Assembly (NCBI RefSeq): GCF_028768465.1
Contig: NZ_CP118225.1
Coordinates: 434,001-498,000 of the forward strand
Source of the DNA: Rhodopirellula sp. P2
Lineage (GTDB): Bacteria > Planctomycetota > Planctomycetia > Pirellulales > Pirellulaceae
Direction: 5' to 3'
DNA: 64,000 nt
Shown one piece after another: positions 1 through 64,000 of this stretch. Position 1 is the first letter of the stretch. Every line of letters begins with the position of its first letter. A program made the translations under genes and the position numbers. The notes below the pieces were generated by a model. It made no database searches and was not told the DNA's origin. It saw only the letters and a list, made by a program, of their open reading frames with translations.

Positions 1-1
1 C

Positions 2-283
2 TATGACACCAGCGGAAAAGAGATCCGGTCTTTGCTTCAAAAACCGCTGCAACTCGCACCTCTCGCGGCCACCGAGTTCGTCATCCAACGCGATGACAAA
101 ACGGGAGGCAGCGGCGCCAGTTTCCTGGTTGAATGGCAAGCGGGGACGGAGGTCAATCAGCCGATTGTGGAGACCGTGATGGTCGACACCAGCAACACAC
201 AAGGCATCTCATTCACCGCCTCGGCCGTTGCAATCAGCGGGAACCTTCCGGCAACCAAAGGGCTGCCAGAATCGGGGGAATGA
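2..283 (+). CDS. DUF3124 family protein, C-terminal part (5' end outside window)
   Basis: An open frame enters from the left edge and ends at the TGA at 281-283. The visible part starts YDTSGKEIRSLL and contains LAPLAATEFVIQRDD, GGSGASFLVEW and the ending region VMVDTSNTQGISF. This pattern of a proline/leucine strand, a GGSGA-F-VEW core and a GISF strand is what I know of DUF3124, a family of small exported or lipid-anchored proteins of unknown function. The start and any signal peptide lie before base 1, so full length cannot be judged. A TTG at 32 is in frame but would cut the domain. The family assignment rests on motif memory only. Confidence 0.7.
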   Translation, partial: YDTSGKEIRSLLQKPLQLAPLAATEFVIQRDDKTGGSGASFLVEWQAGTEVNQPIVETVMVDTSNTQGISFTASAVAISGNLPATKGLPESGE

Positions 284-518
284 CCCCCCGTTGCTGGATG
301 GGAAAATGCTGGCTGCCTGTCGTTTCGATCGCCCAGCCTTCTTCCCGGAGTGGAGGCTTGGTTTAAGATGTTGTCCCCATTCCCACCACTCCAAGAAACG
401 AGTGATTCGGACAAGCACTGCTGCAGTGCTCACACTGGATTCCACCGCGTTTCGCCCCACCTCCCCATCCGCAACCTGAACCGGTTGCTCACGATGGGCC
501 CAATCGTCGAGGTCATCC

Positions 519-1568
519 ATGAAGCTTCGCTTGCACAGATTGCGATCCGCCTGCCTGGTCATGTTGGCGATCGCCCCCTCCCTCTCGCCCGTCTCAGCGA
601 GCGAGCAAGCGGCGAATCGGGCCCCCGTCAAGCTGATCCTGGACACAGACATGTCGGGCGACTGCGACGACGCAGGAGCACTCGCACTGTTGCATGCCTT
701 GGCTGATCGCGGCGAATGCGAACTCCTGGCTGTGGTCACCAATCGTCGCGATCTGACAAACGCTTCCGCCGCTGCCGTCGATGCGATCAACACGTACTAC
801 GGCCGAGGTGAGATCCCGATCGGCACCGACAAAACGGGGCCGACGGCATTTCAACGATTCAGCCCTTACACCACGGCGTTGCGAGACGAATTCGATCACA
901 ACATGCTCCCTGACTCGGAAGCTGCTGACGCGCTCGACGTGTATCGACAAGCCTTGAGAACCGCAGCGGATCGGAGCGTCACCATTTGCAGTGTTGGAGC
1001 GTTTTCCAATCTCGCTGAATTGATTCGCGAGGAACCCGAACTGATTCGCACCAAAGTCAAAAGCTTGGTGGTGATGGGAGGACATTTCCCACAATCCAAC
1101 CGGCGTGAAGCCAACATTGCCACCCACGTCGAAGCAGCCCGATTGGTGGCGGAGCGTTGGCCAGGCGAAATCATCTGGCACGGTTTCGAAGTGGGCGAAC
1201 GATTGGTGACCGGTGCCAGACTCAAGTCCACTCCCCAAACCAACCCTGTTCGCCGCGCGTATGAACTGCGCCCGATGCCAGGCAACAAGATGTCGATCGA
1301 CGCCGGAAAACCGAGCTACGACCAAGCGGCCGCGCTGTTTGCCGTTCGCGGTGCGGAACCCAAGGTCTGGCAAGTCATCCCAGACGGGCGAGTTGACATC
1401 GACGATCGGGGCATCACTGCTTGGACACCAGGATCACCTCGTGCTCCATCAGCGACTCACTCCTACGTCAAAATTGCCTCCTCTCCCCAGCAATTGGCTC
1501 GCCAGATTGAGAACCTGATGGTTGCCCCTCCCAGGCAATCAGCCCAGTCGGCTGGTTCCGCTGAATAA
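519..1568 (+). CDS. Secreted inosine-uridine-type nucleoside hydrolase
   Basis: This 349-residue protein has an N-terminal signal peptide (residues 1-28, Arg/Lys start then LVMLAIAPSLSPVSA) followed by LILDTDMSGDCDDAGAL, the Asp-rich metal and ribose binding motif of nucleoside hydrolases, which split the N-glycosidic bond of nucleosides. Later pieces fit the fold, for example TICSVGAFSNLAELI and VVMGGHFPQSN. A signal peptide implies a periplasmic enzyme for nucleoside salvage, as is common in planctomycetes. A GAGG at 509-512 sits six bases before the ATG and supports the start. The substrate cannot be told from sequence; some family members have lost catalytic activity, but the Asp cluster here is intact. 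Confidence 0.85.
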   Translation: MKLRLHRLRSACLVMLAIAPSLSPVSASEQAANRAPVKLILDTDMSGDCDDAGALALLHALADRGECELLAVVTNRRDLTNASAAAVDAINTYYGRGEIPIGTDKTGPTAFQRFSPYTTALRDEFDHNMLPDSEAADALDVYRQALRTAADRSVTICSVGAFSNLAELIREEPELIRTKVKSLVVMGGHFPQSNRREANIATHVEAARLVAERWPGEIIWHGFEVGERLVTGARLKSTPQTNPVRRAYELRPMPGNKMSIDAGKPSYDQAAALFAVRGAEPKVWQVIPDGRVDIDDRGITAWTPGSPRAPSATHSYVKIASSPQQLARQIENLMVAPPRQSAQSAGSAE

Positions 1569-1892
1569 ATCGACGGGGCTTTCGACTGGCGAGTGGTTGC
1601 CCGCGAACACGTTTCTCGGCTCGTGGACGCGTAAATTCTCGGTGAACAATCCCTCGGTTTACCGCCTTTTGAGCAGGTGAGCTCATTATTCACCTGCGAA
1701 AACGATCTCATTTCCTTCAAGCTGTGCGGCGTGTCATTTCTGGCATCGCCACAAGGGACGGTTGATCGATTTGAATTCGCCTCCCATAACCTACTCAGCC
1801 CGCAGCAGGCTCCCCTGGAACGAGCGATTGCGAATCCCACGGGCGCTCTCATCCCTTGAGCCATCGCTCTGCACACCACACGGTTCCCCCCC
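1569..1892 (+). other. Intergenic spacer with two small hairpins
   Basis: There is no convincing gene in these 324 bases. Two inverted repeats are visible: a 7-base pair of arms at 1641-1647 and 1657-1663 with one G-T pair, and a perfect 8-base pair at 1673-1680 and 1690-1697 (GCAGGTGA / TCACCTGC) with a 9-base loop. Neither is followed by a T run, so they are poor intrinsic terminators. They could be RNA processing or regulatory elements between the hydrolase and transporter genes. Confidence 0.4.
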
Positions 1893-3077
1893 ATGAGTTT
1901 TTCGAACGAGAGCGCGGTGGAACACGCTCTGGACGAAGCGGTGTCCGATGAAATGACCACCGCGGGCAACCACACACCCATCCTCCAGTGGATATCGGTT
2001 GCTGTGCTGGTCTACTTTTTGATCTGTGCGGTGGGATTGATCGGCACCGGGTTCAAGACAGCGACCGGAAACGAAGCCAAAGAGATGTTTGCGTTTGCGA
2101 CCAATCCTTTCGCAGGCCTGGTTGTCGGCACGGTCGCGACGGCGTTGATCCAGTCCTCCTCGACAGTCACATCCATCATCGTCGGGTTGGTTGCCGGCGG
2201 ATTGCCCGTCTCCGTCGCGGTTCCGATGGTGATGGGAGCCAACATTGGCACCTCGATCACAAACACGATCGTGTCACTCGGCCACGTTCGCGAGAAGAAG
2301 GAGTTTGCTCGCGCCTTTGCCGCAGCAACGGTTCACGACTTCTTCAACCTGCTGTCGGTGGTGATCTTTCTGCCGCTGGAAATGATGTTTGGATTTCTGG
2401 AGAGACTGGGCAGCATCTTGGCCGGTCTGTTCGTGGTCGAGAACGCATCGATGAAGGGACTGAACTTCGTCAAAGCCTCCACCGCCCCAGTCGTGGAAAG
2501 CGCCAAGCACTCGGTCGAAAGCCTGTCCGACGGACTGGGTGGTTTGATCTTGATCGTGGTCGGCATCGTGATGATCTTCCTAACAATTCACTATGTCGGC
2601 AAACTACTCAAACAATTGATGGCTGGGCGTGCCAAAGAGATCATGCACGCTGCGATTGGCAAAGGTCCTCTTTCGGGGATCGCATCAGGAACACTCGTCA
2701 CCGTGCTCGTTCAATCCTCTTCCACCACCACTTCGTTGATGGTCCCGCTGGCCGGCTCCGGTGCGTTTGGATTGAAGCAGATCTACCCGTTCACACTGGG
2801 TGCCAACATTGGCACCTGCATCACAGCACTGCTGGCGGCGACCGCCGCGGATGGCAACCAAGCGGCAGCGTTGCAAATCGCTTTCATTCACTTGACTTAC
2901 AACGTGCTGGGAGTCCTGGTGATCTACGGGGTCCCGTTCCTTCGCTATCTACCGGTTCGCGCCGCCGAATGGCTGGGCGCGACCGCCGCGGACAACAAGC
3001 TGATTGCGTTGGGCTACATCGTTGGTGTGTTCTTTCTCATCCCCGGACTTTGCCTGGGCATCTCCGGCATACTTTGA
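1893..3077 (+). CDS. Na+/Pi cotransporter (NptA/PNaS family)
   Basis: A 394-residue integral membrane protein with the two inverted-topology repeats of the type II Na/phosphate symporters. Each repeat carries the QSSS signature: ATALIQSSSTVTSII followed by MGANIGTSITNTIVSL, and VTVLVQSSSTTTSLMV followed by LGANIGTCITALLAA. Family knowledge says these segments form the phosphate and sodium site, so this is inner-membrane uptake (or export) of phosphate. It lacks the C-terminal PhoU domain found in many bacterial homologues. The stop is followed after 11 bases by the GTG of a small coiled-coil gene, so the two are probably cotranscribed. No strong ribosome binding site precedes the ATG. Confidence 0.9.
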   Translation: MSFSNESAVEHALDEAVSDEMTTAGNHTPILQWISVAVLVYFLICAVGLIGTGFKTATGNEAKEMFAFATNPFAGLVVGTVATALIQSSSTVTSIIVGLVAGGLPVSVAVPMVMGANIGTSITNTIVSLGHVREKKEFARAFAAATVHDFFNLLSVVIFLPLEMMFGFLERLGSILAGLFVVENASMKGLNFVKASTAPVVESAKHSVESLSDGLGGLILIVVGIVMIFLTIHYVGKLLKQLMAGRAKEIMHAAIGKGPLSGIASGTLVTVLVQSSSTTTSLMVPLAGSGAFGLKQIYPFTLGANIGTCITALLAATAADGNQAAALQIAFIHLTYNVLGVLVIYGVPFLRYLPVRAAEWLGATAADNKLIALGYIVGVFFLIPGLCLGISGIL

Positions 3078-3088
3078 AAGGAACCTCG

Positions 3089-3313
3089 GTGACAGAATTC
3101 AAACACTACTCGACACAGACGATCCGCAACCTAATCGAGGACACCGAAACGACGCTGAATCAACTGAAAGCAGAAATGCAACGTCGTGAAGAAGCTGAAC
3201 AAGAGGTCCAGATCGAAGGTCTCGAAAAACACCTGAAGAATGCCGAGTTCTCGTTGCAATCGATTCGCGAATTCTTGGCGTTCCTGGTGGAAGAACACCG
3301 CCAGGAGAAATGA
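3089..3313 (+). CDS. Small coiled-coil protein downstream of the Na/Pi transporter
   Basis: A 74-residue protein starting at GTG 3089, preceded by AAAGGA at 3077-3082. The sequence is highly charged and helical (TIRNLIEDTETTLNQLKAEM then EEAEQEVQIEGLEKHLKNAE), as expected of a coiled coil. It has no signal peptide or membrane span. The 11-base spacing from the transporter stop suggests cotranscription. The transporter lacks the PhoU domain that many homologues have, and PhoU is also helical, so a regulatory partner role is a possibility, but this is speculation. I do not recognise the family. Confidence 0.7.
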   Translation: MTEFKHYSTQTIRNLIEDTETTLNQLKAEMQRREEAEQEVQIEGLEKHLKNAEFSLQSIREFLAFLVEEHRQEK

Positions 3314-3429
3314 CTTCCTCGATCGACTCCCGCAACACGGCAGTCAAACAAAAAACTCGAACCGACTTCAAATGAAATCGATCCGAGCCAGCTGGAATGG
3401 ACTCCAGGACATGTTGAGTTCCGTGACGA

Positions 3430-4362
3430 CTAGCGTGCAGGCTTGTCCGCGCGATCAGGTCGGTCAGCACGATCGGGACGGTCAGCACGATCGGGACGGT
3501 CAGCGCGTTCAGGTCGATCTGGGCGTGAAGGACGCTCAGCGCCTTCAGGATGATCGCCACGACGATGCTCGTGTCCTTCGGACGAGTGCGGTCGTTGCCC
3601 CGGCCCACGACGCATGGCTTGCAGTTGCTCTTCGCTCAGGATCTCTTTGAGCTCCGCGTCCACTTTGGCTTGCAACTTGGCAATCGCTTCGCGTTGCTCG
3701 TCGTTCAGGCCCATGTGGTCTTGCACGAACGCCGGCAAGACTTTGCCGATTTCTGGAGGTCCGCCCGGTCCACGATGACCTTGCGTCTCACCGTCGCGCG
3801 GTGGTCCTCCGGCACCTTGTCCCGGTCCGTGTCCATGCTCTCCCTCGCCGCGGGGTCCACGATCGCCTCCTCCACGCGGGCCGCGGTCGCCCTCGCCACG
3901 AGGTCCGCGATCGCCATCAGCATCCATGGGGCCTCGTCGAGGACCGTCTTCCCGGCCACGACCTTCACCTCGCGGTCCACGTTCTCCTTCACCACGCGGG
4001 CCGCGGTCACCTTCGCCCCGCGGGCCACGGTCTCGTTCCCCGCGGGGTCCACGTTCACCATCGCCACGTTGGCGACGGCTGATCATCGCTTCGAGTTCAT
4101 CACGAGTCACGACGCCGTCTTCATTTTTGTCGGCTCGTGTGAACAGAGACTTCAACTGCGAATCACCGACCTCCTCTGTGGTCAGCTTGCCGTCTTCGTC
4201 TTTGTCCAATCGCATCACGCGATCAATGGGAGAGCGTTGTGCTCGCTCGGCACCGGGACGCCCCGGACCACGGCCTTCGCGATCGCCGGGCGGTTGGGCC
4301 ACCGCGGTACACATGCCAGCACAGGTCAGAAAAACGAACGAAAATTGGGTCAATGCCTTCAT
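3430..4362 (-). CDS. Secreted EF-hand protein with Arg/Gly/Pro and RADRPD repeats
   Basis: A 310-residue protein. The ATG at 4362 was chosen because GGAGG lies eight bases upstream and it gives a clean signal peptide (residues 1-23, ending AVAQ). Two EF-hand loops follow at D53-E64 (DKDEDGKLTTEE) and D78-E89 (DKNEDGVVTRDE), each with acidic residues at the canonical calcium positions. Then comes a long low-complexity tract of DRGPRGEG-type repeats (about residues 95-185), a helical segment with LNDEQREAIAKLQ and LSEEQLQAMRRG, and a tail of tandem RPDRAD hexapeptides. Related Gly/Pro/Arg tracts occur in the CotH protein and the Ser/Thr kinase of this window. The function is unknown; calcium binding outside the cytoplasm is inferred. 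Confidence 0.85.
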   Translation of the reverse strand: MKALTQFSFVFLTCAGMCTAVAQPPGDREGRGPGRPGAERAQRSPIDRVMRLDKDEDGKLTTEEVGDSQLKSLFTRADKNEDGVVTRDELEAMISRRQRGDGERGPRGERDRGPRGEGDRGPRGEGERGPRGEGRGREDGPRRGPMDADGDRGPRGEGDRGPRGGGDRGPRGEGEHGHGPGQGAGGPPRDGETQGHRGPGGPPEIGKVLPAFVQDHMGLNDEQREAIAKLQAKVDAELKEILSEEQLQAMRRGPGQRPHSSEGHEHRRGDHPEGAERPSRPDRPERADRPDRADRPDRADRPDRADKPAR

Positions 4363-4561
4363 CGCAGAGGCCTCCAGTGGTGTGGGGTTAAGTCGCAGGA
4401 CTGCGATCAAACTCTCGATCACATGCTGCTAAAGAGTCAGTTGCGACTCCTCCCAACAACCGCCAAACAAAACTTTGATTTTGAGACGAAACGCCGCGAC
4501 TGGCTGGTTTGGCTGCCGGTCATTCCCCGGAAGAGTTGAGGTCGGGCGTTCCAAAGCAATC

Positions 4562-5581
4562 TCAATACTCGCCTTGGATGACCTCTCGGCCGGCTCGAGT
4601 TCCCAAGGCGTGCCAGATCGAGAGCTCCACTGACTCAGTGACGGAAGTGACACTCCCGTCCACTTTGGCGACTTGCACCAATCCCACGTGATAGCTGCGA
4701 GACGTGATCATCGCGTAGGTCGGGCTTCCACTTTGGCCGTTCTTGCCCTCTTGCCACGAACTGAAATCCATTTCCTCGTAAACCTGCCCACCGGTCTCGA
4801 AATGCACCTCACTGTTGGGTGGCAAAGTCACTGTGAATCCGGTGTGGTGAACGCGCCCATCAGGCCACTCCGTATGCCCCGTGTTTTTGAACTGAGCACC
4901 GCTGGCGACAACCAATTCAGCTTCCGCCTGATTGGCGGGGATGGCCGTGTCGGCTGGCCCACCGTTGCGCTGATAGGGCGTCCAAGCTTTCACCTCCCCG
5001 GTCAGCAACGTGTGGCTGCTTCCGTCCAAGCAATCCCGAAAGCTGTAGAACTGGTTGGGAGCGAACATCCCGTCACCCGCTTTCTGAGTCGTGGGGTCGA
5101 ACACAAACCATCGGCCAAAATTGAATCCGTAAGTGGTTGGATACAGGGTCGGCCGGCCATCGCTGAACGTGCGTTCTTGATCCGTTCCCGGATCACTCGG
5201 ACAGGCGTAAGTTGGAATCTTCAGACCGTCGATGGCAGCTTGATTGTCCCAGGCCAACGAGAGATCAACGTTTTCGAAAACATTGCCTTGTTCCAGAAAT
5301 GGCAAAATCCGCCCGTGCACTCCCCAAGAACCATTGTTGCCGGTTGAAGTCACGCTCAGATCGACCAACGCCGAAGGAGGAAATCGCTTGTAGGCACTTT
5401 GGTAGTTGTGGACGGATAACGCGATCTGTTTCAGATTGTTGCTGCACTGCATCCGACGAGCGGCTTCCCGAGCGGACTGCACGGCTGGCAGCAGCAGACC
5501 GACCAACACGCCGATGATCGCAATGACCACCAACAATTCAACCAGTGTGAATGCGGAGCGAGCTGCAGAACGATTCTTCAT
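4562..5581 (-). CDS. DUF1559 prepilin-like secreted protein (copy 1)
   Basis: A 339-residue protein with a class III prepilin leader at the N terminus: [20 protein letters not shown] then [20 protein letters not shown]. The DUF1559 body follows, and the C terminus carries the H-X9-DG signature (RSYHVGLVQVAKVDGSV). The start at 5581 has AAGGAA seven bases upstream. Planctomycetes carry dozens of DUF1559 proteins; they look like pseudopilins fused to a beta-rich globular domain and are thought to be exported, but their job is not established. The second copy in this window is at 13021-14121 on the other strand. No pilus assembly genes are nearby. Confidence 0.9.
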   Translation of the reverse strand: MKNRSAARSAFTLVELLVVIAIIGVLVGLLLPAVQSAREAARRMQCSNNLKQIALSVHNYQSAYKRFPPSALVDLSVTSTGNNGSWGVHGRILPFLEQGNVFENVDLSLAWDNQAAIDGLKIPTYACPSDPGTDQERTFSDGRPTLYPTTYGFNFGRWFVFDPTTQKAGDGMFAPNQFYSFRDCLDGSSHTLLTGEVKAWTPYQRNGGPADTAIPANQAEAELVVASGAQFKNTGHTEWPDGRVHHTGFTVTLPPNSEVHFETGGQVYEEMDFSSWQEGKNGQSGSPTYAMITSRSYHVGLVQVAKVDGSVTSVTESVELSIWHALGTRAGREVIQGEY

Positions 5582-5806
5582 CGAGCGATTCCTTCGTGGG
5601 GAGAGCCTCATCCCAGAGGCCCCCGAATGGCGATTGCGTGCGGGTCAATCAGGTTCAGAACGAAAAACTTAAAAGCACTCGCTGTGCCACTCACCCAAAG
5701 TGTGTGAAAACACCACCATGATGATCCGAATGCCTTGTTTCAGCCAATGCCGCGGCGGGTCTTTCGCCACCGGCGGCGGATTTTTCGTCTCGGACATCCA
5801 AATAGA

Positions 5807-7231
5807 ATGAGTCCCGTGACATCTCCTCCCCTCCGATCGCTGCGACTTCGCCTGCTCACCCCCATCATCGCCACCGCGCTGATGGCCGCGGTGCTGGTGG
5901 CGATCGCTTCGTATTGGCTGGGAAGCCAGCGGGCGATGAAGGATCTGGAGCAACGGTTCTCCGCGATCCAATCGACACTCTCCGATTCCAACTTCCCGCT
6001 CAACTCGATGGTCTTGGAATCTCTTGCGGATCTGACCCGCACACAACTGGTTGGGTTGAGTGACAGCGGTCGCATCACGTCGTCCACGCTTCGACTGGAC
6101 GAAGCCGCCCGAACATCGTTCCGTGACTACATGGAGAGCCAATGCCCGCTTCCAGAGTCGCTGATCCCCAACGACGATCAGCTCCGCTTTCGGGTCTTCG
6201 CCTTTCGAACCGTCGGCAGTCAACTCCGTCAGGACCGAGTTGCGGCGGTTGCGGTTCTGTTTGAAGACGAACAGTTCAACGTCAATCGTCGGCAAGCCGC
6301 GATCCTTCCGCTCGCCACCGGGTTGTCGACGATTGTCGCTCTCAGCTCGTTGACGTTCTGGCTGACGTCGCGGTTGATTCGCCGAATCAGCAAACTGCAA
6401 CGTCGAGTCGAAGCGGTGGCCAACGGCGACTTTGATTCGGCCGTCTCGGACGACGTCCGCGATGAAGAAGTGCCCGACGAAATTGGGCGTCTGGGCGGAG
6501 CGGTTGACTCAATGGCTCAACAACTCAAACAACTTTGGAATCAAATCAATCGCCAGCAAAGCGAAAAGCTGCTGCACCAAATCGCTGGCGGCATGGCGCA
6601 TCAACTGCGAAACAGCTTGACCGGGGCTCGCATGGCCGTGGAACTGCACGCACAAGAATGCCAAGCCACCGATGACGAAGGCATCCGCGTTGCAATCCAC
6701 CAAATCGAGTTGTCTGAAGATTACGTTCGTCGATTGCTGCTGGTCGCCTCCGGACGCCAAGACGAAGATCGCCCGACCGAGGTGCAAACCTGCTTCGATG
6801 ACGTCCGTACCAGCCTTTCTCCGATTGCGAAACATTTGCGAGTGAACATGCAGTGGGATCTGGACGATGACCTTCGGCAACGGAGAATCCAAGATGGCCC
6901 GACATGGGTGGCGGCGGTGACCAACTTGATTCACAACGCGATTCAGGCAGGTGACGAAGTCGACGTTTCCCTGCAACAACTGCACGAGAACATCCTTCGA
7001 GTCACCGTCGCTGACAACGGTGCCGGAGTTCCCGAGGAAGTGGCTGGCACTCTCTTCGAACCCTTCGTGACTTCCAAACCTGAAGGCATGGGGTTGGGGC
7101 TTCCCGTCGTTCAGCGATCCGCCGAGTACTTGGGCGGGTCGGTGCGATGGCGACGTGAAAACGAACGAACCATTTTTGAGTTGGACACGCAATTGCTTGG
7201 AACGTGTGCCCACCAAGACGAACCACAGTGA
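5807..7231 (+). CDS. HAMP-domain sensor histidine kinase of a two-component pair
   Basis: A 474-residue membrane kinase. After a first membrane segment (about residues 18-38, IIATALMAAVLVAIASYWLG) comes a periplasmic sensor region, a second span (LPLATGLSTIVALSSLTFWL), a HAMP linker with LQRRVEAVANGDFDSAV, and an H-box GGMAHQLRNSLTGARMAVEL with phospho-acceptor H265. The ATP-binding end shows DNGAGVPEEVAGTLFEPF and GLGLPVVQ. This is the NtrB-like architecture that pairs with sigma-54 activators, and such a regulator starts five bases after the stop. The ATG at 5807 was chosen over an upstream ATG at 5735 because it places the first span close to the N terminus; no clear ribosome binding site supports either. 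Confidence 0.87.
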   Translation: MSPVTSPPLRSLRLRLLTPIIATALMAAVLVAIASYWLGSQRAMKDLEQRFSAIQSTLSDSNFPLNSMVLESLADLTRTQLVGLSDSGRITSSTLRLDEAARTSFRDYMESQCPLPESLIPNDDQLRFRVFAFRTVGSQLRQDRVAAVAVLFEDEQFNVNRRQAAILPLATGLSTIVALSSLTFWLTSRLIRRISKLQRRVEAVANGDFDSAVSDDVRDEEVPDEIGRLGGAVDSMAQQLKQLWNQINRQQSEKLLHQIAGGMAHQLRNSLTGARMAVELHAQECQATDDEGIRVAIHQIELSEDYVRRLLLVASGRQDEDRPTEVQTCFDDVRTSLSPIAKHLRVNMQWDLDDDLRQRRIQDGPTWVAAVTNLIHNAIQAGDEVDVSLQQLHENILRVTVADNGAGVPEEVAGTLFEPFVTSKPEGMGLGLPVVQRSAEYLGGSVRWRRENERTIFELDTQLLGTCAHQDEPQ

Positions 7232-7236
7232 TTGAA

Positions 7237-8649
7237 ATGACCACAGCACAAACCATCCTCGTTGTTGATGACGAACCGTCCATTTGCTGGGCACTGGAAA
7301 AGATGCTCACCAGCGAAGGGCATCAGGTCATCACGGGTTCCAGCGCCGAGGAAGGCTTGCGGCTGGCATCCCAAAACGACATTTCGATGGTGATCCTCGA
7401 TGTGCGTCTTCCCAAAGAAGATGGCATCTCGGCATTGCCAAAATTCTTGGAAGCGACTGACAACGCTCCGGTCATCATCATCACCGCCTTCGGTGACTTA
7501 GAAACCGCCGTGGCAGCGGTCAAGAATGGAGCCACGGACTACCTGACCAAACCATTCAAACTGGAAGACGCCCTGCGGACCTGCCGCACTGCACTGCAAA
7601 AATCGTCCCGGCGAACCGCCCCCGCCGCGACTCAGCCGATGGACATCGATCCATCGGTGTTGGTTGGCACGTCGCCCGCGATGCAGCAAGTTTTCCGGCA
7701 GATCGCCTTGGTCGCCGACAGCGATCTGTCCGTGCTGATCACAGGTGAAACCGGCACAGGGAAGGAACTCGTCGCCGCAGCGATCCATCGCCACAGTCGC
7801 CGCGCCGACGGACCCTACATCCCGATCGCCCCCGTTGCACTGAATCCCGATTTGATCGAAAGCGAACTGTTTGGTCACGTCAAAGGAGCCTTCACCGGCG
7901 CCAGCGACGACCGCGCTGGATTGTTCGAACGCGCCGAAGGCGGAACCGTGTTGCTGGATGAAATCGGCGACTTGCCACTGGGCACGCAGGTCAAGCTGCT
8001 ACGCGTGCTCGAACAAGGTCAGTACTGCCGCGTGGGCGACGTCAAACCGCGAACCGCCAACGTTCGCATCCTCGCCGCCACAAACAGTGACCTGCACGAA
8101 GACGTCGCCACCAACGCGTTTCGCGAAGATTTGTTTCACCGACTGACTGGCGTGCAGATTCATCTTCCGCCGTTGAGAGATCGTGTGGAAGACATTGGCC
8201 CGCTTTGCCGTCATTTCCTCTCGGCGATGAAATACGCCGACATCGATTCCGCGGTGGATCACGAGTTACTCGAACAGCTTCATTCGCGACCCTGGCACGG
8301 CAACATCCGAGAACTGAAGAACGCGGTGGGGCACGCCGCCGTGGTCAGTCGAGGCCGCAAACTCACGATCGATGATTTCCCTGCCCCCAAACCCGGACGG
8401 GAAACGCAAACGACATCCCCCGTTTTGGCCATGGAAAAATCCATTCGAATCTGGTCCGAGAACGCAATCGAGGCCCACCCTGACTCGATGACCTTGCACA
8501 GTGATTTCCTTGCCGCCACGGAACCGACGCTATTGCGAACGGTGATGAAGCACACCGGAGGCAACCGCGCCAAGGCGGCTGAACTGTTGGGCATCCATCG
8601 CGGCACGCTCCGTGATCGCATGAAAGCCTACGGCATCGACGACCAGTGA
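7237..8649 (+). CDS. NtrC-type sigma-54-dependent response regulator
   Basis: A 470-residue protein with three domains. The receiver domain (residues 5-120) has the acidic pocket D11-D12, phospho-acceptor D55 (VILDVRLP) and K in LTKPF. The AAA+ domain (about 140-380) has Walker A GETGTGKE at 170-177 and the sigma-54 contact loop GAFTGA at 217-222, followed by [12 protein letters not shown]. The C terminus has a Fis-type helix-turn-helix ([20 protein letters not shown]). It activates sigma-54 promoters when phosphorylated, presumably by the kinase five bases upstream. I found no clear -24/-12 promoter in the nearby intergenic regions, so targets are unknown. The ATG at 7237 places the receiver domain directly at the N terminus. 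Confidence 0.93.
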
Positions 8650-8705
8650 AGTCAATGGCCAGCGAAGTCAACGGCGCGAAGCAACGACCAAGCAAAGCGG
8701 ATCGT

Positions 8706-11630
8706 TCACCCGTGGCCTCCGCGTCCGGCTTGTAGCAATCCAAGCGGTTCAGCTCGCCCAATTCGCACGATGGGCCACAAACCCGCCAACAAGCAGAGCC
8801 CGATCGTCATCGCGAATCCGATCGCCAGGTGCGCCCAGGGGATGAGGAAGTTCGGCGGCCCAGCAAACCAACCGACATACTGAGCCATGCCAACGCCGCA
8901 CCATCCCGCTATCAATCCGAAGATCAGACTCAGCACACAGGCACCGACCGCGATCAAAACCGTTTCCGCAATGACCAACCGCACCAGTTGACCTCGGGTC
9001 ACGCCAATCGACCGCATGATGCCAAATTCCCAAGCCCTCGATCGCACCGAGGCGATGACTGTGTTGGCGATGGCCAACGACATGATCGCCAGCGTGATCA
9101 ACGGCAGATAACTCATTCCCCAAATCATGCCGTCGGCGCGAAGCTGGATCGCCTTGCGAACATTCTCCGAGGCCGTCATCCGGGCGAATGGTCGGTACGC
9201 TTTCACGCTTCCCAAACCGCTTGCCACGAAGGTTTCTCCCGACTTCTGTTCAGCAATCGATTGCAAATCCACTTCCATTGCCGCCAAATCGGCACCCTCC
9301 TCGAAGTCCATCCAAACGAACTCCGTTCGATGCAGATGAAAGTCTCGTTGCACATCATCGCGACCTACAAACACCACCGTCGCTGTTCGCACAAAGTGCC
9401 GTCTCACTCCAGAAAACTTGGTCACCCAGTGCCAACCGGGCAACGACACGACACCGGCGATTCGATAGGTCACGCGTTCATCTTCGGCCGTTGGCGGTGT
9501 GAAGCTCAGCTCATCGCCGACGCTCAACCCCGTGCTCATCTGAAAGTCTTCGGAGATCAAACACGCACCGCCGCCCTGCAATGCCTCCGTCGCAGAAACG
9601 CGGTCGCCTTCCACAAACTCAAACGTCAAGAACGGATCCTCCCTGGCAAACGCCATCGCAGGATCGATTCCAAACAAGACCGCGTTGTCGCGTTGCACTC
9701 GGGAAGGTGGCTCCTCAGCGCCCCAATCAAATCGAGCTTGTTCGACCGCCAGTGGCATCAGCCGATCGGACCGAATCCCCGACACGTCTCGAACATCTTC
9801 GATGCCCTCTTCATCCAATCCAACCGGATGAAATGCAACCAACGCATCTGGCAACCAATCTCCCGGGGTGAACGGTTTCAACATGGAATATCCCCAGGTC
9901 TGAGTCGATGCATAAAGCCCCAAACCAATTGACAGAGCCAAGGTCGCCCCCACAGTCCGCCACAGATGGGTCGACAATTGCGTTTTCATCATCCGGGTGT
10001 CCAGCCCCAGCGAACGAGTCACCCAGGGGCCGATCGCGAATTCACTCACAACCACGATCGCGGGTGCCAGACAAATCATGCCCACCAGCAACGTGGGATA
10101 GGTCAGAAATCCATACGCCCACGCCCGCCATTGATCCGACATCGGAATCGCAAAAACCAGCAGGGGTGTCATTGCGGAGAGCAGTGCTCCGATGACTCCC
10201 AGAACCACCCAGGATTGGATGCCCGGTGTGGACAACTTGGATGTCATCGCTTCCAGCGGTTCGATCCGCGTGGCTCGCCAAGCGGGAACGATTGCGGCCC
10301 CCAGTGCACCGACCAACACGGTCACGCCCGACAACACAATGCATCCCCACCCCAACACCGCATCGGTCCCGAACCACCCCGGCACGAGTTGGCTGCCGAC
10401 GACCAACATCGCGTAACCGGCGAGCAATCCGCCGACCCAACCAACCAAGGCGAGCAAGACACTTTCGACCGCGATGATCATCGCGATTTGCCCCCGCGTC
10501 AGCGCGACCGCTCGCAACATCGCGAATTCACGGGTGCGTTCACTGACACCCATGCTGAGCGTTGAAAAAATGATGAAGATCGCCGCCAACGTTGCCATTC
10601 CGGTCGCCGCCCAAGCCTGAGATTGCTGGCCTGACACGGTTCGATTCGACTCCATCCCCGCCCGCACCGCTTCGAAGTCGATCAACTGCATCGCAGGTCG
10701 TCCGCTGACCAGGCGGTCGTCCCAAGCCTCACGAAACTGCTGAATCGTGACCGTGTCCCGAATCGCAACTTGCAACACCTGAGGCCTGGAGGCATACCCA
10801 TTGATCCACTCCGCCAGTTCAGGGCGGACATAAATCGCGTTTGCCGCGATCCCTGGTGAAAAGTTCTTGGGCATCCCCAACACCGTTTGATTCGTTTCGC
10901 TGTTTGAATCGTTCGATTCCAGCTTGTCTCGTTTGGGCCTCTCGTTTCGCTTCCCGTTTCGCTTCTCAGACGGTGATCCGCCACGACCTGGCGGTGACAA
11001 AGAGGGTGCCTGCGGGGCTTGCTCGACGATGCCGACGACCGTCAGTTGAACTTCATTGGCCAAGGAAATCAGCTTCAAGCCATCGCCCACGGACAAGTTC
11101 TTTTCCTTCGCGACCAACTCACCGATCACGATCTCCTTTGCCTTGCCATCTTCGCTCAACCAACGACCTTGCAACAATTCATAAGGAGGCTCGATCGCGG
11201 GCGTGCTGACCAAAGTCGGGTCCAATGGCGGTGCTCCGTTCACCGGTGGACGTGCTCCCACCACGAAGTCAAGTGATGACTTCTCGTCTTCCGCATGACG
11301 ATCGATTGGAATGACCGTGACCCGAGATTGGCTGACTGGATTGACCTCCAACACACCGGCATCGTGTTTCAGCTCGTCCACCAAAGAATCCTGAATCGGC
11401 GGCGTCTCTGAACCCGGTGGCCCTGACTGGGGCATGATCAGCAGATCGTAACGCCCCAAGTACTTCTCGCTGTTTTCATCAAACTGCGACACCAGCGCGT
11501 CGTAGCCACTGACCACCCAAACCACTGCACAGGTCGACGCCATGATCCCCACGGTGGTGATGACCGCACGTCCAGGATTCAGACGCATCTGTGCGGCAAC
11601 GAACTTGATCAAAAAGCGAAGTGAATTCAT
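8706..11630 (-). CDS. Large ABC transporter permease with two FtsX/MacB modules
   Basis: A 974-residue membrane protein. It opens with a span near residues 17-36 (AVITTVGIMASTCAVVWVVSGY), a periplasmic core domain, and an FtsX unit whose three spans include SERTREFAMLRAVALTRGQI. A second core and FtsX unit follow, with RAWEFGIMRSIGVTRGQLVRL near the C terminus. This duplicated plan is that of LolE/MacB-like permeases that move lipoproteins or other envelope substrates by mechanotransmission. A charged insertion (nucleotides about 10905-11010, GRGGSPSEKRNGKRNERPKR) interrupts the first core domain. The ATPase gene at 11923 is divergent, so the two share an intergenic control region. The start at 11630 puts the first span at the N terminus. 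Confidence 0.87.
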   Translation of the reverse strand: MNSLRFLIKFVAAQMRLNPGRAVITTVGIMASTCAVVWVVSGYDALVSQFDENSEKYLGRYDLLIMPQSGPPGSETPPIQDSLVDELKHDAGVLEVNPVSQSRVTVIPIDRHAEDEKSSLDFVVGARPPVNGAPPLDPTLVSTPAIEPPYELLQGRWLSEDGKAKEIVIGELVAKEKNLSVGDGLKLISLANEVQLTVVGIVEQAPQAPSLSPPGRGGSPSEKRNGKRNERPKRDKLESNDSNSETNQTVLGMPKNFSPGIAANAIYVRPELAEWINGYASRPQVLQVAIRDTVTIQQFREAWDDRLVSGRPAMQLIDFEAVRAGMESNRTVSGQQSQAWAATGMATLAAIFIIFSTLSMGVSERTREFAMLRAVALTRGQIAMIIAVESVLLALVGWVGGLLAGYAMLVVGSQLVPGWFGTDAVLGWGCIVLSGVTVLVGALGAAIVPAWRATRIEPLEAMTSKLSTPGIQSWVVLGVIGALLSAMTPLLVFAIPMSDQWRAWAYGFLTYPTLLVGMICLAPAIVVVSEFAIGPWVTRSLGLDTRMMKTQLSTHLWRTVGATLALSIGLGLYASTQTWGYSMLKPFTPGDWLPDALVAFHPVGLDEEGIEDVRDVSGIRSDRLMPLAVEQARFDWGAEEPPSRVQRDNAVLFGIDPAMAFAREDPFLTFEFVEGDRVSATEALQGGGACLISEDFQMSTGLSVGDELSFTPPTAEDERVTYRIAGVVSLPGWHWVTKFSGVRRHFVRTATVVFVGRDDVQRDFHLHRTEFVWMDFEEGADLAAMEVDLQSIAEQKSGETFVASGLGSVKAYRPFARMTASENVRKAIQLRADGMIWGMSYLPLITLAIMSLAIANTVIASVRSRAWEFGIMRSIGVTRGQLVRLVIAETVLIAVGACVLSLIFGLIAGWCGVGMAQYVGWFAGPPNFLIPWAHLAIGFAMTIGLCLLAGLWPIVRIGRAEPLGLLQAGRGGHG

Positions 11631-11922
11631 GAAGGTTGCAACGCCAGGGTGGGTGGATCGATTTCGAAGGTCCGGCAATTGCAATCACTGGGCCAACGCG
11701 AGTTCGCTGGCGAAACTCGAACTTCGGAAGCCTTCCGCCACTTGATGCCGATGGAATTTTCGCCACCGACGACGAATCCGACATCGTCACCTTGAGCTCG
11801 ACCGCAACGTCGATTCGCCTTGTCGATTCACTTTGTCGATCCGCACCTTCGAATCAAGCGTCCTTCGCCAGTGAACTGGGCAGTGAACTTCATCAACCAC
11901 GCTCCAAGGAGCCAGCCTTCCG

Positions 11923-12792
11923 ATGCCACCAATCTCGCCACTGATGTCTTTGTCTGAAACCGCTCGTCCGACGACTGCAACGGTCCAGTCCATCTCCAAA
12001 ACCTATCGCCAAGGCAGTCGCTCCGTTGATGCCTTACGCAACGTCAGCCTCCATGTCGAAGTTGGATCCTTCCTCGCGGTCATGGGAGCCAGCGGGTCGG
12101 GCAAGAGCACGTTGCTGCATCTGATGAGCGGGTTGACTCGGCCCACGACGGGGGCGGTTTTGATCGAAGGCCAGAACATCGCCGACCTCTCCGACCACGA
12201 ACTCACCTGCTTTCGACGACGGCGGATCGGATTGGTCTTCCAAGCCTTCAACCTGGTGCCGTCTCTATCGGCGCGAGACAACATTCTATTCCCGCTTTAT
12301 GCCGCCGGAGAAAGCTTGGCTGACGAATCCGAACTGATCGAACTCGCTCAACAACTTGGCATCCAGGATCGCCTGCAGCATCGTCCCGATGCACTCAGCG
12401 GGGGCGAACAGCAACGCGTCGCGATTGCACGTTCGCTGATCACCAATCCAGCCATCCTTTTCGCAGATGAACCCACTGGCAGCTTGGATTCCGTGACCGG
12501 CGATTCGATCTGCAGGCTGTTGCGAGACCTCTGCGATCAACAACAACGGACCATCGTGATGGTCACTCACGAGCCCAGCGTGGCGATTTGGGCGGACAGT
12601 GTGGTCGTCCTGAAAGACGGCGAGATCGTGCAACAGTTCGCCACCAACACCTGCACGGACGCCCAGACCCTGGCCGCAAAGTATCAACAAATCGTGTCCC
12701 ATTCAGAGCCCGCCACAGCTTCGATTCAGGAACGTCGGACGCTGGAAAACCGCGAGATGAATGGGCCGACCACCCGTCCAACCAGAAAATAA
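11923..12792 (+). CDS. ABC transporter ATP-binding protein (LolD/MacB-like)
   Basis: A 289-residue ATPase with Walker [10 protein letters not shown] at 55-63, Q-loop region [16 protein letters not shown], signature [14 protein letters not shown], Walker [13 protein letters not shown] and the switch His in MVTHEPSVA. The DEPTGSLD motif is typical of the group that energises FtsX-like permeases (LolD, MacB, FtsE), and the divergent permease gene at 8706-11630 is the obvious partner. About 50 extra residues after the ABC domain have no recognised motif. An ATG at 11944 is an alternative start that would shorten the N terminus by seven residues without affecting the domain. Confidence 0.9.
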
Positions 12793-12853
12793 GCTCAAAA
12801 ATCACCCTCATCTTCCCCGTTCCCCTTGCAAATCCCCGGATCAACCAGCACCA

Positions 12854-12874
12854 TATTGCGACTGACTCGCAATA
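12854..12874. repeat. Perfect 8-base inverted repeat
   Basis: TATTGCGA at 12854-12861 and TCGCAATA at 12867-12874 form a perfect stem with a 5-base loop, 62 bases after the stop of the ABC ATPase gene. There is no T run after it. It may stabilise or end the upstream transcript or be an operator for the DUF1559 gene that starts at 13021. Confidence 0.4.
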
Positions 12875-13020
12875 GCAGAATCAGTCAACGCAGCCAGCCA
12901 CGGGTTCTCCCCTCCAGCCAGCCACGTTCGCTTCGCTCCCTGTTCGGACATCACCATCGTGGTGAGTCATGAATCCATGGAGCAGATCCGTTCCACGTGT
13001 GCCTTTGGCAGGAGACTTCA

Positions 13021-14121
13021 ATGCCTCGTTCGCTCTCTCTCGTACCGACTCGCTGCGCCCAAGTGAAGTGCAGCCGTCCCGAGTGTTCCCCGCCTCTGCG
13101 TTCCCCAAAATTAGGTTTCACTTTGGTGGAACTGCTGGTTGTGATCGCCATCATCGGCGTGTTGGTGGGCCTGCTGTTGCCGGCCGTCCAAGCCGCTCGC
13201 GAAGCCGCCCGGTCGATGCAGTGCAGCAACAACCTCAAGCAAATCGGCTTGGCCACTCACAACTACGCGTCCACCTACTCGGGTGCGTTTCCAAACAATG
13301 GATTCAGCGGTCCAACCTATCCCAACGACTTCTCGGCTCATGCGAAACTGTTGCCGTTTTTAGAGCAAGCCCAACTGCAAGATCTGATCAACTTCAGCAT
13401 CCCGATGGGTCACCCGGCCACACAAGATTTACCGGTCGAACTGCGTGAGGCGGCACAAACTCGCGTGCAAGCCTACGAGTGCCCAAGCGACATTGGAGCG
13501 GAGCTCCACAGCCTGACCATGCCATCGGGTGCCAGCATTCAAATTGCCGGGACCAGTTACAGCATGAACCAAGGCAGCGGCCAAGACGGTGTCTTCCACC
13601 CCGGCAACGGCACGCCTTCGGATGGCATGTGCTGGGTGAACGCCAAACTGAAATTCCGGGACATCTTGGACGGAACCTCCCACACGATTCTGTTTGCCGA
13701 AACCACCATCGGCTCCGGAATCGACGTCGCCACCGTCACTCCCAAAATGGATTTCCGCACCCACCGCGCGTCGGTCAGTTCCATCGCCGCAACAGTCTTG
13801 GATGCGGCGTCTCAGAATCAATACGCTGGGGTGGAAGCGGTCACCAACAGTTGGGACGGCAGTCGCAACCACTACTGGTTGCGTGGCTCGGTTCCGGATG
13901 GCGCCGTGATGAATGGTTTCTTGACACCAAACAGTCTCATCCCTGACCTCAGCTACCGCTCGTCGAAGATCACGGGTCCTCGCAGTTATCATACGGGGTT
14001 CGTCAAAGTCCTGATGGCCGATGGCAGCGTTCAAAACGTGACCGACTCGGTCGAACAAGAACTCTGGCGTGCGAGCTGGACACGGATGGGACGCGAGGTC
14101 GAGACCCTTTCGTCCCACTGA
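13021..14121 (+). CDS. DUF1559 prepilin-like secreted protein (copy 2)
   Basis: A 366-residue protein with a longer N-terminal leader than copy 1, then the prepilin motif [19 protein letters not shown] and [18 protein letters not shown], followed by the DUF1559 body ([14 protein letters not shown]) and the C-terminal H-X9-DG signature ([17 protein letters not shown]). The ATG at 13021 is preceded by AGGAG at 13010-13014. Compared with copy 1 the start and end motifs match closely while the middle diverges, as expected for two old paralogues. It is not in an obvious operon with the PepSY gene 28 bases downstream, although readthrough is possible. Confidence 0.9.
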
Positions 14122-14149
14122 TTCCTCGCATGACACTTCTGACATTCCA

Positions 14150-14806
14150 ATGAGCAATGACTCCGCTGACACACCTCCCGGTCCAACGGTTCGCAAGAGA
14201 GGCTTTTCGCCGACTCTGCTGCGGTTGGTGGTGCAGTGGCACTGGACCAGCTCAGCGGTTTGTTTGATCGGGATGCTGGGGTTTGCGATCACCGGCATCA
14301 CGCTGAACCACGCTTCGCAAATCGAAACCGAACCGCAACACGAATCGGTCATCGATGATTTACCGCCGGAGCTTGTGACCTTGCTCGTGAATCCGGCAGA
14401 GGAAGAGTCAGCCGCCTTGCCACCAGAATTGGCTGAGTGGTTGACCGCACAAACCGGCAAGTCGATCGGAAGCCGAAAGGCGGATTGGTCCGAAGATGAA
14501 GTTTACCTATCGATGCCCGGCCCCGGTTCGGATGCGTGGCTGGCCATTGATCGCGAGACCGGTGAATTTGAATTTGAATCGACAAAGCGTGGTTGGATTT
14601 CCTACTTCAACGATTTGCACAAGGGACGCAATACAGGTGCAGCCTGGAAATGGTTCCTGGATCTTTTCGCGATTGCCACCTTGGTGTTTTGTCTCACGGG
14701 TTTGCTGTTGTTGGTGGAACATGCTCGACGTCGAAAAATGACCTGGCCGCTGGTCGGACTGGGGTTGTTCCTTCCATTCTTGCTCGCTGTTTTGTTGATT
14801 CACTGA
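14150..14806 (+). CDS. PepSY-associated membrane protein
   Basis: A 218-residue protein with an N-terminal span ([24 protein letters not shown]), an extracytoplasmic loop of about 110 residues, and a pair of C-terminal spans ([22 protein letters not shown] and [18 protein letters not shown]). The W-H-W-x-S...G...TG-TLNH pattern and the W-x-x-L-H-x-G-like segment [20 protein letters not shown] are those of PepSY-associated TM helix proteins, which in many bacteria accompany iron-uptake or iron-reduction systems. It is the first gene of a four-gene run with DUF2271, DUF4198 and a flavodoxin-like protein. The ATG at 14150 is chosen over upstream in-frame starts that would overlap the previous gene. 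Confidence 0.82.
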
Positions 14807-14843
14807 ACACTTTCCTTCCCTTTGAAAACACGACTTCCCTACT

Positions 14844-15371
14844 ATGCTGAACCGAATTGCGTTGATGCTCGGCATCACAATGCTTGGCGTTTGCCAGACA
14901 ACCGCTGAAGACTGGCAAGCCACCGTCGAAATCCCACGGTTGAACGTTTCGGAATACCACCGGCCCTATGTGGCGATCTGGATCCAAGACGAAAACCGGA
15001 AGTGCGTCGCGAACCTGGCCGTTTGGTACCAACTGACCAAATCCGGAGAAGGCGAAGGCACCAAATGGTTGCCAGACCTTCGTCAGTGGTGGCGTCGTTC
15101 AGGACGCTCCTTGCAAATGCCCGTGGATGGCGTCTCCAGCGCGACACGTCCCGCCGGCAAGCACGAGTTGGCATTTGATGATGCCAACCAACGGTTCTCC
15201 AAATTGCCCGCCGGCAAGTACAGCCTGATGGTCGAAGCTTCGCGAGAAGTCGGTGGCCGCGAAGTCTTGGAACTGCCCTTTGAATGGCCTTCCCAAACAA
15301 CTCAGAAACTAAAAGCCGCTGGCAAAGAAGAACTCGGCGCAATCACGTTTGTCATTCCACCCTCCCAATGA
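14844..15371 (+). CDS. DUF2271 periplasmic protein
   Basis: A 175-residue protein with a signal peptide (residues 1-21, MLNRIALMLGITMLGVCQTTAE). The body shows the DUF2271 pattern: RPYVAIWIQDENRKCVANLAVWY, KWLPDLRQWWRRSG, DGVSSATRPAGKHELAF and FSKLPAGKYSLMVEASREVGG. Family members occur beside PepSY and DUF4198 genes in metal-uptake loci; no enzymatic role is known. Its stop overlaps the ATGA at 15368 that could start the next gene, which supports an operon. Confidence 0.85.
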   Translation: MLNRIALMLGITMLGVCQTTAEDWQATVEIPRLNVSEYHRPYVAIWIQDENRKCVANLAVWYQLTKSGEGEGTKWLPDLRQWWRRSGRSLQMPVDGVSSATRPAGKHELAFDDANQRFSKLPAGKYSLMVEASREVGGREVLELPFEWPSQTTQKLKAAGKEELGAITFVIPPSQ

Positions 15372-15397
15372 ACTCCCTTTCAAACACGAGATCGATC

Positions 15398-16204
15398 ATG
15401 AATCGTTTGTTGCTTTCGTTTGCCTTTCTACTGACCGCCATTCCTGGCACTTCGTATGCGCACAAGGTTTGGTTGCTGCCATCACAAACCGTGTTCTCGG
15501 GTCCGGAACCCTGGCTGACCGTCGACGCGGCGGTTTCCAACGACCTGTTCTACTTCAACCACTTTCCGTTGAGCCTGGACAATCTGGTCATCACGACTCC
15601 CGATGGAACCGAAGCCGAAGCCCAAAACAAGTCCACAGGCAAGTACCGCAGCGTCTTTGATTTGCCCCTGACTCAGCGTGGCACCTATCGTCTGGCAATC
15701 GTCAACGATGGCGCCTTTGCAAGCTGGGAAGAGAACGGCGAACGACGTCGCTGGCGGGGAAGCGCCGCTGCGATCGGAACTGAAGTGCCCGCCGACGCAG
15801 ACAACCTTCGCATCACCGAAAGCTTTGGCCGGATTGAAACATTCGTCACCAATGGTGCTCCCTCCCAAGAAGCCTTGCAGCCAGTTGGAAAGGGCATTGA
15901 ACTCATTCCTGTGACGCACCCCAACGATTTGTACTCGGGGGAAACCGCAACGTTCCGCTTCCTGGTCAACGGCCAACCTCAAAAGGACATGGAAATCGTG
16001 GTCATCGAAGGCGGCACGCGGTACCGCAATTCGCAAGAGGAACTCAATGTCACGACCAACGAAGAAGGTGAGTTCCAAATCACTTGGGCCGAACCTGGCA
16101 TGTACTGGATCGAAACCAGCCACCAAGACAACGAGACCAAGATTGAGAACGCAACCGGCCGCCGAATGAGCTACGCGGGCACTTTCGAAGTCCTGCCTCA
16201 ATGA
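15398..16204 (+). CDS. DUF4198 periplasmic protein (metal-uptake associated)
   Basis: A 268-residue protein with a signal peptide (MNRLLLSFAFLLTAIPGTSYA) cut before HKVWLLPSQTVF, the usual N-terminal motif of DUF4198, a family linked to nickel and other metal uptake. A beta-rich second half (FRFLVNGQPQKDMEIVVIEG then GEFQITWAEPGMYWIE) resembles a transthyretin-like or carboxypeptidase-regulatory fold. An alternative start at 15368 overlaps the DUF2271 stop as ATGA and would add ten residues before the signal peptide; I prefer 15398 for the cleaner signal peptide, but translational coupling favours 15368. The stop overlaps the ATG of the flavodoxin gene. Confidence 0.84.
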   Translation: MNRLLLSFAFLLTAIPGTSYAHKVWLLPSQTVFSGPEPWLTVDAAVSNDLFYFNHFPLSLDNLVITTPDGTEAEAQNKSTGKYRSVFDLPLTQRGTYRLAIVNDGAFASWEENGERRRWRGSAAAIGTEVPADADNLRITESFGRIETFVTNGAPSQEALQPVGKGIELIPVTHPNDLYSGETATFRFLVNGQPQKDMEIVVIEGGTRYRNSQEELNVTTNEEGEFQITWAEPGMYWIETSHQDNETKIENATGRRMSYAGTFEVLPQ

Positions 16205-16917
16205 TCTCGAAGGTCAACGCCATTTGCCTCGCGGCACTCGTCTTCGCCGCTTGGGGTTTGGCTCAATGGACGGAAGGCACTTGGTGGATCGCACCACCAA
16301 GTGCCTCGCGTTGGTGGGCGGCGGCAGGTTCGCTTGCCGCCTATGGCTTGCTGTGCGTTTGGTCGTTTCGAGGCAACCCAGCGTCCCAGAGCATGCCCGT
16401 GAAAGTTGCGTCGGTGACCTGCAATCACGTGCCCCCAGAAGTTCCTTCCAGGAGTTTCGACAACGATCCCATGCTGGTGATCTACGCCAGTGAAACAGGA
16501 TTCGCAGAGGAACTTGCCCAACAGACACTGGATTTGCTTCGCGGGGCGGGCCAGCTCGCTGAGTTGCTGCCGCTTGATTCGATTTCGATGGAGCGATTGC
16601 AAACGACTCGGCAAGCCTTCTTTTTGGCAAGCACAGCCGGGGAGGGTGAACCGCCCGCTCACGCCTGCGAGTTCGCCGAAGAGGTGATGTCGACGCAGCC
16701 TGATTTGTCCTCGCTGAGTTACGCTGTTTTGGCGTTCGGTGACAGCAGCTATGACGAGTACTGCGCCTTCGGCCGGCAAATCGACGCTTGGTTGCAGCAA
16801 TGCGGCGCGCAGGCAACGGACGATCGGATCGACGTCGATGATGCCGATCCCATGGCATTATCAGTATGGCAAGCTCTCGTCGAAGAGTTTGCCGGCAATG
16901 CTCAACCGAGTCTGTGA
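16201..16917 (+). CDS. Membrane-anchored flavodoxin-domain protein
   Basis: A 238-residue protein with two N-terminal spans (about 5-25 and 38-57) and a flavodoxin domain from residue 91: LVIYASETGFAEELAQQTLD holds the FMN phosphate loop (S-E-T-G-x-A), FFLASTAGEGEPPAHA the second FMN loop, and LAFGDSSYDEYCAFGRQID the third. These match the FMN domain of cytochrome P450 reductase and sulfite reductase flavoproteins. Those proteins continue with an FAD/NADPH domain; this one stops after the FMN domain. It starts at an ATGA overlapping the DUF4198 stop, so it is part of the PepSY/DUF2271/DUF4198 operon. A role in passing electrons across or at the membrane for metal reduction is inferred. Confidence 0.85.
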   Translation: MISKVNAICLAALVFAAWGLAQWTEGTWWIAPPSASRWWAAAGSLAAYGLLCVWSFRGNPASQSMPVKVASVTCNHVPPEVPSRSFDNDPMLVIYASETGFAEELAQQTLDLLRGAGQLAELLPLDSISMERLQTTRQAFFLASTAGEGEPPAHACEFAEEVMSTQPDLSSLSYAVLAFGDSSYDEYCAFGRQIDAWLQQCGAQATDDRIDVDDADPMALSVWQALVEEFAGNAQPSL

Positions 16918-16924
16918 GCTCAAC

Positions 16925-17689
16925 TCAGCTTCGGTAGCGAACCAAGTACCAACCGCAACCAATTGAGGTCGCGAATTCCAATTCGTGCGGGTCGGACAAT
17001 CCGCCCACAAAGGAACTGGGCCGACTCTGCCGCGGATGCCACTCCGCCCAATCACCACCGTCCGTCCCGGTCAGTTGAAGCTTGATCGCACCGTTTTGCG
17101 ACTCAATTGCACTGACGTAGACCGACTGTTTGGCCACCGGAGGTGCTTGCAACAAAATCAATGTGGTCGGACGCCCAAAGGGATACGCCATGAATGGTCC
17201 GATCGCGGGCAGTTCACCGTCGCGCTGTGGCCACTGCTCACGCAGAGGCCCCGCGATGCGTTCGAGTTCCTGAACCCGCATGGCGAATCTCGCCCGCTTG
17301 CCTTGCCATGCGATCGAGTCCAAGTGGATCGCGAGTGCACACCAAAACGCAACCAACGTTGCCATCACCAACAACTGGGCCAATGACCGACGACGAATCA
17401 TCGACGCTGACCTCACAAAGAACTGCAGCAGCAAACCCAGCAGGCTTCCCACGGCCAGGATCCCAATCAGAACGATGCCCACACCGCGAACCGGATTTGC
17501 TGACATCCAATCGCTGGAAAACCAATGGTCGTGAACCAAGGACTCAAACGAAGGATCCACGGCTGCCCAAATCACAAGCATGCTGAATGCCGCGACCTGG
17601 ATCCCCCCTAGCCATTGAGATTGTTGGAACACTCGGATTGCCTTCTCCTTTGCAAACGATTCGTCAGTGAGCCTTGCCTCGACGGACAC
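16925..17689 (-). CDS. Membrane protein of unknown function coupled to the prenyltransferase-repeat gene
   Basis: A 254-residue protein starting with GTG directly after the TGA of the upstream gene (TGAGTG), so translation is probably coupled. Three likely spans are visible: GGIQVAAFSMLVIWAAV, VGIVLIGILAVGSLLGLLLQFFV and LAQLLVMATLVAFWCALAIHL. A soluble C-terminal half follows. I do not recognise the family. Its only context clue is the secreted repeat protein encoded just upstream. It ends seven bases from the flavodoxin gene, which runs towards it. Confidence 0.75.
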   Translation of the reverse strand: MSVEARLTDESFAKEKAIRVFQQSQWLGGIQVAAFSMLVIWAAVDPSFESLVHDHWFSSDWMSANPVRGVGIVLIGILAVGSLLGLLLQFFVRSASMIRRRSLAQLLVMATLVAFWCALAIHLDSIAWQGKRARFAMRVQELERIAGPLREQWPQRDGELPAIGPFMAYPFGRPTTLILLQAPPVAKQSVYVSAIESQNGAIKLQLTGTDGGDWAEWHPRQSRPSSFVGGLSDPHELEFATSIGCGWYLVRYRS

Positions 17690-18874
17690 TCACTGGCAGT
17701 GTCCCAGTGCCATCAACGCGAAACTGGTCGCGAGGTTTTTGTCATTCTCAAACCAGCGTTGGTTGTCGTTGCTCCACGACCCGTCTTCGTTTTGACGTTC
17801 GGCGAGCTCAGCGACCAAGTCTGCTTTCCAGTCATGTTCCTGGCCCTCGGAATCGGCAACCGTTTCGAGCCCGGCTGCATCGAGCGCGGCCGCGAAGGTG
17901 TGGTAGTAGTAATACAGCCCGGCGGTTCCCATGCCGGGATTCTTTTCGACGCTGTAGTGGTCTTGGATCCATTGTCGAGCAGCTTTCACGCGAGGGTCTT
18001 CCTTGGTCAGACCGGCGAAGATCATGCTCTTGAGCCCCGTGTATCCCATCGATCCATAGCTGCGAAGTCCGCCGTTGGGGGTGAAGCGTTCTTCCGACGT
18101 GCTCGGATCAATCTTGGTCGTCGGGATTTCGTAGTAGAACCCGCCGTCGTCCACCTTGTCGGCAAACTGTGTGTCGTTGAATTCGCTGTCGAGGTTCTGG
18201 CAGCGGGAAATGAACACCAACGCACTTTGAATGGCAGGGTCACTGGCCGGAGTTTCCACGGCTCGCAAGGCTTCGATCATGTACGCCGTGTTGGAGAGAT
18301 CCGGTCGGCCAGCCCCGCTATACCCCACGCCACCGTACCACGGGTCGGAAGGATCACGGGTTCCGGAACCGTACTGAATCCCGGTCACGAACCCCTTGGC
18401 TCGCTTCAGAATTTCGTTGTACTGCCCGGTTTTGTTCGCTTCGGCAAAGCACACCATCGCGACACAGGTTTCGTAATTTTTCAGCCGACCGTTTCCGTAA
18501 ATGCCACCGTCGGGTTTGACGTAGCCTGCCAGTGCTTTGAGTCCCTCGGCGACCATCGGATCGTCGAGGGTTTGTCCGTTCCGCAGTGCCGATGTGACCG
18601 CGAGCGCCGTCACACCAGGACCGACTCGATCTGAAAACGTTCCTTGCTCGGATTGCCCCTCTTTGGCCAGAAAAGCCAACCCCTTGCTGACAATTTCCTG
18701 CCGAAGCTGCTCCGTTTTGCTGATTGTTTTTGCTTCCGACGATGCCCCTGCTTCTTGGCCGTGAGCAGGCAAGCTGATGATCGCTGCCGCACACGTTGTG
18801 ACAAATATCCGGCGACTGAGGCGGAATTTTCGGCGAGCGGATGTCGGTCCGGAAGGGTTGGAATCCCAATGCAT
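17690..18874 (-). CDS. Tat-exported prenyltransferase/squalene-cyclase-repeat protein
   Basis: A 394-residue protein. The N terminus has a twin-arginine motif (LSRRIFVTTCAAAIISLPAHG), suggesting Tat export. The body is an alpha/alpha toroid of prenyltransferase and squalene oxidase type repeats: DGGIYGNGRLKNYETCVAMV, YGGVGYSGAGRPDLSNTAYM, YGSMGYTGLKSMIFAGL, GMGTAGLYYYYHTFAAAL and NEDGSWSNDNQRWF. It lacks the DXDD catalytic motif of squalene-hopene cyclases, so cyclase activity is unlikely. Similar proteins are common and uncharacterised in planctomycetes. It is followed without a gap by a membrane protein gene. Confidence 0.82.
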   Translation of the reverse strand: MHWDSNPSGPTSARRKFRLSRRIFVTTCAAAIISLPAHGQEAGASSEAKTISKTEQLRQEIVSKGLAFLAKEGQSEQGTFSDRVGPGVTALAVTSALRNGQTLDDPMVAEGLKALAGYVKPDGGIYGNGRLKNYETCVAMVCFAEANKTGQYNEILKRAKGFVTGIQYGSGTRDPSDPWYGGVGYSGAGRPDLSNTAYMIEALRAVETPASDPAIQSALVFISRCQNLDSEFNDTQFADKVDDGGFYYEIPTTKIDPSTSEERFTPNGGLRSYGSMGYTGLKSMIFAGLTKEDPRVKAARQWIQDHYSVEKNPGMGTAGLYYYYHTFAAALDAAGLETVADSEGQEHDWKADLVAELAERQNEDGSWSNDNQRWFENDKNLATSFALMALGHCQ

Positions 18875-19064
18875 TTGTGTTTCTCAAGGAAGGAGGGAAA
18901 GAAAAGCGTTCGATCTCCATGCATCGCTCCACAAAGCAAGCCATGTGCCAGCGACCATTCCCAAACAATTCTCAATTTTTCGTGGCGGATGCAGGTTGAG
19001 ATCGCAACTAGCCGGTAGAAGGCTTTCCGCCCAAATTCTCGCGTCTTGTTTGCCAGGTATTTGA

Positions 19065-21011
19065 ATGCTCCGTCTCCCGCACGTTCGCCCCGTGGTCTTG
19101 CTGTTCTCTGGAGTCGCCTTGATCGGCGGCCTCGGTTGCTCGCCCAACATCCAGGCGCAACCGCCCGGAATGGGGCCTGGTGGCCCCGGCGGTCCAGACC
19201 AACCCGACCAAGAACTCGTCGAGAAATTTGACGCGGACGGCAACGCATGGTTGAACGATGCCGAACGCAAGCAGGCTCGGGAATTTCTCGCCGCCACCCC
19301 AGTCCAACGTGGTTTCGGTGGCCCTGGTGGACCTCGCGGACGTGGTCCAGGTGAAGGTCTTGGCCCCGCAGGAGGACGTGAGCGCGGCGAAGGTGGCGGA
19401 GGCGACTTCGGGCCTCCTCCCGGCTTCGGTCCGCCACAAGGCTTCGGGCCGCCCTCCGGATTTGGACCTCCAGCGGACGGTGGACCACCTCGAGGCGATG
19501 AAACGGGACGCGGTCGTGGTCAACGCGGCGGTGGGCCTCCCGGAATGAATCGTGATCGCCCCGAGCCCACGCCCGGACAAACCATCACCAAAGAATCGGT
19601 CACTCCAGTCGACGGTGACCTTTATGACCCTCAAATCGTTCGCACCGTGTTCTTGGACTTCAGCAATGACGACTGGGAAGAGGAAATGGAAACCTTCCAC
19701 AGCACCGATGTAGAGGTCCCCGCCACCATCACAGTCGATGGAAAATCCTATCCCGACTGCGGCATCAGTTTCCGTGGTGCCTCGTCGTATGGCATGGTCC
19801 CGCGAGGTTACAAACGATCACTCAATATCTCCGTCGACATGGCCAACCCAGACCAACGGATCGGCGGCTACAAAACGCTGAACCTGCTCAACGGTGCCAG
19901 CGATGATTCGATGATGAGCACCGTGCTGTACTCTCACATTGCCAACCAATCCATTCCCGCCCCTCGAGCCAACTTTGTTCGCGTCGTCATCAACGGCGAG
20001 GACTGGGGCGTCTACACCAACGTCGAACAATTCAACAAGGACTTTGTCAAACGAAACTTTGGCAGTGCCAAAGGGGCACGCTGGAAAGTCAGCGGTTCGC
20101 CTCGCGGGGGCGGTGGACTGGAATACCGCGGCGAGGACTTGGAAAACTATCGCCACCCTTTCGAACAAAAGTCCGGCAACGACAAAGACCTTCAGCGTCT
20201 GGTCGATCTGTGCCGTGTGCTCGAACAAACCCCAACCGACGAACTCCCCGCGGCCTTGGAACCGATCGTCAACGTCGACGGTTTGCTCTGGTTCCTCGCT
20301 CTGGACAACGCCTTGATCAACTCGGACGGGTACTGGATTCGAGCGAGTGACTACAGCATCGTACTGGACAAAAAGGATGTGTTCCACTTCATCCCGCACG
20401 ACATGAACGAAGCCTTTCGCGCTGCGGGTGGCCCAGGTGGTCCCGGAGGCCCGGGTGGTCGCGGTGGCCCCGGCGGACGAGGCGGTCGTGGGCGCGGCGG
20501 CCCAGACGGATTTGCTGGCCGCGGTGATTTTAGCGGCCCCCGAGGACTCGATGGACCGCACGATGCTGGTGGACCTCGTGATTCAGATCGACCTCGAGGA
20601 TTTGCTGGCCCCGATCAAACCGGTCCTCGCGATGCCAAGCGTCCCACCGCGGAATCAACGGCCTCTCCCCTGGGATTGGATCCGCTGATTGGCCTGGACG
20701 ATCCCACCAAACCTCTTCGCAGCAAAGTGCTGGCGGTCCCCCAGTACCGCGACGCCTACCTCGCGAATGTTCATCAAATCGCGGAGCACTCACTGAACTG
20801 GGAAACCATCGGACCGTTTGTTCAGTCGCAAGCTGAATTGATTGAACCGCTATTGAAAGTCGACACGCGAAAGCTGGGAACATTCGAATCCTTCCAAGCA
20901 ATGACCAGCGACGCCGATGTCTCCGATCAATCGGAAGAACCACGTCGCGGCCATGGTGCGATGAACTTGAAAGCCTTCGCCGACGGCCGTCGCGAATTCT
21001 TGCTGAAGTAA
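19065..21011 (+). CDS. CotH-like secreted kinase with EF-hand and Gly-rich insertion
   Basis: A 648-residue protein with a lipoprotein-like or cleavable signal (VVLLFSGVALIGGLGCSPN), an EF-hand-like loop (DADGNAWLNDAE), a long Gly/Pro/Arg tract (about 85-160), and a CotH kinase domain: LDFSNDDWEEEMETF, PDCGISFRGASSYG, SLNISVD, KTLNLLNGASDDSMM and the metal loop HDMNEAF at 445-451. Immediately after that loop about 80 residues of GGPGGPGGRG and PRDSDRPRGF repeats are inserted before the domain resumes at SPLGLDPLIGLDDP. CotH of Bacillus phosphorylates spore coat proteins; bacterial relatives are secreted atypical kinases. A VTC and a DUF4956 gene follow, a recurrent trio. Confidence 0.88.
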   Translation: MLRLPHVRPVVLLFSGVALIGGLGCSPNIQAQPPGMGPGGPGGPDQPDQELVEKFDADGNAWLNDAERKQAREFLAATPVQRGFGGPGGPRGRGPGEGLGPAGGRERGEGGGGDFGPPPGFGPPQGFGPPSGFGPPADGGPPRGDETGRGRGQRGGGPPGMNRDRPEPTPGQTITKESVTPVDGDLYDPQIVRTVFLDFSNDDWEEEMETFHSTDVEVPATITVDGKSYPDCGISFRGASSYGMVPRGYKRSLNISVDMANPDQRIGGYKTLNLLNGASDDSMMSTVLYSHIANQSIPAPRANFVRVVINGEDWGVYTNVEQFNKDFVKRNFGSAKGARWKVSGSPRGGGGLEYRGEDLENYRHPFEQKSGNDKDLQRLVDLCRVLEQTPTDELPAALEPIVNVDGLLWFLALDNALINSDGYWIRASDYSIVLDKKDVFHFIPHDMNEAFRAAGGPGGPGGPGGRGGPGGRGGRGRGGPDGFAGRGDFSGPRGLDGPHDAGGPRDSDRPRGFAGPDQTGPRDAKRPTAESTASPLGLDPLIGLDDPTKPLRSKVLAVPQYRDAYLANVHQIAEHSLNWETIGPFVQSQAELIEPLLKVDTRKLGTFESFQAMTSDADVSDQSEEPRRGHGAMNLKAFADGRREFLLK

Positions 21012-21033
21012 CGTCCCAGTGACCACGCTGTTG

Positions 21034-21076
21034 ACAACGCCTCGTCGGAATCACACGGGTGACCATGAGGCGTTGT
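21034..21076 (+). terminator. Long hairpin between CotH and VTC genes
   Basis: ACAACGCCTC at 21034-21043 pairs perfectly with GAGGCGTTGT at 21067-21076, and an inner 4-base stem (21051-21054 with 21059-21062) fills the loop. It lies 22 bases after the CotH stop and 34 before the VTC ATG. There is no T run, so it may be an mRNA stabiliser, a processing site or an attenuator within the operon rather than a classical terminator. Confidence 0.45.
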
Positions 21077-21110
21077 GTTGCTCAATCGCCTTCCACTATT
21101 CAAGCACGTC

Positions 21111-21905
21111 ATGAATGACAAGCGAATCGAACTGAAGTATCAACTGGATCCCAGTTTGGCATTGGAAGTCAAACAGTGGGCCCGTCAACATCTCACCGCA
21201 GACCCTCACTGCGAAACGGGGGACAGCTACGACGTCAACACGCTGTACCTGGACACTCCGCAGTTGGACCTGTTTCATCAAACCGGAGTGATCGGGCGAC
21301 GGAAGTATCGGGTTCGACGCTATGGCTGCGAAGCTCAGCTTTGGTTGGAAAGCAAATCCAAGAAGAAAAACGAGGTCCAAAAAACTCGATCCGTGGGGCC
21401 CGAACAGGAAGTGCTGCAGGCCTTGATTGGATTGGATGACATCCCAGCTCAGAAGGACAACGATTCCACCTCCACCCCGTGGTTCGGCGATTGGTTTTGC
21501 GACCAAGCCACAGAGCGTCAACTTCGTCCAACCACTCATGTCCACTACCGACGATTTGCTCGAATGAACACCGAGCAAGGTCAAAGCATGCGTTTGACCA
21601 TCGATAGCCAACTGCACGCCAGCCCAGCAACCGAATGGGAAGTGGCATCCGAGGACGCCTCGTCAGATCGTTCGCAACGGGTGAAAGCGACCCCGCTCGA
21701 AATTCTCGAGCTGAAATTCCATCGAATCATGCCGCACCGTTTCAAAGAACTGCTGCGTGAATTCCCGATCCCGGTGACAGGATTTTCCAAGTACCGCGCA
21801 GCCATCCGCTGCTGGAACCTGGACCAAACCATTTCGATCTTCGACTCAACGAACACCTCCCCCGCGAATCTGCGTTCCAACCAGGAGACCTTGACGCATG
21901 CCTGA
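21111..21905 (+). CDS. VTC-domain polyphosphate polymerase-like protein
   Basis: A 264-residue protein of the VTC/CYTH-like fold. Tunnel motifs are visible: RIELKYQLDPS at the start, VNTLYLDTPQLDLF, RRKYRVRRYG, LWLESKSKKKNEVQKTR and, near the end, LEILELKFHRIMPHRFKELL. In yeast Vtc4 these basic and acidic residues line a tunnel that makes polyphosphate from ATP; bacterial stand-alone VTC proteins are usually encoded beside CotH and DUF4956 genes, as here. There is no signal peptide. The ORF overlaps the DUF4956 gene by 8 bases. The catalytic competence is inferred. Confidence 0.85.
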   Translation: MNDKRIELKYQLDPSLALEVKQWARQHLTADPHCETGDSYDVNTLYLDTPQLDLFHQTGVIGRRKYRVRRYGCEAQLWLESKSKKKNEVQKTRSVGPEQEVLQALIGLDDIPAQKDNDSTSTPWFGDWFCDQATERQLRPTTHVHYRRFARMNTEQGQSMRLTIDSQLHASPATEWEVASEDASSDRSQRVKATPLEILELKFHRIMPHRFKELLREFPIPVTGFSKYRAAIRCWNLDQTISIFDSTNTSPANLRSNQETLTHA

Positions 21906-22572
21906 ATGGCTTCCTCCGATCTCCACCGAAGTGGACGCCAACTTGCCGACGCTGGCAACGCGACTTGCGTTGGCTTGGTTATGCGGCTGGGCGGTGGCGT
22001 TGATCGCGCGGATCAAATCCCCCCACGACTCGCCGAATCAACTCACCCTCACGCTGGTCTTGATGAGCGTGTTGATCGCGATGGCCACCCAAATCATCGG
22101 TGACAACGTCGCTCGTGCCTTCAGCTTGGTTGGCGCTCTTTCAATCGTTCGATTCCGGGCCGCTGTGTCCTCCACACGAGACGTGGCCTTCGTCTTGGCA
22201 GCGGTGGTCGTCGGCATGGCGATCGGAGCGGGTCAATACTGGGTATCGTTCTTGGGCTTGATCACACTCGCTTGGGCCACTCAGTTCAACGGCGGGAGTT
22301 CAGCGTCTCAGCTCAAAAAACGATCGTTGACAGAAGCCCCCCAATGGCGATTGACGCTCAAGGTGGGTCTGCATTCAGTCGGCAGCTGGGAAGCCGAACT
22401 GAAACGTCTCACCAAAAGCTACGAGATTCTTTCAGCTGAGACGGCTCGTCGTGGGGGTTCATTGGAATTGGTCTATCGCTATCAACCACAAGACGACACC
22501 GACGCCAGCCAACTCATCGCCGCACTGAACACCATTCCAACGGTCGAGTCGGTCGCCACCAAACCCATCTGA
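21898..22572 (+). CDS. DUF4956 membrane protein
   Basis: A 224-residue protein with about four spans in the first 130 residues (LATRLALAWLCGWAVALIARI, LTLTLVLMSVLIAMATQIIG, VAFVLAAVVVGMAIGAGQYW, VSFLGLITLAWATQF) and a cytosolic C-terminal domain resembling the ferredoxin-like ends of MgtC-type proteins. The core DNVARAFSLVGALSIVRFRA is the signature of DUF4956. AGGAG at 21884-21888 precedes the ATG. It overlaps the VTC gene by 8 bases, which suggests coupled translation and a physical complex, perhaps handling polyphosphate or its export; that is inference. Confidence 0.87.
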   Translation: MPEWLPPISTEVDANLPTLATRLALAWLCGWAVALIARIKSPHDSPNQLTLTLVLMSVLIAMATQIIGDNVARAFSLVGALSIVRFRAAVSSTRDVAFVLAAVVVGMAIGAGQYWVSFLGLITLAWATQFNGGSSASQLKKRSLTEAPQWRLTLKVGLHSVGSWEAELKRLTKSYEILSAETARRGGSLELVYRYQPQDDTDASQLIAALNTIPTVESVATKPI

Positions 22573-22590
22573 CCACCGAGAAGGCAGACG

Positions 22591-24369
22591 TCACGGGATC
22601 TGAAGTGACTCCAGTGGCAGCACTGCCATCTCGGCGCTGTTTTGGTTGGCGCGGCGACCGCCGTTGTTGGAGTACCCAACATACAGTTTGCCATCGTGTT
22701 CCATCGCACATGGGTAAGACAAACTCAGACGTTTGGCGGACTCACCAGGAGCATCCCCGTTCATTGACCGCCGGATGACGAACACTTTGCAGAACACATT
22801 TTCGCCTGGACGCGAAACGGCGATGGTCAGCGGCGATCGATTGCCACCGTTCCCAGCAGCGGTAGTGCAGACCAGGTACCTTTGGCCGTTGCTCAGGACA
22901 CCCGCCGCGGGTTTGGACGTTGCCATCGGCAGATTGCTGATCCCAGATGGTGACCAAGTTCGACCATAGTCGTCGCTCTTCGCGAACAACGCTTTGGCGT
23001 CTCCACCATAGCGAGCCACGTTGAAAACGGTTGGCCCGTCCACCCATAAACTGGATTCGCCCCACATCCGATCAATGGTGCGTTCAACAGGGATCTTCAC
23101 TAAATCCCACTGAGTGAAATCTTCCCCGCGGCTGATCGCTACCGCCGCCGGGAACACATCGTCTCCCGAATAACGCCTGCCAAGGAACCCGGGCATGATC
23201 CAGTTGCCATCGTCCATCCGAACGGGTTGGTTCATCGGCCAGAATCCCTGCTCAATGATCACGCCCATTGGCTCCCACTCTCCCGTGGATTCTTTCAATC
23301 GATAGGCACGTGTGTGGATGTTGTCCATTCGACCGTAGTAGGCGCCCTGGAATGCCCACAAGGTTTTCCCGTGCGACAGAAAGACTCCATGACTGACAGC
23401 CAGGTTTTCTTCAGCACCTGCATCGATGACTTGCAGAGGCCCCCATGTTTTCCCCTCGTCCTCGCTGACTCGGAATTGAGCCTCTTCGGTCACCGTGTTT
23501 TCGTCCCCTTTGTTGTGACCGATCGACGCAAACAACTTCCCTTGGTGCCGAGCAAGCGCGACTCCGTGCAAGAACGTGTACCCATCGCGGGGCTTGTCCC
23601 ATTTTTTGATCACCTGGAAGTCGACGCTGGCAACTTCGGGCAAATCATCCGCTTGGGCCAACGGTGAGTGCTCGTCCCACAAAGGGAATGGCGGGGGAGG
23701 CTTGGGAACATCATGCACCGAACTCGCCGGATGATACGACGCTTTCACTTCATCAGCCGAGATAGCTTGGGGGCGAAGCTCCACCTCATCGATCGCGCCA
23801 TGCCAGGTTTGCCGGATGATCCCATCGTCGTTCACGCCACCGAAAGTCAGCGGCGCAGCGGTGGGTTGAACAGGACGGTCCAGCTTCAACGATCCCGATC
23901 GTTCGCCATTGACATACAACTCCGCCTGATCCGGTTTGATCACCACACAAAGTTGGTACCAATGGCCGAGTTCAGGCACAGGTCCCGAAATGGTTTGCCA
24001 TCCATTTTGATGAACATAGAGGCTGAATCGGTGATTGCGATCCAGCATCAGTGACCACTCGCGTTCATCCAACGAATAACGATTCTTGGCCGCGATGATT
24101 TGTTGATCAGAACTCAAGCGGTAGGGATTCACCCAAACCACAAGCGAATATTCACCCGCTTCCAAAACGCTGTTTGCATCCTGTGGCGTCAGCACCGTTT
24201 GCCCGTTGAGCAACCAACTCTTACCATCGATTCCGGTACCGATTCCTGCTTTGCCGTGCGTTGCAACGACACTCGATTGCGTTGAATCAGCCGACCACCG
24301 CACTGGTTCGCTCGCGATTGTCAGGACAGGAACCGAGACAAACAGACTCAACAAAATGGTTCGGATCAT
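22591..24369 (-). CDS. Secreted LamG plus sialidase-like (BNR) protein
   Basis: A 592-residue protein with a signal peptide (MIRTILLSLFVSVPVLTIAS). Residues about 50-220 form a concanavalin/LamG domain (SLVVWVNPYRL, GHWYQLCVVIKPDQAELYVNG, GAIDEVELRPQAISADEVKA). The remainder is a six-bladed sialidase-like propeller with Asp-box style repeats (RVSEDEGKTWGPLQVI, AKSDDYGRTWSPSG). Exo-sialidase activity is possible, but planctomycete relatives act on many glycans and the catalytic residues cannot be assigned with certainty. The start at 24369 was chosen for the signal peptide; longer frames exist upstream but add a charged leader. Confidence 0.82.
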   Translation of the reverse strand: MIRTILLSLFVSVPVLTIASEPVRWSADSTQSSVVATHGKAGIGTGIDGKSWLLNGQTVLTPQDANSVLEAGEYSLVVWVNPYRLSSDQQIIAAKNRYSLDEREWSLMLDRNHRFSLYVHQNGWQTISGPVPELGHWYQLCVVIKPDQAELYVNGERSGSLKLDRPVQPTAAPLTFGGVNDDGIIRQTWHGAIDEVELRPQAISADEVKASYHPASSVHDVPKPPPPFPLWDEHSPLAQADDLPEVASVDFQVIKKWDKPRDGYTFLHGVALARHQGKLFASIGHNKGDENTVTEEAQFRVSEDEGKTWGPLQVIDAGAEENLAVSHGVFLSHGKTLWAFQGAYYGRMDNIHTRAYRLKESTGEWEPMGVIIEQGFWPMNQPVRMDDGNWIMPGFLGRRYSGDDVFPAAVAISRGEDFTQWDLVKIPVERTIDRMWGESSLWVDGPTVFNVARYGGDAKALFAKSDDYGRTWSPSGISNLPMATSKPAAGVLSNGQRYLVCTTAAGNGGNRSPLTIAVSRPGENVFCKVFVIRRSMNGDAPGESAKRLSLSYPCAMEHDGKLYVGYSNNGGRRANQNSAEMAVLPLESLQIP

Positions 24370-24486
24370 CGTTGGGGATACAGTAGCGTAAGAAGCAAGT
24401 GACCAGTCGCGAAGGTTTAGGGCTGAGCGGAAAAGAAGCCTATGCCACAATTTCAATCCGACACGTATTCTTCGCTCGTTGCTCAA

Positions 24487-24509
24487 GAGCATTCCCAGAG
24501 GGAATGCTC
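24487..24509 (-). terminator. 10-base perfect hairpin after the glycosyltransferase gene
   Basis: GAGCATTCCC at 24487-24496 and GGGAATGCTC at 24500-24509 form a perfect 10-base stem with a 3-base loop. On the minus strand it is about 100 bases after the glycosyltransferase stop and about 118 bases before the sialidase start. No T run follows, so it is a candidate terminator or an operator for the sialidase gene. Confidence 0.4.
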
Positions 24510-24609
24510 ACAGAACCGGGGAAGACCTCTTACGATAACCGAAACGGAGTGATGTTTCTGAAGCGTTGGATCGTTTAAGAACCGCATCACAATTCCGCGA
24601 TTGATTGGA

Positions 24610-25884
24610 TCAAACATTCAGCTGTTCGATGAATCGCACAGCGTTCTGCACACCCGATTCAGATCGGATCCGCTGGCCCAGCTCGCCGGCCTTCGATTCC
24701 ATTTCAAGATCAGCGAGCGTTTCGATGATGGCATTGGCAAGCCGCTCGGGTGTCAGCTTTCGTTGTGGGATCGGTTGGGGGCCGACACCGAGATCCTGAA
24801 CCACACGCCCCCAAAAGGGTTGATCACCAAAGAACGGACAGATGATCGTGCGACGTCCGGCGCGGAGTCCGGCTGCGGTGGTCCCGCAGCCTCCATGGTG
24901 AACCACCGCGGAGACTCGGGGGAACAACCAATCATGTGGAACTGCATCGATGGAAAGCATCGTCTCCGGTAAATCGAACTCGTGCAGGTCCATGCCTCCC
25001 CAGCCCGCTGCCAACAGCGCACGTTGACCAGACAACCGAACCGCTTCGATGACACGCTCCGCAGTCGCTCGCGGCTCGCGTCCGAAGATGCTGCCGAAGC
25101 CAACGTAGATCGGTGGCGGTCCTTGTTGAAGAAACTTCACCAGGGTTGGATCAGGTATGAATTCGGTCGATGCATCCAGGAACCAATACCCCGTCACTGT
25201 CGCGTGATCCGGCCAATCGCAAGGCCTCGGAATCACGGAGGGGCTGTAAGCATGCAAAGCGGCGACCGGGCTGCCATCCGCGTGACGAAAGTACGCTGGA
25301 CGCTTCGCCGCCATTCCTTCGGACCGCCGCCATTTTCCCACGAACCGAGCGCCACTGCGACGCGAGATGAATTCGATGAGGCGATAGGTCGCGTGGTTGT
25401 ACCAACGCCCGAGCGGCAAGCGTGGGAATCCAAACGCTGGCGACTCGCCCGTGGGCACATACAGCGGCAAATAGAAAGCCAGGGCACAGCGACAACCGAG
25501 ACGTTCGGCAAAATCTTCTGCGCCGATCGCCTTTTTGTGGAACAGAATCAAATCCGGCTCAAAGGCCTCCGCCGCCGTCCACATTTCGTTGACTTGGCGG
25601 TGCAGCATGTCGGTGAGTTTCGGCATCAGCCGAATGCCAGCCCGAACCATCTGAAACAGGTTGGTGGTGGTTTCCATCGCCACTCGACCATCTTCCGATT
25701 CCATGAAATCGCGAATGTCGTTGTTCAGTGGAGCGTAGTCGATTCCATGTGACCGAATGAATTCTTCGAACACCTGACAGGTACAAATCTGCACCACATG
25801 CCCCGCCTCCTTCAGCCCACCGGCCAACGCGACGTACGGCTGCACATCCCCTCGCGTCCCCACCGTCAGCACCAGAATCCGCAT
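24610..25884 (-). CDS. UDP-glycosyltransferase family (MGT/sterol-glucosyltransferase-like) enzyme
   Basis: A 424-residue GT-B enzyme of family GT1. The N-terminal motif MRILVLTVGTRGDVQPYVAL is the hallmark of the sterol 3-beta-glucosyltransferase and vancomycin-type group, and the C-terminal donor site shows PPIYVGFGSIFG, VHHGGCGTTAAGLRAGRRTIICPFFGDQPFWG. It transfers a sugar from a nucleotide donor to a lipid or small molecule; the acceptor is unknown. The ATG at 25884 is preferred to one four residues earlier because it begins exactly at the conserved strand. It lies downstream of the Ser/Thr kinase gene on the same strand, with a 68-base gap. Confidence 0.9.
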   Translation of the reverse strand: MRILVLTVGTRGDVQPYVALAGGLKEAGHVVQICTCQVFEEFIRSHGIDYAPLNNDIRDFMESEDGRVAMETTTNLFQMVRAGIRLMPKLTDMLHRQVNEMWTAAEAFEPDLILFHKKAIGAEDFAERLGCRCALAFYLPLYVPTGESPAFGFPRLPLGRWYNHATYRLIEFISRRSGARFVGKWRRSEGMAAKRPAYFRHADGSPVAALHAYSPSVIPRPCDWPDHATVTGYWFLDASTEFIPDPTLVKFLQQGPPPIYVGFGSIFGREPRATAERVIEAVRLSGQRALLAAGWGGMDLHEFDLPETMLSIDAVPHDWLFPRVSAVVHHGGCGTTAAGLRAGRRTIICPFFGDQPFWGRVVQDLGVGPQPIPQRKLTPERLANAIIETLADLEMESKAGELGQRIRSESGVQNAVRFIEQLNV

Positions 25885-25952
25885 CCAACCTCCCAAAAAG
25901 GTGTCAGGTACCTTTTAGTCAAACTAGGTAACTTTGGGTTGTGCTCACTCCA

Positions 25953-28280
25953 TCACTGGGTGAACGGTTCCCCGATCAGTTCGTCCCATTTCAGACGCTG
26001 CTCGGGTGTCAAAATCTCAAGAATTTTCTCGACCGTGAATCGAGTCCCGTCGGAATTCCACATGTCATGCGGTGGCCAGTTGAATCCCGAGGGGCCATTC
26101 ATACCGGGCGGTCCACCAAAGTTTGGTGGTCCATCGTTTGGTGGTCCATTCATTTCAGGAGGGCGACCAAATTCAGGAGGTCTTCCGCCCCGGGAACCTT
26201 TTCCTTCGGGTGACCGCCTGTCTTCGAATCGCTCCCGCATTCCAAACTCAAACCCGCTTGGTCCCTGACCACGACGCCCATTTTCGCGATCACGCGGACC
26301 TCGATCTCGATCGAACCCACCGTGGCGTGTTGGACGCGTTTCCTCAATGATCCGATCGATTTTGGCTCGTTGTTCGCGAGTCAACTCGAGTGCTGCGACG
26401 ACTTCTGCGGACTTGAACGTGAACGGCAACCGCCGCTGGCGAGCGATTTGTTGCAAACGTTCGATCTGCTGCGGGCTCAACTGCTTCTTCAAGAAGGAGT
26501 CAAAGGCATCCAACAGCGATGTCATGTCCGCGTTTTCATCGGTCAAATTCCCTGGATTCTCATTGGCCAATGAATGCCGTTCGGACTGAAGCAACTTGAC
26601 AGCATCGGTGATCGCGTCCGCCTTTTCGCGATCGATCTGCAACTCTTTCTGAACGCTCTCTTCCAAGAGTTGCAACAGCGGCCCGATGTTCTCGAGCAAC
26701 TGAAGTTCTTCGACCATGGCCTCCACGCGGGCGGACGTCATCGCCAATTCACTTTTCAAAGCGGGATCATCGGCGCGCAGTTCTAAGAAGTCCCGATAGA
26801 ACGACAAAGAGGTCTCGAGGAAGGTTCGACGTAGGTCTTGAAGTCCCGCTCGATAAGCCAGTTCGTTTTCACTCAGTTCGCTGAAGGCATCCACCGCAGC
26901 GCGAGCCTGCTGAAAACTCTTCTCTGCCAATTCACGTTGCTGTGTTTCGCGATTGAGCGCCAATTGTGTTTGGTGTTGCTCGCGCCAAACCAACAAAGCC
27001 GTCACCAACAACGCGACCGAGGCGATCAACAGCATCCCAAAGGCAGCGGCCACCAAACCACTGTTGCGGCGACGCCATTTCGCCAATCGCTCAAGTGCCG
27101 TTGGTGGCTTGGCTTGAATGGGCTTGTCGTCCAACCAGCATTGCAAATCATCCGCGAGAGCTTTCATCGTTGCGTACCGTTCGGACGGCTGCTTCGCGAT
27201 CGCTTTGCGAACAATCGTGTCCAACTCGGTGGGCAGATTCGGTGCGATGGAGATCGGAGGCGGTGGTTCCACCTCAATCACCGCATTGAGCAACTCGCGA
27301 AAACCTTCGCCCTGAATGGCGGGTTGCAACGTCAGCAATTCGTAAAGCGTCACGCCAAACGAATACACGTCTGTGCGATGATCCAAGATCATTCGGTTGC
27401 CAGACGCTTGTTCGGGCGAGGCGTACCGCAACGTCCCCATCGGGTCGCCTGTCCGAGTCAGATTGTTTGTGTCGGACTCGATGTGCGCCAAACCAAAATC
27501 GGTGACCCAGACCTTGCCGGCACCATCAATCAACAAGTTCCCCGGTTTGATGTCTCGGTGGATCACACCGTATTGGTGAGCGTGCTCGATTGCGATCGCA
27601 GCGTCATAGGCCATCCGCACCGCCGATTCGTAATACCGCCGTCGTCCTAGCGAAGTGCCCATCGAAGTCGTGTTGTTCGGTCGAGTGGGACCATTCCCCA
27701 CTTCTTCTCGGAATGGCACGGTGTCATCCGTTTTCCCTTGATCCGACTTCTGCCGCATTTCATCGATCACATCCGCCAGCGTGCGTCCCTCAATCATCTG
27801 CATCGCGTAGTAGTGCACACCACGATCGCTACCGACGGCGTAGACGGGCACGATGTTGGTGTGGTGCAGAGCCGCCGCCGCATGAGCTTCGTTACGGAAC
27901 CGCTGCAGACGCACTTCGTCCAAACCGCTGGCGAACGGCAACACCTTGAGAGCCACCTTGCGACCGAGGGAGAGCTGGATGGCCTCGTAGACAACCCCCA
28001 TTCCTCCGCGACCGAGCTCACCGACGATTTGAAAATCACCGATTGGTTTGGCGGTGAATTCGGCATCGGGCCCCACCGCATTCACTGGCGACTCAGAGGG
28101 TGCCCCCACGCCATGTAGCATGGCCAGACCTTCGAGTGCCGGACGCAGTTCGTCTTTGATCGTGGCATGCTCAGCTAGAAACGCATCGATCGAAGGAGCC
28201 TTTCCACTGTCGAGCAAGTGCATGTAATCCTTGACCGCAGCGACCACGCCGTTGTCATTGGTTTCATCGAAAGTGGCCAT
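25953..28280 (-). CDS. Transmembrane Ser/Thr protein kinase with Spy-like extracytoplasmic domain
   Basis: A 775-residue protein. The kinase domain (about 80-390) has the P-loop GRGGMGVVYEA, K112 in VALKVLP, catalytic loop HRDIKPGN with D243, DFG and YASPEQASG. A span near 410-440 (LLIASVALLVTALLVW) follows. The C-terminal half is helical, with segments LSPQQIERLQQIARQRR, LTREQRAKIDRIIEE and LTPEQRLKWDELIGE that resemble Spy/CpxP-type LTxxQ repeats, separated by a Gly/Pro/Arg-rich linker. The ATG at 28280 has GAGGAAAAC directly upstream. The sigma factor gene ends 41 bases upstream, the layout known for planctomycete ECF sigma factors linked to kinases. Confidence 0.9.
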   Translation of the reverse strand: MATFDETNDNGVVAAVKDYMHLLDSGKAPSIDAFLAEHATIKDELRPALEGLAMLHGVGAPSESPVNAVGPDAEFTAKPIGDFQIVGELGRGGMGVVYEAIQLSLGRKVALKVLPFASGLDEVRLQRFRNEAHAAAALHHTNIVPVYAVGSDRGVHYYAMQMIEGRTLADVIDEMRQKSDQGKTDDTVPFREEVGNGPTRPNNTTSMGTSLGRRRYYESAVRMAYDAAIAIEHAHQYGVIHRDIKPGNLLIDGAGKVWVTDFGLAHIESDTNNLTRTGDPMGTLRYASPEQASGNRMILDHRTDVYSFGVTLYELLTLQPAIQGEGFRELLNAVIEVEPPPPISIAPNLPTELDTIVRKAIAKQPSERYATMKALADDLQCWLDDKPIQAKPPTALERLAKWRRRNSGLVAAAFGMLLIASVALLVTALLVWREQHQTQLALNRETQQRELAEKSFQQARAAVDAFSELSENELAYRAGLQDLRRTFLETSLSFYRDFLELRADDPALKSELAMTSARVEAMVEELQLLENIGPLLQLLEESVQKELQIDREKADAITDAVKLLQSERHSLANENPGNLTDENADMTSLLDAFDSFLKKQLSPQQIERLQQIARQRRLPFTFKSAEVVAALELTREQRAKIDRIIEETRPTRHGGFDRDRGPRDRENGRRGQGPSGFEFGMRERFEDRRSPEGKGSRGGRPPEFGRPPEMNGPPNDGPPNFGGPPGMNGPSGFNWPPHDMWNSDGTRFTVEKILEILTPEQRLKWDELIGEPFTQ

Positions 28281-28321
28281 GTTTTCCTCTTCGTTCAGTT
28301 GGTCGTCTGCCGCTCGGCCTC

Positions 28322-28945
28322 TCACGTCATGATCGTTCGCAATTTCGCAAGTCCACGGACCCAGAGTTTTTCAACACTGTCCACGCTCTTCCCCATTCTC
28401 TTCGCAACGTCCGCGAAAGACAGCCCTTCGACATGACGCAGAACGATGACCTCGCGATAATGTTCAGGCAGCGTCTCGAGCGCCTCAGCCAATTGCAGAA
28501 ACGCTTCATTGCGAGCGAAGTGTTGACTCGGTGATGTCACATCCGCGGCGATCTTCGACTGCAAGAACCCCGAAGCATTTGCCAAACTCGCATTCAAATT
28601 CTGCTCCAGTCGCGGGTCGCGTTTTTGTGTCCCCAAGTACTTCCGCAAGTGCATTGCCAAAATGTTCTGCAGGATGCCTCGCAACCACCCCGCGAATTCC
28701 TCCGGCGTTTGGCCGCGAAAATCGGCCATGTTTTCGTGCGCTGCGATGCAAACCTCCTGAGCCAGATCCGACGGGTCCGCTTTGCCTTGCAAGTGATGAT
28801 GCAAACCGGAGCGAGCCAAAAACTTGACGAACTTGCGGTAACTGTCCAGCAATTCCCCCAACGCGTTTTGGTCCCCCGATCGCGCATCGGCAATCAGCTT
28901 GGCAATCCGAGTCTGCGTTTCGTCGGGGTCACGTTGTTCAGTCAT
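28322..28945 (-). CDS. ECF-type RNA polymerase sigma factor, kinase-linked
   Basis: A 207-residue sigma factor. Region 2 is seen in ALGELLDSYRKFVKFLARSG and DPSDLAQEVCIAAHENMADF with WLRGILQNILAMHLRKY; region 4 in LETLPEHYREVIVLRHVEGL and SFADVAKRMGKSVDSVEKLW. This spacing, a degenerate linker of about 60 residues and the KLWVRGLAKLR end match planctomycete sigma factors that are encoded with Ser/Thr kinases rather than anti-sigma factors. No anti-sigma gene is present. Phosphorylation by the downstream kinase is an inference from gene order and known cases. Confidence 0.9.
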   Translation of the reverse strand: MTEQRDPDETQTRIAKLIADARSGDQNALGELLDSYRKFVKFLARSGLHHHLQGKADPSDLAQEVCIAAHENMADFRGQTPEEFAGWLRGILQNILAMHLRKYLGTQKRDPRLEQNLNASLANASGFLQSKIAADVTSPSQHFARNEAFLQLAEALETLPEHYREVIVLRHVEGLSFADVAKRMGKSVDSVEKLWVRGLAKLRTIMT

Positions 28946-29187
28946 GTTGTTCTAAATCAGCGGCACGATTGCATTGGCGCCACTTCGTGACACACCCCAC
29001 CGCACCTTGGAACCAGTTGCGGTTGAACCAGAAAACCGCCACTCAAACACGAAACTTTATCAGAGGTCGCGTCGATGAGGAGTTTCAAAACACCATCGAG
29101 GCGAAATGAACCCTGGCGAGCGTCTTGATCGTGACGGATCGATTCGCCACAGAAAGTCGCAATCGGTCGCCACAAATCGAAGCCGAA

Positions 29188-29661
29188 CTACTCCGACACG
29201 CTTCCGCGAGCGATTTGCAGAATTCGATTCAGCGATTGAAGGTCCTCCGCACTGACGTGCCCCAACAATTCGCGATGCAAATTTTGAATCGGTTCATCCA
29301 ATTGGCTGAGCAAGGCAAGCCCCTCCTCCGTCACACCCACCAAAAAGACTCGACGGTCCTGGCTGGATTGCTTTTTGTGGACCAACTCTCGATGGAGCAA
29401 TTGATCGACCACGCGGGTGATTGCGGGGGCCACCTGGATCATCCGATCGGCGACTTCCAGACAAGGCATGGGTTCTCCATCGCCACGCATGATGCGCATC
29501 GCGTTGTACTGCGACGGCGTCAGCCCATACTTTCGCAGCAGGCGAGCCAGGCGGTTCTCGAGCAGATCGCTGGTGCGAAGAATGCCCAGCATGGCTTCTT
29601 GCTCAAGAGATTCAAAAGGTCCCTTTTTTTTAAGCTCTTCACGTAAAGAGGACGGCGTCAT
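29188..29661 (-). CDS. MarR-family transcription regulator
   Basis: A 157-residue winged-helix protein. The MarR core reads ILRTSDLLENRLARLLRKYG, LTPSQYNAMRIMRGDGEPM, CLEVADRMIQVAPAITRVVD and the wing VHKKQSSQDRRVFLVGVTEEG. The ATG at 29661 is preceded by AAGGA and gives the usual MarR length; a longer frame upstream is not needed. Members repress nearby or distant genes and respond to small phenolic or oxidant ligands. The neighbours are a kinase-sigma cluster and an acetyltransferase, neither an obvious target. The region 29662-29902 upstream holds no gene. Confidence 0.85.
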   Translation of the reverse strand: MTPSSLREELKKKGPFESLEQEAMLGILRTSDLLENRLARLLRKYGLTPSQYNAMRIMRGDGEPMPCLEVADRMIQVAPAITRVVDQLLHRELVHKKQSSQDRRVFLVGVTEEGLALLSQLDEPIQNLHRELLGHVSAEDLQSLNRILQIARGSVSE

Positions 29662-29902
29662 CAATGAATCCTTGGGGCAATCGTCAACAACTGCGCGTAC
29701 CTTCACGGTCCAAGCAGTTGAAATTGTTTCGGTGCCCCCAATGCTTCGTTCGCAAACGACCAAAGCAACTTCAACAACATGGATCATGAATCGGCGTCTT
29801 GCAGCCAAAATGCCAAAGAATCCGCCCCTCGTCCGGCAGAAACGCCTTCCCTCACAAGGTGAAGTTCCAATGGTGCCGACAGTGCGGGAATGGCGGTCGA
29901 TT

Positions 29903-30394
29903 TCACTCCCCCTGGTCAAATCCACCACACCTCCATTCCATCCGGAAGTTGACCAAAAAGACACCTCGACAATTCACTTGCTGTCGCTGCAGCACTTGAA
30001 ATCCCACCGACTCAAAAAACGGTTTTGCGGTCAGACTGGCTTCGGTCAAAACGGTTTCACAATTCAAACGTCGAGCATGCTCGGCCAGTTCTGTCCAAAT
30101 CAACTTGGCAACCCCTTGGCGTTGATGATCCGCCGAGACAAACAGTCGGTCCAAGTGTCCATCGCCGGTCATGTCCGCAAATCCGATCAGCTTTGAATCG
30201 GATTCCACCACCAGGGCAACGCGATTCTGGAATCGGCGGCACCAAGCTTCCAAGTCCAGGGATTCAGGTGCCCAAGCGTCCAACTGTTCTCTGGAATAGT
30301 CGCGACAGTTCACTCGATGCACGGTGTCATGAAAAAGTCGCCAGCATTCAATCCCATCTTCCTCTCGAAACAAACGCAACTTCATTTTGATCAT
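29903..30394 (-). CDS. GNAT N-acetyltransferase
   Basis: A 163-residue protein. Strand-helix motifs of GNAT enzymes are visible: GFADMTGDGHLDRLFVSADHQRQGVAKLIWTEL contains the acetyl-CoA loop (Q-R-Q-G-V-A), and EASLTAKPFFESVGFQVLQRQ the C-terminal beta strand. It begins with ATG overlapping the PhzF stop (ATGA at 30394-30391), so the two genes are translationally coupled. The substrate is unknown. Confidence 0.85.
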   Translation of the reverse strand: MIKMKLRLFREEDGIECWRLFHDTVHRVNCRDYSREQLDAWAPESLDLEAWCRRFQNRVALVVESDSKLIGFADMTGDGHLDRLFVSADHQRQGVAKLIWTELAEHARRLNCETVLTEASLTAKPFFESVGFQVLQRQQVNCRGVFLVNFRMEWRCGGFDQGE

Positions 30395-31230
30395 CCACCC
30401 GCAACCGCCACTTTCAAACGGCCTTCGAGAACGGTCACCGCGCTGCCGGTCAAACGCACACGATCCGCGACGACCTCGCATCGAACCACTCCACCCCGCC
30501 CAGACGCTTGATAACCGACCAAGGTGTTGGTCCCCAATCGCTGGGCCCAATACGGAGCCAAGCAACAATGAGCCGATCCCGTCACCGGGTCCTCCTCAAT
30601 GCCACACCGGGGCGCAAAGAACCGAGAGACAAAATCAAACTCAGCGTCATCCTCTGCCGCAGTCACGATCACACCGCGAGTCGGAACGGCGGTCAACAAT
30701 GAAAAATCGGGTTGCAGATCAACCACCGTCTCACGCGATTCGGTGATCATCAACAGATCAAATGGTGTCCTCAGCACCTCCGCCTTTTGGATTCCCATGG
30801 CCGCCTTCAGTTGCGATTCCAGTTTCGAATCATCCAGTGCTGACAAGGGTGCGGCAGGAAAATCCAGCGTGATTCCCGATGCACTTCGTGAACAAGCAAG
30901 CTCACCGCTCCGGGTTTGAAAACGAATCACGACGTCGTCCTCCACGCGATCTTGTTCCCACAGCACATGCGCTGCCGCGAGCGTCGCGTGGCCACACAGA
31001 TCCACTTCCACACTGGGAGTGAACCATCGCAACTGGTATTCGGCCGGATCGGCCAACGGAACCAGAAACGCCGTTTCCGATAAATTCATCTCGCTGGCGA
31101 GTTGCTGCATCCACTCGTCGCTCGGGTATTCCTGCACGAGGCAGATGGCGGCAGGGTTCCCACCAAAAGGCACGTCGGTGAACGCGTCCACTTGCCAAAT
31201 CAAAGGGTCGTTGTTCGACATGGGATTCAT
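30391..31230 (-). CDS. PhzF-family isomerase-like protein
   Basis: A 279-residue protein with the PhzF/diaminopimelate-epimerase fold: QVDAFTDVPFGGNPAAICLV at the start, LSETAFLVP with the conserved Glu, SVEVDLCGHATLAAAHVL, and CGIEEDPVTGSAHCCLAPYW near the end. Family members isomerise aromatic or amino acid derived compounds. ATG 31230 or 31221 are both plausible starts. The GNAT gene starts inside its stop codon. No phenazine genes are near, so the pathway is unknown. Confidence 0.88.
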   Translation of the reverse strand: MNPMSNNDPLIWQVDAFTDVPFGGNPAAICLVQEYPSDEWMQQLASEMNLSETAFLVPLADPAEYQLRWFTPSVEVDLCGHATLAAAHVLWEQDRVEDDVVIRFQTRSGELACSRSASGITLDFPAAPLSALDDSKLESQLKAAMGIQKAEVLRTPFDLLMITESRETVVDLQPDFSLLTAVPTRGVIVTAAEDDAEFDFVSRFFAPRCGIEEDPVTGSAHCCLAPYWAQRLGTNTLVGYQASGRGGVVRCEVVADRVRLTGSAVTVLEGRLKVAVAGG

Positions 31231-31333
31231 TTTTTGAAGAAGAGAATGCCTGGACACTTTGCACGAGACATTTGGCACCACCAAGGTTCACCGTCACCTA
31301 CGATCGGGCTTCGTGTCCGGTTACGATTCGGTG

Positions 31334-31957
31334 ATGAACCACTCGGAAACCATCATCCGGCGAGTTGCCGACATTGTGAGCCAGCGAATGGCCGACCAAC
31401 AGGCCGGGCATGGATTCGATCACGTCCGCCGCGTCCATCGAACAGCATGCGACATTCAAAAACACATGGGAGGCGATCGTTTCACCATCGAACTGGCGGC
31501 GTTGCTGCATGATGTCGGCGACGCGAAATTTCATGATGGAGTCGAGCGCAGCGCCGAGTTCTCTCGCGAAATACTGGGGGACCTGAAAGTGGATCCCGCG
31601 ACGATCGAGCACGTCGCCCACATCGTCGACAACCTTTCGTTTCGAAAGCATGCAACCGCGGACGAACTTTCCCTGGAAGGCAAAGTCGTCCAGGACGCCG
31701 ATCGGCTCGACGCCCTGGGCGCCATCGGAATCGTGCGCACGATCGAGTACGGAGCAACCGTTGGCCAACCTTTCCACATCGCTGGCAACGACCCCAGCGA
31801 CCTGAACGGTCCGAAGACCGGTGCCGGTCACTTTTATCAAAAACTCTTTCGACTGCGTGACCTACTGCACACCGACCCCGCCCGCCAAATCGCGACGGAC
31901 CGGGAACAGTTCATGAAGACTTTCTTGGCTCAGTTCCTGAGCGAAATGGCCGATTGA
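31334..31957 (+). CDS. HD-domain phosphohydrolase
   Basis: A 207-residue HD-domain protein. The metal ligands appear as HGFDHVRRVHRTA, then ELAALLHDVGDAKFHD and VVQDADRLDALGAIGI, the arrangement of the YedJ/YpgQ group of small phosphohydrolases acting on nucleotides or nucleotide-like metabolites. The ATG at 31334 is preceded by an in-frame GTG; an upstream frame is longer but without domain. It runs divergently from the PhzF gene and ends 13 bases before the RND pump gene, which faces it. Confidence 0.88.
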   Translation: MNHSETIIRRVADIVSQRMADQQAGHGFDHVRRVHRTACDIQKHMGGDRFTIELAALLHDVGDAKFHDGVERSAEFSREILGDLKVDPATIEHVAHIVDNLSFRKHATADELSLEGKVVQDADRLDALGAIGIVRTIEYGATVGQPFHIAGNDPSDLNGPKTGAGHFYQKLFRLRDLLHTDPARQIATDREQFMKTFLAQFLSEMAD

Positions 31958-31969
31958 CCCCCACTCGCA

Positions 31970-34900
31970 TCAGGCACGTTTGACCGGAACGACTCGGAAC
32001 GTTTCAACCAAAATGGCGTAGAAGGCAGGCACGACCAACAAGGTCAACATGGTGGTCAGCAACAGCCCCACGATCATGCACCATGCCAAACCTTCCCACA
32101 GCGGTCCGCCGCTGAGCGCCAAGGGCAATAAACCACCAACCGTTGTCGCGGTGGTGAGGAAGATCGGCAACATGCGTTGCTTGCCCGCGTCGATCAAGCA
32201 ATCACGAAACTCGTCTTTGGTCAGACCAACGATCGGTCCTTCGTCATCTCCAGAGGAGGCTTTGGCTCGCGAACGTTCCGAAATCAAGAGGTCGGCGAAT
32301 TCGACAAAAATGATCGCGGTGTTCAGCACGATGCCAAACAAAGCCAGGATCCCCAATTGCGGCATAAATCCCAGCGATTTGTCAGACAGATACAACCCGA
32401 GCCAAGCCCCCACCAACGCCAGGGGCAACGTGGAAAGTATGAGCAGCGGTTTGGACCACCCGTTGTATTGAAAGATCAAACACAAAACGATCAGCAGGAA
32501 CGAAATCGCAAACGACATCATCATCTGCCCACCGGCCTCGGCACTTTCTTCGTAGGACCCGCCAGGTTCGATCCAATATCCCGTCGGCAAATCCTCCTGC
32601 AACTGCCGCATCTCTTCTGACTTCAACACGCGAGCGACCACATCGTTGCCGGTGACGCCCGGTTCCATTTGCGAGCTGACCTCGATCGTTCGATTCATTT
32701 TCCGACGTTCAATCTTCGCAATTTCAAACGCTGGCTTCAGAACCGCCAAGGACGCCAATGGCACCTTCCCACGATCCCCTTCCACATACGACTCTTGCAG
32801 ACCGCGAACCGATTCGCGTTCGCTGGCTTTCAACCGAAAGTAAACCGGGACCTCGTGGTCGCCTTCGCGAAACGTGGTCAGTTGCAAACCGGAATAGTAG
32901 GAATTCAGCGTCCGAGCAATCTGCGAATTGGTGACCCCCACCAACGACGCACGATCCTGTTCCACTGCAACCTGAATCTGATACCCATCCACTCCCCAGG
33001 AATCCGAAACGTCCCACGTTTCGTGCTGTGCCGTGACGATTTGTTTCAGCTTGTCAGAGGCTTCACGCAACACCGTGGGGTTCGCGAACCCATTGCCGGA
33101 AATTCGAAAGACGAGCGGATCAGCCGGTGGGCCCAGCGCCAATCGGACCGGCACGATGCGGGCCCCCACGATCGGATCGATCCCCAAGGCTTCGTCGCCA
33201 CGCTCCGCGATTTCTCGCACACGTTGGGCGAATTGTTTCGTCACCGACGCATCCGTCGTCCGCACCAAAATCTCCGCGAAGGATCGTGTTTTCGGCTCCG
33301 GGTTCCATCCCAAGTGCCAACGCGACCCACCGCCACCGACCAAAGACCGATACACGCGAAGTGGAGGTTGGGCGAATCCGTTGGCCGCTAGATTTTCAGT
33401 TCCAAGCCGCTGAAGAATCGTTTCAACCTGCTGGGTGACTTGATCGGTTTGTTCAATCGTTGCCGTTTCCGGCAAGATCACCTTGACGGCAAACTGCGTC
33501 CCATCCGCATCCGGAAAAAATTCGGAACTCACTGGCAATGCCAAGATTCCAATCATCAGTCCCAGGGTGGCAAACGCCGTCACCCATTTGAACTGGACGG
33601 CCAAACTGCCCAGCCATCCATACCATCGAAAGGGCAGGTTCTCCTGTTTGCGACTGGACGCGGAGCTTTCGGGGGCTTGATCCGAACCACGTTTTCTTCG
33701 CGGTATCCAACGGGCCAGTCGATTCCATGTCGCCACCACCGGCGAACCTGTTTGATCTGCCTGAGGAGCCCGAATGAACATCCCGGCCAAGACCACACAC
33801 AATGACATCGCCAACAACCAACTGAGTGCAAGCGTGGTCGAAACCGTGACCGGTAGACTGTAGACGTATTCTTTCCCGCCACCTTCCAGGCTCACCAACA
33901 TCGGCACAAACGCAGCCATCGTGGTCAGTGTGCCGACCAACATCGGAATCGCCAGTGTGTTGGCACCATCAATCGCCGCAGGAAACGGATCCATGCCCGC
34001 CATTTGATTGGACCTGGCTTGGTCACACACCTGCACGGCATTGTCGACCAACAGTCCCAGCGAAATGATCATTGCAGCGAGCGAAATTTGTTCGAGTTGA
34101 ACGCCGAACAATGAGATCAAGCCGACGGAGACGACCACCACGATCGGGATGTTCGCAGCCATCACAAACGAGGTGCGGAAACCGACGACCAAGTAGACCA
34201 CCACCACCACAATCAGAACTGCTTCGACAACATTGATGATCACATCGCGGATCTTCTTCGCGACGCTTTCGCTTTGATCCGAAACCGGGGTCACGGCGAT
34301 GTCGGGCGGCAACAATTGTTCCACCTCCGACATTTCCCACACGCGGTGCTTTGCCGCTTCGCAGACATCAATGATGTTCGAACCGGATTTCATGGTGATC
34401 CCCAGCATCACAGCGGGGGTGCTGCCTTTTGCGTCGCCCACGCGGCAGATGTAGTTCGCGGGATCTTCGTAGTCACGCGTGACCGTCAAACCAAGTTCCG
34501 CCAAAGAAACACTGTTGTCGCCTTGACCCGTCCGAACCGTGCTCGCGATTTGTGTGATTTCATCGACGGCGTTGAACTCACCTTCCGTCTTGACCGAAAA
34601 GTGCCCGGAGTCCGTGTCCAGTTCGCCACCGGCTTGAATGATGTTGCGATCATCCGCCAGCGATTCCAGTTGGTTGGTGGTCAGTTCCAACTGGGCCCAA
34701 TTGGCGAGGTCCGTCTCAATAAAAATCGCCTCGGATCGTTGGCCGAACATGTCGACTTTCGCAACCCCCGGCAACAACCGCAAAGCGTCCTGCACATCTT
34801 CCGCGTGCTTTTCTAATTGACGCAGTGTGTAGCGATCCCCAGGACGGATTTCGGGTCGTCCTTTGGACGGTGTTTGATGGATGCCCAACAACAGCACGGA

Positions 34901-35308
34901 GGTGTCACCGAACTCATCGTTGACGATGGGACGGACGTGCTCGGCAGGCATGGGAACCAGATCCACCCGTGCCCGAACCTTGTCCCAGACATTCTGAATG
35001 TCCGCGGGCGGGATGTTGTCTTCCAATTCCACAAACACAGTCGACTGGCCCGTCAACGTGGTCGACCGAGTCAGCTTGACCTCCTCGATGCCGGTCAAGT
35101 TCTGTTCGATCTTATCGGTGACCAGTTCCTCCACCGTCTCAGCAGGTGCTCCCGGCCAAGAGGTTGAGACCACGCAAACACGAATGGTGAATTCCGGATC
35201 TTCCCGTCGCGGGATGGTGACATAGGTGACTGCCCCCCATGCCATGGCCAAAACCGCCAGTGAAAAAACGATGGGACGGTATTTGACCGCCAAGGTTGGC
35301 AAGTTCAT
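31970..35308 (-). CDS. RND efflux transporter, inner-membrane pump
   Basis: A 1112-residue AcrB-like pump with twelve spans. It opens NLPTLAVKYRPIVFSLAVL, has the periplasmic porter pieces (STSWPGAPAETVEELV, LPGVAKVDMFGQRSEAIFIE) and a TM4 motif GLLVDNAVQVCDQ. In AcrB that position has two Asp residues of the proton relay; here it is Asp-Asn, as in some TriC-type pumps. The ATG overlaps the adaptor stop as ATGA, so the pair is cotranscribed adaptor first. No outer membrane TolC gene is adjacent. The substrate is unknown. Confidence 0.92.
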   Translation of the reverse strand: MNLPTLAVKYRPIVFSLAVLAMAWGAVTYVTIPRREDPEFTIRVCVVSTSWPGAPAETVEELVTDKIEQNLTGIEEVKLTRSTTLTGQSTVFVELEDNIPPADIQNVWDKVRARVDLVPMPAEHVRPIVNDEFGDTSVLLLGIHQTPSKGRPEIRPGDRYTLRQLEKHAEDVQDALRLLPGVAKVDMFGQRSEAIFIETDLANWAQLELTTNQLESLADDRNIIQAGGELDTDSGHFSVKTEGEFNAVDEITQIASTVRTGQGDNSVSLAELGLTVTRDYEDPANYICRVGDAKGSTPAVMLGITMKSGSNIIDVCEAAKHRVWEMSEVEQLLPPDIAVTPVSDQSESVAKKIRDVIINVVEAVLIVVVVVYLVVGFRTSFVMAANIPIVVVVSVGLISLFGVQLEQISLAAMIISLGLLVDNAVQVCDQARSNQMAGMDPFPAAIDGANTLAIPMLVGTLTTMAAFVPMLVSLEGGGKEYVYSLPVTVSTTLALSWLLAMSLCVVLAGMFIRAPQADQTGSPVVATWNRLARWIPRRKRGSDQAPESSASSRKQENLPFRWYGWLGSLAVQFKWVTAFATLGLMIGILALPVSSEFFPDADGTQFAVKVILPETATIEQTDQVTQQVETILQRLGTENLAANGFAQPPLRVYRSLVGGGGSRWHLGWNPEPKTRSFAEILVRTTDASVTKQFAQRVREIAERGDEALGIDPIVGARIVPVRLALGPPADPLVFRISGNGFANPTVLREASDKLKQIVTAQHETWDVSDSWGVDGYQIQVAVEQDRASLVGVTNSQIARTLNSYYSGLQLTTFREGDHEVPVYFRLKASERESVRGLQESYVEGDRGKVPLASLAVLKPAFEIAKIERRKMNRTIEVSSQMEPGVTGNDVVARVLKSEEMRQLQEDLPTGYWIEPGGSYEESAEAGGQMMMSFAISFLLIVLCLIFQYNGWSKPLLILSTLPLALVGAWLGLYLSDKSLGFMPQLGILALFGIVLNTAIIFVEFADLLISERSRAKASSGDDEGPIVGLTKDEFRDCLIDAGKQRMLPIFLTTATTVGGLLPLALSGGPLWEGLAWCMIVGLLLTTMLTLLVVPAFYAILVETFRVVPVKRA

Positions 35309-37107
35309 TCTGCGGATCCCTCCACCACCATCGGTGGCACTGGGTTCCCAATCAAATGCCCCTCTTCCAGTTCATCAAGTCGTCGCGGCGCTCCCACTCT
35401 TCGAACCCGTTCGCCGTCGGTCAAAAAGTGAACCCCGCGAACGACAACTTGCAATCCTTCGCGAAGTTCCGGCGATTGGACTTCGATCATCGAACCGGTG
35501 TCCAGGTTTTCCCGAGCGACCACTTCGACGCCAACTTTGGAAGCCAGGCCATCCTTGATCTCATAGAGAAACGTTTGACCGGACTCTTCGTCGATCGCAT
35601 CGAACGGCACGAAGAAACCTTTGCCTTCGTTTTGGTCCGCCAAATCAACCGTCACCAATTCACCTGGACGTAGCATCCATTCGGCCCCTGGATCCAAGAC
35701 CACCGACTCGCCGTCCCAATTCCGGGGCGGATTTCCGCCTTGCCTCGCCTCCGCGGGATCCATGTTGGGATCGCCTGCCAATTTCCCGACATACAGAGAC
35801 TCCAAATCAATGTCGATTGGTTCCCCGTTCTCGCCCAGCATTTGAACGCTTCGAAAAACCCAGTTCCCCAAGAAGGGAATCCTGAGTTTGTTCTCCTTCA
35901 AACGCTGCTGCCGAACTTTCACCACCTCTGGCAAGTGTTCTCGCAACTTGCTGTTGGTCACCAGATAGATGAAGGCACCTTTATCGTCGCGATGAATGGA
36001 CTCTTCTTCCACCAAGACCACCTCCTCGGAAGTGCCCATCATGCGATTGAGTCGCAAGGGCCAAAGGTCTTCCGAACGAGCCACTTTGTCATCGGGGAGA
36101 TCTCCCGGCAATCGGTCTCGCATTCGCTCATTCAACAACAACATTGTCATTGTGAAGGTCCGAGTACCAGGATCCGCACTCGCGTCCACGTTGTAAACCA
36201 ACCCGTTGGTATGCCGCTGGGTACCATCGGCCAGGGCATACGAGATGGGCAACTGACGGCGACTCCGCATGGATCGCGATTGCTTGGCCGACAGTTCCAC
36301 TTCAACCTTGATCGGGTTGGTCATTTGCAACGTCAACACAGGATCCCCCGCGTTGACGACACTGCCAGGAACAACGTTCACCGCCGAAATTTGCCCCTGA
36401 TACGAACCAAATAAAGTGGTGTGTTCCAAATCGCGTTGAGCATCGCGCAGCGCTTGTTCAGCGCGTCGAATTTGCGACTCGGCCGACTTCAGTTCCGCAC
36501 GTGTCTGCTTTTCTGTGGCCTGCAATCCACTCAACGAAGCCAAACGGGTTTGGACCAGGTTTCGAGCTTGATCGTATTCGCTTTTGGAGGCCGCGTTTTG
36601 CTGTTTCAAATTGTCAATGCGTGAGAACTCCATTTCCGCGAGTGCCAAGTTCGCTCGGGCAGATTCCATCTCCGCTGGCAACGACTCGTCCAGCCGTATT
36701 TCAATGCTTTCCTTGTTCAACCGAGCGACTTCCAAATCCGCCACAGCAGACTCGACCGCGATTTCGTAGCGTTCCGGATCGATCCGCGCCAGCGGCGTTC
36801 CCTGCTGAACCATTTCGCCGCCCACGTCGATGACCCGTCCGTCAATGTTTTCTCCTGGTTCCAAGACCCACAGGACCTTCCCGCTGACCTCAAAACCGAT
36901 GTCCTCGGTCTTCCACGACTGCACGCTGCCCGTGGCGGTGTAAGACGAAACCGGAACGGTTCGCGTCAGCGTCATCACTTCGACCGGACGCGGCGCCTTT
37001 TCGAATTGGAGCTCTTCCTTTGGTGCACACCCCACCGCCGCGATCAAGCAGACAAGGGATGCCAAACGGGCCGCATGCCCCATGGGTTTTGAAGAAGGAG
37101 TTGTCAT
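35305..37107 (-). CDS. RND periplasmic adaptor (membrane fusion) lipoprotein
   Basis: A 600-residue protein with a lipobox ending at C27 (LIAAVGC). After that come a barrel-sandwich half (VEVMTLTRTVPVSSYTATG), a long helical hairpin (about 130-225, with LNKESIEIRLDESLPAEM), the lipoyl half (LFGSYQGQISAVNVVPGSVV) and a long C-terminal beta-barrel region. It is larger than the usual 380-residue adaptors; the excess lies between about 300 and 500 and includes DRLPGDLPDDKVARSEDLWP. It is the first gene of the pump operon and overlaps the pump by 4 bases. Confidence 0.88.
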   Translation of the reverse strand: MTTPSSKPMGHAARLASLVCLIAAVGCAPKEELQFEKAPRPVEVMTLTRTVPVSSYTATGSVQSWKTEDIGFEVSGKVLWVLEPGENIDGRVIDVGGEMVQQGTPLARIDPERYEIAVESAVADLEVARLNKESIEIRLDESLPAEMESARANLALAEMEFSRIDNLKQQNAASKSEYDQARNLVQTRLASLSGLQATEKQTRAELKSAESQIRRAEQALRDAQRDLEHTTLFGSYQGQISAVNVVPGSVVNAGDPVLTLQMTNPIKVEVELSAKQSRSMRSRRQLPISYALADGTQRHTNGLVYNVDASADPGTRTFTMTMLLLNERMRDRLPGDLPDDKVARSEDLWPLRLNRMMGTSEEVVLVEEESIHRDDKGAFIYLVTNSKLREHLPEVVKVRQQRLKENKLRIPFLGNWVFRSVQMLGENGEPIDIDLESLYVGKLAGDPNMDPAEARQGGNPPRNWDGESVVLDPGAEWMLRPGELVTVDLADQNEGKGFFVPFDAIDEESGQTFLYEIKDGLASKVGVEVVARENLDTGSMIEVQSPELREGLQVVVRGVHFLTDGERVRRVGAPRRLDELEEGHLIGNPVPPMVVEGSAE

Positions 37108-37378
37108 GAAAAAGGCAATCAGAGAAGAGCGAAATTGCAGCGTGATCTTCCAATCGGAAGAACCACGTCAAAAGCACGTCGCGGTTTGTACCAAGTCTAT
37201 CCACCCCGCAAAGCTACAATCGGGGACGTCGAAGGCAACATCACAGAGGGATTCGTTACACGGCGTGACAATTCGCCACCTATCCGAGGAATGAAGTGGC
37301 GCCCCGTTGGGGTACGATGAAGCCAATCATGACCACTCGCATCATGACGGTCGTTTTCCCCAGAGAGCCTAAGAATCC

Positions 37379-37837
37379 GTGACGAACCTGAGAACATTGC
37401 AGTTCAACGACTTGGATGACGCGGTCCAAGAGGCTCGATCGCTCCTCCAAACGGGATACATACCCTGTGGCAATTGGTCGCTGGGCCAAATTTGCCGGCA
37501 CCTCACCTTGGTTCAAAACCCAAGTGTCGATGGCTATCCCGCCTGGATGTCTTTGTTTGCATTCATGCGTCCGGCAATGCGACGTTGGCTGTTGCCCAAA
37601 CTTCGTCGCCCCGATTCTCCGCGCGGAATCCGAACCTCGTCGATGTTCGTCCCAGCCGATGACGTCAGTGACCAACAAGAAGTCGATGCATTCGCTCACA
37701 GCGTCAAACGATTTCATTCCCACTTGGGCGAATACGCTCCTCACCCGGCCTTCGGGCGGATGAGCCGGACTGAAATCGAAGAAATCCACACGCTGCACGC
37801 CGCACATCATCTCCGATTCCTCAAGCGAGACGGCTGA
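37379..37837 (+). CDS. DUF1569 (DinB-like) protein
   Basis: A 152-residue four-helix protein. GNWSLGQICRHLT has the first conserved His of the DinB/DUF1569 metal site, and IEEIHTLHAAHHLRFL the C-terminal His cluster. Members may act as thiol-dependent S-transferases but are uncharacterised. The start is GTG at 37379, the only early in-frame start that keeps the domain. It is divergent from the RND operon; the 271 bases between hold no gene. Confidence 0.85.
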   Translation: MTNLRTLQFNDLDDAVQEARSLLQTGYIPCGNWSLGQICRHLTLVQNPSVDGYPAWMSLFAFMRPAMRRWLLPKLRRPDSPRGIRTSSMFVPADDVSDQQEVDAFAHSVKRFHSHLGEYAPHPAFGRMSRTEIEEIHTLHAAHHLRFLKRDG

Positions 37838-37879
37838 TTATTTGCTGAGTCGTCCTCGCTGGCCAAGGCGGACTGAACT

Positions 37880-38248
37880 TCAAACAGGCGTGGTCGAATC
37901 GGCATCCGCCTGAGTGGGCGGAGCCGGGTTGCTCGACGAAGCCAGCTTCAACCCAACGATCCCCGACACGATGACGGCGATGCATGCCAACCGAATCGCG
38001 TCCCGTGATTCACCAAACAGAATCATGCCGGCGATGGCGGTTCCAACGGCACCGATCCCGGTCCAAATGGCATAGCCCGTCCCAAGTGGAATCTCCCGAA
38101 GTGCCAACGAAAGCGTGAAGAAACTCGCGATCATGATCACGATCGTGATCAACGTCGGAACGGGGCGTGAGAACCCTTCGGTGTACTTCAATCCAATGGC
38201 CCATCCAATCTCAAGCAAACCGGCCAGCAACAAGTAACCCCAAGCCAT
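37880..38248 (-). CDS. sugE: SMR-family guanidinium exporter-like protein SugE
   Basis: A 122-residue protein with four spans. The sequence is very close to the SugE/Gdx pattern: LLAGLLEIGWAIGLKYTEGFS has the essential Glu and the W-x-x-GLK motif, and GYAIWTGIGAVGTAIAGMILFGE the central loop and TM3. Gdx proteins export guanidinium in exchange for protons. I saw no ykkC/guanidine-I riboswitch-like element upstream, which many sugE genes have. About 15 extra residues form a polar tail. The start at 38248 is the usual SMR start. Confidence 0.88.
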   Translation of the reverse strand: MAWGYLLLAGLLEIGWAIGLKYTEGFSRPVPTLITIVIMIASFFTLSLALREIPLGTGYAIWTGIGAVGTAIAGMILFGESRDAIRLACIAVIVSGIVGLKLASSSNPAPPTQADADSTTPV

Positions 38249-38376
38249 TGTTCTTCTTTCAAGCAATCAAGAACCGTGAACCAACTGCCGCGTGGAACGA
38301 TTCCAAGCGATTCAAACTCGCGGCGAATCGTTCAGTATCGCGGCACTCAACTTGAGAACAAGACCGCTCGTCGTGT

Positions 38377-39078
38377 TCACCCGACGTTCGTGGACTTCAT
38401 CGCGTAAGCGTCGTCGAAGCGATCGTCGAACTCAATGAATGCCGCGACCAACTCCGGGCGATCCAGGACCTCTTCCAATTGCTTGGCACCGGCTTCCATC
38501 TTCTCGTCGGCGTGGAGATCTCCCGCGGGCTGCGCCTCGTTTTCACGGCCAGCAACCTTCGCCGCCAGATCCATCGCGGACTCCTTCCATCCTGTCGCTC
38601 CGGCCAAAGCATCCGACAGCCCTGCACGCACCACACGAAAATCCATTCGGGCAAAGGCCTCTTCGAATGCTTCTCGCATCGCCATGACTTGCAGAGGCTT
38701 CACCGGTCCGGTCGCAATCACTTCCTCTTTGAGAAGTCGATCGAGCGTCCGCCCCAACAACACCATCCGGATGATCTCCATCGGAACACCGCGCACCGAA
38801 GTCAGAATCGCAACGATCTTTCGAATGGGAAACAACAGCAGCTTCAACGGTGCCTTGGCGAGCATTCCCAAACAACCGGCAACACAGCCTGAGTCTTCCG
38901 CGTAAAACGCCCGCAATTCTTTCAGAGAATCGGTCCGGTCATGGGCTTCGAGCGTTCGAGTCACGACATACCGACGGCATTGGCCGCGGATCACATCATC
39001 CACAAAAGGAATCGGGACAAAGCGGGCAGCGGAAGAAACCATGCCCGCGAGAATCCACTGGTGCATCAACCAATTCAT
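38377..39078 (-). CDS. Uncharacterised protein with membrane-associated helices
   Basis: A 233-residue protein. The first half has hydrophobic stretches (LMHQWILAGMVSSAARFVPIP, VAGCLGMLAKAPLKLLLFPI, RKIVAILTSVRG, EIIRMVLLGRTLDRLL) that are partly amphipathic; the second half is soluble and acidic and ends AFIEFDDRFDDAYAMKS. I do not recognise the family. The ATG at 39078 was taken; a GTG two codons upstream is also possible. It stands alone between the sugE gene and the divergent SDR gene. Confidence 0.75.
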   Translation of the reverse strand: MNWLMHQWILAGMVSSAARFVPIPFVDDVIRGQCRRYVVTRTLEAHDRTDSLKELRAFYAEDSGCVAGCLGMLAKAPLKLLLFPIRKIVAILTSVRGVPMEIIRMVLLGRTLDRLLKEEVIATGPVKPLQVMAMREAFEEAFARMDFRVVRAGLSDALAGATGWKESAMDLAAKVAGRENEAQPAGDLHADEKMEAGAKQLEEVLDRPELVAAFIEFDDRFDDAYAMKSTNVG

Positions 39079-39351
39079 AGTCACAAACGTTCGCTCGAAA
39101 GGTGGAGAGCCCGAATGGCTCGAATTTCAATTTGCCCGCCTGCATCATTGCACTTCCTATGCCACTCGGGACGGCAACCTTCGACAAAGAGCGACAGAGT
39201 CGTCCCGACACGCGAATTCTTGGCATGACATGTGCGTCGACGATGGGTGGCTCACCGGTCCTATTTTGGTTGCGGACGCCGCACGGCGGCAATCGCAGCA
39301 GACGCCCGGAGCAGAGCCAGTCTTTCGCATTTCCTTCATGGACACCTATCG

Positions 39352-40131
39352 ATGACTCAAAACAACACCGCACTGATCACCGGGGCCTCCTCTGGGATCG
39401 GACGCGAACTGGCCATCCAATTCGCAGATGGCGGAAACGACGTCGTCCTGGTCGCTCGCAGCGAAGACAAACTCCGTGAATTGGCGACTGAAATTGAATC
39501 TCAGTTCGGCCAACGCGCCACCGTGATCACCAAGGACCTGTCTCGTCCGGAGTCCGTGGACCAACTCTGCGACGAGTTGACTCACAAGTCGCTCACCGTC
39601 GACACGTTGGTCAACAACGCCGGCTTTGGCGCTCTTGGGAAGTTCGCGGAACTCTCCGCGGATCGTCAAACCGACATGGTGATGGTCAACGTGGTCGCCT
39701 TGACTCGCCTCACCCGTCGCTTGCTGCCAAGCATGTTGCAGCAAAACCGAGGCGGTGTCTTGAATGTCGGCTCGATCGCGGCGTACCAAGCGGGCCCCAA
39801 CATGGCCGTTTACTACGCCACCAAAGCTTACGTGTTGTCATTCACGGAGGGACTGCGAGAGGAGCTTTCCGGAACTTCCTTGCACGTCACCTGCTTGGAA
39901 CCCGGCCCGACCGAATCTGGATTTGGCGAGGACTCGGGCATGGGCAAGTTGGAGATGTTCTCATCAACCACGATGACCGCCAAAGCCGTGGCCCGAGCCG
40001 GATACGAAGGCTACATGAAGAACGAAGACGTTGTCATTCCCGGTTGGAAGAACCGCTTGATGGTGACTTCCGCTGGGTTCTTGCCACGCATCGCGACTCG
40101 CAAATTGGTCGGCAAGATGCAGAGTGCCTGA
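39352..40131 (+). CDS. Short-chain dehydrogenase/reductase
   Basis: A 259-residue classical SDR. The cofactor loop TGASSGIGREL, the NNAGFGALGKF motif, the Ser in LNVGSIAAYQAG and the catalytic YYATKAYV are all present, so the enzyme should be active with NAD(P)H. The sequence resembles the DltE/YqjQ subgroup with a conserved ending of LPRIATRKLVGKMQ. The ATG at 39352 begins at the Rossmann strand. The aldehyde dehydrogenase and MDR reductase genes follow on the same strand, so the three may form an operon for carbonyl detoxification. Confidence 0.9.
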   Translation: MTQNNTALITGASSGIGRELAIQFADGGNDVVLVARSEDKLRELATEIESQFGQRATVITKDLSRPESVDQLCDELTHKSLTVDTLVNNAGFGALGKFAELSADRQTDMVMVNVVALTRLTRRLLPSMLQQNRGGVLNVGSIAAYQAGPNMAVYYATKAYVLSFTEGLREELSGTSLHVTCLEPGPTESGFGEDSGMGKLEMFSSTTMTAKAVARAGYEGYMKNEDVVIPGWKNRLMVTSAGFLPRIATRKLVGKMQSA

Positions 40132-40177
40132 TTGCCACCACATTGTCTCATTTCCCGCACCACCACTGGACCCCAAG

Positions 40178-41551
40178 ATGTCAATCACCAGCGTCAACCC
40201 AGCCACCAACGAAACCATTCGCGAATTTGAACCGCTTCACAAGCAAGAGGCGATGCAGGCCATCGAAACCGCGCACAAAACGTTTCAAGACTGGCGATGC
40301 ACGGCTTTCGACGAACGAAAAAAGTGCCTCCTCCAATTTGCCAACCTCTTGCGAGCGGACTCCGACGAGTACGCCCGAATGATCACGCTGGAGATGGGCA
40401 AACGGATTTCAGAATCGCAATACGAGATCGAGTACTGCGCCAACATCGCTGAGTTCTACGCCAACGGCGCGGAGGAATTCCTGGCGGATCAGCCAATCGA
40501 ACGCGTCGAAGCCAACGCGTACCTGCACTACGAACCGATCGGGGTGCTGATGGGCGTGATGCCGTGGAACTTCCCGTTCTACCAAGTCGTTCGTTTCGCG
40601 ACGCCCAACATCATGGCGGGCAACACTGTCATGGTGAAACACGCCAGCAACGTGCCGCAGTGCGCTGCCGCGATTGAAGAGCTTTACAACGACTGCGGGC
40701 TGCCAAAGGGTGTGTACCAAAACCTGTTCATCCCATCGGACTTCGTCGAATCGATCATTTCCGACTCGCGCGTCCAAGGGGTTTCGCTGACGGGCAGTGA
40801 GCCTGCTGGACGAGCGGTCGCGGCTCAGGCAGGCAAGAACCTCAAACGCAGCGTCCTCGAACTGGGCGGCAACGATCCGTTCATCGTGCTTGACGATGCG
40901 GACCTGGATCTGACGATCGAACAAGCCGTGAAGGGCCGCATGGTCAATGCGGGTCAATCCTGCGTGGCCTCCAAACGCTTCATCGTCGTGGAGGAAGTCG
41001 CGGACCAGTTCATGAAAGGCTTCAAGGCCAAGCTTCAGGAACTGAAACTTGGCGATCCAATGGATGAGGAAACCACACTCTCCCCTCTTTCGACCGAGGA
41101 CGCCGCGGCCAAATTACAAGAGCAAGTCCAATCGTCAATCGATGCGGGTGCCACGGTCGTGCTGGGCGGCGATCGGCCCGATCGGGAAGGAGCGTTCTTC
41201 AACCCGACCATCTTGACCGATGTCACACCAGACAACCCGACGTTCGACCAAGAACTGTTCGGCCCCGTCGCGACGATCTATGTCGTTGATGACGAAGCCG
41301 CTGCCATTCAACTGGCGAACCGATCTTCCTACGGGTTGGGCGGATCGGTCTACACAAAAGACATCCAGCGAGGGCGTCGTGTAGCAGAACAGGTTGAAAC
41401 GGGAATGATGTTCTTGAACCAACCCACCCGCTCACAATCCGAACTGCCATTCGGCGGCATCAAGAACTCTGGCTACGGTCGCGAACTTTCGCACCTGGGC
41501 ATCCTGGAGTTCGTGAACAAGAAACTGATCCACTTGGGAAACAAGGAATAA
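40178..41551 (+). CDS. NAD(P)-dependent succinate-semialdehyde-type aldehyde dehydrogenase
   Basis: A 457-residue aldehyde dehydrogenase. Landmarks are VMPWNFPFYQVVRFATP, the Glu in LELGGNDPFIVLDDADLD, and the catalytic Cys in NAGQSCVASKRFIVV. The length and the N-terminal SVNPATNETIREFEPL fit the short Sad/GabD-like succinate-semialdehyde dehydrogenase group. The gene begins 46 bases after the SDR stop and ends four bases before the MDR gene. Without the rest of a GABA pathway in view, the physiological aldehyde is uncertain. Confidence 0.9.
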   Translation: MSITSVNPATNETIREFEPLHKQEAMQAIETAHKTFQDWRCTAFDERKKCLLQFANLLRADSDEYARMITLEMGKRISESQYEIEYCANIAEFYANGAEEFLADQPIERVEANAYLHYEPIGVLMGVMPWNFPFYQVVRFATPNIMAGNTVMVKHASNVPQCAAAIEELYNDCGLPKGVYQNLFIPSDFVESIISDSRVQGVSLTGSEPAGRAVAAQAGKNLKRSVLELGGNDPFIVLDDADLDLTIEQAVKGRMVNAGQSCVASKRFIVVEEVADQFMKGFKAKLQELKLGDPMDEETTLSPLSTEDAAAKLQEQVQSSIDAGATVVLGGDRPDREGAFFNPTILTDVTPDNPTFDQELFGPVATIYVVDDEAAAIQLANRSSYGLGGSVYTKDIQRGRRVAEQVETGMMFLNQPTRSQSELPFGGIKNSGYGRELSHLGILEFVNKKLIHLGNKE

Positions 41552-41555
41552 ACCG

Positions 41556-42581
41556 ATGAGTACAGCAAACACCGAAGCAATTCAGTCCAAACAAATTGAA
41601 CTGGTCTCGCGGCCGGAAGGGATGCCGCAAAAATCAAACTTCGAATTGCGGACCGCAGAAGTTGGCCCGATTCAGGACGGTGAAATCCTGGTGAAGAACC
41701 AATGGATGTCAGTGGATCCTTACATGCGAGGTCGCATGAAGGACAGCGACAGCTACGTGCCACCCTTTCAAATCGACCAACCGCTCGAGGGCGGATGCAT
41801 CGGCGAAGTGGTCCAGTCACGGAACTCGGACTTCAATGAAGGCGACATGGTCCTCGGCAACCTTGGTTGGCGAGAGTACTGGACGTCCAAGGGGGATGGA
41901 ATCACGAAGATCGATCCGACCATCGCACCGCCGCAAGCCTTCCTGGGTGCCCTTGGAATGACTGGCATGACCGCTTGGGTTGGCCTGCACAAGATTGCTC
42001 GCTTGAAGGAAGGCAGCACCGTGTTTGTTTCTGCTGCCTCGGGTGCGGTCGGATCGATCGTTTGCCAGTTGGCGAAAGCCATGAATTGCCGCGTGATCGG
42101 AAGTGCTGGCAAAAAGGAGAAGATTCAGTGGCTCCAAGACAAGACCGGCATCGATGCGGTCATCCACTACAAAGAGGTCGACAACCTCAGTCAGGAACTC
42201 GCCAAGCATGCTCCCGACGGGATCGATGTTTACTTCGACAATGTGGGCAGCGAGCACCTCGAAGCGGCAATCGACAACCTGAATGATTTCGGCTGCTGCG
42301 TCGAATGCGGGATGATCGCCACCTACAACGCCACTGAAGCCCCATCGGCACCGCGAAATCTGTTCAAGGTCATTGCCAAGCGTTTGCGAATCGAAGGCTT
42401 CATCGTCCGCGATCACCTGGATTCAAAGGACGAATTTGTGCGTGACATGGCGAAGCTGATTCAGCAGGACAAAGTCGTTTGGGAAGAAACCGTGACCGAA
42501 GGCATTGCAAACGCACCGGATGCCTTCATCGGGCTGTTTGAAGGCGACAATCTTGGAAAGCAACTGGTTCGCCTCAGCTGA
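41556..42581 (+). CDS. MDR-type NADP-dependent oxidoreductase (CurA/LTB4DH-like)
   Basis: A 341-residue zinc-free medium-chain reductase. The N-terminal WMSVDPYMRGRM is the hallmark of the leukotriene B4 12-hydroxydehydrogenase / curcumin reductase group; the cofactor site reads VSAASGAVGSIVCQLAKAM. Such enzymes reduce the double bond of alpha,beta-unsaturated carbonyls with NADPH. It starts four bases after the aldehyde dehydrogenase stop, so the genes are cotranscribed, consistent with clearing reactive carbonyls. Confidence 0.92.
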   Translation: MSTANTEAIQSKQIELVSRPEGMPQKSNFELRTAEVGPIQDGEILVKNQWMSVDPYMRGRMKDSDSYVPPFQIDQPLEGGCIGEVVQSRNSDFNEGDMVLGNLGWREYWTSKGDGITKIDPTIAPPQAFLGALGMTGMTAWVGLHKIARLKEGSTVFVSAASGAVGSIVCQLAKAMNCRVIGSAGKKEKIQWLQDKTGIDAVIHYKEVDNLSQELAKHAPDGIDVYFDNVGSEHLEAAIDNLNDFGCCVECGMIATYNATEAPSAPRNLFKVIAKRLRIEGFIVRDHLDSKDEFVRDMAKLIQQDKVVWEETVTEGIANAPDAFIGLFEGDNLGKQLVRLS

Positions 42582-42659
42582 CTCCAACGCGGTTGAAGCA
42601 GCAGGGAACAACGCTTTGCCACGCCAGCCATTGTCGCCAGCGGTAAAAATGGGGTTCAT

Positions 42660-43073
42660 TCACTGACCCCCTTGATTGCCGCTGCGACATGCACCCCACC
42701 AAACCAGAGCGATCAGCACGCCTTGCAAAGGCAGTCTCGCGATCAACCCTGTGTGTGAGAAATCATCGTACCGATCAGGGTGCAATGCCATGTGCACGTT
42801 TGCGGGAAAAACTGCGATGAGCAAGGCGATCAATCCCCAACCCGCGAATCTCCGAAGCGGCGGGACAAGCAACCCGACACCACCAATCACTTCCAAGACA
42901 CCAGACACGTGCACCAGCATCAATGGGCGTGGCCAGCCGTCCGGTATCATTTGGACATAGAAATTGGGTGAGATGAAGTGGTTGATTCCCGCCGCAATGA
43001 ACAGGAGGGCAATCATCCACACCAACAGGTCACGTAAAACACGGATCAACCGACGAAGCTTGGAGTGGTCCAT
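42660..43073 (-). CDS. DoxX-family membrane protein
   Basis: A 137-residue four-span protein of the DoxX type: LLVWMIALLFIAAGINHFISP, VSGVLEVIGGVGLLVPPL and FAGWGLIALLIAVFPANVHMAL. Members are associated with thiosulfate oxidation and with oxidative-stress complexes, but most are uncharacterised. It lies on the minus strand, facing the MDR gene 79 bases away, at the edge of the cluster of small stress-type genes. Confidence 0.88.
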   Translation of the reverse strand: MDHSKLRRLIRVLRDLLVWMIALLFIAAGINHFISPNFYVQMIPDGWPRPLMLVHVSGVLEVIGGVGLLVPPLRRFAGWGLIALLIAVFPANVHMALHPDRYDDFSHTGLIARLPLQGVLIALVWWGACRSGNQGGQ

Positions 43074-43177
43074 TGGAATTCACTCGCTTCATCGGTTGAC
43101 GTGGGACAATTGAAAGTCAATTGCGTGAATCAGACACGCCGTTTCGACAAACACAACGGCGCAAACGGCAGGAGGTC

Positions 43178-43615
43178 TCATCCCCAAGTTCGGGTCTTCA
43201 GATGTTCCCATCGAGTCGGCTCGCGACGCTGCCGCATCCACAATGCGGTGACCGTGACACCAACCAGTGCCCCGGCGACAAAGCTTGCCAAGACCGATTG
43301 AGTTGGCCGTTCTGCGATGCATTCATCCGCTCGCATCACAGCAAACTGTGCATTCTCACTGGCCCTCTGAAGCTGATCTTCGGCGGAGTGGCTGATCCGC
43401 TCCACGATGGACTCTTGCGGCGCAAACTCACGCACAACCGATTCGACTTCTTCTTGAGAAGCGTCCACTCGGCCTTGCACGTACTCGACCATGCGTGCCA
43501 CTTCGTCAGGGCACTTGGACAATTCTTCGTGGTTGATTTGTGGCCAGCGACTACAAATCGCTGAGCGAACGCGGGTCCAATCCGCCTCATGTGCCACGCT
43601 CGTTTCCGTCGACAT
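43178..43615 (-). CDS. CsbD-like N-terminal domain joined to an ElaB/DUF883-like membrane anchor
   Basis: A 145-residue protein. Residues 12-62 (DWTRVRSAICSRWPQINHEE to EEVESVVREF) follow the CsbD spacing of W, I, W and acidic positions; then an amphipathic helix leads to a C-terminal span (SVLASFVAGALVGVTVTALW) and a short basic tail, as in ElaB/YqjD ribosome-associated membrane proteins. AGGAAATCC precedes the ATG. Members of both families are induced by stress and stationary phase. A fusion of the two halves is my reading and needs a profile search. Confidence 0.7.
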   Translation of the reverse strand: MSTETSVAHEADWTRVRSAICSRWPQINHEELSKCPDEVARMVEYVQGRVDASQEEVESVVREFAPQESIVERISHSAEDQLQRASENAQFAVMRADECIAERPTQSVLASFVAGALVGVTVTALWMRQRREPTRWEHLKTRTWG

Positions 43616-43674
43616 TTGGATTTCCTAGGGTGAGTTTAAAAAGTGGAATCGGGGGTCCTTCCGCTTCAAACAAA

Positions 43675-44028
43675 TCAAGCGTCTGTGGCGGAACTGATGT
43701 TGGCAGCTTTCGCTGCGGTGTCTTCCGCCGGGGAATTGGATTCCCAACGGGTGAGTGACTGCAATTTCGTACCGAGCTTGCTGGTCAATGCGGCCAGCGC
43801 TCCACCGCGATGCATGGCGCATTCGCGGCATTGTTCTTTCACTCGGCGTTCGACTTCTTCCATGGCAGTCCGTTCGGACTTCCACGAGTGACCACTCATG
43901 ACCAGCGTCTTCAGCAGGCCATCCTGCCGCTCCACCAGCTGTTCGCCATCGCCTTCCAGCGATTCGCAAACCAGCGTGGCGAGTTCATCCAACGCTCGTT
44001 CCATTTGCGGGTTCAATTCTTGATCCAT
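43675..44028 (-). CDS. Small soluble protein of unknown function
   Basis: A 117-residue mostly helical protein (LDELATLVCESLEGDGEQLV, ERQDGLLKTLVMSGHSWKSE) with a Cys-x-x-Cys motif (KEQCRECAMHRGG) and no signal peptide. AGGA lies 9-12 bases before the ATG. It is on the same strand between the CsbD-like membrane gene and the DUF1328 gene and is probably part of the same stress-type group. I do not recognise the family. The CxxC might bind a metal or be redox active. Confidence 0.7.
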   Translation of the reverse strand: MDQELNPQMERALDELATLVCESLEGDGEQLVERQDGLLKTLVMSGHSWKSERTAMEEVERRVKEQCRECAMHRGGALAALTSKLGTKLQSLTRWESNSPAEDTAAKAANISSATDA

Positions 44029-44125
44029 GTCTCTGATCCTGACGGATGAAGTGACGCTCCGTGTCGATCAACGCATCGAAAGACGCGCAGATCGTTTGGA
44101 TGTCACGATGAGTTTGCATCCTGAA

Positions 44126-44293
44126 TCAGACGGTTGGTCCGCGACGGCCCATGACCAAACCGATGACAAACAGAACCAAGAAGACGACGAACAAAACCTT
44201 TGCAACCATGGCAGCGGTTCCGGCCAGTCCACCAAAGCCCAATGCGGCAGCGATCAAAGCGACTACCAAAAACGTCAAAGCCCAACCCAACAT
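44126..44293 (-). CDS. DUF1328 small membrane protein
   Basis: A 55-residue protein, read directly from the sequence: it starts [20 protein letters not shown], continues [20 protein letters not shown] and ends [12 protein letters not shown]. This is the whole of the DUF1328 family, a two-span inner-membrane protein seen next to stress genes in many bacteria. AGGAG six bases before the ATG (in the TTAGGAGAATACT segment) fixes the start. A 13-base palindrome lies about 40 bases upstream. Confidence 0.9.
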
Positions 44294-44332
44294 AGTATTC
44301 TCCTAAGGTTTCTAATTGTTTTTCGCCAACAC

Positions 44333-44345
44333 GAACACCGTGTTC
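44333..44345. promoter_or_regulatory. Palindrome upstream of the DUF1328 gene, possible operator
   Basis: GAACAC-C-GTGTTC is a perfect 13-base palindrome, 40 to 52 bases upstream of the DUF1328 start on the minus strand, within the expected promoter region. No gene occupies this 260-base gap. A transcription factor site is plausible but unproven. Confidence 0.3.
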
Positions 44346-44553
44346 TCAGCGAACGAAACTTAGGTAACGCGATTCCCGTGCCGAACTGAATCGGAGTGCT
44401 CCACAATTGGCTGAAAGTTTTAAAAGTGCCCGTCTTTCACAAACAAACCGCGTTCCAGCGGACGCATTTGACGGGGAAGCAGGCAGGCCGCGTTGAAATC
44501 GACCAGCGTCCGCCGCGAATGCTCTGCAATGAACCAGAGTCAACGCGGATGGA

Positions 44554-45255
44554 TCAATCTGAACCACGGCCGAGTTCCGGAAGAATGAATCTCTCAGCGG
44601 CGTGCTCGGCCACGAACCGCTGCAAACCAGTCGCTTGCTCGCTCACCGCATCCACCGCGGATTGCTGCACTTCGCGATCCGCACGTCCTGTGAAGGCTTT
44701 TGGAACGGTCACCCGAACATCCAGCGACACGGACAACGTGACCTCCGTTTGAGTGCCTTGGCGTCGTGCATCGAGCGTGGTTCGATACGACTCCAAATTC
44801 GCTGCCGCAGCGATTGATTCCGTGACCACGTTCATGGCGTCGGGATGAACGTTGGCTCGTTGACGCAACGTCAATTCATCCGCCACGATGTGTGGATCAT
44901 TCAAACTCACGCGCAGCTTCTTGACCGCCTGAACGTCAGCTTTGGACCGGCCCCGAATGGCATTGAGAAGCGGCCGCTCGTCTTGGCTGGTGTCGACGTG
45001 AAGATCTTCCACTCGTTCATCGATCAACGTCATGCCCGACTGCCCCACAATCGCCGCGGTTGCGTTTTTCCGAACCATGATTTGGCGGAATTTATCAAAG
45101 TCGCATTCAACCAAGATCGTTTTTTTAGCGGAACCACTGGCCAAATGCTCGATGGAGCTGAGTGCGAGGAAAGCCAAGGTCCCTCCTGCGACGAGCAACA
45201 AAACGGCAACGGCCGTCACGACCATGCGAGTCGGAGTTCCAAGCAGATGATTCAT
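44554..45255 (-). CDS. Membrane-anchored protein of unknown function
   Basis: A 233-residue protein with an N-terminal span (MVVTAVAVLLLVAGGTLAFLAL) and a long alpha/beta domain (ILVECDFDKFRQIMVRKNAT, RPLLNAIRGRSKADVQAVKK, EVTLSVSLDVRVTVPKAFTG). AAGGA before the ATG supports the start. It may be related to DUF4230-type proteins but I am not sure. It is preceded by an intrinsic terminator on the same strand, so it has its own promoter. Confidence 0.72.
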   Translation of the reverse strand: MNHLLGTPTRMVVTAVAVLLLVAGGTLAFLALSSIEHLASGSAKKTILVECDFDKFRQIMVRKNATAAIVGQSGMTLIDERVEDLHVDTSQDERPLLNAIRGRSKADVQAVKKLRVSLNDPHIVADELTLRQRANVHPDAMNVVTESIAAAANLESYRTTLDARRQGTQTEVTLSVSLDVRVTVPKAFTGRADREVQQSAVDAVSEQATGLQRFVAEHAAERFILPELGRGSD

Positions 45256-45269
45256 ACCATTCCTTAATT

Positions 45270-45308
45270 AAAAAAAAATGCCTGGCAGCCAATCGACCAC
45301 CAAGCATT
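45270..45308 (-). terminator. Intrinsic terminator after the LEA-like lipoprotein gene
   Basis: Read on the minus strand, AATGCTTGG (45308-45300) pairs with CCAGGCATT (45285-45277) with one G-U pair, and a run of nine T residues (the A run at 45270-45278) follows the stem. This is the classical terminator layout, 33 bases after the stop of the lipoprotein gene and 15 bases before the next start. Confidence 0.62.
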
Positions 45309-45340
45309 TGTTGGGTTCAATCCACCGGGCTGGTGGGCAC

Positions 45341-45718
45341 TCACTCCACTTCCACTTCTTCGAGACGATCGGCCTTCTGTTCACCGGCTTCTTCCAAGGC
45401 ATCGGCTTTTTGCTCGCCGAGGGTTTCCTTTTGGTCGGCCTTGGTTTCGCCTCGGTCTTCAATCATGTCAGCTCGTTCTTCAGCGGCATCTTCCGTTGCA
45501 TCTGGGGCGTTTCCCGCTTGATTCCGGACGTTTTCGGCCTGCTGTTGAGTCTGATCGCGAATCGTTTCAGCCGTCGCCTGCGACGAATCACGAATGTCTT
45601 CGGCCTGCTGCTGGGTGGCATCGCGGATCGCATCGGCCTCTTGATCCAAGGCGGATTCGTCGCATCCAACGGCAACCATCATGCAGACGGCCAGCAAAAA
45701 TGTGGTGATCGATTTCAT
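45341..45718 (-). CDS. Lipoprotein made of 11-residue LEA-like repeats
   Basis: A 125-residue protein with a lipobox ending at C19 (CMMVAVGC). From residue 28 an exact 11-residue repeat runs four times, with register Ala at 28, 39, 50 and 61 (ADAIRDATQQQ, AEDIRDSSQAT, AETIRDQTQQQ, AENVRNQAGNA). A second 11-residue family (GETKADQKETL, GEQKADALEEA, GEQKADRLEEV) forms the C-terminal part. The 11-residue amphipathic repeat is the signature of group 3 LEA proteins, which protect membranes and proteins during drying or osmotic stress, and of hendecad coiled coils. It probably sits on the outer or inner membrane as a long helix. Confidence 0.85.
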   Translation of the reverse strand: MKSITTFLLAVCMMVAVGCDESALDQEADAIRDATQQQAEDIRDSSQATAETIRDQTQQQAENVRNQAGNAPDATEDAAEERADMIEDRGETKADQKETLGEQKADALEEAGEQKADRLEEVEVE

Positions 45719-45923
45719 AGCACTGTTCCAAATGGGAAAGGGTTTTCAGCCCTCGTGGAGGGCGGTTTCAACGATTCCCGCCAGTCGCGGGAGTTCCGCC
45801 CTACACACAGGCAACTCGCGTACCAATGAATGCAAATTGGATCAGCGCAACAAAAAAGGCGGGAGCTGGACCCCCACCTTTCAAAGCAATCGTGATCCGG
45901 ACCAGAGGACCGGTCGGAAATCA

Positions 45924-47090
45924 CTAACGAATCGAACCGTTCAAACGAGCCTTGCTCGCGGCGGATGCTTCCGCTTGACCGACACCATTTGCAGTGGCTT
46001 GTCCTTGGGCTGAACCATTGACGTTCAGCCTGGCAGCTGATCCCACTTGGTTAGCCGCATTCGCTTGGAACGATTGAATTTTGGTTTGTGTCGACGCCGT
46101 CGCTGCTTGTTGAGCCGATGCAAACGCGTTCAAACGAGCTTCCATCGCGTCGGCTTGCGCCAACAATTCGGCATTGGCCGAGACCAGGGCTTGGTCACGC
46201 ATTTCAGCGATCTCGGCTTGGCGTTGACGTGCAGCCACCGCGATCATCGACGAGAAATCAACGTTCGATGCCAAGACACCGGCGACGCCGAAGTTCCCGG
46301 TCGCTTGGCCAGTCCCACGAACCGACTGACGATTGGACGCACCGGCTTGTCCCTGAGCGACTTGGCTGAACGCGCCGCCGAAGGTCGATCCAGCAATCCC
46401 AGCATCGGGAGTTTCAGGTGAACCTGCTTCCGGTGCCGAGGGGCTTTCCGAAGGCCTGCTGGTCATGTCTGGCGAGCTGGGTTGGGCTTCGTTCGAAGAG
46501 AACGCGTTGGTGGTTTGCCCCGTCGTATTTTGACGAACCGCAGCGGCAGTGTTCAAAACGGCGGACGTGCGGAGAGGGTTGAACTGACCAAAGACAGAAT
46601 CGTAAGCCTGAACTTCCGCAACGCTGATTTGAATCGGGCTGGCAGAGGCTCGCGTCGAGGAAGCAAACCCAGCCGAGGTACGTGACTGCGATCCGCCGAC
46701 ATCGGCATTTGCATTCACGTTGACCTGAACATCGGTGTTGGCACCGACGTTGCTGCGCGACGCACGATCAGCAGTCGCATGGGCTTGGGCCTGAGCACGT
46801 GCAGCCAAACCAGCGGCGGTTTGGGCAGCCACTTCGATTTGGTTTCCGACGCGAGCTTGAACACCATTGGCAACGTTCGCTTGAATGCGTTGTTGCACTT
46901 GGCTTTGGACGTTCGCTTGCACTTGGCCTTGAACGCGAGCCTGGACTCGTTGCTGGACTTGGGTTTGCACATTCTGCTGAACCTGCCCGCGAACACGCGA
47001 CAGGGCTCCGTCCAGTCCTTGAGCTTGGACGGTTCCACCGGTGCACAGCATGCAAGCGATCGCGAGGGCTTTCTTTGAGTGACGTTTCAT
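45924..47090 (-). CDS. Secreted protein with a strict four-residue Gln/Val repeat
   Basis: A 388-residue protein with a signal peptide (residues 1-24, IACMLCTGGTVQAQ). From residue 33 to 85 a Val or Ile stands at every fourth position: 33, 37, 41, 45, 49, 53, 57, 61, 65, 69, 73, 77, 81 and 85, usually preceded by Q-x-x (for example QQNVQTQVQQRVQARV). Then Ala/Gln and Asn/Val rich low-complexity stretches, a middle core (PIQISVAEVQAYDSVFGQFN), a Ser/Pro/Glu linker, and a C-terminal helical Ala/Gln-rich part. I do not recognise a family. The ATG at 47090 has GGAG 13 to 16 bases upstream; 47108 is an alternative. Confidence 0.8.
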   Translation of the reverse strand: MKRHSKKALAIACMLCTGGTVQAQGLDGALSRVRGQVQQNVQTQVQQRVQARVQGQVQANVQSQVQQRIQANVANGVQARVGNQIEVAAQTAAGLAARAQAQAHATADRASRSNVGANTDVQVNVNANADVGGSQSRTSAGFASSTRASASPIQISVAEVQAYDSVFGQFNPLRTSAVLNTAAAVRQNTTGQTTNAFSSNEAQPSSPDMTSRPSESPSAPEAGSPETPDAGIAGSTFGGAFSQVAQGQAGASNRQSVRGTGQATGNFGVAGVLASNVDFSSMIAVAARQRQAEIAEMRDQALVSANAELLAQADAMEARLNAFASAQQAATASTQTKIQSFQANAANQVGSAARLNVNGSAQGQATANGVGQAEASAASKARLNGSIR

Positions 47091-47336
47091 CCGTGAGTTC
47101 AACTCCATCTGAATTTCCAAACGCCTGCAAGCCATCGCCCCGCTCACGCGAGCTTCGTGAATCGGGGTGGCAACTGAAAAGCGTCGACTGATACCAACTG
47201 GGAGCGAACGGACGTCCACCCTCAGACCGATCGCAAAGTAGGCAATTCAAGACGCGGATTTCCAGGGTGATTCCGATGCTCACTATGCAGCCATCTGTTT
47301 GACAACGTTGCAAAACAACTCTTGCTCGGCAATTGA

Positions 47337-48905
47337 ATGATTGACTGGAACCGACGACTACGAAGCTTCGCCTGGACCAGTTGGCTGGGCCTGGTTGCTT
47401 TCAGTTCCATCACCTCAGCAGACGGTTTCGCGGGTGCTTCCAACTCAACCACCTCGACGAGTCCCGATCTGGAGACCGCTTCTGGTCCCAGTCCTGCTCA
47501 ACAGCGAATGCTGGTCATGCTCCAGCAAAAAGTCGCCGAGAATCCGGACCACTCTGATTCGTGGCGAACGTTGGGGCGACTGCAACGAGCTCTCGGTGAC
47601 CCAGACGCTGCCATCGCGTCGAATCGCAAGGCACTGGATCTCGATCCATTCAATGCCGCCGCTCATTTTGACCTAGGGAAATTACTCCACGACCAAGCGC
47701 GTCCAGATGCGGCCCGGCTTCATCTGCAGGAGGTGCTGACGATTGCTCCTTCGAGCAGCTACGCCGACCAAGTCCGTGCATTGGGCATCGAACCCCCGGC
47801 CCCCGCCTTGGCGCAACTCACCGCCCCCACTGCGAGCGCCGACTTCGCCGACCAACCATCGGCGAGGAACGAGATGACATCCGATCCCTCCAAAGTAGCT
47901 CGCCCGAACGATCTCCCCGCGCCGCCCCATTTAGTCGGTGCACCGACCCAAACGGTCGGCTACGAAATTCAAACCTTCGATGGTTCCGATGACCTCGAAA
48001 ACCGACTGCGACAACTCGAAAGCGAAGCGGAATTTCCGACCAGCCCGCTCCGAATCTTCTTGGAAACCGGATTGCTCTACAACACCAATGTCACCCTGAC
48101 GCCGATCAGTCGCGAGCTCGCACAAGACGAGCAAGCCAGCTTTCAGTGGTTCGCCAGTCCTGACTTGGACTGGAAGTTGATCCGCCGTGAAAGCTCTCGT
48201 GCGGGGGGTTTGTTTCGCGGTTACTTCACGGCCAACGAACGCCAATTCCAGGAATTCAACCTCGCCAGTTTTCAACCCGGCGCGTTTGCGGAAAGAGACT
48301 TTTCGTTCGGCGATAACGAAGTGATTGGGCGAGTGGAGTACGTGTTCTCCAATGACTTCTTCGATGGAAATCAGGTGGGCGATCGACACGCAGGAACCGC
48401 ATCGTTCACCGTGATCCGACCTGATCTGAACGCTTGGTATGGGTACACCACGGTCGCGCAATCCAACTTTGAAGACGACGGTGCCATCCCAGCACAAACC
48501 TCACTCGACGGAACAACGCTGACAACTGGTGCCAGCCACTTCAAACGAACGCACTGGGAAGCACTGCCAATGATCGCCTTTGGAACCGACTTGGAATACG
48601 CCAATACCAAAGGCGATGATTATCGGTATCTCTCCATCAACCTGCACGGTTCGACGGACTGGCAAATCAGCGACCGCTGGAAGTTCACGCCAACCTGGGG
48701 CGTGGGCTATCGCAACTACCCCGACTTCACCGATCCAATTGGCCGCGATGAAATCTTTTGGCGAGTCCACGGGAAGCTGAGCTATCAGCTCACCGAACAG
48801 CTTTCCGTCTCCGCCGTCGCCGGTCACGATCGATTTGCATCGGACAATGAAGACTTCGACACCGAGCGATCTGAAGTGGGCGTGCTGATTGGATTCAAAC
48901 GCTGA
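47337..48905 (+). CDS. TPR-domain outer-membrane beta-barrel-like protein
   Basis: A 522-residue exported protein with a signal peptide (WLGLVAFSSITSADG). Residues about 65-150 hold TPR helices (AENPDHSDSWRTLGRLQRAL, DPDAAIASNRKALDLDPFNA). From about 230 the sequence alternates hydrophobic and polar residues in long strands (IFLETGLLYNTNVTLTPIS, WKLIRRESSRAGGLFRGYF, ATSFTVI-like, KFTPTWGVGYRNY), ending EVGVLIGFKR with a terminal charged residue instead of Phe. An outer-membrane barrel or surface protein is likely. It is the only large gene among the small minus-strand genes. Confidence 0.78.
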   Translation: MIDWNRRLRSFAWTSWLGLVAFSSITSADGFAGASNSTTSTSPDLETASGPSPAQQRMLVMLQQKVAENPDHSDSWRTLGRLQRALGDPDAAIASNRKALDLDPFNAAAHFDLGKLLHDQARPDAARLHLQEVLTIAPSSSYADQVRALGIEPPAPALAQLTAPTASADFADQPSARNEMTSDPSKVARPNDLPAPPHLVGAPTQTVGYEIQTFDGSDDLENRLRQLESEAEFPTSPLRIFLETGLLYNTNVTLTPISRELAQDEQASFQWFASPDLDWKLIRRESSRAGGLFRGYFTANERQFQEFNLASFQPGAFAERDFSFGDNEVIGRVEYVFSNDFFDGNQVGDRHAGTASFTVIRPDLNAWYGYTTVAQSNFEDDGAIPAQTSLDGTTLTTGASHFKRTHWEALPMIAFGTDLEYANTKGDDYRYLSINLHGSTDWQISDRWKFTPTWGVGYRNYPDFTDPIGRDEIFWRVHGKLSYQLTEQLSVSAVAGHDRFASDNEDFDTERSEVGVLIGFKR

Positions 48906-49048
48906 GCAAACGTTCGGAATTCAGGCGGACGTCCGGTTCGTCTCGGAAGGACACGATCCTTGCGAAGCCGCAGCGGGCGGTTCACTTCGCAGCCCAACGC
49001 ATTGACCAACACATTGCGGACAGCACTGCGAAGGGTGAGGGGTACTGT

Positions 49049-49507
49049 TCAGCCTTCGTCACGGGGCGGAATCATCCAGCAAGAATGGTGAGGCTGCATT
49101 CCCACATGTGGGTAGTAGCTCTCCGCGGCTGGCGCTGACAGGAGAATCAGCCGAGTTTGGTAGCCAGCCACTTCGTGCGTTCGCCGAATCAATTCGCGAC
49201 CGATGCCTTGCCCCTGGTGATCCGCATCCACGGCAAGATCCGACAGATAGGTGCAGTAAGCATGGTCGGTGATGGCTCGCGAAACGCCAACCAGCTTGCC
49301 GAGTGGTTCCGAATCGCCCACCACAGCATCGCCCACCACAGCATCGTCCGTCCAATGAGCGGTCACGAGCACGTCCGCGTTCGTCAGCATCTCACGGATC
49401 CTTGGCTCATCGTCAACGGGACGGCGTTCCGCCAAGGTGGACCGCCTCAGCAAATCAATGAATTGCTCCGATTCCAACTGGAAATCGATGCTGTATCGGA
49501 TGGCCAT
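49049..49507 (-). CDS. GNAT N-acetyltransferase with an in-frame tandem duplication
   Basis: A 152-residue GNAT protein with the acetyl-CoA motif [20 protein letters not shown] and a C-terminal [18 protein letters not shown]. The region coding for [14 protein letters not shown] contains a 15-base unit (ATCGCCCACCACAGC) repeated twice at 49313-49342, which adds five residues (VVGDA) in frame, in a loop before the acetyl-CoA helix. The ATG at 49507 was chosen; an upstream ATG at 49537 would add ten residues. Substrate unknown. Confidence 0.84.
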
Positions 49508-49659
49508 GCAAAAAGACTGGAGAGGTGAATTGCCCATCGACGGTCGAGATGCGACCGCCGCTGAGCAGGCGAGGGGAAGATGCACCCGAACCAAGATAGC
49601 AGGGCGAGCCCCCAGGTTCGCTCACCTGTCGTCACCGACATTCAGCGATACCAAACTCA

Positions 49660-49995
49660 TCACACCGGTTTGTCACGCTCACCGAAACGAGCTGGTGGGC
49701 TGGTTGCTTCGATCGCGACGATGGGTTCGAGCACCCGATATCGATGAATCGCACCTGCAGGAACGAGCCAGGAGTCGCCAACGTCCAATTTCGCGGTTCC
49801 TCCATCCAACTCCAATTCCAATGCACCTTCCAACAAGTAACCGACGGCCTCGTAGTCACGGATGGTTGGTTTGCTGAACACGCCTGGGCTTTCCTCCCAC
49901 CGCCGAAGTGCGACGTGCTTTCCCGTTGCCAGATAAATCTGGCCCATTGCGCCTTGCTCGGCGTCGGATCCAGTCGTGATTTGAGGAATGTCCAT
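49660..49995 (-). CDS. Small cupin protein
   Basis: A 111-residue single-domain cupin. The barrel motifs appear as EAVGYLLEGALELELDGGTAKLDVGDSWLVPAGAIHRYRVLEP, with the second His of the metal site (H84-like) but the usual first H-x-H pair replaced by R-x-W (RRWEESPG), so metal binding may be partial. Function unknown; cupins of this size act as regulators, isomerases or sensors. It is the last of the stress-type group before the CsbD gene. Confidence 0.8.
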   Translation of the reverse strand: MDIPQITTGSDAEQGAMGQIYLATGKHVALRRWEESPGVFSKPTIRDYEAVGYLLEGALELELDGGTAKLDVGDSWLVPAGAIHRYRVLEPIVAIEATSPPARFGERDKPV

Positions 49996-50141
49996 TGGTC
50001 ACCGAAGTAATTGTGGGTTGAAACAGGGTGCTTTTCCAGCACGGAAAAGGGCCGCAATCGACTCAAGCCGACGCGACCCGTTTGAAATGACAGACACGAC
50101 TGGTGAACTCTCGCGCTCACCAGTGAGCAGTCTGATTGGAC

Positions 50142-50345
50142 TCAACAATTGCACGAAGTCTCAAACTTTTTGACTTGCTTTTCGGCTTCGTCTTTCGCCA
50201 GTCCGTAACGTTCTTGAACGACGCCAACAAGCTCTTCCCGCTTTCCGTTGACACGATCAAGATCGTCGTCGGTCAAGTCTCCCCATTGCTGCTGAGCCTG
50301 ACCTTTGAGCTGTTTCCACTTGCCTTCAATTTGATCCCAATTCAT
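50142..50345 (-). CDS. CsbD-family stress protein
   Basis: A 67-residue protein matching the full CsbD family: MNWDQIEGKWKQLKGQAQQQ then WGDLTDDDLDRVNGKREELV and GVVQERYGLAKDEAEKQVKK. CsbD proteins are sigma-B or general-stress induced in many bacteria. AGGAG seven bases before the ATG at 50345 fixes the start. Two Cys residues at the C terminus (SCNC) are unusual for the family. A mini-lipoprotein gene lies 70 bases upstream on the same strand. Confidence 0.92.
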   Translation of the reverse strand: MNWDQIEGKWKQLKGQAQQQWGDLTDDDLDRVNGKREELVGVVQERYGLAKDEAEKQVKKFETSCNC

Positions 50346-50415
50346 TTCATTTCTCCTCGAGGATAGTTCTTCCGATACTTGCCCGGACGAGCGGCGTCCG
50401 GGGCTTGGTTGTGTC

Positions 50416-50595
50416 CTACTCGTCCACGTCCACACTCAAGCTGCCATCGTCGATATCACGGTTCACTTCCACGCCCCCGTTTGGAGTTTCAACGTCCAAG
50501 ACGGTTTCTTTCCGATCGCACCCGGTCACGATGAACCCTGCCACCATGGCCGCGGTTAACAGAAGGAAGTGAACAAGATCACGTGGTTGTCTCAT
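50416..50595 (-). CDS. Small lipoprotein
   Basis: A 59-residue protein with a lipobox ending at C26 (MVAGFIVTGC) and an acidic tail (VLDVETPNGGVEVNRDIDD). The signal is clear and AAAGG lies 8 bases before the ATG. It is too short for most gene finders. The sequence after the lipobox has no recognised motif. It precedes the CsbD gene on the same strand and may be cotranscribed with it. Confidence 0.75.
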   Translation of the reverse strand: MRQPRDLVHFLLLTAAMVAGFIVTGCDRKETVLDVETPNGGVEVNRDIDDGSLSVDVDE

Positions 50596-50780
50596 GGTTG
50601 GACCTTTCGGCATGCAAAGTGGGTGAAGAACGAGGCGACCTGTTCGCCCAGACCGCGTGGGCGGATCGAGAGCAATCACGCTGACGCGAATGCGATGCCA
50701 AAACCGCCAAATCACACGACCGGCCTCGGTTTGAGCGAATCCCACCAGTCACCACCTCACTCCAAGGAGGGCTTTGAGCA

Positions 50781-51035
50781 ATGCCTCGATTGAACCAGCG
50801 GAAACCGAGAGATTTCTCGGCCAGGGTGGAGTTTGCACCACGACGGGTCGATTGGTCGGAAACCAAACAACGCTGGGAGTTCGTTGCTCAGCCGTCCCTG
50901 GCGGTCGTCAGCGGTCGCAAAAACGATTTCGCCAAAGCATTGAACACGCCAATTGCAAGTCACAATCGATTGACCCAATCGGTCTCGTCGCGTCCAATCA
51001 AGACCAATCGGACGTTCGCCGCACGAGGTTGTTGA
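50781..51035 (+). CDS. Possible small basic protein
   Basis: An 84-residue open frame with an AGGAGGG (50765-50771) about ten bases before the ATG. The product is basic and polar (MPRLNQRKPRDFSARVEFAP) without signal peptide or known motif, and ends with a Cys. It lies between the divergent lipoprotein and hybrid-kinase genes. It may be a real small gene or an open frame by chance. Confidence 0.35.
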   Translation: MPRLNQRKPRDFSARVEFAPRRVDWSETKQRWEFVAQPSLAVVSGRKNDFAKALNTPIASHNRLTQSVSSRPIKTNRTFAARGC

Positions 51036-51149
51036 AGAGGTTTCGATGACTTCTGAATCTCATCGAACCGAAACCATGCCAACCGCCCACACCGCCCCAA
51101 GACTGAACTACCTGCCGACGGTGTTCGCGGGTCGAGAGAGACATTTCTG

Positions 51150-54100
51150 TTGAGCGATCCCCCACTCGAATTCAAACCACTGGTTGTCGGCGTGGGAGCT
51201 GGCGCCGGCGGGATGGAAGCACTGCGAGAACTTTTAACGTCGTTGGGTGACTCACCCAATCTGGCGGTGGTGTTCGTCGCCCATGATCCATCGGAATTGC
51301 AGTCGCCCCAAGCGGATCAATTAGCGAGTGCGACGCCGTTGCAAATCGTCGAGCTGAAGTCTCGCAAACTTCTCAAACCGAACACGGTTTATCTCTGCCC
51401 ACCCAACAGCTTGCTCACCATCAGCAGTGGTTCCCGGTTGTTGCTGAAACCAACCACCCAAGAATCTTCTGCGACGCCAATCGACCACTTCTTTCATTCC
51501 ATTGCGGATACGCAAGGGGAGCAGGGCATCGGTGTCATCTTGTCTGGCATGGGCACGGATGGCACTCTGGGTTTGAAATCCATCAGTGACGCAGGAGGAA
51601 TGACGTTCGCCCAAACCTCCGGATCCTCTAAGTTCGATTCGATGCCGCGAAACGCTGCGACCACCGGTGTGGCCGATCATGTTCTCTCCCCCGAAAAGAT
51701 CGCGGATGAACTGCAGGACTACGTTCGCTATCTGAAACAACAGTCGGACGAACTGACAAGTGGATCGATGCTGGAACAGATCGAACAGTCCATCCCGGAA
51801 GTCGCCGAGATTCTGTACCAAACGACCAAGCACAATTTCAAACACTACAAAACGGGCACGCTGACCCGACGAATCTTGCGGCGGATGCAGATCCTGCAAA
51901 TCCCCAATGTTGCGGCCTACTTGAATCGGATGCGTGACGACCAGGAAGAATCGCAGAACCTGTTTCGCGAGTTGCTGATTGGGGTCACTGCATTTTTCCG
52001 CGACCCCGAATCGTTCGCAAAGTTAGCAGCCGAAGTGATCCCTCGGATCTTCGAGGGACGCACTGCCAGCGACCCGGTTCGAATTTGGGTGCCTGGATGC
52101 GCCACGGGAGAGGAAGCTTACACGCTGGCAATCCTGTGCCATGAATACCTTGACCAACTGCAAACGCGGCAAGGTGACTTGCCCTCCCAGGAATCCCTGC
52201 CGACGTTTCAAATCATCGCCAGCGACATCGACGAGCGTGCGTTGGCAATCGCTCGACAAGGAGTCTATCCGCTTGGAATCAGCGAGAATGTTTCGGAAGA
52301 CCGACTGAAACAGTTCTTCGTCCAACGGGGCAAACGCTATCACGCGAAAAGGAAGCTGCGTGAATCCATTTTGTTCTCGCTGCACAACCTGATCAGCGAC
52401 GCCCCTTTCTCACGTCAAGACTTGATCTCCTGTCGGAATTTGCTGATCTATTTGGGGCCGCATCTGCAGAAGAAACTGATTCCCCTTTTTCACTATGCTT
52501 TGCGTCCCAACGGGTACCTCTTTCTGGGTCCGAGTGAATCCATTTCCTCGCACGGCGAACTGTTCCGTGGCGTGAGCTCCAATCATCGGATCAACCAACG
52601 CAAAGGAACTGAAACGGTCACGGCGGCGGAGGACTCCCGAGGCTTTCTCAGCGCAATCGAAGTTGCGCAACCGGCCGCAATCCTTCCTTGCGAAGTCGAC
52701 ACCCAAGAAATTCACCAGGTCCTGCAGCGAATCATCCTGGATGAGTTCGCCCCCAAGGCGGTGGTCGTTGACATGGATGGACAAGTCGTTTGTTCCTTGT
52801 CAGACACCAGCCCGTACCTGTCCAGCGACGACGGTTCGCTCTCGAACAACTTGATCAAGATGGCTCGCATTGGCCTGCGAATCGGACTCCGCAGCGCCTT
52901 CGCGGAGGCCAAGGCCAGTCGTCGTCGGGTCGTCCGTGACAATCTCTCAGTGTCCTGCGAGGACGGCCAACAACCGGTAAAACTGACGATTCAACCCATG
53001 ATGCAACTGGGGCACGAAACCGAATTGTTCATGGTGGCTTTTGAAAACCTGGGCCCTCCTGTTTCCCCCCTGGAAGGACCGACGGATGGTTCAACCAACT
53101 CCAATCCCCTGAAAGTTGCGGATCAAGAAGCCCAGCGATTGATCGAAGAACTCAAACGTGAGCTCGCGGCCACCCGAGAAGACCTCAATCAATCAATGCA
53201 AGCAATGGAGGCCACCAACGAGGAGCTGAAGTTGTCCAACGATGAACTCCTGGTGATGAACCAAGGTCTGCAAACGGCCAATGAAAAGCTAGAAATCTCC
53301 AAGCAAGAAATCCGCAGCAGCAGTGACGCCGTGGCCCGCGCCAACGCGGACTTGCAGAACCTGTTGCGAAGCACACGCATTGCGACCATCTTTTTGGATG
53401 ACGACCTGTCGATCCGAAGCTTCACACCCGCAGCGACGGAGATCTATGGTTTGATCGCGACCGATGTGGGGCGTCCACTCACACAAATCGTTTCCAATGT
53501 GAAGGCCATGCCACCGCTTCCCAGTTGGGAGCAACTGATCCAAGAAGACGGTGTCGAGCACACCATCATTGCTCAATCCGGCCAAGCTTTCATCCGGCGT
53601 GCCCTGCCGTATCGATCCCACACAGGTGATCACGATGGCATTGTGCTCACCTTCACCGATGTCACGCAACTGCGAGAAAGCGAGGAACTGTTCCAATCAC
53701 TGGTCCGCGCATCAGCCCAGATCGTCTGGATCGCCAATGCCAAAGGTGTGGTCGAATCCGACTCGACGAGCTGGCGTGAATACACGGGACAAACCAGGGA
53801 GGAATGGTCTGGTTTGGGTTGGCTGGACGCGATCCATCCCGCCGATCGCGAGTTGACCGAGAAGGTCTGGATCGACGCAGTCAAAAAAGGACGCCCGCTG
53901 GTGCTGGAATATCGTCTGCGAAACCGAAATGGCGACTACCGCTGGTTCCAAGTCCGGACTGCTCCTCAACATCGACCCGATGGAGCAGTCCATCGCTGGG
54001 TGGGGATGAACATCGACATCCACGATCAAAAGCAAAGTCGACTGGAATTGGCCGATCGCGAGGCTCACTTGCGCCGCGTGATCAACAATCAACTGGGGTT

Positions 54101-55985
54101 GGTGGGGGTGATCGATCGCAACGGATTGCTGCTGGAAGTGGATGACCGATCGTTGGAGCATGCAAAAGTCAGCCGCCAGGACGTGATTGGCAAACCCTTC
54201 CACGAGGCTCCTTGGTGGAGCTACGACGCAAACGTCGTTGAGCAGATTCGCGAGGCGATGAAACGGGCCTTCCAGGGTGAACCGGTGCGCTACGACGTGT
54301 CCTTGTTTGCCCACGGTGACGATGGCGTGATGATCGACTTCATGATTGCGCCTGTTTTCGATGACCATGGAAACATCGAATACCTGATTCCATCGGGCGT
54401 CGACATTCGTGATCGCAAAAAAGCGGAACAGGCCATGAAGAACGCTTCCCGGCGAATGCAAATGGCACTTCGGGCGGGAGGCATGGCCGCCTGGGAATGG
54501 ACGCCAACCAAAAGCTACTGGACAAAAGAGCTGTACGAACTGCTGGGGCTTTCAGCAGACCAGCACGCCAGCCCCGAACTTTGCTTCTCGCTCACTCACC
54601 CTGATGATGTGGAGGCGTTGAAGCAGCACTGGCAAGGTGCGATTGAGGGCAAACACGATTGCGAGTTTGAGTTCCGCATCCAACGTCCCGATGGCGAGCT
54701 GCGTTGGATCACCAGCGTGGGCGAAATCGTGCGTTCGAAATCAGGCAAGGTCACGCGCATGCATGGCGTCAATTGGGATTCGACCCAAGAACACGTGCAA
54801 GCCGAAACGCTGCGAGAAAGCGAGCGACGCGCCAATGAAGCCAGTGCCTCCAAGAGCGCTTTCCTGGCGAACATGTCGCATGAAATCCGTACCCCGATGA
54901 CCGCCATCCTTGGCTACGCCGATTTGTTGCACGATGTGGTGGAGGACAGCGAAGCTCGCCAGCACCTGCAAACGATCCGGCGAAATGGCGACTACTTGCT
55001 GGACATCATCAATGACATCTTGGACCTTTCCAAAATCGAAGCTGGCAAACTCGACGTCGAAAGTGAACGCTTTGATCCAGGCCGATTGATCGAAGATGTT
55101 CGCAGCATCATGGAAGTCCGAGCCCAGGAAGCCGGGCTCGAATTGACCGTCGAATACGGCGAGCCAATCCCCGCTTTGATTCAATCTGATTCCAAACGCC
55201 TCAAACAAGTCCTGATCAATTTGGTTGGCAACGCGATCAAATTCACCCACACAGGAAGCGTGCGATTGGTGGTGCGGATGAATTCCGATCCCGATCGATT
55301 GTGCATCGACGTGATCGACACGGGAATTGGAATCGCCAAGGAACAACAAGACCATTTGTTCCAGCCTTTCTCGCAAGGCGACTCCAGCGTCAGTCGGACG
55401 TTCGGTGGAACCGGCCTTGGATTGACGATCAGCCAGAGATTGGCGGAAATGCTTGGCGGTAGCATCACGTTCGAGAGCGACATGGGAGTCGGCAGCACGT
55501 TCTCGCTGATCGTTTCCCCTGGCGAGTTAACCGGTGTCCCCATGGTGGACCACTCGGAACCCATTGCCTATCAAGACAATGTTCCTGAAGCCCCCGACGG
55601 GCATCCCATCGAATTGAATTGTTACGCGTTGGTGGTCGATGACCGCCGCGACATTCGGTTTTTGAGCCGGCGTATCCTGACCAAAGCAGGTGCCACAGTC
55701 GACGAATGCGAGGACGGCCTGCAAGCCGTCCATAAAATCGTCGAGTGCATGCACGAGGAGCATTGCCCGGATGTCATCATTCTGGACATGCAAATGCCGA
55801 CGCTGGACGGGTACGCCACCGCGAAAAAGCTCCGAGAACTTGGCTACGAAGGACCGATCATCGCCCTGACGGCTGACGCAATGCAGGGCGACATGAACCT
55901 GTGCCTGCAAGCGGGCTGCAACGACTACCTCAGTAAACCCATTGATGCTGCCAAACTGATTCAGCTGGTCAGCAAATTGACATGA
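51150..55985 (+). CDS. CheB-CheR-PAS hybrid histidine kinase with receiver domain
   Basis: A 1611-residue fusion starting at TTG 51150; no upstream in-frame ATG exists before a stop at 51054. Residues 10-185 are a CheB methylesterase domain (VVGVGAGAGGMEAL, H45 in VFVAHDPSEL, D137 in ILSGMGTDGTLGL), but the catalytic Ser is Gly18. Residues about 200-480 are CheR (FFRDPESFAKLA, VPGCATGEEAYTLA at 314, CRNLLIYLGPHLQKK). A coiled coil (about 650-740) leads to several PAS domains, then H1244 (ANMSHEIRTPMTAIL), an ATPase domain (GTGLGLTISQ) and a receiver with D1546 (IILDMQMP). It overlaps the next kinase by 4 bases. Confidence 0.93.
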   Translation: MSDPPLEFKPLVVGVGAGAGGMEALRELLTSLGDSPNLAVVFVAHDPSELQSPQADQLASATPLQIVELKSRKLLKPNTVYLCPPNSLLTISSGSRLLLKPTTQESSATPIDHFFHSIADTQGEQGIGVILSGMGTDGTLGLKSISDAGGMTFAQTSGSSKFDSMPRNAATTGVADHVLSPEKIADELQDYVRYLKQQSDELTSGSMLEQIEQSIPEVAEILYQTTKHNFKHYKTGTLTRRILRRMQILQIPNVAAYLNRMRDDQEESQNLFRELLIGVTAFFRDPESFAKLAAEVIPRIFEGRTASDPVRIWVPGCATGEEAYTLAILCHEYLDQLQTRQGDLPSQESLPTFQIIASDIDERALAIARQGVYPLGISENVSEDRLKQFFVQRGKRYHAKRKLRESILFSLHNLISDAPFSRQDLISCRNLLIYLGPHLQKKLIPLFHYALRPNGYLFLGPSESISSHGELFRGVSSNHRINQRKGTETVTAAEDSRGFLSAIEVAQPAAILPCEVDTQEIHQVLQRIILDEFAPKAVVVDMDGQVVCSLSDTSPYLSSDDGSLSNNLIKMARIGLRIGLRSAFAEAKASRRRVVRDNLSVSCEDGQQPVKLTIQPMMQLGHETELFMVAFENLGPPVSPLEGPTDGSTNSNPLKVADQEAQRLIEELKRELAATREDLNQSMQAMEATNEELKLSNDELLVMNQGLQTANEKLEISKQEIRSSSDAVARANADLQNLLRSTRIATIFLDDDLSIRSFTPAATEIYGLIATDVGRPLTQIVSNVKAMPPLPSWEQLIQEDGVEHTIIAQSGQAFIRRALPYRSHTGDHDGIVLTFTDVTQLRESEELFQSLVRASAQIVWIANAKGVVESDSTSWREYTGQTREEWSGLGWLDAIHPADRELTEKVWIDAVKKGRPLVLEYRLRNRNGDYRWFQVRTAPQHRPDGAVHRWVGMNIDIHDQKQSRLELADREAHLRRVINNQLGLVGVIDRNGLLLEVDDRSLEHAKVSRQDVIGKPFHEAPWWSYDANVVEQIREAMKRAFQGEPVRYDVSLFAHGDDGVMIDFMIAPVFDDHGNIEYLIPSGVDIRDRKKAEQAMKNASRRMQMALRAGGMAAWEWTPTKSYWTKELYELLGLSADQHASPELCFSLTHPDDVEALKQHWQGAIEGKHDCEFEFRIQRPDGELRWITSVGEIVRSKSGKVTRMHGVNWDSTQEHVQAETLRESERRANEASASKSAFLANMSHEIRTPMTAILGYADLLHDVVEDSEARQHLQTIRRNGDYLLDIINDILDLSKIEAGKLDVESERFDPGRLIEDVRSIMEVRAQEAGLELTVEYGEPIPALIQSDSKRLKQVLINLVGNAIKFTHTGSVRLVVRMNSDPDRLCIDVIDTGIGIAKEQQDHLFQPFSQGDSSVSRTFGGTGLGLTISQRLAEMLGGSITFESDMGVGSTFSLIVSPGELTGVPMVDHSEPIAYQDNVPEAPDGHPIELNCYALVVDDRRDIRFLSRRILTKAGATVDECEDGLQAVHKIVECMHEEHCPDVIILDMQMPTLDGYATAKKLRELGYEGPIIALTADAMQGDMNLCLQAGCNDYLSKPIDAAKLIQLVSKLT

Positions 55986-58726
55986 GCGAACTCACCACCA
56001 CCGAACAGCAACTGCGTCTGGCATTGTCGATGTCCTCAATGGGTGTCATCCACATGGACTACGACACCCAACTCGCCTCGGCTGATCCGCAAGCCGCACG
56101 ACTGTTTGACTTGCCTCCTGGTGTGCAGGTCGACCGGGAGACGGTTCATTCGAAGTTCCACCCCGATGATGCCGTCGCGATCAACCAGCATCTGGCCGAG
56201 TCGATGGATCCCAACGGTGTGGGGGAATTCTCGATGGAACATCGCATCATCCATGACAACGGGGATGTGCGTTGGCTGAGCATTCGAAAAAAGGTCCTTT
56301 TTGAAGAGCGTGACGGTCGACGGACACCGGTTTCATCACTTCTGGCTGCCGTCGACATCACTCATAAAAAGAACGCGGAAGACTTCCTCAAACGATCTCA
56401 AGAGACGTTTGAGAACCTGGTGCAAAACAGCCCCTTTGGCATCTACGTCGTCGATGCCGACTTGAAGATGCGGTACGTCAGCAAAGGCGCGCGGGAGGTC
56501 TTCACACAATTCGATCCCATCGAAGGGCAAGATCTCGAAACGATCATGTTCACGATTTGGCGAAAGGAGTTTGCCACCGAGATCATGAGGCTCTTTCAAC
56601 ACACGCTGGAAACCGGTGAACCGTATCAAGCCCCGGCGTTTGTTGAAAATCGTCACGACACCGCCCAAGTCGAATCCTATGAGTGGCAAATCGAACGCAC
56701 GACGCTGCCCGATGGTCGCTTCGGAGTGGTTTGCTATTTCTACGACGCCACCGAACACGAGCAAGTCGCGGAATCGATCCGACGCCGCGAACAATATTTT
56801 CGCGAAATGACGGATGCGGCCCCGGCGATGCTGTGGGTCACCGGCGCCGACCATTCCTGCACGTTTCTCTCGCGAGGCTGGCAAGACTACACCGGGCAAT
56901 CTCAATTCGACGGCCTGGGGCTTGGCTGGCTGGACATGGTTCACCCGGATGACCGAGAGGACTCGCACCGGATCATTCGCTCCGCTTTCGAACGCCGCGC
57001 CCCTTTCGAACATGACTTCCGACTACGGACCGGCAACGGCGACTATCGATGGGCCATCGATGCCGGGCGTCCTAAGTTCAATTCCAAAGGACAGTTTGAA
57101 GGCTACATCGGAAGTGTGATCGATGTTCACGATCGCCAAGTGGCCGAAGCATCCCTGCGGCAGCGGGCCGCCGACATCGAGGCCAGTGAAAGCCGTCTGC
57201 GTTTGGCCGCGGAGACGACCGGTTTTGGCACCTACGACATCACCACAACCGACTCGCAGAACATTTGGTCCGATGAATTGTTTCGGATCCTCGGATTGCC
57301 CGCGGACGGGGCCGCGGACGAAAACCGCTATGCCTCGTTGGTGCATCCCGATGATCATCAACGATTCCAGCAAACACTGCGTCATTCGATGTCGCCAGAC
57401 GGCCCCGACCAGCACTCCATCGAGTTTCGAATCATTCGTCCTGATGGAGAAACGCGCTGGCTCATCGACACGGGATGCACCTTTCGCGAGGACATCGAAC
57501 GGACTCGTCGCGTCGTTCGGCGAGTGGGCACGGTGCAAGACATCACGGACCGCAAAATCTTTGAGCAATCACTGCAACGCGCCAAGCAGTCTGCAGAGAT
57601 GGCCAATCGATCTCGAGGCGAATTCCTAGCCAACATGTCGCATGAAATCCGAACGCCCATGTCGGCGATCCTGGGACATGCCGACATTCTGAACGACCAC
57701 CTGAAAGACCCCGACAACTTGTTGGTGGTGGAAACCATTCGTCGCAATGGGAATTTCCTGCTGGCGATCATCAATGACATCTTGGACTTGTCCAAGATTG
57801 ATGCGGGCAAGATGAATCTGCAGAAACAACCGGTCCGCCCCGACACGATCGTCGGTGACATTCGTTCGCTGATGGATGTTCGTGCAGCGGAAAAAGACCT
57901 GCCGCTGAAGGTCGAGTTCGCTGGCCCGATTCCAGAAACCATTCACACCGACGCGGTCCGGTTGCGTCAAATCCTTTTGAATCTGGTCGGCAACGCGATC
58001 AAATTCACCAACGACGGTGAAGTGCGACTGAACATCCGCTACGACCAACGATCCAAGTTGCTGAACTTTGACGTGATTGACACCGGGGTGGGCATTCCGT
58101 CGGAGAAACTGGATTCGCTGTTTGAACCGTTCACGCAAGTTGACAACACCTCCACACGTTCGCACGGTGGCACCGGATTGGGACTGACGATCTGTCGTCG
58201 ATTGTCCCAGGCCTTGGGAGGACAAATCGATGTCTCCAGCCAACCTGGCAAAGGCAGTCGATTCACGCTCTGCCTGAAGGTTGACGCCAGTGGCAAATTG
58301 ATCCAGCCCAACCTGAACAGCCTGCCAGCGCAAGCGACGCCAGCCCCCGAGATCCGGTTGTCGGCCAACGTGCTGGTCGTCGATGATCGGCGCGACATTC
58401 GATACTTGGCCCAGCACTTCATTGAGAAAGCGGGCAGCACTGTCTACACCGCCACCAACGGGCAGGAAGCCATTGAGTTCATCGAGTCTCCCGATTCACC
58501 AACGGTGGATTTGATTGTCATGGACATGCAGATGCCGGTCATGGACGGCTACGAAGCCACCACGGAACTCCGGCGGCGAGATTGCAAGCTGCCGATCATC
58601 GCCCTGACCGCCAATGCCATGAAGAGCGACCGCGAAGAGTGCTTGGCTGCGGGATGCACCGACTACACCACCAAACCGCTCGATCAACAGAAGTTGATCC
58701 AAATGATCGCCCGCCTGACCGTTTGA
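55982..58726 (+). CDS. PAS hybrid histidine kinase with receiver domain
   Basis: A 914-residue soluble kinase that begins at ATGA overlapping the previous stop. Four PAS domains are visible (SMGVIHMDYDTQLASADPQA, NSPFGIYVVDADLKMRYVSK, AAPAMLWVTGADHSCTFLSR, TTGFGTYDITTTDSQNIWSD). The H-box has H554 (ANMSHEIRTPMSAIL), the ATPase domain ends GTGLGLTICRRLSQALGG, and the C-terminal receiver has D848 (LIVMDMQMP). Both receivers in this pair share the unusual VVDDRRDIR start, so they probably arose by duplication. No HPt protein is encoded near. Output is likely phosphotransfer to an unlinked regulator. Confidence 0.93.
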   Translation: MSELTTTEQQLRLALSMSSMGVIHMDYDTQLASADPQAARLFDLPPGVQVDRETVHSKFHPDDAVAINQHLAESMDPNGVGEFSMEHRIIHDNGDVRWLSIRKKVLFEERDGRRTPVSSLLAAVDITHKKNAEDFLKRSQETFENLVQNSPFGIYVVDADLKMRYVSKGAREVFTQFDPIEGQDLETIMFTIWRKEFATEIMRLFQHTLETGEPYQAPAFVENRHDTAQVESYEWQIERTTLPDGRFGVVCYFYDATEHEQVAESIRRREQYFREMTDAAPAMLWVTGADHSCTFLSRGWQDYTGQSQFDGLGLGWLDMVHPDDREDSHRIIRSAFERRAPFEHDFRLRTGNGDYRWAIDAGRPKFNSKGQFEGYIGSVIDVHDRQVAEASLRQRAADIEASESRLRLAAETTGFGTYDITTTDSQNIWSDELFRILGLPADGAADENRYASLVHPDDHQRFQQTLRHSMSPDGPDQHSIEFRIIRPDGETRWLIDTGCTFREDIERTRRVVRRVGTVQDITDRKIFEQSLQRAKQSAEMANRSRGEFLANMSHEIRTPMSAILGHADILNDHLKDPDNLLVVETIRRNGNFLLAIINDILDLSKIDAGKMNLQKQPVRPDTIVGDIRSLMDVRAAEKDLPLKVEFAGPIPETIHTDAVRLRQILLNLVGNAIKFTNDGEVRLNIRYDQRSKLLNFDVIDTGVGIPSEKLDSLFEPFTQVDNTSTRSHGGTGLGLTICRRLSQALGGQIDVSSQPGKGSRFTLCLKVDASGKLIQPNLNSLPAQATPAPEIRLSANVLVVDDRRDIRYLAQHFIEKAGSTVYTATNGQEAIEFIESPDSPTVDLIVMDMQMPVMDGYEATTELRRRDCKLPIIALTANAMKSDREECLAAGCTDYTTKPLDQQKLIQMIARLTV

Positions 58727-58745
58727 TTCGCTCTGGCAGCGAATC
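58725..58745 (+). terminator. Hairpin at the stop of the second hybrid kinase
   Basis: GATTCGCT at 58725-58732 and AGCGAATC at 58738-58745 pair perfectly with a 5-base loop, and the stem includes the stop codon of the kinase gene (TGA, 58724-58726). There is no T run after it. It may slow translation termination or stabilise the end of the kinase transcript. Confidence 0.4.
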
Positions 58746-58892
58746 ACGCTGGATCGCCCCAACCGACAATCTCCGAAAATTCTTCCTGAACCATCAAACT
58801 TGAGCATGGACACGGGTCGATAAGCGTGAGGAACGTCCTGCTTGCATGGAGCGATACTTCAAGTGCGAATCGACACTCGCCAATCCGGTGTG

Positions 58893-59702
58893 ATGACACT
58901 GGAGGATCACCGCCGAGCTGCCAACGAAAACGTGCAAAGCGTCTTCAGCGAAGTGCTGGAGAACTTTGGACGCGAGGGATATGCCAGTGCTGAACCGGTC
59001 TCCACTGAAATGCCGCTGGATTCTCAGATCCAACAATCGTGGACCCAGTGGTATCGAGTCGAGCAACTCGGGCGTTATCGTGGCCAAGAGGACGCCGCAG
59101 CCCTGGGTGAATCCTACGCTGGCGTGATGTCCCAGGCTTACGACGAAGGCGGCTATGCCACGCCCAAAGACTTTCTGCGTGGATTGCCGGCTGCCGAACT
59201 GGAAACGGTCCAGACCATCCACCGCTTGGCAGACCCGATCCAGGTCGATTCGCTGAGCGAGGAAGGGGCTCTGAATCTGTTGGTCCCACCCGCCGCGCAG
59301 GTGGATCTGAACCGCGACGGGATCACGCAATCAGGCAAAGCCAACGGCCTTCGGTTCCCTGACAGCACGACGTCGCCCGAAGTGACGCAGGCGTGGGAGG
59401 AAGCAACCGCGGGCATGTCATGGGGCGAACGTGCGATTCACGAGTTGCGAATGAAGCTTCCCGTGTTGACCGCGAATTTCATCGTCAACGGCGACGGCCA
59501 GATCACGGGCCAGCGTGAACCAGGTGATCCGGATTGGGTCAATCCAATGGCGGACCCGGAATACTCCTTCGTCGAGGAGACCAAGCGCTGGGTCGACTAC
59601 TTGGATGACTTCAAAAACCAGATCGATCCAGACCAGTACGCCAAAGATCGCAGCTTCTTTGAGACGTTTCAGCAGCAGTTGATCGAACACGGTGCCCCCT
59701 GA
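58893..59702 (+). CDS. Uncharacterised protein with Ca-loop-like motifs
   Basis: A 269-residue protein with no signal peptide. Two loops resemble EF-hand or dockerin calcium sites: VDLNRDGITQSG and IVNGDGQITGQREPGD. The rest is acidic and helical (NVQSVFSEVLENFGREGYAS, KRWVDYLDDFKNQIDPDQYA). I do not recognise the family. The ATG at 58893 is a guess: a TTG at 58842 is also in frame. It is downstream of the kinases and may be separate from them because of the hairpin at 58725. Confidence 0.6.
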   Translation: MTLEDHRRAANENVQSVFSEVLENFGREGYASAEPVSTEMPLDSQIQQSWTQWYRVEQLGRYRGQEDAAALGESYAGVMSQAYDEGGYATPKDFLRGLPAAELETVQTIHRLADPIQVDSLSEEGALNLLVPPAAQVDLNRDGITQSGKANGLRFPDSTTSPEVTQAWEEATAGMSWGERAIHELRMKLPVLTANFIVNGDGQITGQREPGDPDWVNPMADPEYSFVEETKRWVDYLDDFKNQIDPDQYAKDRSFFETFQQQLIEHGAP

Positions 59703-60439
59703 CGTCATCGCGGTCGTGCCGCTTTTGAGTGCCGATCCAGCAGTGACTTGCAGAACCTCGCCCGTTGAAAGAGGTCGTGCAGTTTTTAAGCACTGTGTTG
59801 CCAAGCGTTTATCATCACCCTCCCCCTGGGAGGGTCGAGCGAGGGGAGCGGCTCAGCATTGAATCCAGCCCGCAATCCTCGCCGGCCCGAAGCGGGCCGC
59901 GTCTCTCAAGGTGCAATCCAGGAATAAAATTGGCATCTGCAATCAGAGCGCCAAATGTTGACGGCTTGTCGACTCAGTCGCCAACGACGTTTCAACAAAT
60001 GGAGGACGGGAACTCTTGCCCGTCAGAGTCGGCCAAGACCACCCATCACACCCCGAAGCGTGAGCGAGGGACGCCCCCAACTCCCACGACGGCCCCATCC
60101 GGGGCGACCGTTCGTTTTCCGGCATCGGTCTCTCGGGGCTTCCGCCCCGAGCGAAGCACGACGGCCCCATCCGGGGCGAAACCCGGACGCCAGCCACCAT
60201 TTATCTTTCGAACGTCCCGGGAAACGGACCTGTTTCACGATCGCTGCCACGACTGTGTTCGGGCGGAAATCGCGCCGAAACGGATGCCATCGGCCAATCA
60301 CTTGTTGCTCAGCAAAAATCAATCATTTTGCAAACTTGATTGAAGTTCGAGGGGAGAGTCGTATTCGCCTTGTGGCACCCGCGGAAGCATTGGTAGAGAC
60401 GGGAAGATCCTGTTTCTCGTGCCACGGATATGGCTGCTC
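59703..60439 (+). other. Intergenic region with several hairpins and a 23-base direct repeat
   Basis: No gene is supported in these 737 bases. Structures seen: a perfect 8-base stem at 59817-59824 / 59828-59835 (ACCCTCCC / GGGAGGGT), a 7-base stem at 59883-59899 (CGGCCCG / CGGGCCG), a perfect 8-base stem with TTCC loop at 60132-60151 (CTCGGGGC / GCCCCGAG), and two copies of a 23-base sequence beginning CACGACGGCCCCATCCGGGG at 60085-60107 and 60157-60179. The motif GAGGGTCGAGCGAGGGGAG near 59832 resembles repeats I recall from Rhodopirellula genomes. The promoter of the BamA-like genes should lie towards the right end. Confidence 0.55.
60085..60179. repeat. Pair of 23-base direct repeats around a hairpin
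   Basis: Two identical 23-base copies start at 60085 and 60157 (CACGACGGCCCCATCCGGGG plus CGA), 72 bases apart start to start. Each contains a small inverted pair (CCCC / GGGG) and the 8-base hairpin at 60132-60151 lies between them. Two copies are too few for a CRISPR array and no spacer regularity is seen; a mobile intergenic repeat is more likely. Confidence 0.55.
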
Positions 60440-61891
60440 ATGCCGTTTCGATTCTACCGCTGCGATCCTTCGAAGCACCGCTTTTTAGCGTGTTTTGTTT
60501 GCTGCTTGGCGATTGCCTTCTCATCCACCAATCTTCACGCCCAAATGGGTGGTGGAGGCATGGGTGGAGGCCAAGCTCAAGCACCCGCCGCCGCAACCAA
60601 ACCAAAATTTCGTGATCACATCCACAACCGCGACGGCATGGCACTGCGTCGCGAAGTGGGCGACGCGGTCGTGGCCGAAGTCCGGTTGGTTGGCAACCAA
60701 GTCATCCAGACCACGGACATTCTGGCGGAACTTCAAACCCGCAAAGGTCGTTTTTACAGTGAAGAAACTGTTTTGGCTGACGTCGGTCGCTTGAACGACA
60801 TGGGCTCCTTTGACCACGTCACCTTCGATACCGAGGAACGTGTCACGGCAACTCCCGGTTCGAACGGCAGTGCAACTCAGAAAAGCGTGCTGGTCACGTT
60901 CTATGTTCGCGAACGAGCGATGGTTTCGCAGGTCATCTATCACGGCGACTACGGAATGAACGACCGTGAATTGTCGGGACGTTCAGGAATCACCGCAGGC
61001 GACCCGCTCAGCGAGTTCGCAATCGAAACCGGCAAACGTCGTTTGATCGACTACTACCACGAAGAGGGCTTCAACCAAGCCGCGATCATCGCTTCCATCG
61101 GACTGCCCGGTGATCCCAACGCGGTGGTCTTTCGAATCAACGAAGGGCCGAAAGAACGCATCCGAGACATTCGCATCGAAGGGGCTTCCATCGTCAGCGA
61201 ATCACGCTTGAAAAAGATCATTCAAAGCCGTGGCCCCATGATGGGCATCATGAGCTACATCGGCAACGTTGCGGACATGAAAAAGATCGACGCCGATGTC
61301 GATGTGTTGGCGTCCTACTATCACAACCTTGGATTCCTGACCGCGACCGTCGGACGTCGAATTGAATACCACGAAGACGGAAAGTGGATGACAATCGTGT
61401 TTGTTGTCAACGAAGGCCCACGTTTCAGCATCGGCGACATTCAAATTGTCGGCAACGAATTCATCACCGAAGAATCACTGCGACGACGCCTGGAACTGAA
61501 AGCCAATGATGTTTTCAGCGGCACCAAGATGCGAAAAGACATCGGTGAGATCGTCTATGGCTACGGTGAACTCGGATTCATCTACGCCGAGGTCAACCCC
61601 AAGACGATCATGCGAGATGAAAACGGCATCGTCGACTTGGTGTTCGAAATCACGGAAGGCGATCGCTGGAAGGTGAACAGCATCCGCGTCGAAATCGACG
61701 GGGAACCTCACCTGATGCGAGAAACCACGATGTTGAACCTGATCGAGATGCGAGAAGGTGATTACATCGATCGTCGTGACTTAGAAACCGGGCGTAACCG
61801 GATCGAACGCAGCCAACTGCTCGAAACCAATCCCACGATCGCCGCCCCGCCGGACATCATCGTGAAGCCATTGGAGGAATCGTTGAGATGA
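60440..61891 (+). CDS. POTRA-only BamA-like periplasmic protein
   Basis: A 483-residue protein with a signal peptide (FLACFVCCLAIAFSSTNLHA) and a Gly-rich linker. Five POTRA-like units follow: VVAEVRLVGNQVIQTTDILA, VSQVIYHGDYGMNDRELSGR, RIRDIRIEGASIVSESRLKK, SIGDIQIVGNEFITEESLRR and KVNSIRVEIDGEPHLMRETT, each with the beta-alpha-alpha-beta-beta pattern ending in a V-F-x-I/V-N-E-G strand. BamA normally has exactly five before its barrel; here the gene ends and the barrel is the next gene, starting at an ATGA overlap. It should bind unfolded outer-membrane proteins and accessory lipoproteins in the periplasm. GTG 60419 is an alternative start. Confidence 0.85.
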   Translation: MPFRFYRCDPSKHRFLACFVCCLAIAFSSTNLHAQMGGGGMGGGQAQAPAAATKPKFRDHIHNRDGMALRREVGDAVVAEVRLVGNQVIQTTDILAELQTRKGRFYSEETVLADVGRLNDMGSFDHVTFDTEERVTATPGSNGSATQKSVLVTFYVRERAMVSQVIYHGDYGMNDRELSGRSGITAGDPLSEFAIETGKRRLIDYYHEEGFNQAAIIASIGLPGDPNAVVFRINEGPKERIRDIRIEGASIVSESRLKKIIQSRGPMMGIMSYIGNVADMKKIDADVDVLASYYHNLGFLTATVGRRIEYHEDGKWMTIVFVVNEGPRFSIGDIQIVGNEFITEESLRRRLELKANDVFSGTKMRKDIGEIVYGYGELGFIYAEVNPKTIMRDENGIVDLVFEITEGDRWKVNSIRVEIDGEPHLMRETTMLNLIEMREGDYIDRRDLETGRNRIERSQLLETNPTIAAPPDIIVKPLEESLR

Positions 61892-63573
61892 ACTCCAAGA
61901 CCACACTGAATTCACTCCCGCTCAAGTCCCGCTTCAAGTCATGGATGCGTGCTGTGACCCAATCTTCTGAATCGGATCCTTCGGCCCCGTCGAAGCATCG
62001 CACAGCAACGCGTTGGCTCGATGACATCCACCGCTCGCTGTGGACTCGCGTCTCCGCGTCCGCGCTGCTGGCGTTGTCATCCAGCGTCGTTTCGTCATCG
62101 CAAAGCTCCGCTCAAACGGCTTACCCAGCTCCGCCACCACCATCGGCCTACGGTGCACCACCCTCGCTGCAGGGCACAGCGGCGGCCCCGACCAATTCGA
62201 CTTACGGTCAATCGGTCTATGGCGGCCCGTCCGCCTACGGCGCACCTGGAACGACGGCTCCCGCGACAACCGCACCTGCACCGACGGCAGGCAATCCCTA
62301 CGCCGCGCCGACTTATGGCGGAAACGTTGCAGCGCCTCCCGCGGCCTACCCCAACGGCGCGTATCAGGGACAAACTTATCAGGGACAAACCTACCAAGGT
62401 GACGTCTATCAAGGCGGAACGTTGCCCGGTCCTTTGCAGGGCAGCTTCCCATCGTCGCCCAGCTTGGCACCTCCGGTTGTCAATCAGCCCACCGTTCGGG
62501 AAGCCGACCTGATCATCCAAGGTTACCCCGCTCGCACGGGTCGACTGATGTTCGGCGGTGCGGTCAACAGTGACGCCGGTGTCACCGGCCAGATCACCGT
62601 GGATGAACGCAACTTTGACATCAGTCGCTGGCCGACTTCCTTTGGCGATCTGTTCAGCGGCACTGCCTTCCGTGGTGCTGGCCAAACGTTTCGACTGGAA
62701 GCAGCTCCCGGGAGTGATTACCAACGATACACCGCTCAGTTCGCGGACCCCAACCTGTTGGGTTACTTGCCCATCAGCATGTCGCTGAGTGGGTTCTTGT
62801 ACGATCGCAACTTTGACGACTGGGACGAAAACCGCCTCGGCGGCCGAGCCAGCTTTGGTTATCGCGTGACCCCTGACCTTTCGATTTCGCTTGGCGTCGG
62901 CGGACAAAATGTCGAGATCACGGACCCGCGAGTCAACACGGTGCCCGAACTGAATTCGGCCCTCGGCGACAACGCATTGTTCAGTGGCATGGCATCGCTG
63001 ATCCACGACACTCGCAACAGCCCGTTGCAACCCAGTCGCGGTCACTACTTTGAATTGAGTTTCGAACAAACCTTTGGCGACTACGAGTACTCCACCTTCG
63101 AAGCCGAGTACCGCAAGTACTGGTTGCTTCGCGAACGAGCTGATGGCTCGGGGAAACAAACCCTTTCCTACAGCGTGCAACTGGGCTTCAGCGGCGACGA
63201 AACACCGATCTTCGAAAACTACTTTGCCGGTGGTTACGCGACGATTCGCGGTTTCGATTTCCGTGGTGCCAGCCCGGTCATCAACGGCGTGGAAGTCGGG
63301 GGTCAGTTCCAATGGTTGAACTCAGTCGAATACATGTTCCCGTTGACCGCCGACGACGCCTTTCGCGGCGTTGCCTTTGTTGACTTCGGAACGGTCGAAC
63401 AAGACATCGAGATTGACACCGATAACTTCCGCGTCGCTCCTGGCTTTGGTCTGCGTGTCGCGATCCCCATGCTCGGTCCCGCCCCGCTGGCGTTCGACTT
63501 TGCATTCCCAGTTGCGATGGCCGACACGGACGACGAGCGAATGTTCAGTTTCTACATGAGTGCGATCCGCTGA
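61888..63573 (+). CDS. BamA-like beta-barrel protein without POTRA domains
   Basis: A 561-residue protein. After a long N terminus with a signal-like segment at about 55-76 (VSASALLALSSSVVSSSQSS) comes a Pro/Ala/Tyr/Gly-rich linker with tandem YQGQT repeats (nucleotides about 62360-62420), then a barrel typical of BamA/surface-antigen D15: LIHDTRNSPLQPSRGHYFEL, the lid motif GYATIRGFDF, LNSVEYMFPL and, at the end, APGFGLRVAIPMLGP with APLAFDFAFPVA. No POTRA domain is present. It starts inside the stop codon of the POTRA gene, so the two products are made together and probably form one insertion machine. Confidence 0.85.
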   Translation: MNSKTTLNSLPLKSRFKSWMRAVTQSSESDPSAPSKHRTATRWLDDIHRSLWTRVSASALLALSSSVVSSSQSSAQTAYPAPPPPSAYGAPPSLQGTAAAPTNSTYGQSVYGGPSAYGAPGTTAPATTAPAPTAGNPYAAPTYGGNVAAPPAAYPNGAYQGQTYQGQTYQGDVYQGGTLPGPLQGSFPSSPSLAPPVVNQPTVREADLIIQGYPARTGRLMFGGAVNSDAGVTGQITVDERNFDISRWPTSFGDLFSGTAFRGAGQTFRLEAAPGSDYQRYTAQFADPNLLGYLPISMSLSGFLYDRNFDDWDENRLGGRASFGYRVTPDLSISLGVGGQNVEITDPRVNTVPELNSALGDNALFSGMASLIHDTRNSPLQPSRGHYFELSFEQTFGDYEYSTFEAEYRKYWLLRERADGSGKQTLSYSVQLGFSGDETPIFENYFAGGYATIRGFDFRGASPVINGVEVGGQFQWLNSVEYMFPLTADDAFRGVAFVDFGTVEQDIEIDTDNFRVAPGFGLRVAIPMLGPAPLAFDFAFPVAMADTDDERMFSFYMSAIR

Positions 63574-63636
63574 TCCGGGCCTGACATCGCTGGTTCGGTT
63601 CGAAATCCGAACGGCGGGGCCCCAGTGGTCTCGCCC

Positions 63637-63768
63637 AATGCCATCTACTTTGTAGCGGAACGGCGCGAGCCGTCCGGTGACGCGCCGGAAAACATCCACG
63701 TTTTACCGGACGGCTTGCGCCGTTCCGCTAACAAAATCCCCTCGGTTGGTTCTAACGTAGATGGCATT
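63637..63768. repeat. Long imperfect inverted repeat (REP-like element)
   Basis: Two nested pairs of arms are seen. Inner arms at 63653-63678 and 63705-63730 are 26 bases each with one mismatch (TAGCGGAACGGCGCGAGCCG against the complement of CGGCTTGCGCCGTTCCGCTA). Outer arms at 63637-63648 and 63757-63768 are 12 bases and perfect (AATGCCATCTAC / GTAGATGGCATT). It lies between two convergent genes and may act as a bidirectional terminator or be a mobile repeat. Confidence 0.8.
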
Positions 63769-63785
63769 GTGCTCTCGCCAGCGGA

Positions 63786-64000
63786 CTACTTCGCTGATCC
63801 GGTTTGGTTGGCGGCGGCCTTTTCTTCGGCCGCACTGGGCCGAAAGTACTTGGGCAACACGTCCATCGGATCGGTCGTCTGCCCCGCCAAATACTTTTGA
63901 TTGGCCAGCCTCGCGAGCGCGGAAGCCAAGGATTGCTGCCGAACGACGGTCTTCAGATGATCCGCCGGCAGCCCCTCCTTCATCGCGTCCCCTGTGACCC
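63786..64000 (-). CDS. tsaB: TsaB-like protein, C-terminal end (5' end outside window)
   Basis: An open frame on the minus strand runs from the window edge to its stop at 63786. The visible end contains AMKEGLPADHLKTVVRQQSL, ASALARLANQKYLAGQTTDP and MDVLPKYFRPSAAEEKAAAN. The helix followed by L-P-x-Y-x-R-x-S-A-A-E-E-K is how I remember planctomycete TsaB, a partner of TsaD in making the t6A modification of tRNA. An ATG at 63983 is internal to the frame. The assignment rests on the C-terminal 70 residues only. Confidence 0.58.
   Translation of the reverse strand, partial: VTGDAMKEGLPADHLKTVVRQQSLASALARLANQKYLAGQTTDPMDVLPKYFRPSAAEEKAAANQTGSAK

Follow-up and report, generated by a model that had tools for sequence, protein, structure and literature searches.

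A BamA apparently divided within POTRA5 and encoded by two adjacent genes in Rhodopirellula sp. P2 and its family

BamA is regarded as a single polypeptide at the core of outer-membrane assembly. Members of the BamA family (TIGR03303) carry five POTRA units and an Omp85 barrel with an RGF lid motif. Lipoprotein and no-N-terminus classes of Omp85 proteins have also been described, in a paper whose main text does not contain the string 'Planctomycet' (Heinz & Lithgow 2014, PMC4104836). As set out there, in the Omp85 lipoproteins, with which TamL of Bacteroidota is grouped here, the lipid precedes intact POTRAs on one chain, and the 'noNterm' proteins have no N-terminal extension. For planctomycetes, Rhodopirellula included, Speth et al. 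2012 (PMC3422733) give one BamA accession per organism, identified by BLAST with the E. coli protein as query; the word POTRA is absent from their main text. A BamA split into two proteins is not mentioned in the available text of PMC8871954, a 2026 review (PMC13067283) or the Tuwongella proteome (PMC8567305). Our search of the literature by title and abstract, which left most subscription journals outside its scope, found no description of one, so the split BamA analysed here appears to be an unreported variant.

The locus in Rhodopirellula sp. P2 resembles BamA in its five POTRA units, its Omp85 barrel and RGF lid motif, and in encoding the one Omp85 that the genome search detected. It differs from BamA in consisting of two polypeptides with two export signals, an apparent cut in the loop between POTRA5 strands β2 and β3, and a long linker that is probably disordered. 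Like the Omp85 lipoproteins and TamL, the barrel protein has a lipoprotein-like N-terminal signal in most relatives of the window, but the split barrel chain would hold one POTRA strand, the POTRAs being a separate protein. Like 'noNterm' proteins, the barrel has no POTRA domains on its own chain; unlike them, it keeps a putative POTRA5 strand, a linker and a signal, and its POTRA partner is encoded next door. The long-linker BamA of Lacipirellulaceae and Thermoguttaceae is also close in arrangement: it has the same domains, the same predicted POTRA5 insert position and RGQSP motifs, but is one fused polypeptide.

A POTRA gene and a barrel gene in the window

The window is a 64,000-nucleotide stretch of the Rhodopirellula sp. 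P2 genome. An earlier note, made from its sequence alone, had claimed that a POTRA-only gene is followed by a barrel-only gene with an ATGA overlap. Both open reading frames are present as described, on the same strand in different frames, and encode proteins of 483 and 561 aa. Their features, in window positions, are as follows; L213 is a linker-free relative and L250 a fused one.

60440-61891, + strand: POTRA gene (BamA-N); PF07244 E 3e-53, TIGR03303 positions 2-372
60419, + strand: alternative GTG start of the POTRA gene, 5' of the start at 60440
60440-60541, + strand: putative signal peptide of the POTRA protein, a hydrophobic stretch with a predicted LHA-Q cleavage site, read from the sequence
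60668-61660, + strand: POTRA1-4 overall; PF07244 matches in the genome converted to window coordinates
60668-60916, + strand: POTRA1; PF07244 match
60923-61147, + strand: POTRA2; PF07244 match
61157-61417, + strand: POTRA3; PF07244 match
61427-61660, + strand: POTRA4; PF07244 match
61661-61888, + strand: POTRA5 as far as its putative penultimate strand, lacking β3, then the protein end; L213 alignment and AF2 model of L250
about 61847-61876, + strand: putative POTRA5 β2, PPDIIVKPLE; gapless local alignment to L213
61888-61891, + strand: ATGA, the barrel gene start over the POTRA gene stop; read from the open reading frames
61888-63573, + strand: barrel gene (BamA-C); PF01103 E 3e-50, TIGR03303 positions 396-738
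62038-62115, + strand: predicted export signal of the barrel protein, with no lipobox Cys in the window's genus; hydrophobic maximum 1.83, limits and cleavage site putative
62116-62502, + strand: low-complexity P/G/Y/Q-rich linker, taken from its sequence as a remnant of the POTRA5 loop insert
62503-62532, + strand: putative POTRA5 β3, ADLIIQGYPA, on the barrel protein; alignment to relatives and AF2 of a fused relative
62533-63570, + strand: Omp85 barrel, including TIRGF, which we take to be the lid motif; PF01103 and TIGR03303

The Pfam POTRA and surface-antigen (Omp85) profiles proposed as a check each match their respective protein. The POTRA profile finds five stretches at the lax limit of E 1, in agreement with the five POTRA-like units that had been noticed, but the fifth appears to be incomplete, with its last strand probably lying on the barrel protein. 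Under TIGR03303 the POTRA protein scores 194 bits and the barrel protein 148.7, each below the curated cut-off of 297.15, which applies to the whole chain. Because both halves fall below it, the family can be scored too low or misinterpreted in surveys that rely on models of the whole BamA chain. The order that defines BamA, a POTRA array and then an Omp85 barrel, is thus spread here over two adjacent proteins, from two genes in different frames with two export signals, rather than held by a single polypeptide. The barrel chain gives no POTRA profile match and would keep just β3 of POTRA5. Among solved structures, BamA-type chains are closest to the POTRA protein, and TamA and BamA chains to the barrel protein.

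An intact BamA elsewhere in the genome, which the earlier note named, together with absence of the pair from relatives, as grounds for abandoning its reading, was not found. The assembly is one contig of 7,291,416 bp (completeness 99.92%, contamination 4.12%). Its single PF01103 match is the barrel gene, and its four PF07244 matches at E 0.001 all lie within the POTRA gene; profile search of the 7.29 Mb found no second Omp85 or POTRA gene. Because the search detected no other Omp85 here, we assign outer-membrane protein insertion to the pair, which is predicted to serve as the general Omp85/BamA of the organism.

The N-terminal part of the barrel protein is also much as first described. About 200 extra residues had been reported, and we count about 215 before the barrel, a length at odds with membership of the 'noNterm' class. 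A hydrophobic export-like segment occupies residues about 51-76, and the YQGQT repeats, noted earlier as a linker, sit within the P/G/Y/Q-rich stretch. The barrel gene's ATG lies at the same offset in three loci of the same genus (L193-L195).

The split across the family and outside it

We searched 119 genomes of the family with TIGR03303 and found matches in 116; three had no match of any kind. DNA was read for 102 of the matched genomes, two more family members and the window as a first set, and for the remaining 13 matched genomes as a later set; two further family genomes (G184, G192) were searched by profile and lie outside the DNA set. All 104 first-set loci with both halves encode them in separate adjacent frames on one strand, two with a partial barrel; a further locus (L173), with its barrel off the contig, was not counted. 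The later set comprised seven loci with at least parts of both halves, all of them split, four with the POTRA half only (L299, L303, L304, L305), in which the POTRA gene ends in a stop and the barrel is off the contig, and two in which just a barrel, running off the edge of the contig, is present (L297, L298); these last six were not counted. Altogether, 111/111 readable family loci are split, with the halves adjacent on the same strand (some cut by contig ends), and none is fused. The proposal that BamA is split in this lineage is thereby upheld, and the suggested look at other planctomycete genomes finds the pair in relatives throughout the family.

Could the split be an artefact, whether a frameshift, a pseudogene or a stop read through into one chain? 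Taking the 104 family loci together with L207, a split locus outside the family, the halves share a frame in 26/105, with one stop between them in 21 of those, as this explanation would have it, and frameshifts do seem to account for two splits beyond the clade (L198, L289). We nevertheless consider it extremely improbable. The halves are out of frame in 79/105, the split is found in every readable family genome, including those assembled as single contigs, and the second half bears its own export signal, which both frameshift cases lack. The earlier statement that this is not a simple frameshift therefore stands: the split is genuine and extends well beyond this genome. Across the 105 loci, the offset between the two frames ranges from -367 to +111 nt. 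The profile search had placed 25/119 family genomes above the cut-off for a fused protein; we rejected these as fused cases, as the search reads through stops and the DNA shows at least one in-frame stop between the halves.

Outside the family, in seven further families of the order, the genomes that were fetched have BamA as a single long-insert protein, whose POTRA and barrel matches lie 186-442 residues apart. In families of the class this distance is 142 and 145 residues (f10, f11) or 12-14 (f12, f13). Fourteen of the 16 outside loci that were fetched (L198-L213) are fused. The exceptions are L207, a true split with an export signal in one genome of a further family (f6), and L198. Among the matches listed in surveys of the class (138 genomes) and the phylum (147 genomes), most non-family barrels lie in frames of ~700-1400 aa; a few frames are short, and of these L198 and L207 were examined. 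We also scanned named genomes, keeping the best 80 of 475 relatives. Of these 80 loci, six had an unreadable POTRA part and were left out, and 70 of the 74 with both halves are fused, among them Aeoliella and Adhaeretor (both Lacipirellulaceae), Botrimarina, Bythopirellula and Thermoguttaceae. The other four are three repeats of family genomes (L268, L277 and L292, repeating the genomes of L180, L147 and L130) and L289. Both L198 (genome G222) and L289 were considered as independent splits and rejected: they have no export segment and read as arginine-rich nonsense past the shift, and we therefore take them as frameshifts.

The position of the cut within POTRA5

In relatives without a linker, POTRA5 β2 is followed by a short loop and by β3, which leads into barrel strand β1. 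One such relative, L213, aligns to solved BamA chains through this β2-loop-β3 stretch. The end of the window's POTRA protein aligns without gaps to the pre-loop strand of L213, up to its last three residues, and the start of the barrel region aligns to the post-loop strand. The alignment of E. coli BamA stops at residue 466 of the POTRA protein and so is not decisive by itself. We also considered a duplication of the last POTRA5 strand, with a copy on each half, and dropped it in view of the L213 comparison and the AF2 model described below. From alignments and models together, the insert appears to lie between the last two strands of POTRA5, such that the POTRA protein would end before β3 and the barrel protein would begin its folded part with β3, adjoining β1. 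The earlier note had placed the division between the POTRAs and the barrel; a cut inside POTRA5 goes beyond it.

We examined AF2 models of two fused relatives, read as secondary structure without coordinates. For L236 (POTRA4-POTRA5-linker-barrel, 57 rows) the overall fold matches BamA, and a strand is predicted at β3, with block means of 51-79 for POTRA5 and 50-68 for β3. For L250, modelled without the barrel (332 residues), POTRA5 block means exceed 90, the insert (about 151-310) is disordered and β3 (318-327) is a strand, with blocks of 80 and 92. Because this model contains no barrel, the POTRA sheets are the sole possible partners of β3, a pairing that we deduce from predicted secondary structure. 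Foldseek matched the L250 model to E. coli POTRA4-5 (3q6b) with a TMt of 0.81 at E-value rank 11, in an output that does not report whether β3 is within the alignment.

The β3 core is largely retained on the barrel protein. Of 103 split proteins, 88% have a hydrophobic residue at position -9 and 86% at position -7, versus 100% and 87% of 84 fused ones, and position -11 is of the V/L type (VILMF) in 27% of split proteins (mostly Ala) versus 94% of fused; partial barrels (L135, L137) were left out of this count, in which the anchor slipped in a few rows.

A different arrangement would have POTRA5 completed within the POTRA protein itself, using either a strand-like tail or the protein's last strand, with the two chains meeting through other contacts. 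A second strand-like stretch that could compete with β3 does follow RGQ in 17/105 POTRA tails, and when another linker-free relative, L212, is aligned globally with gaps, the window's last POTRA strand falls on β3, an ambiguous placement. The window's tail is not among the 17, however: its POTRA protein stops no more than about six residues past the last strand and has no stretch of this kind. The L213 alignment makes that strand β2, and the L250 model uses it together with the barrel-side β3, leaving the tail-like stretch after the first RGQSP unstructured. We regard self-completion as quite improbable.

Export signal, origin and proposed mechanism

Ahead of the barrel, the most hydrophobic 12-residue segment has a median of 2.38 in 110 split loci (a set that includes the frameshifts L198 and L289, with 1.23 and 1.30, and the three repeats of family genomes) versus 1.03 in 78 fused linkers; there is overlap, as true splits go down to 1.52 and fused linkers up to 1.88. 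A strict lipobox is present in 69/105 split barrel N-termini, and more look lipobox-like by eye, versus 0/76 fused linkers, 3/78 fused N-termini and 10/105 POTRA N-termini. A looser pattern, which also matched 21/105 POTRA N-termini, was discarded. The fused long-linker proteins thus differ from the split ones in having weaker hydrophobic stretches and no lipobox in the linker. The window and the three same-genus loci have a plain signal without lipobox; they thereby lack the lipoprotein signal on the barrel chain that marks the Omp85 lipoproteins and TamL, and the POTRAs that those proteins carry on the lipidated chain are likewise absent. That the barrel half gained an export signal of its own is well supported; in most relatives this signal is predicted to be lipoprotein-like.

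To place the split, a tree was built from POTRA and barrel together (95 rows) by a quick method, with SH-aLRT supports, no bootstrap and a midpoint root. The 62 split rows (the family, the window and three named repeats) form one clade with a support of 99, which L207 joins at 80, and this group adjoins a fused group containing Lacipirellulaceae, their union having 92. Three changes of state are needed on the tree with L198 and L289 labelled as split, and two without L198.

The linkers carry a shared motif. RGQ[SN]P occurs in 66/70 fused linkers from the best 80 of 475 relatives, with at least two copies in 51, and RGQ in 70/70; the mean for shuffled linkers is 0.1 of 70 loci. Of the 105 split pairs, 52 have RGQ in the POTRA tail, against a shuffled mean of 1.7, and 55 in the barrel N-part, against 6.2; 35 have it on both halves and 33, the window among them, on neither. 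The full RGQ[SN]P is present in 47/105 POTRA tails versus 15/105 barrel N-parts. This distribution fits a fused ancestor whose gene broke between two of its motifs. Fission of a fused ancestor, with a single main origin, is well supported. The reach of the split, which covers every readable family genome in one clade, and the lipoprotein-like barrel signal of most relatives are both additions to what was first noticed in the window.

We think it probable that a two-chain BamA arose when a fused ancestor was broken once, in its linker, and is rejoined by β3, which completes POTRA5 in trans. The first steps are well supported: a single-chain ancestral BamA acquired a long disordered insert in the POTRA5 β2-β3 loop, the gene then broke inside this insert in the ancestor of the family, probably shared with one sister genome (L207), and the downstream half picked up its own export signal, lipoprotein-like in most descendants. 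The two proteins would then be exported separately and form a complex, docking in trans when β3, near the front of the barrel chain, is added to the incomplete POTRA5 of its partner. Only the loop would be cut, the hinge from POTRA5 to the barrel (β3 into β1) staying on one chain; with the normal hinge kept on the barrel chain, normal geometry would be kept as well. The disordered linker, predicted to be lipid-anchored in most relatives, may hold or guide the barrel chain without straining the joint, and the complex would fold and insert outer-membrane proteins like ordinary BamA. Weighing against this picture are the low block means of the L236 model, the L212 placement, the shift to Ala at position -11, the 17 POTRA tails with a possible competitor of β3, the plain signal in the window's genus and the 33 pairs that retain no RGQ.

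Alternatively, the halves could have parted in function: the POTRA protein would serve as a periplasmic chaperone on its own, and the barrel would act as an insertase without POTRAs, the two forming no stable joint. The linker would permit such free movement, and Omp85 proteins without an N-terminal extension exist, Sam50 working without POTRA according to the account in PMC4104836. We find this unlikely, as the halves are adjacent in all readable family loci and the barrel protein conserves most of POTRA5 β3, a strand that a free barrel would not need. Divergence also points away from separate functions, since the pairwise distances of the POTRA and barrel parts are correlated in the 61 split rows (r 0.80, permuted maximum 0.16) as in the 26 fused rows (r 0.68, permuted maximum 0.21), although shared descent alone predicts the same.

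If the family does run on a two-chain BamA joined through β3, as we favour, it would show that covalent continuity of POTRA5 is dispensable. It would provide a naturally split protein in which communication between POTRA5 and the barrel can be studied, and the probably lipid-anchored barrel would be a route to asking how the insertase itself is delivered. A bolder version, which we put forward as a tentative and somewhat doubtful possibility, is that BamA here is an obligate two-chain machine held together by POTRA5 strand complementation, in which the POTRA arm is detachable and possibly regulated or exchangeable, and the RGQSP motifs and lipid anchor dock a planctomycete partner.

Three fused loci from MAGs bear titles of genera in the family itself: L271 and L285 as 'Blastopirellula marina' and L293 as 'Rhodopirellula sp.'. 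We rejected L271 and L293 as fused cases within the family, since both are placed in the tree among other fused rows and away from it. From these two positions (L285 is outside the tree), we take the MAG titles to be misassigned.

Linker motif of the fused and split loci

Only one short motif, RGQSP(D), is strongly conserved in the linker insert, the remainder of which is disordered, in the fused BamA loci of relatives (L214-L293) as in the split ones (L094-L197). When named genomes were searched with profiles, 66 of the 70 fused loci among the best 80 of 475 relatives contained the pattern RGQ[SN]P, and 51 of these 70 contained it twice or more.

Exceptions to the family pattern

Beyond the Pirellulaceae, the sole true-looking split of BamA is L207, from one genome of family f6. 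Its barrel half carries a lipoprotein-type signal and has a long N-terminal part of 383 residues, and in the tree of POTRA and barrel sequences L207 joins the Pirellulaceae clade (SH-aLRT support 80). At two other loci, L198 (genome G222, family f10) and L289 (a MAG), the linker of the BamA gene is broken by an apparent frameshift, which may be real or an assembly error.

We also found fused BamA in three MAG records titled Blastopirellula marina (L271, L285) or Rhodopirellula sp. (L293). Because the two that were placed in the tree, L271 and L293, both fall away from the Pirellulaceae, the titles look misassigned.

Flanks of the BamA pair

Three features flank the pair in the window:

55982-58726, PAS histidine kinase/response regulator gene, before the 286-residue ORF
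58842-59702, ORF of 286 amino acids with a TTG start, between the kinase/regulator gene and the BamA pair
63652-63731, near-perfect palindromic element, a short way downstream of the barrel gene

The 286-residue ORF had no Pfam match at E 0.01. The palindrome has a predicted RNA fold of -69 kcal/mol (z -10.7). With at most 2 mismatches allowed, a search of the P2 genome counted 62 copies of its half-site pattern, against 1 for the reversed control, and the copies frequently come in pairs with a spacing of 48 bases. We read the element as a dispersed REP-like repeat or a terminator.
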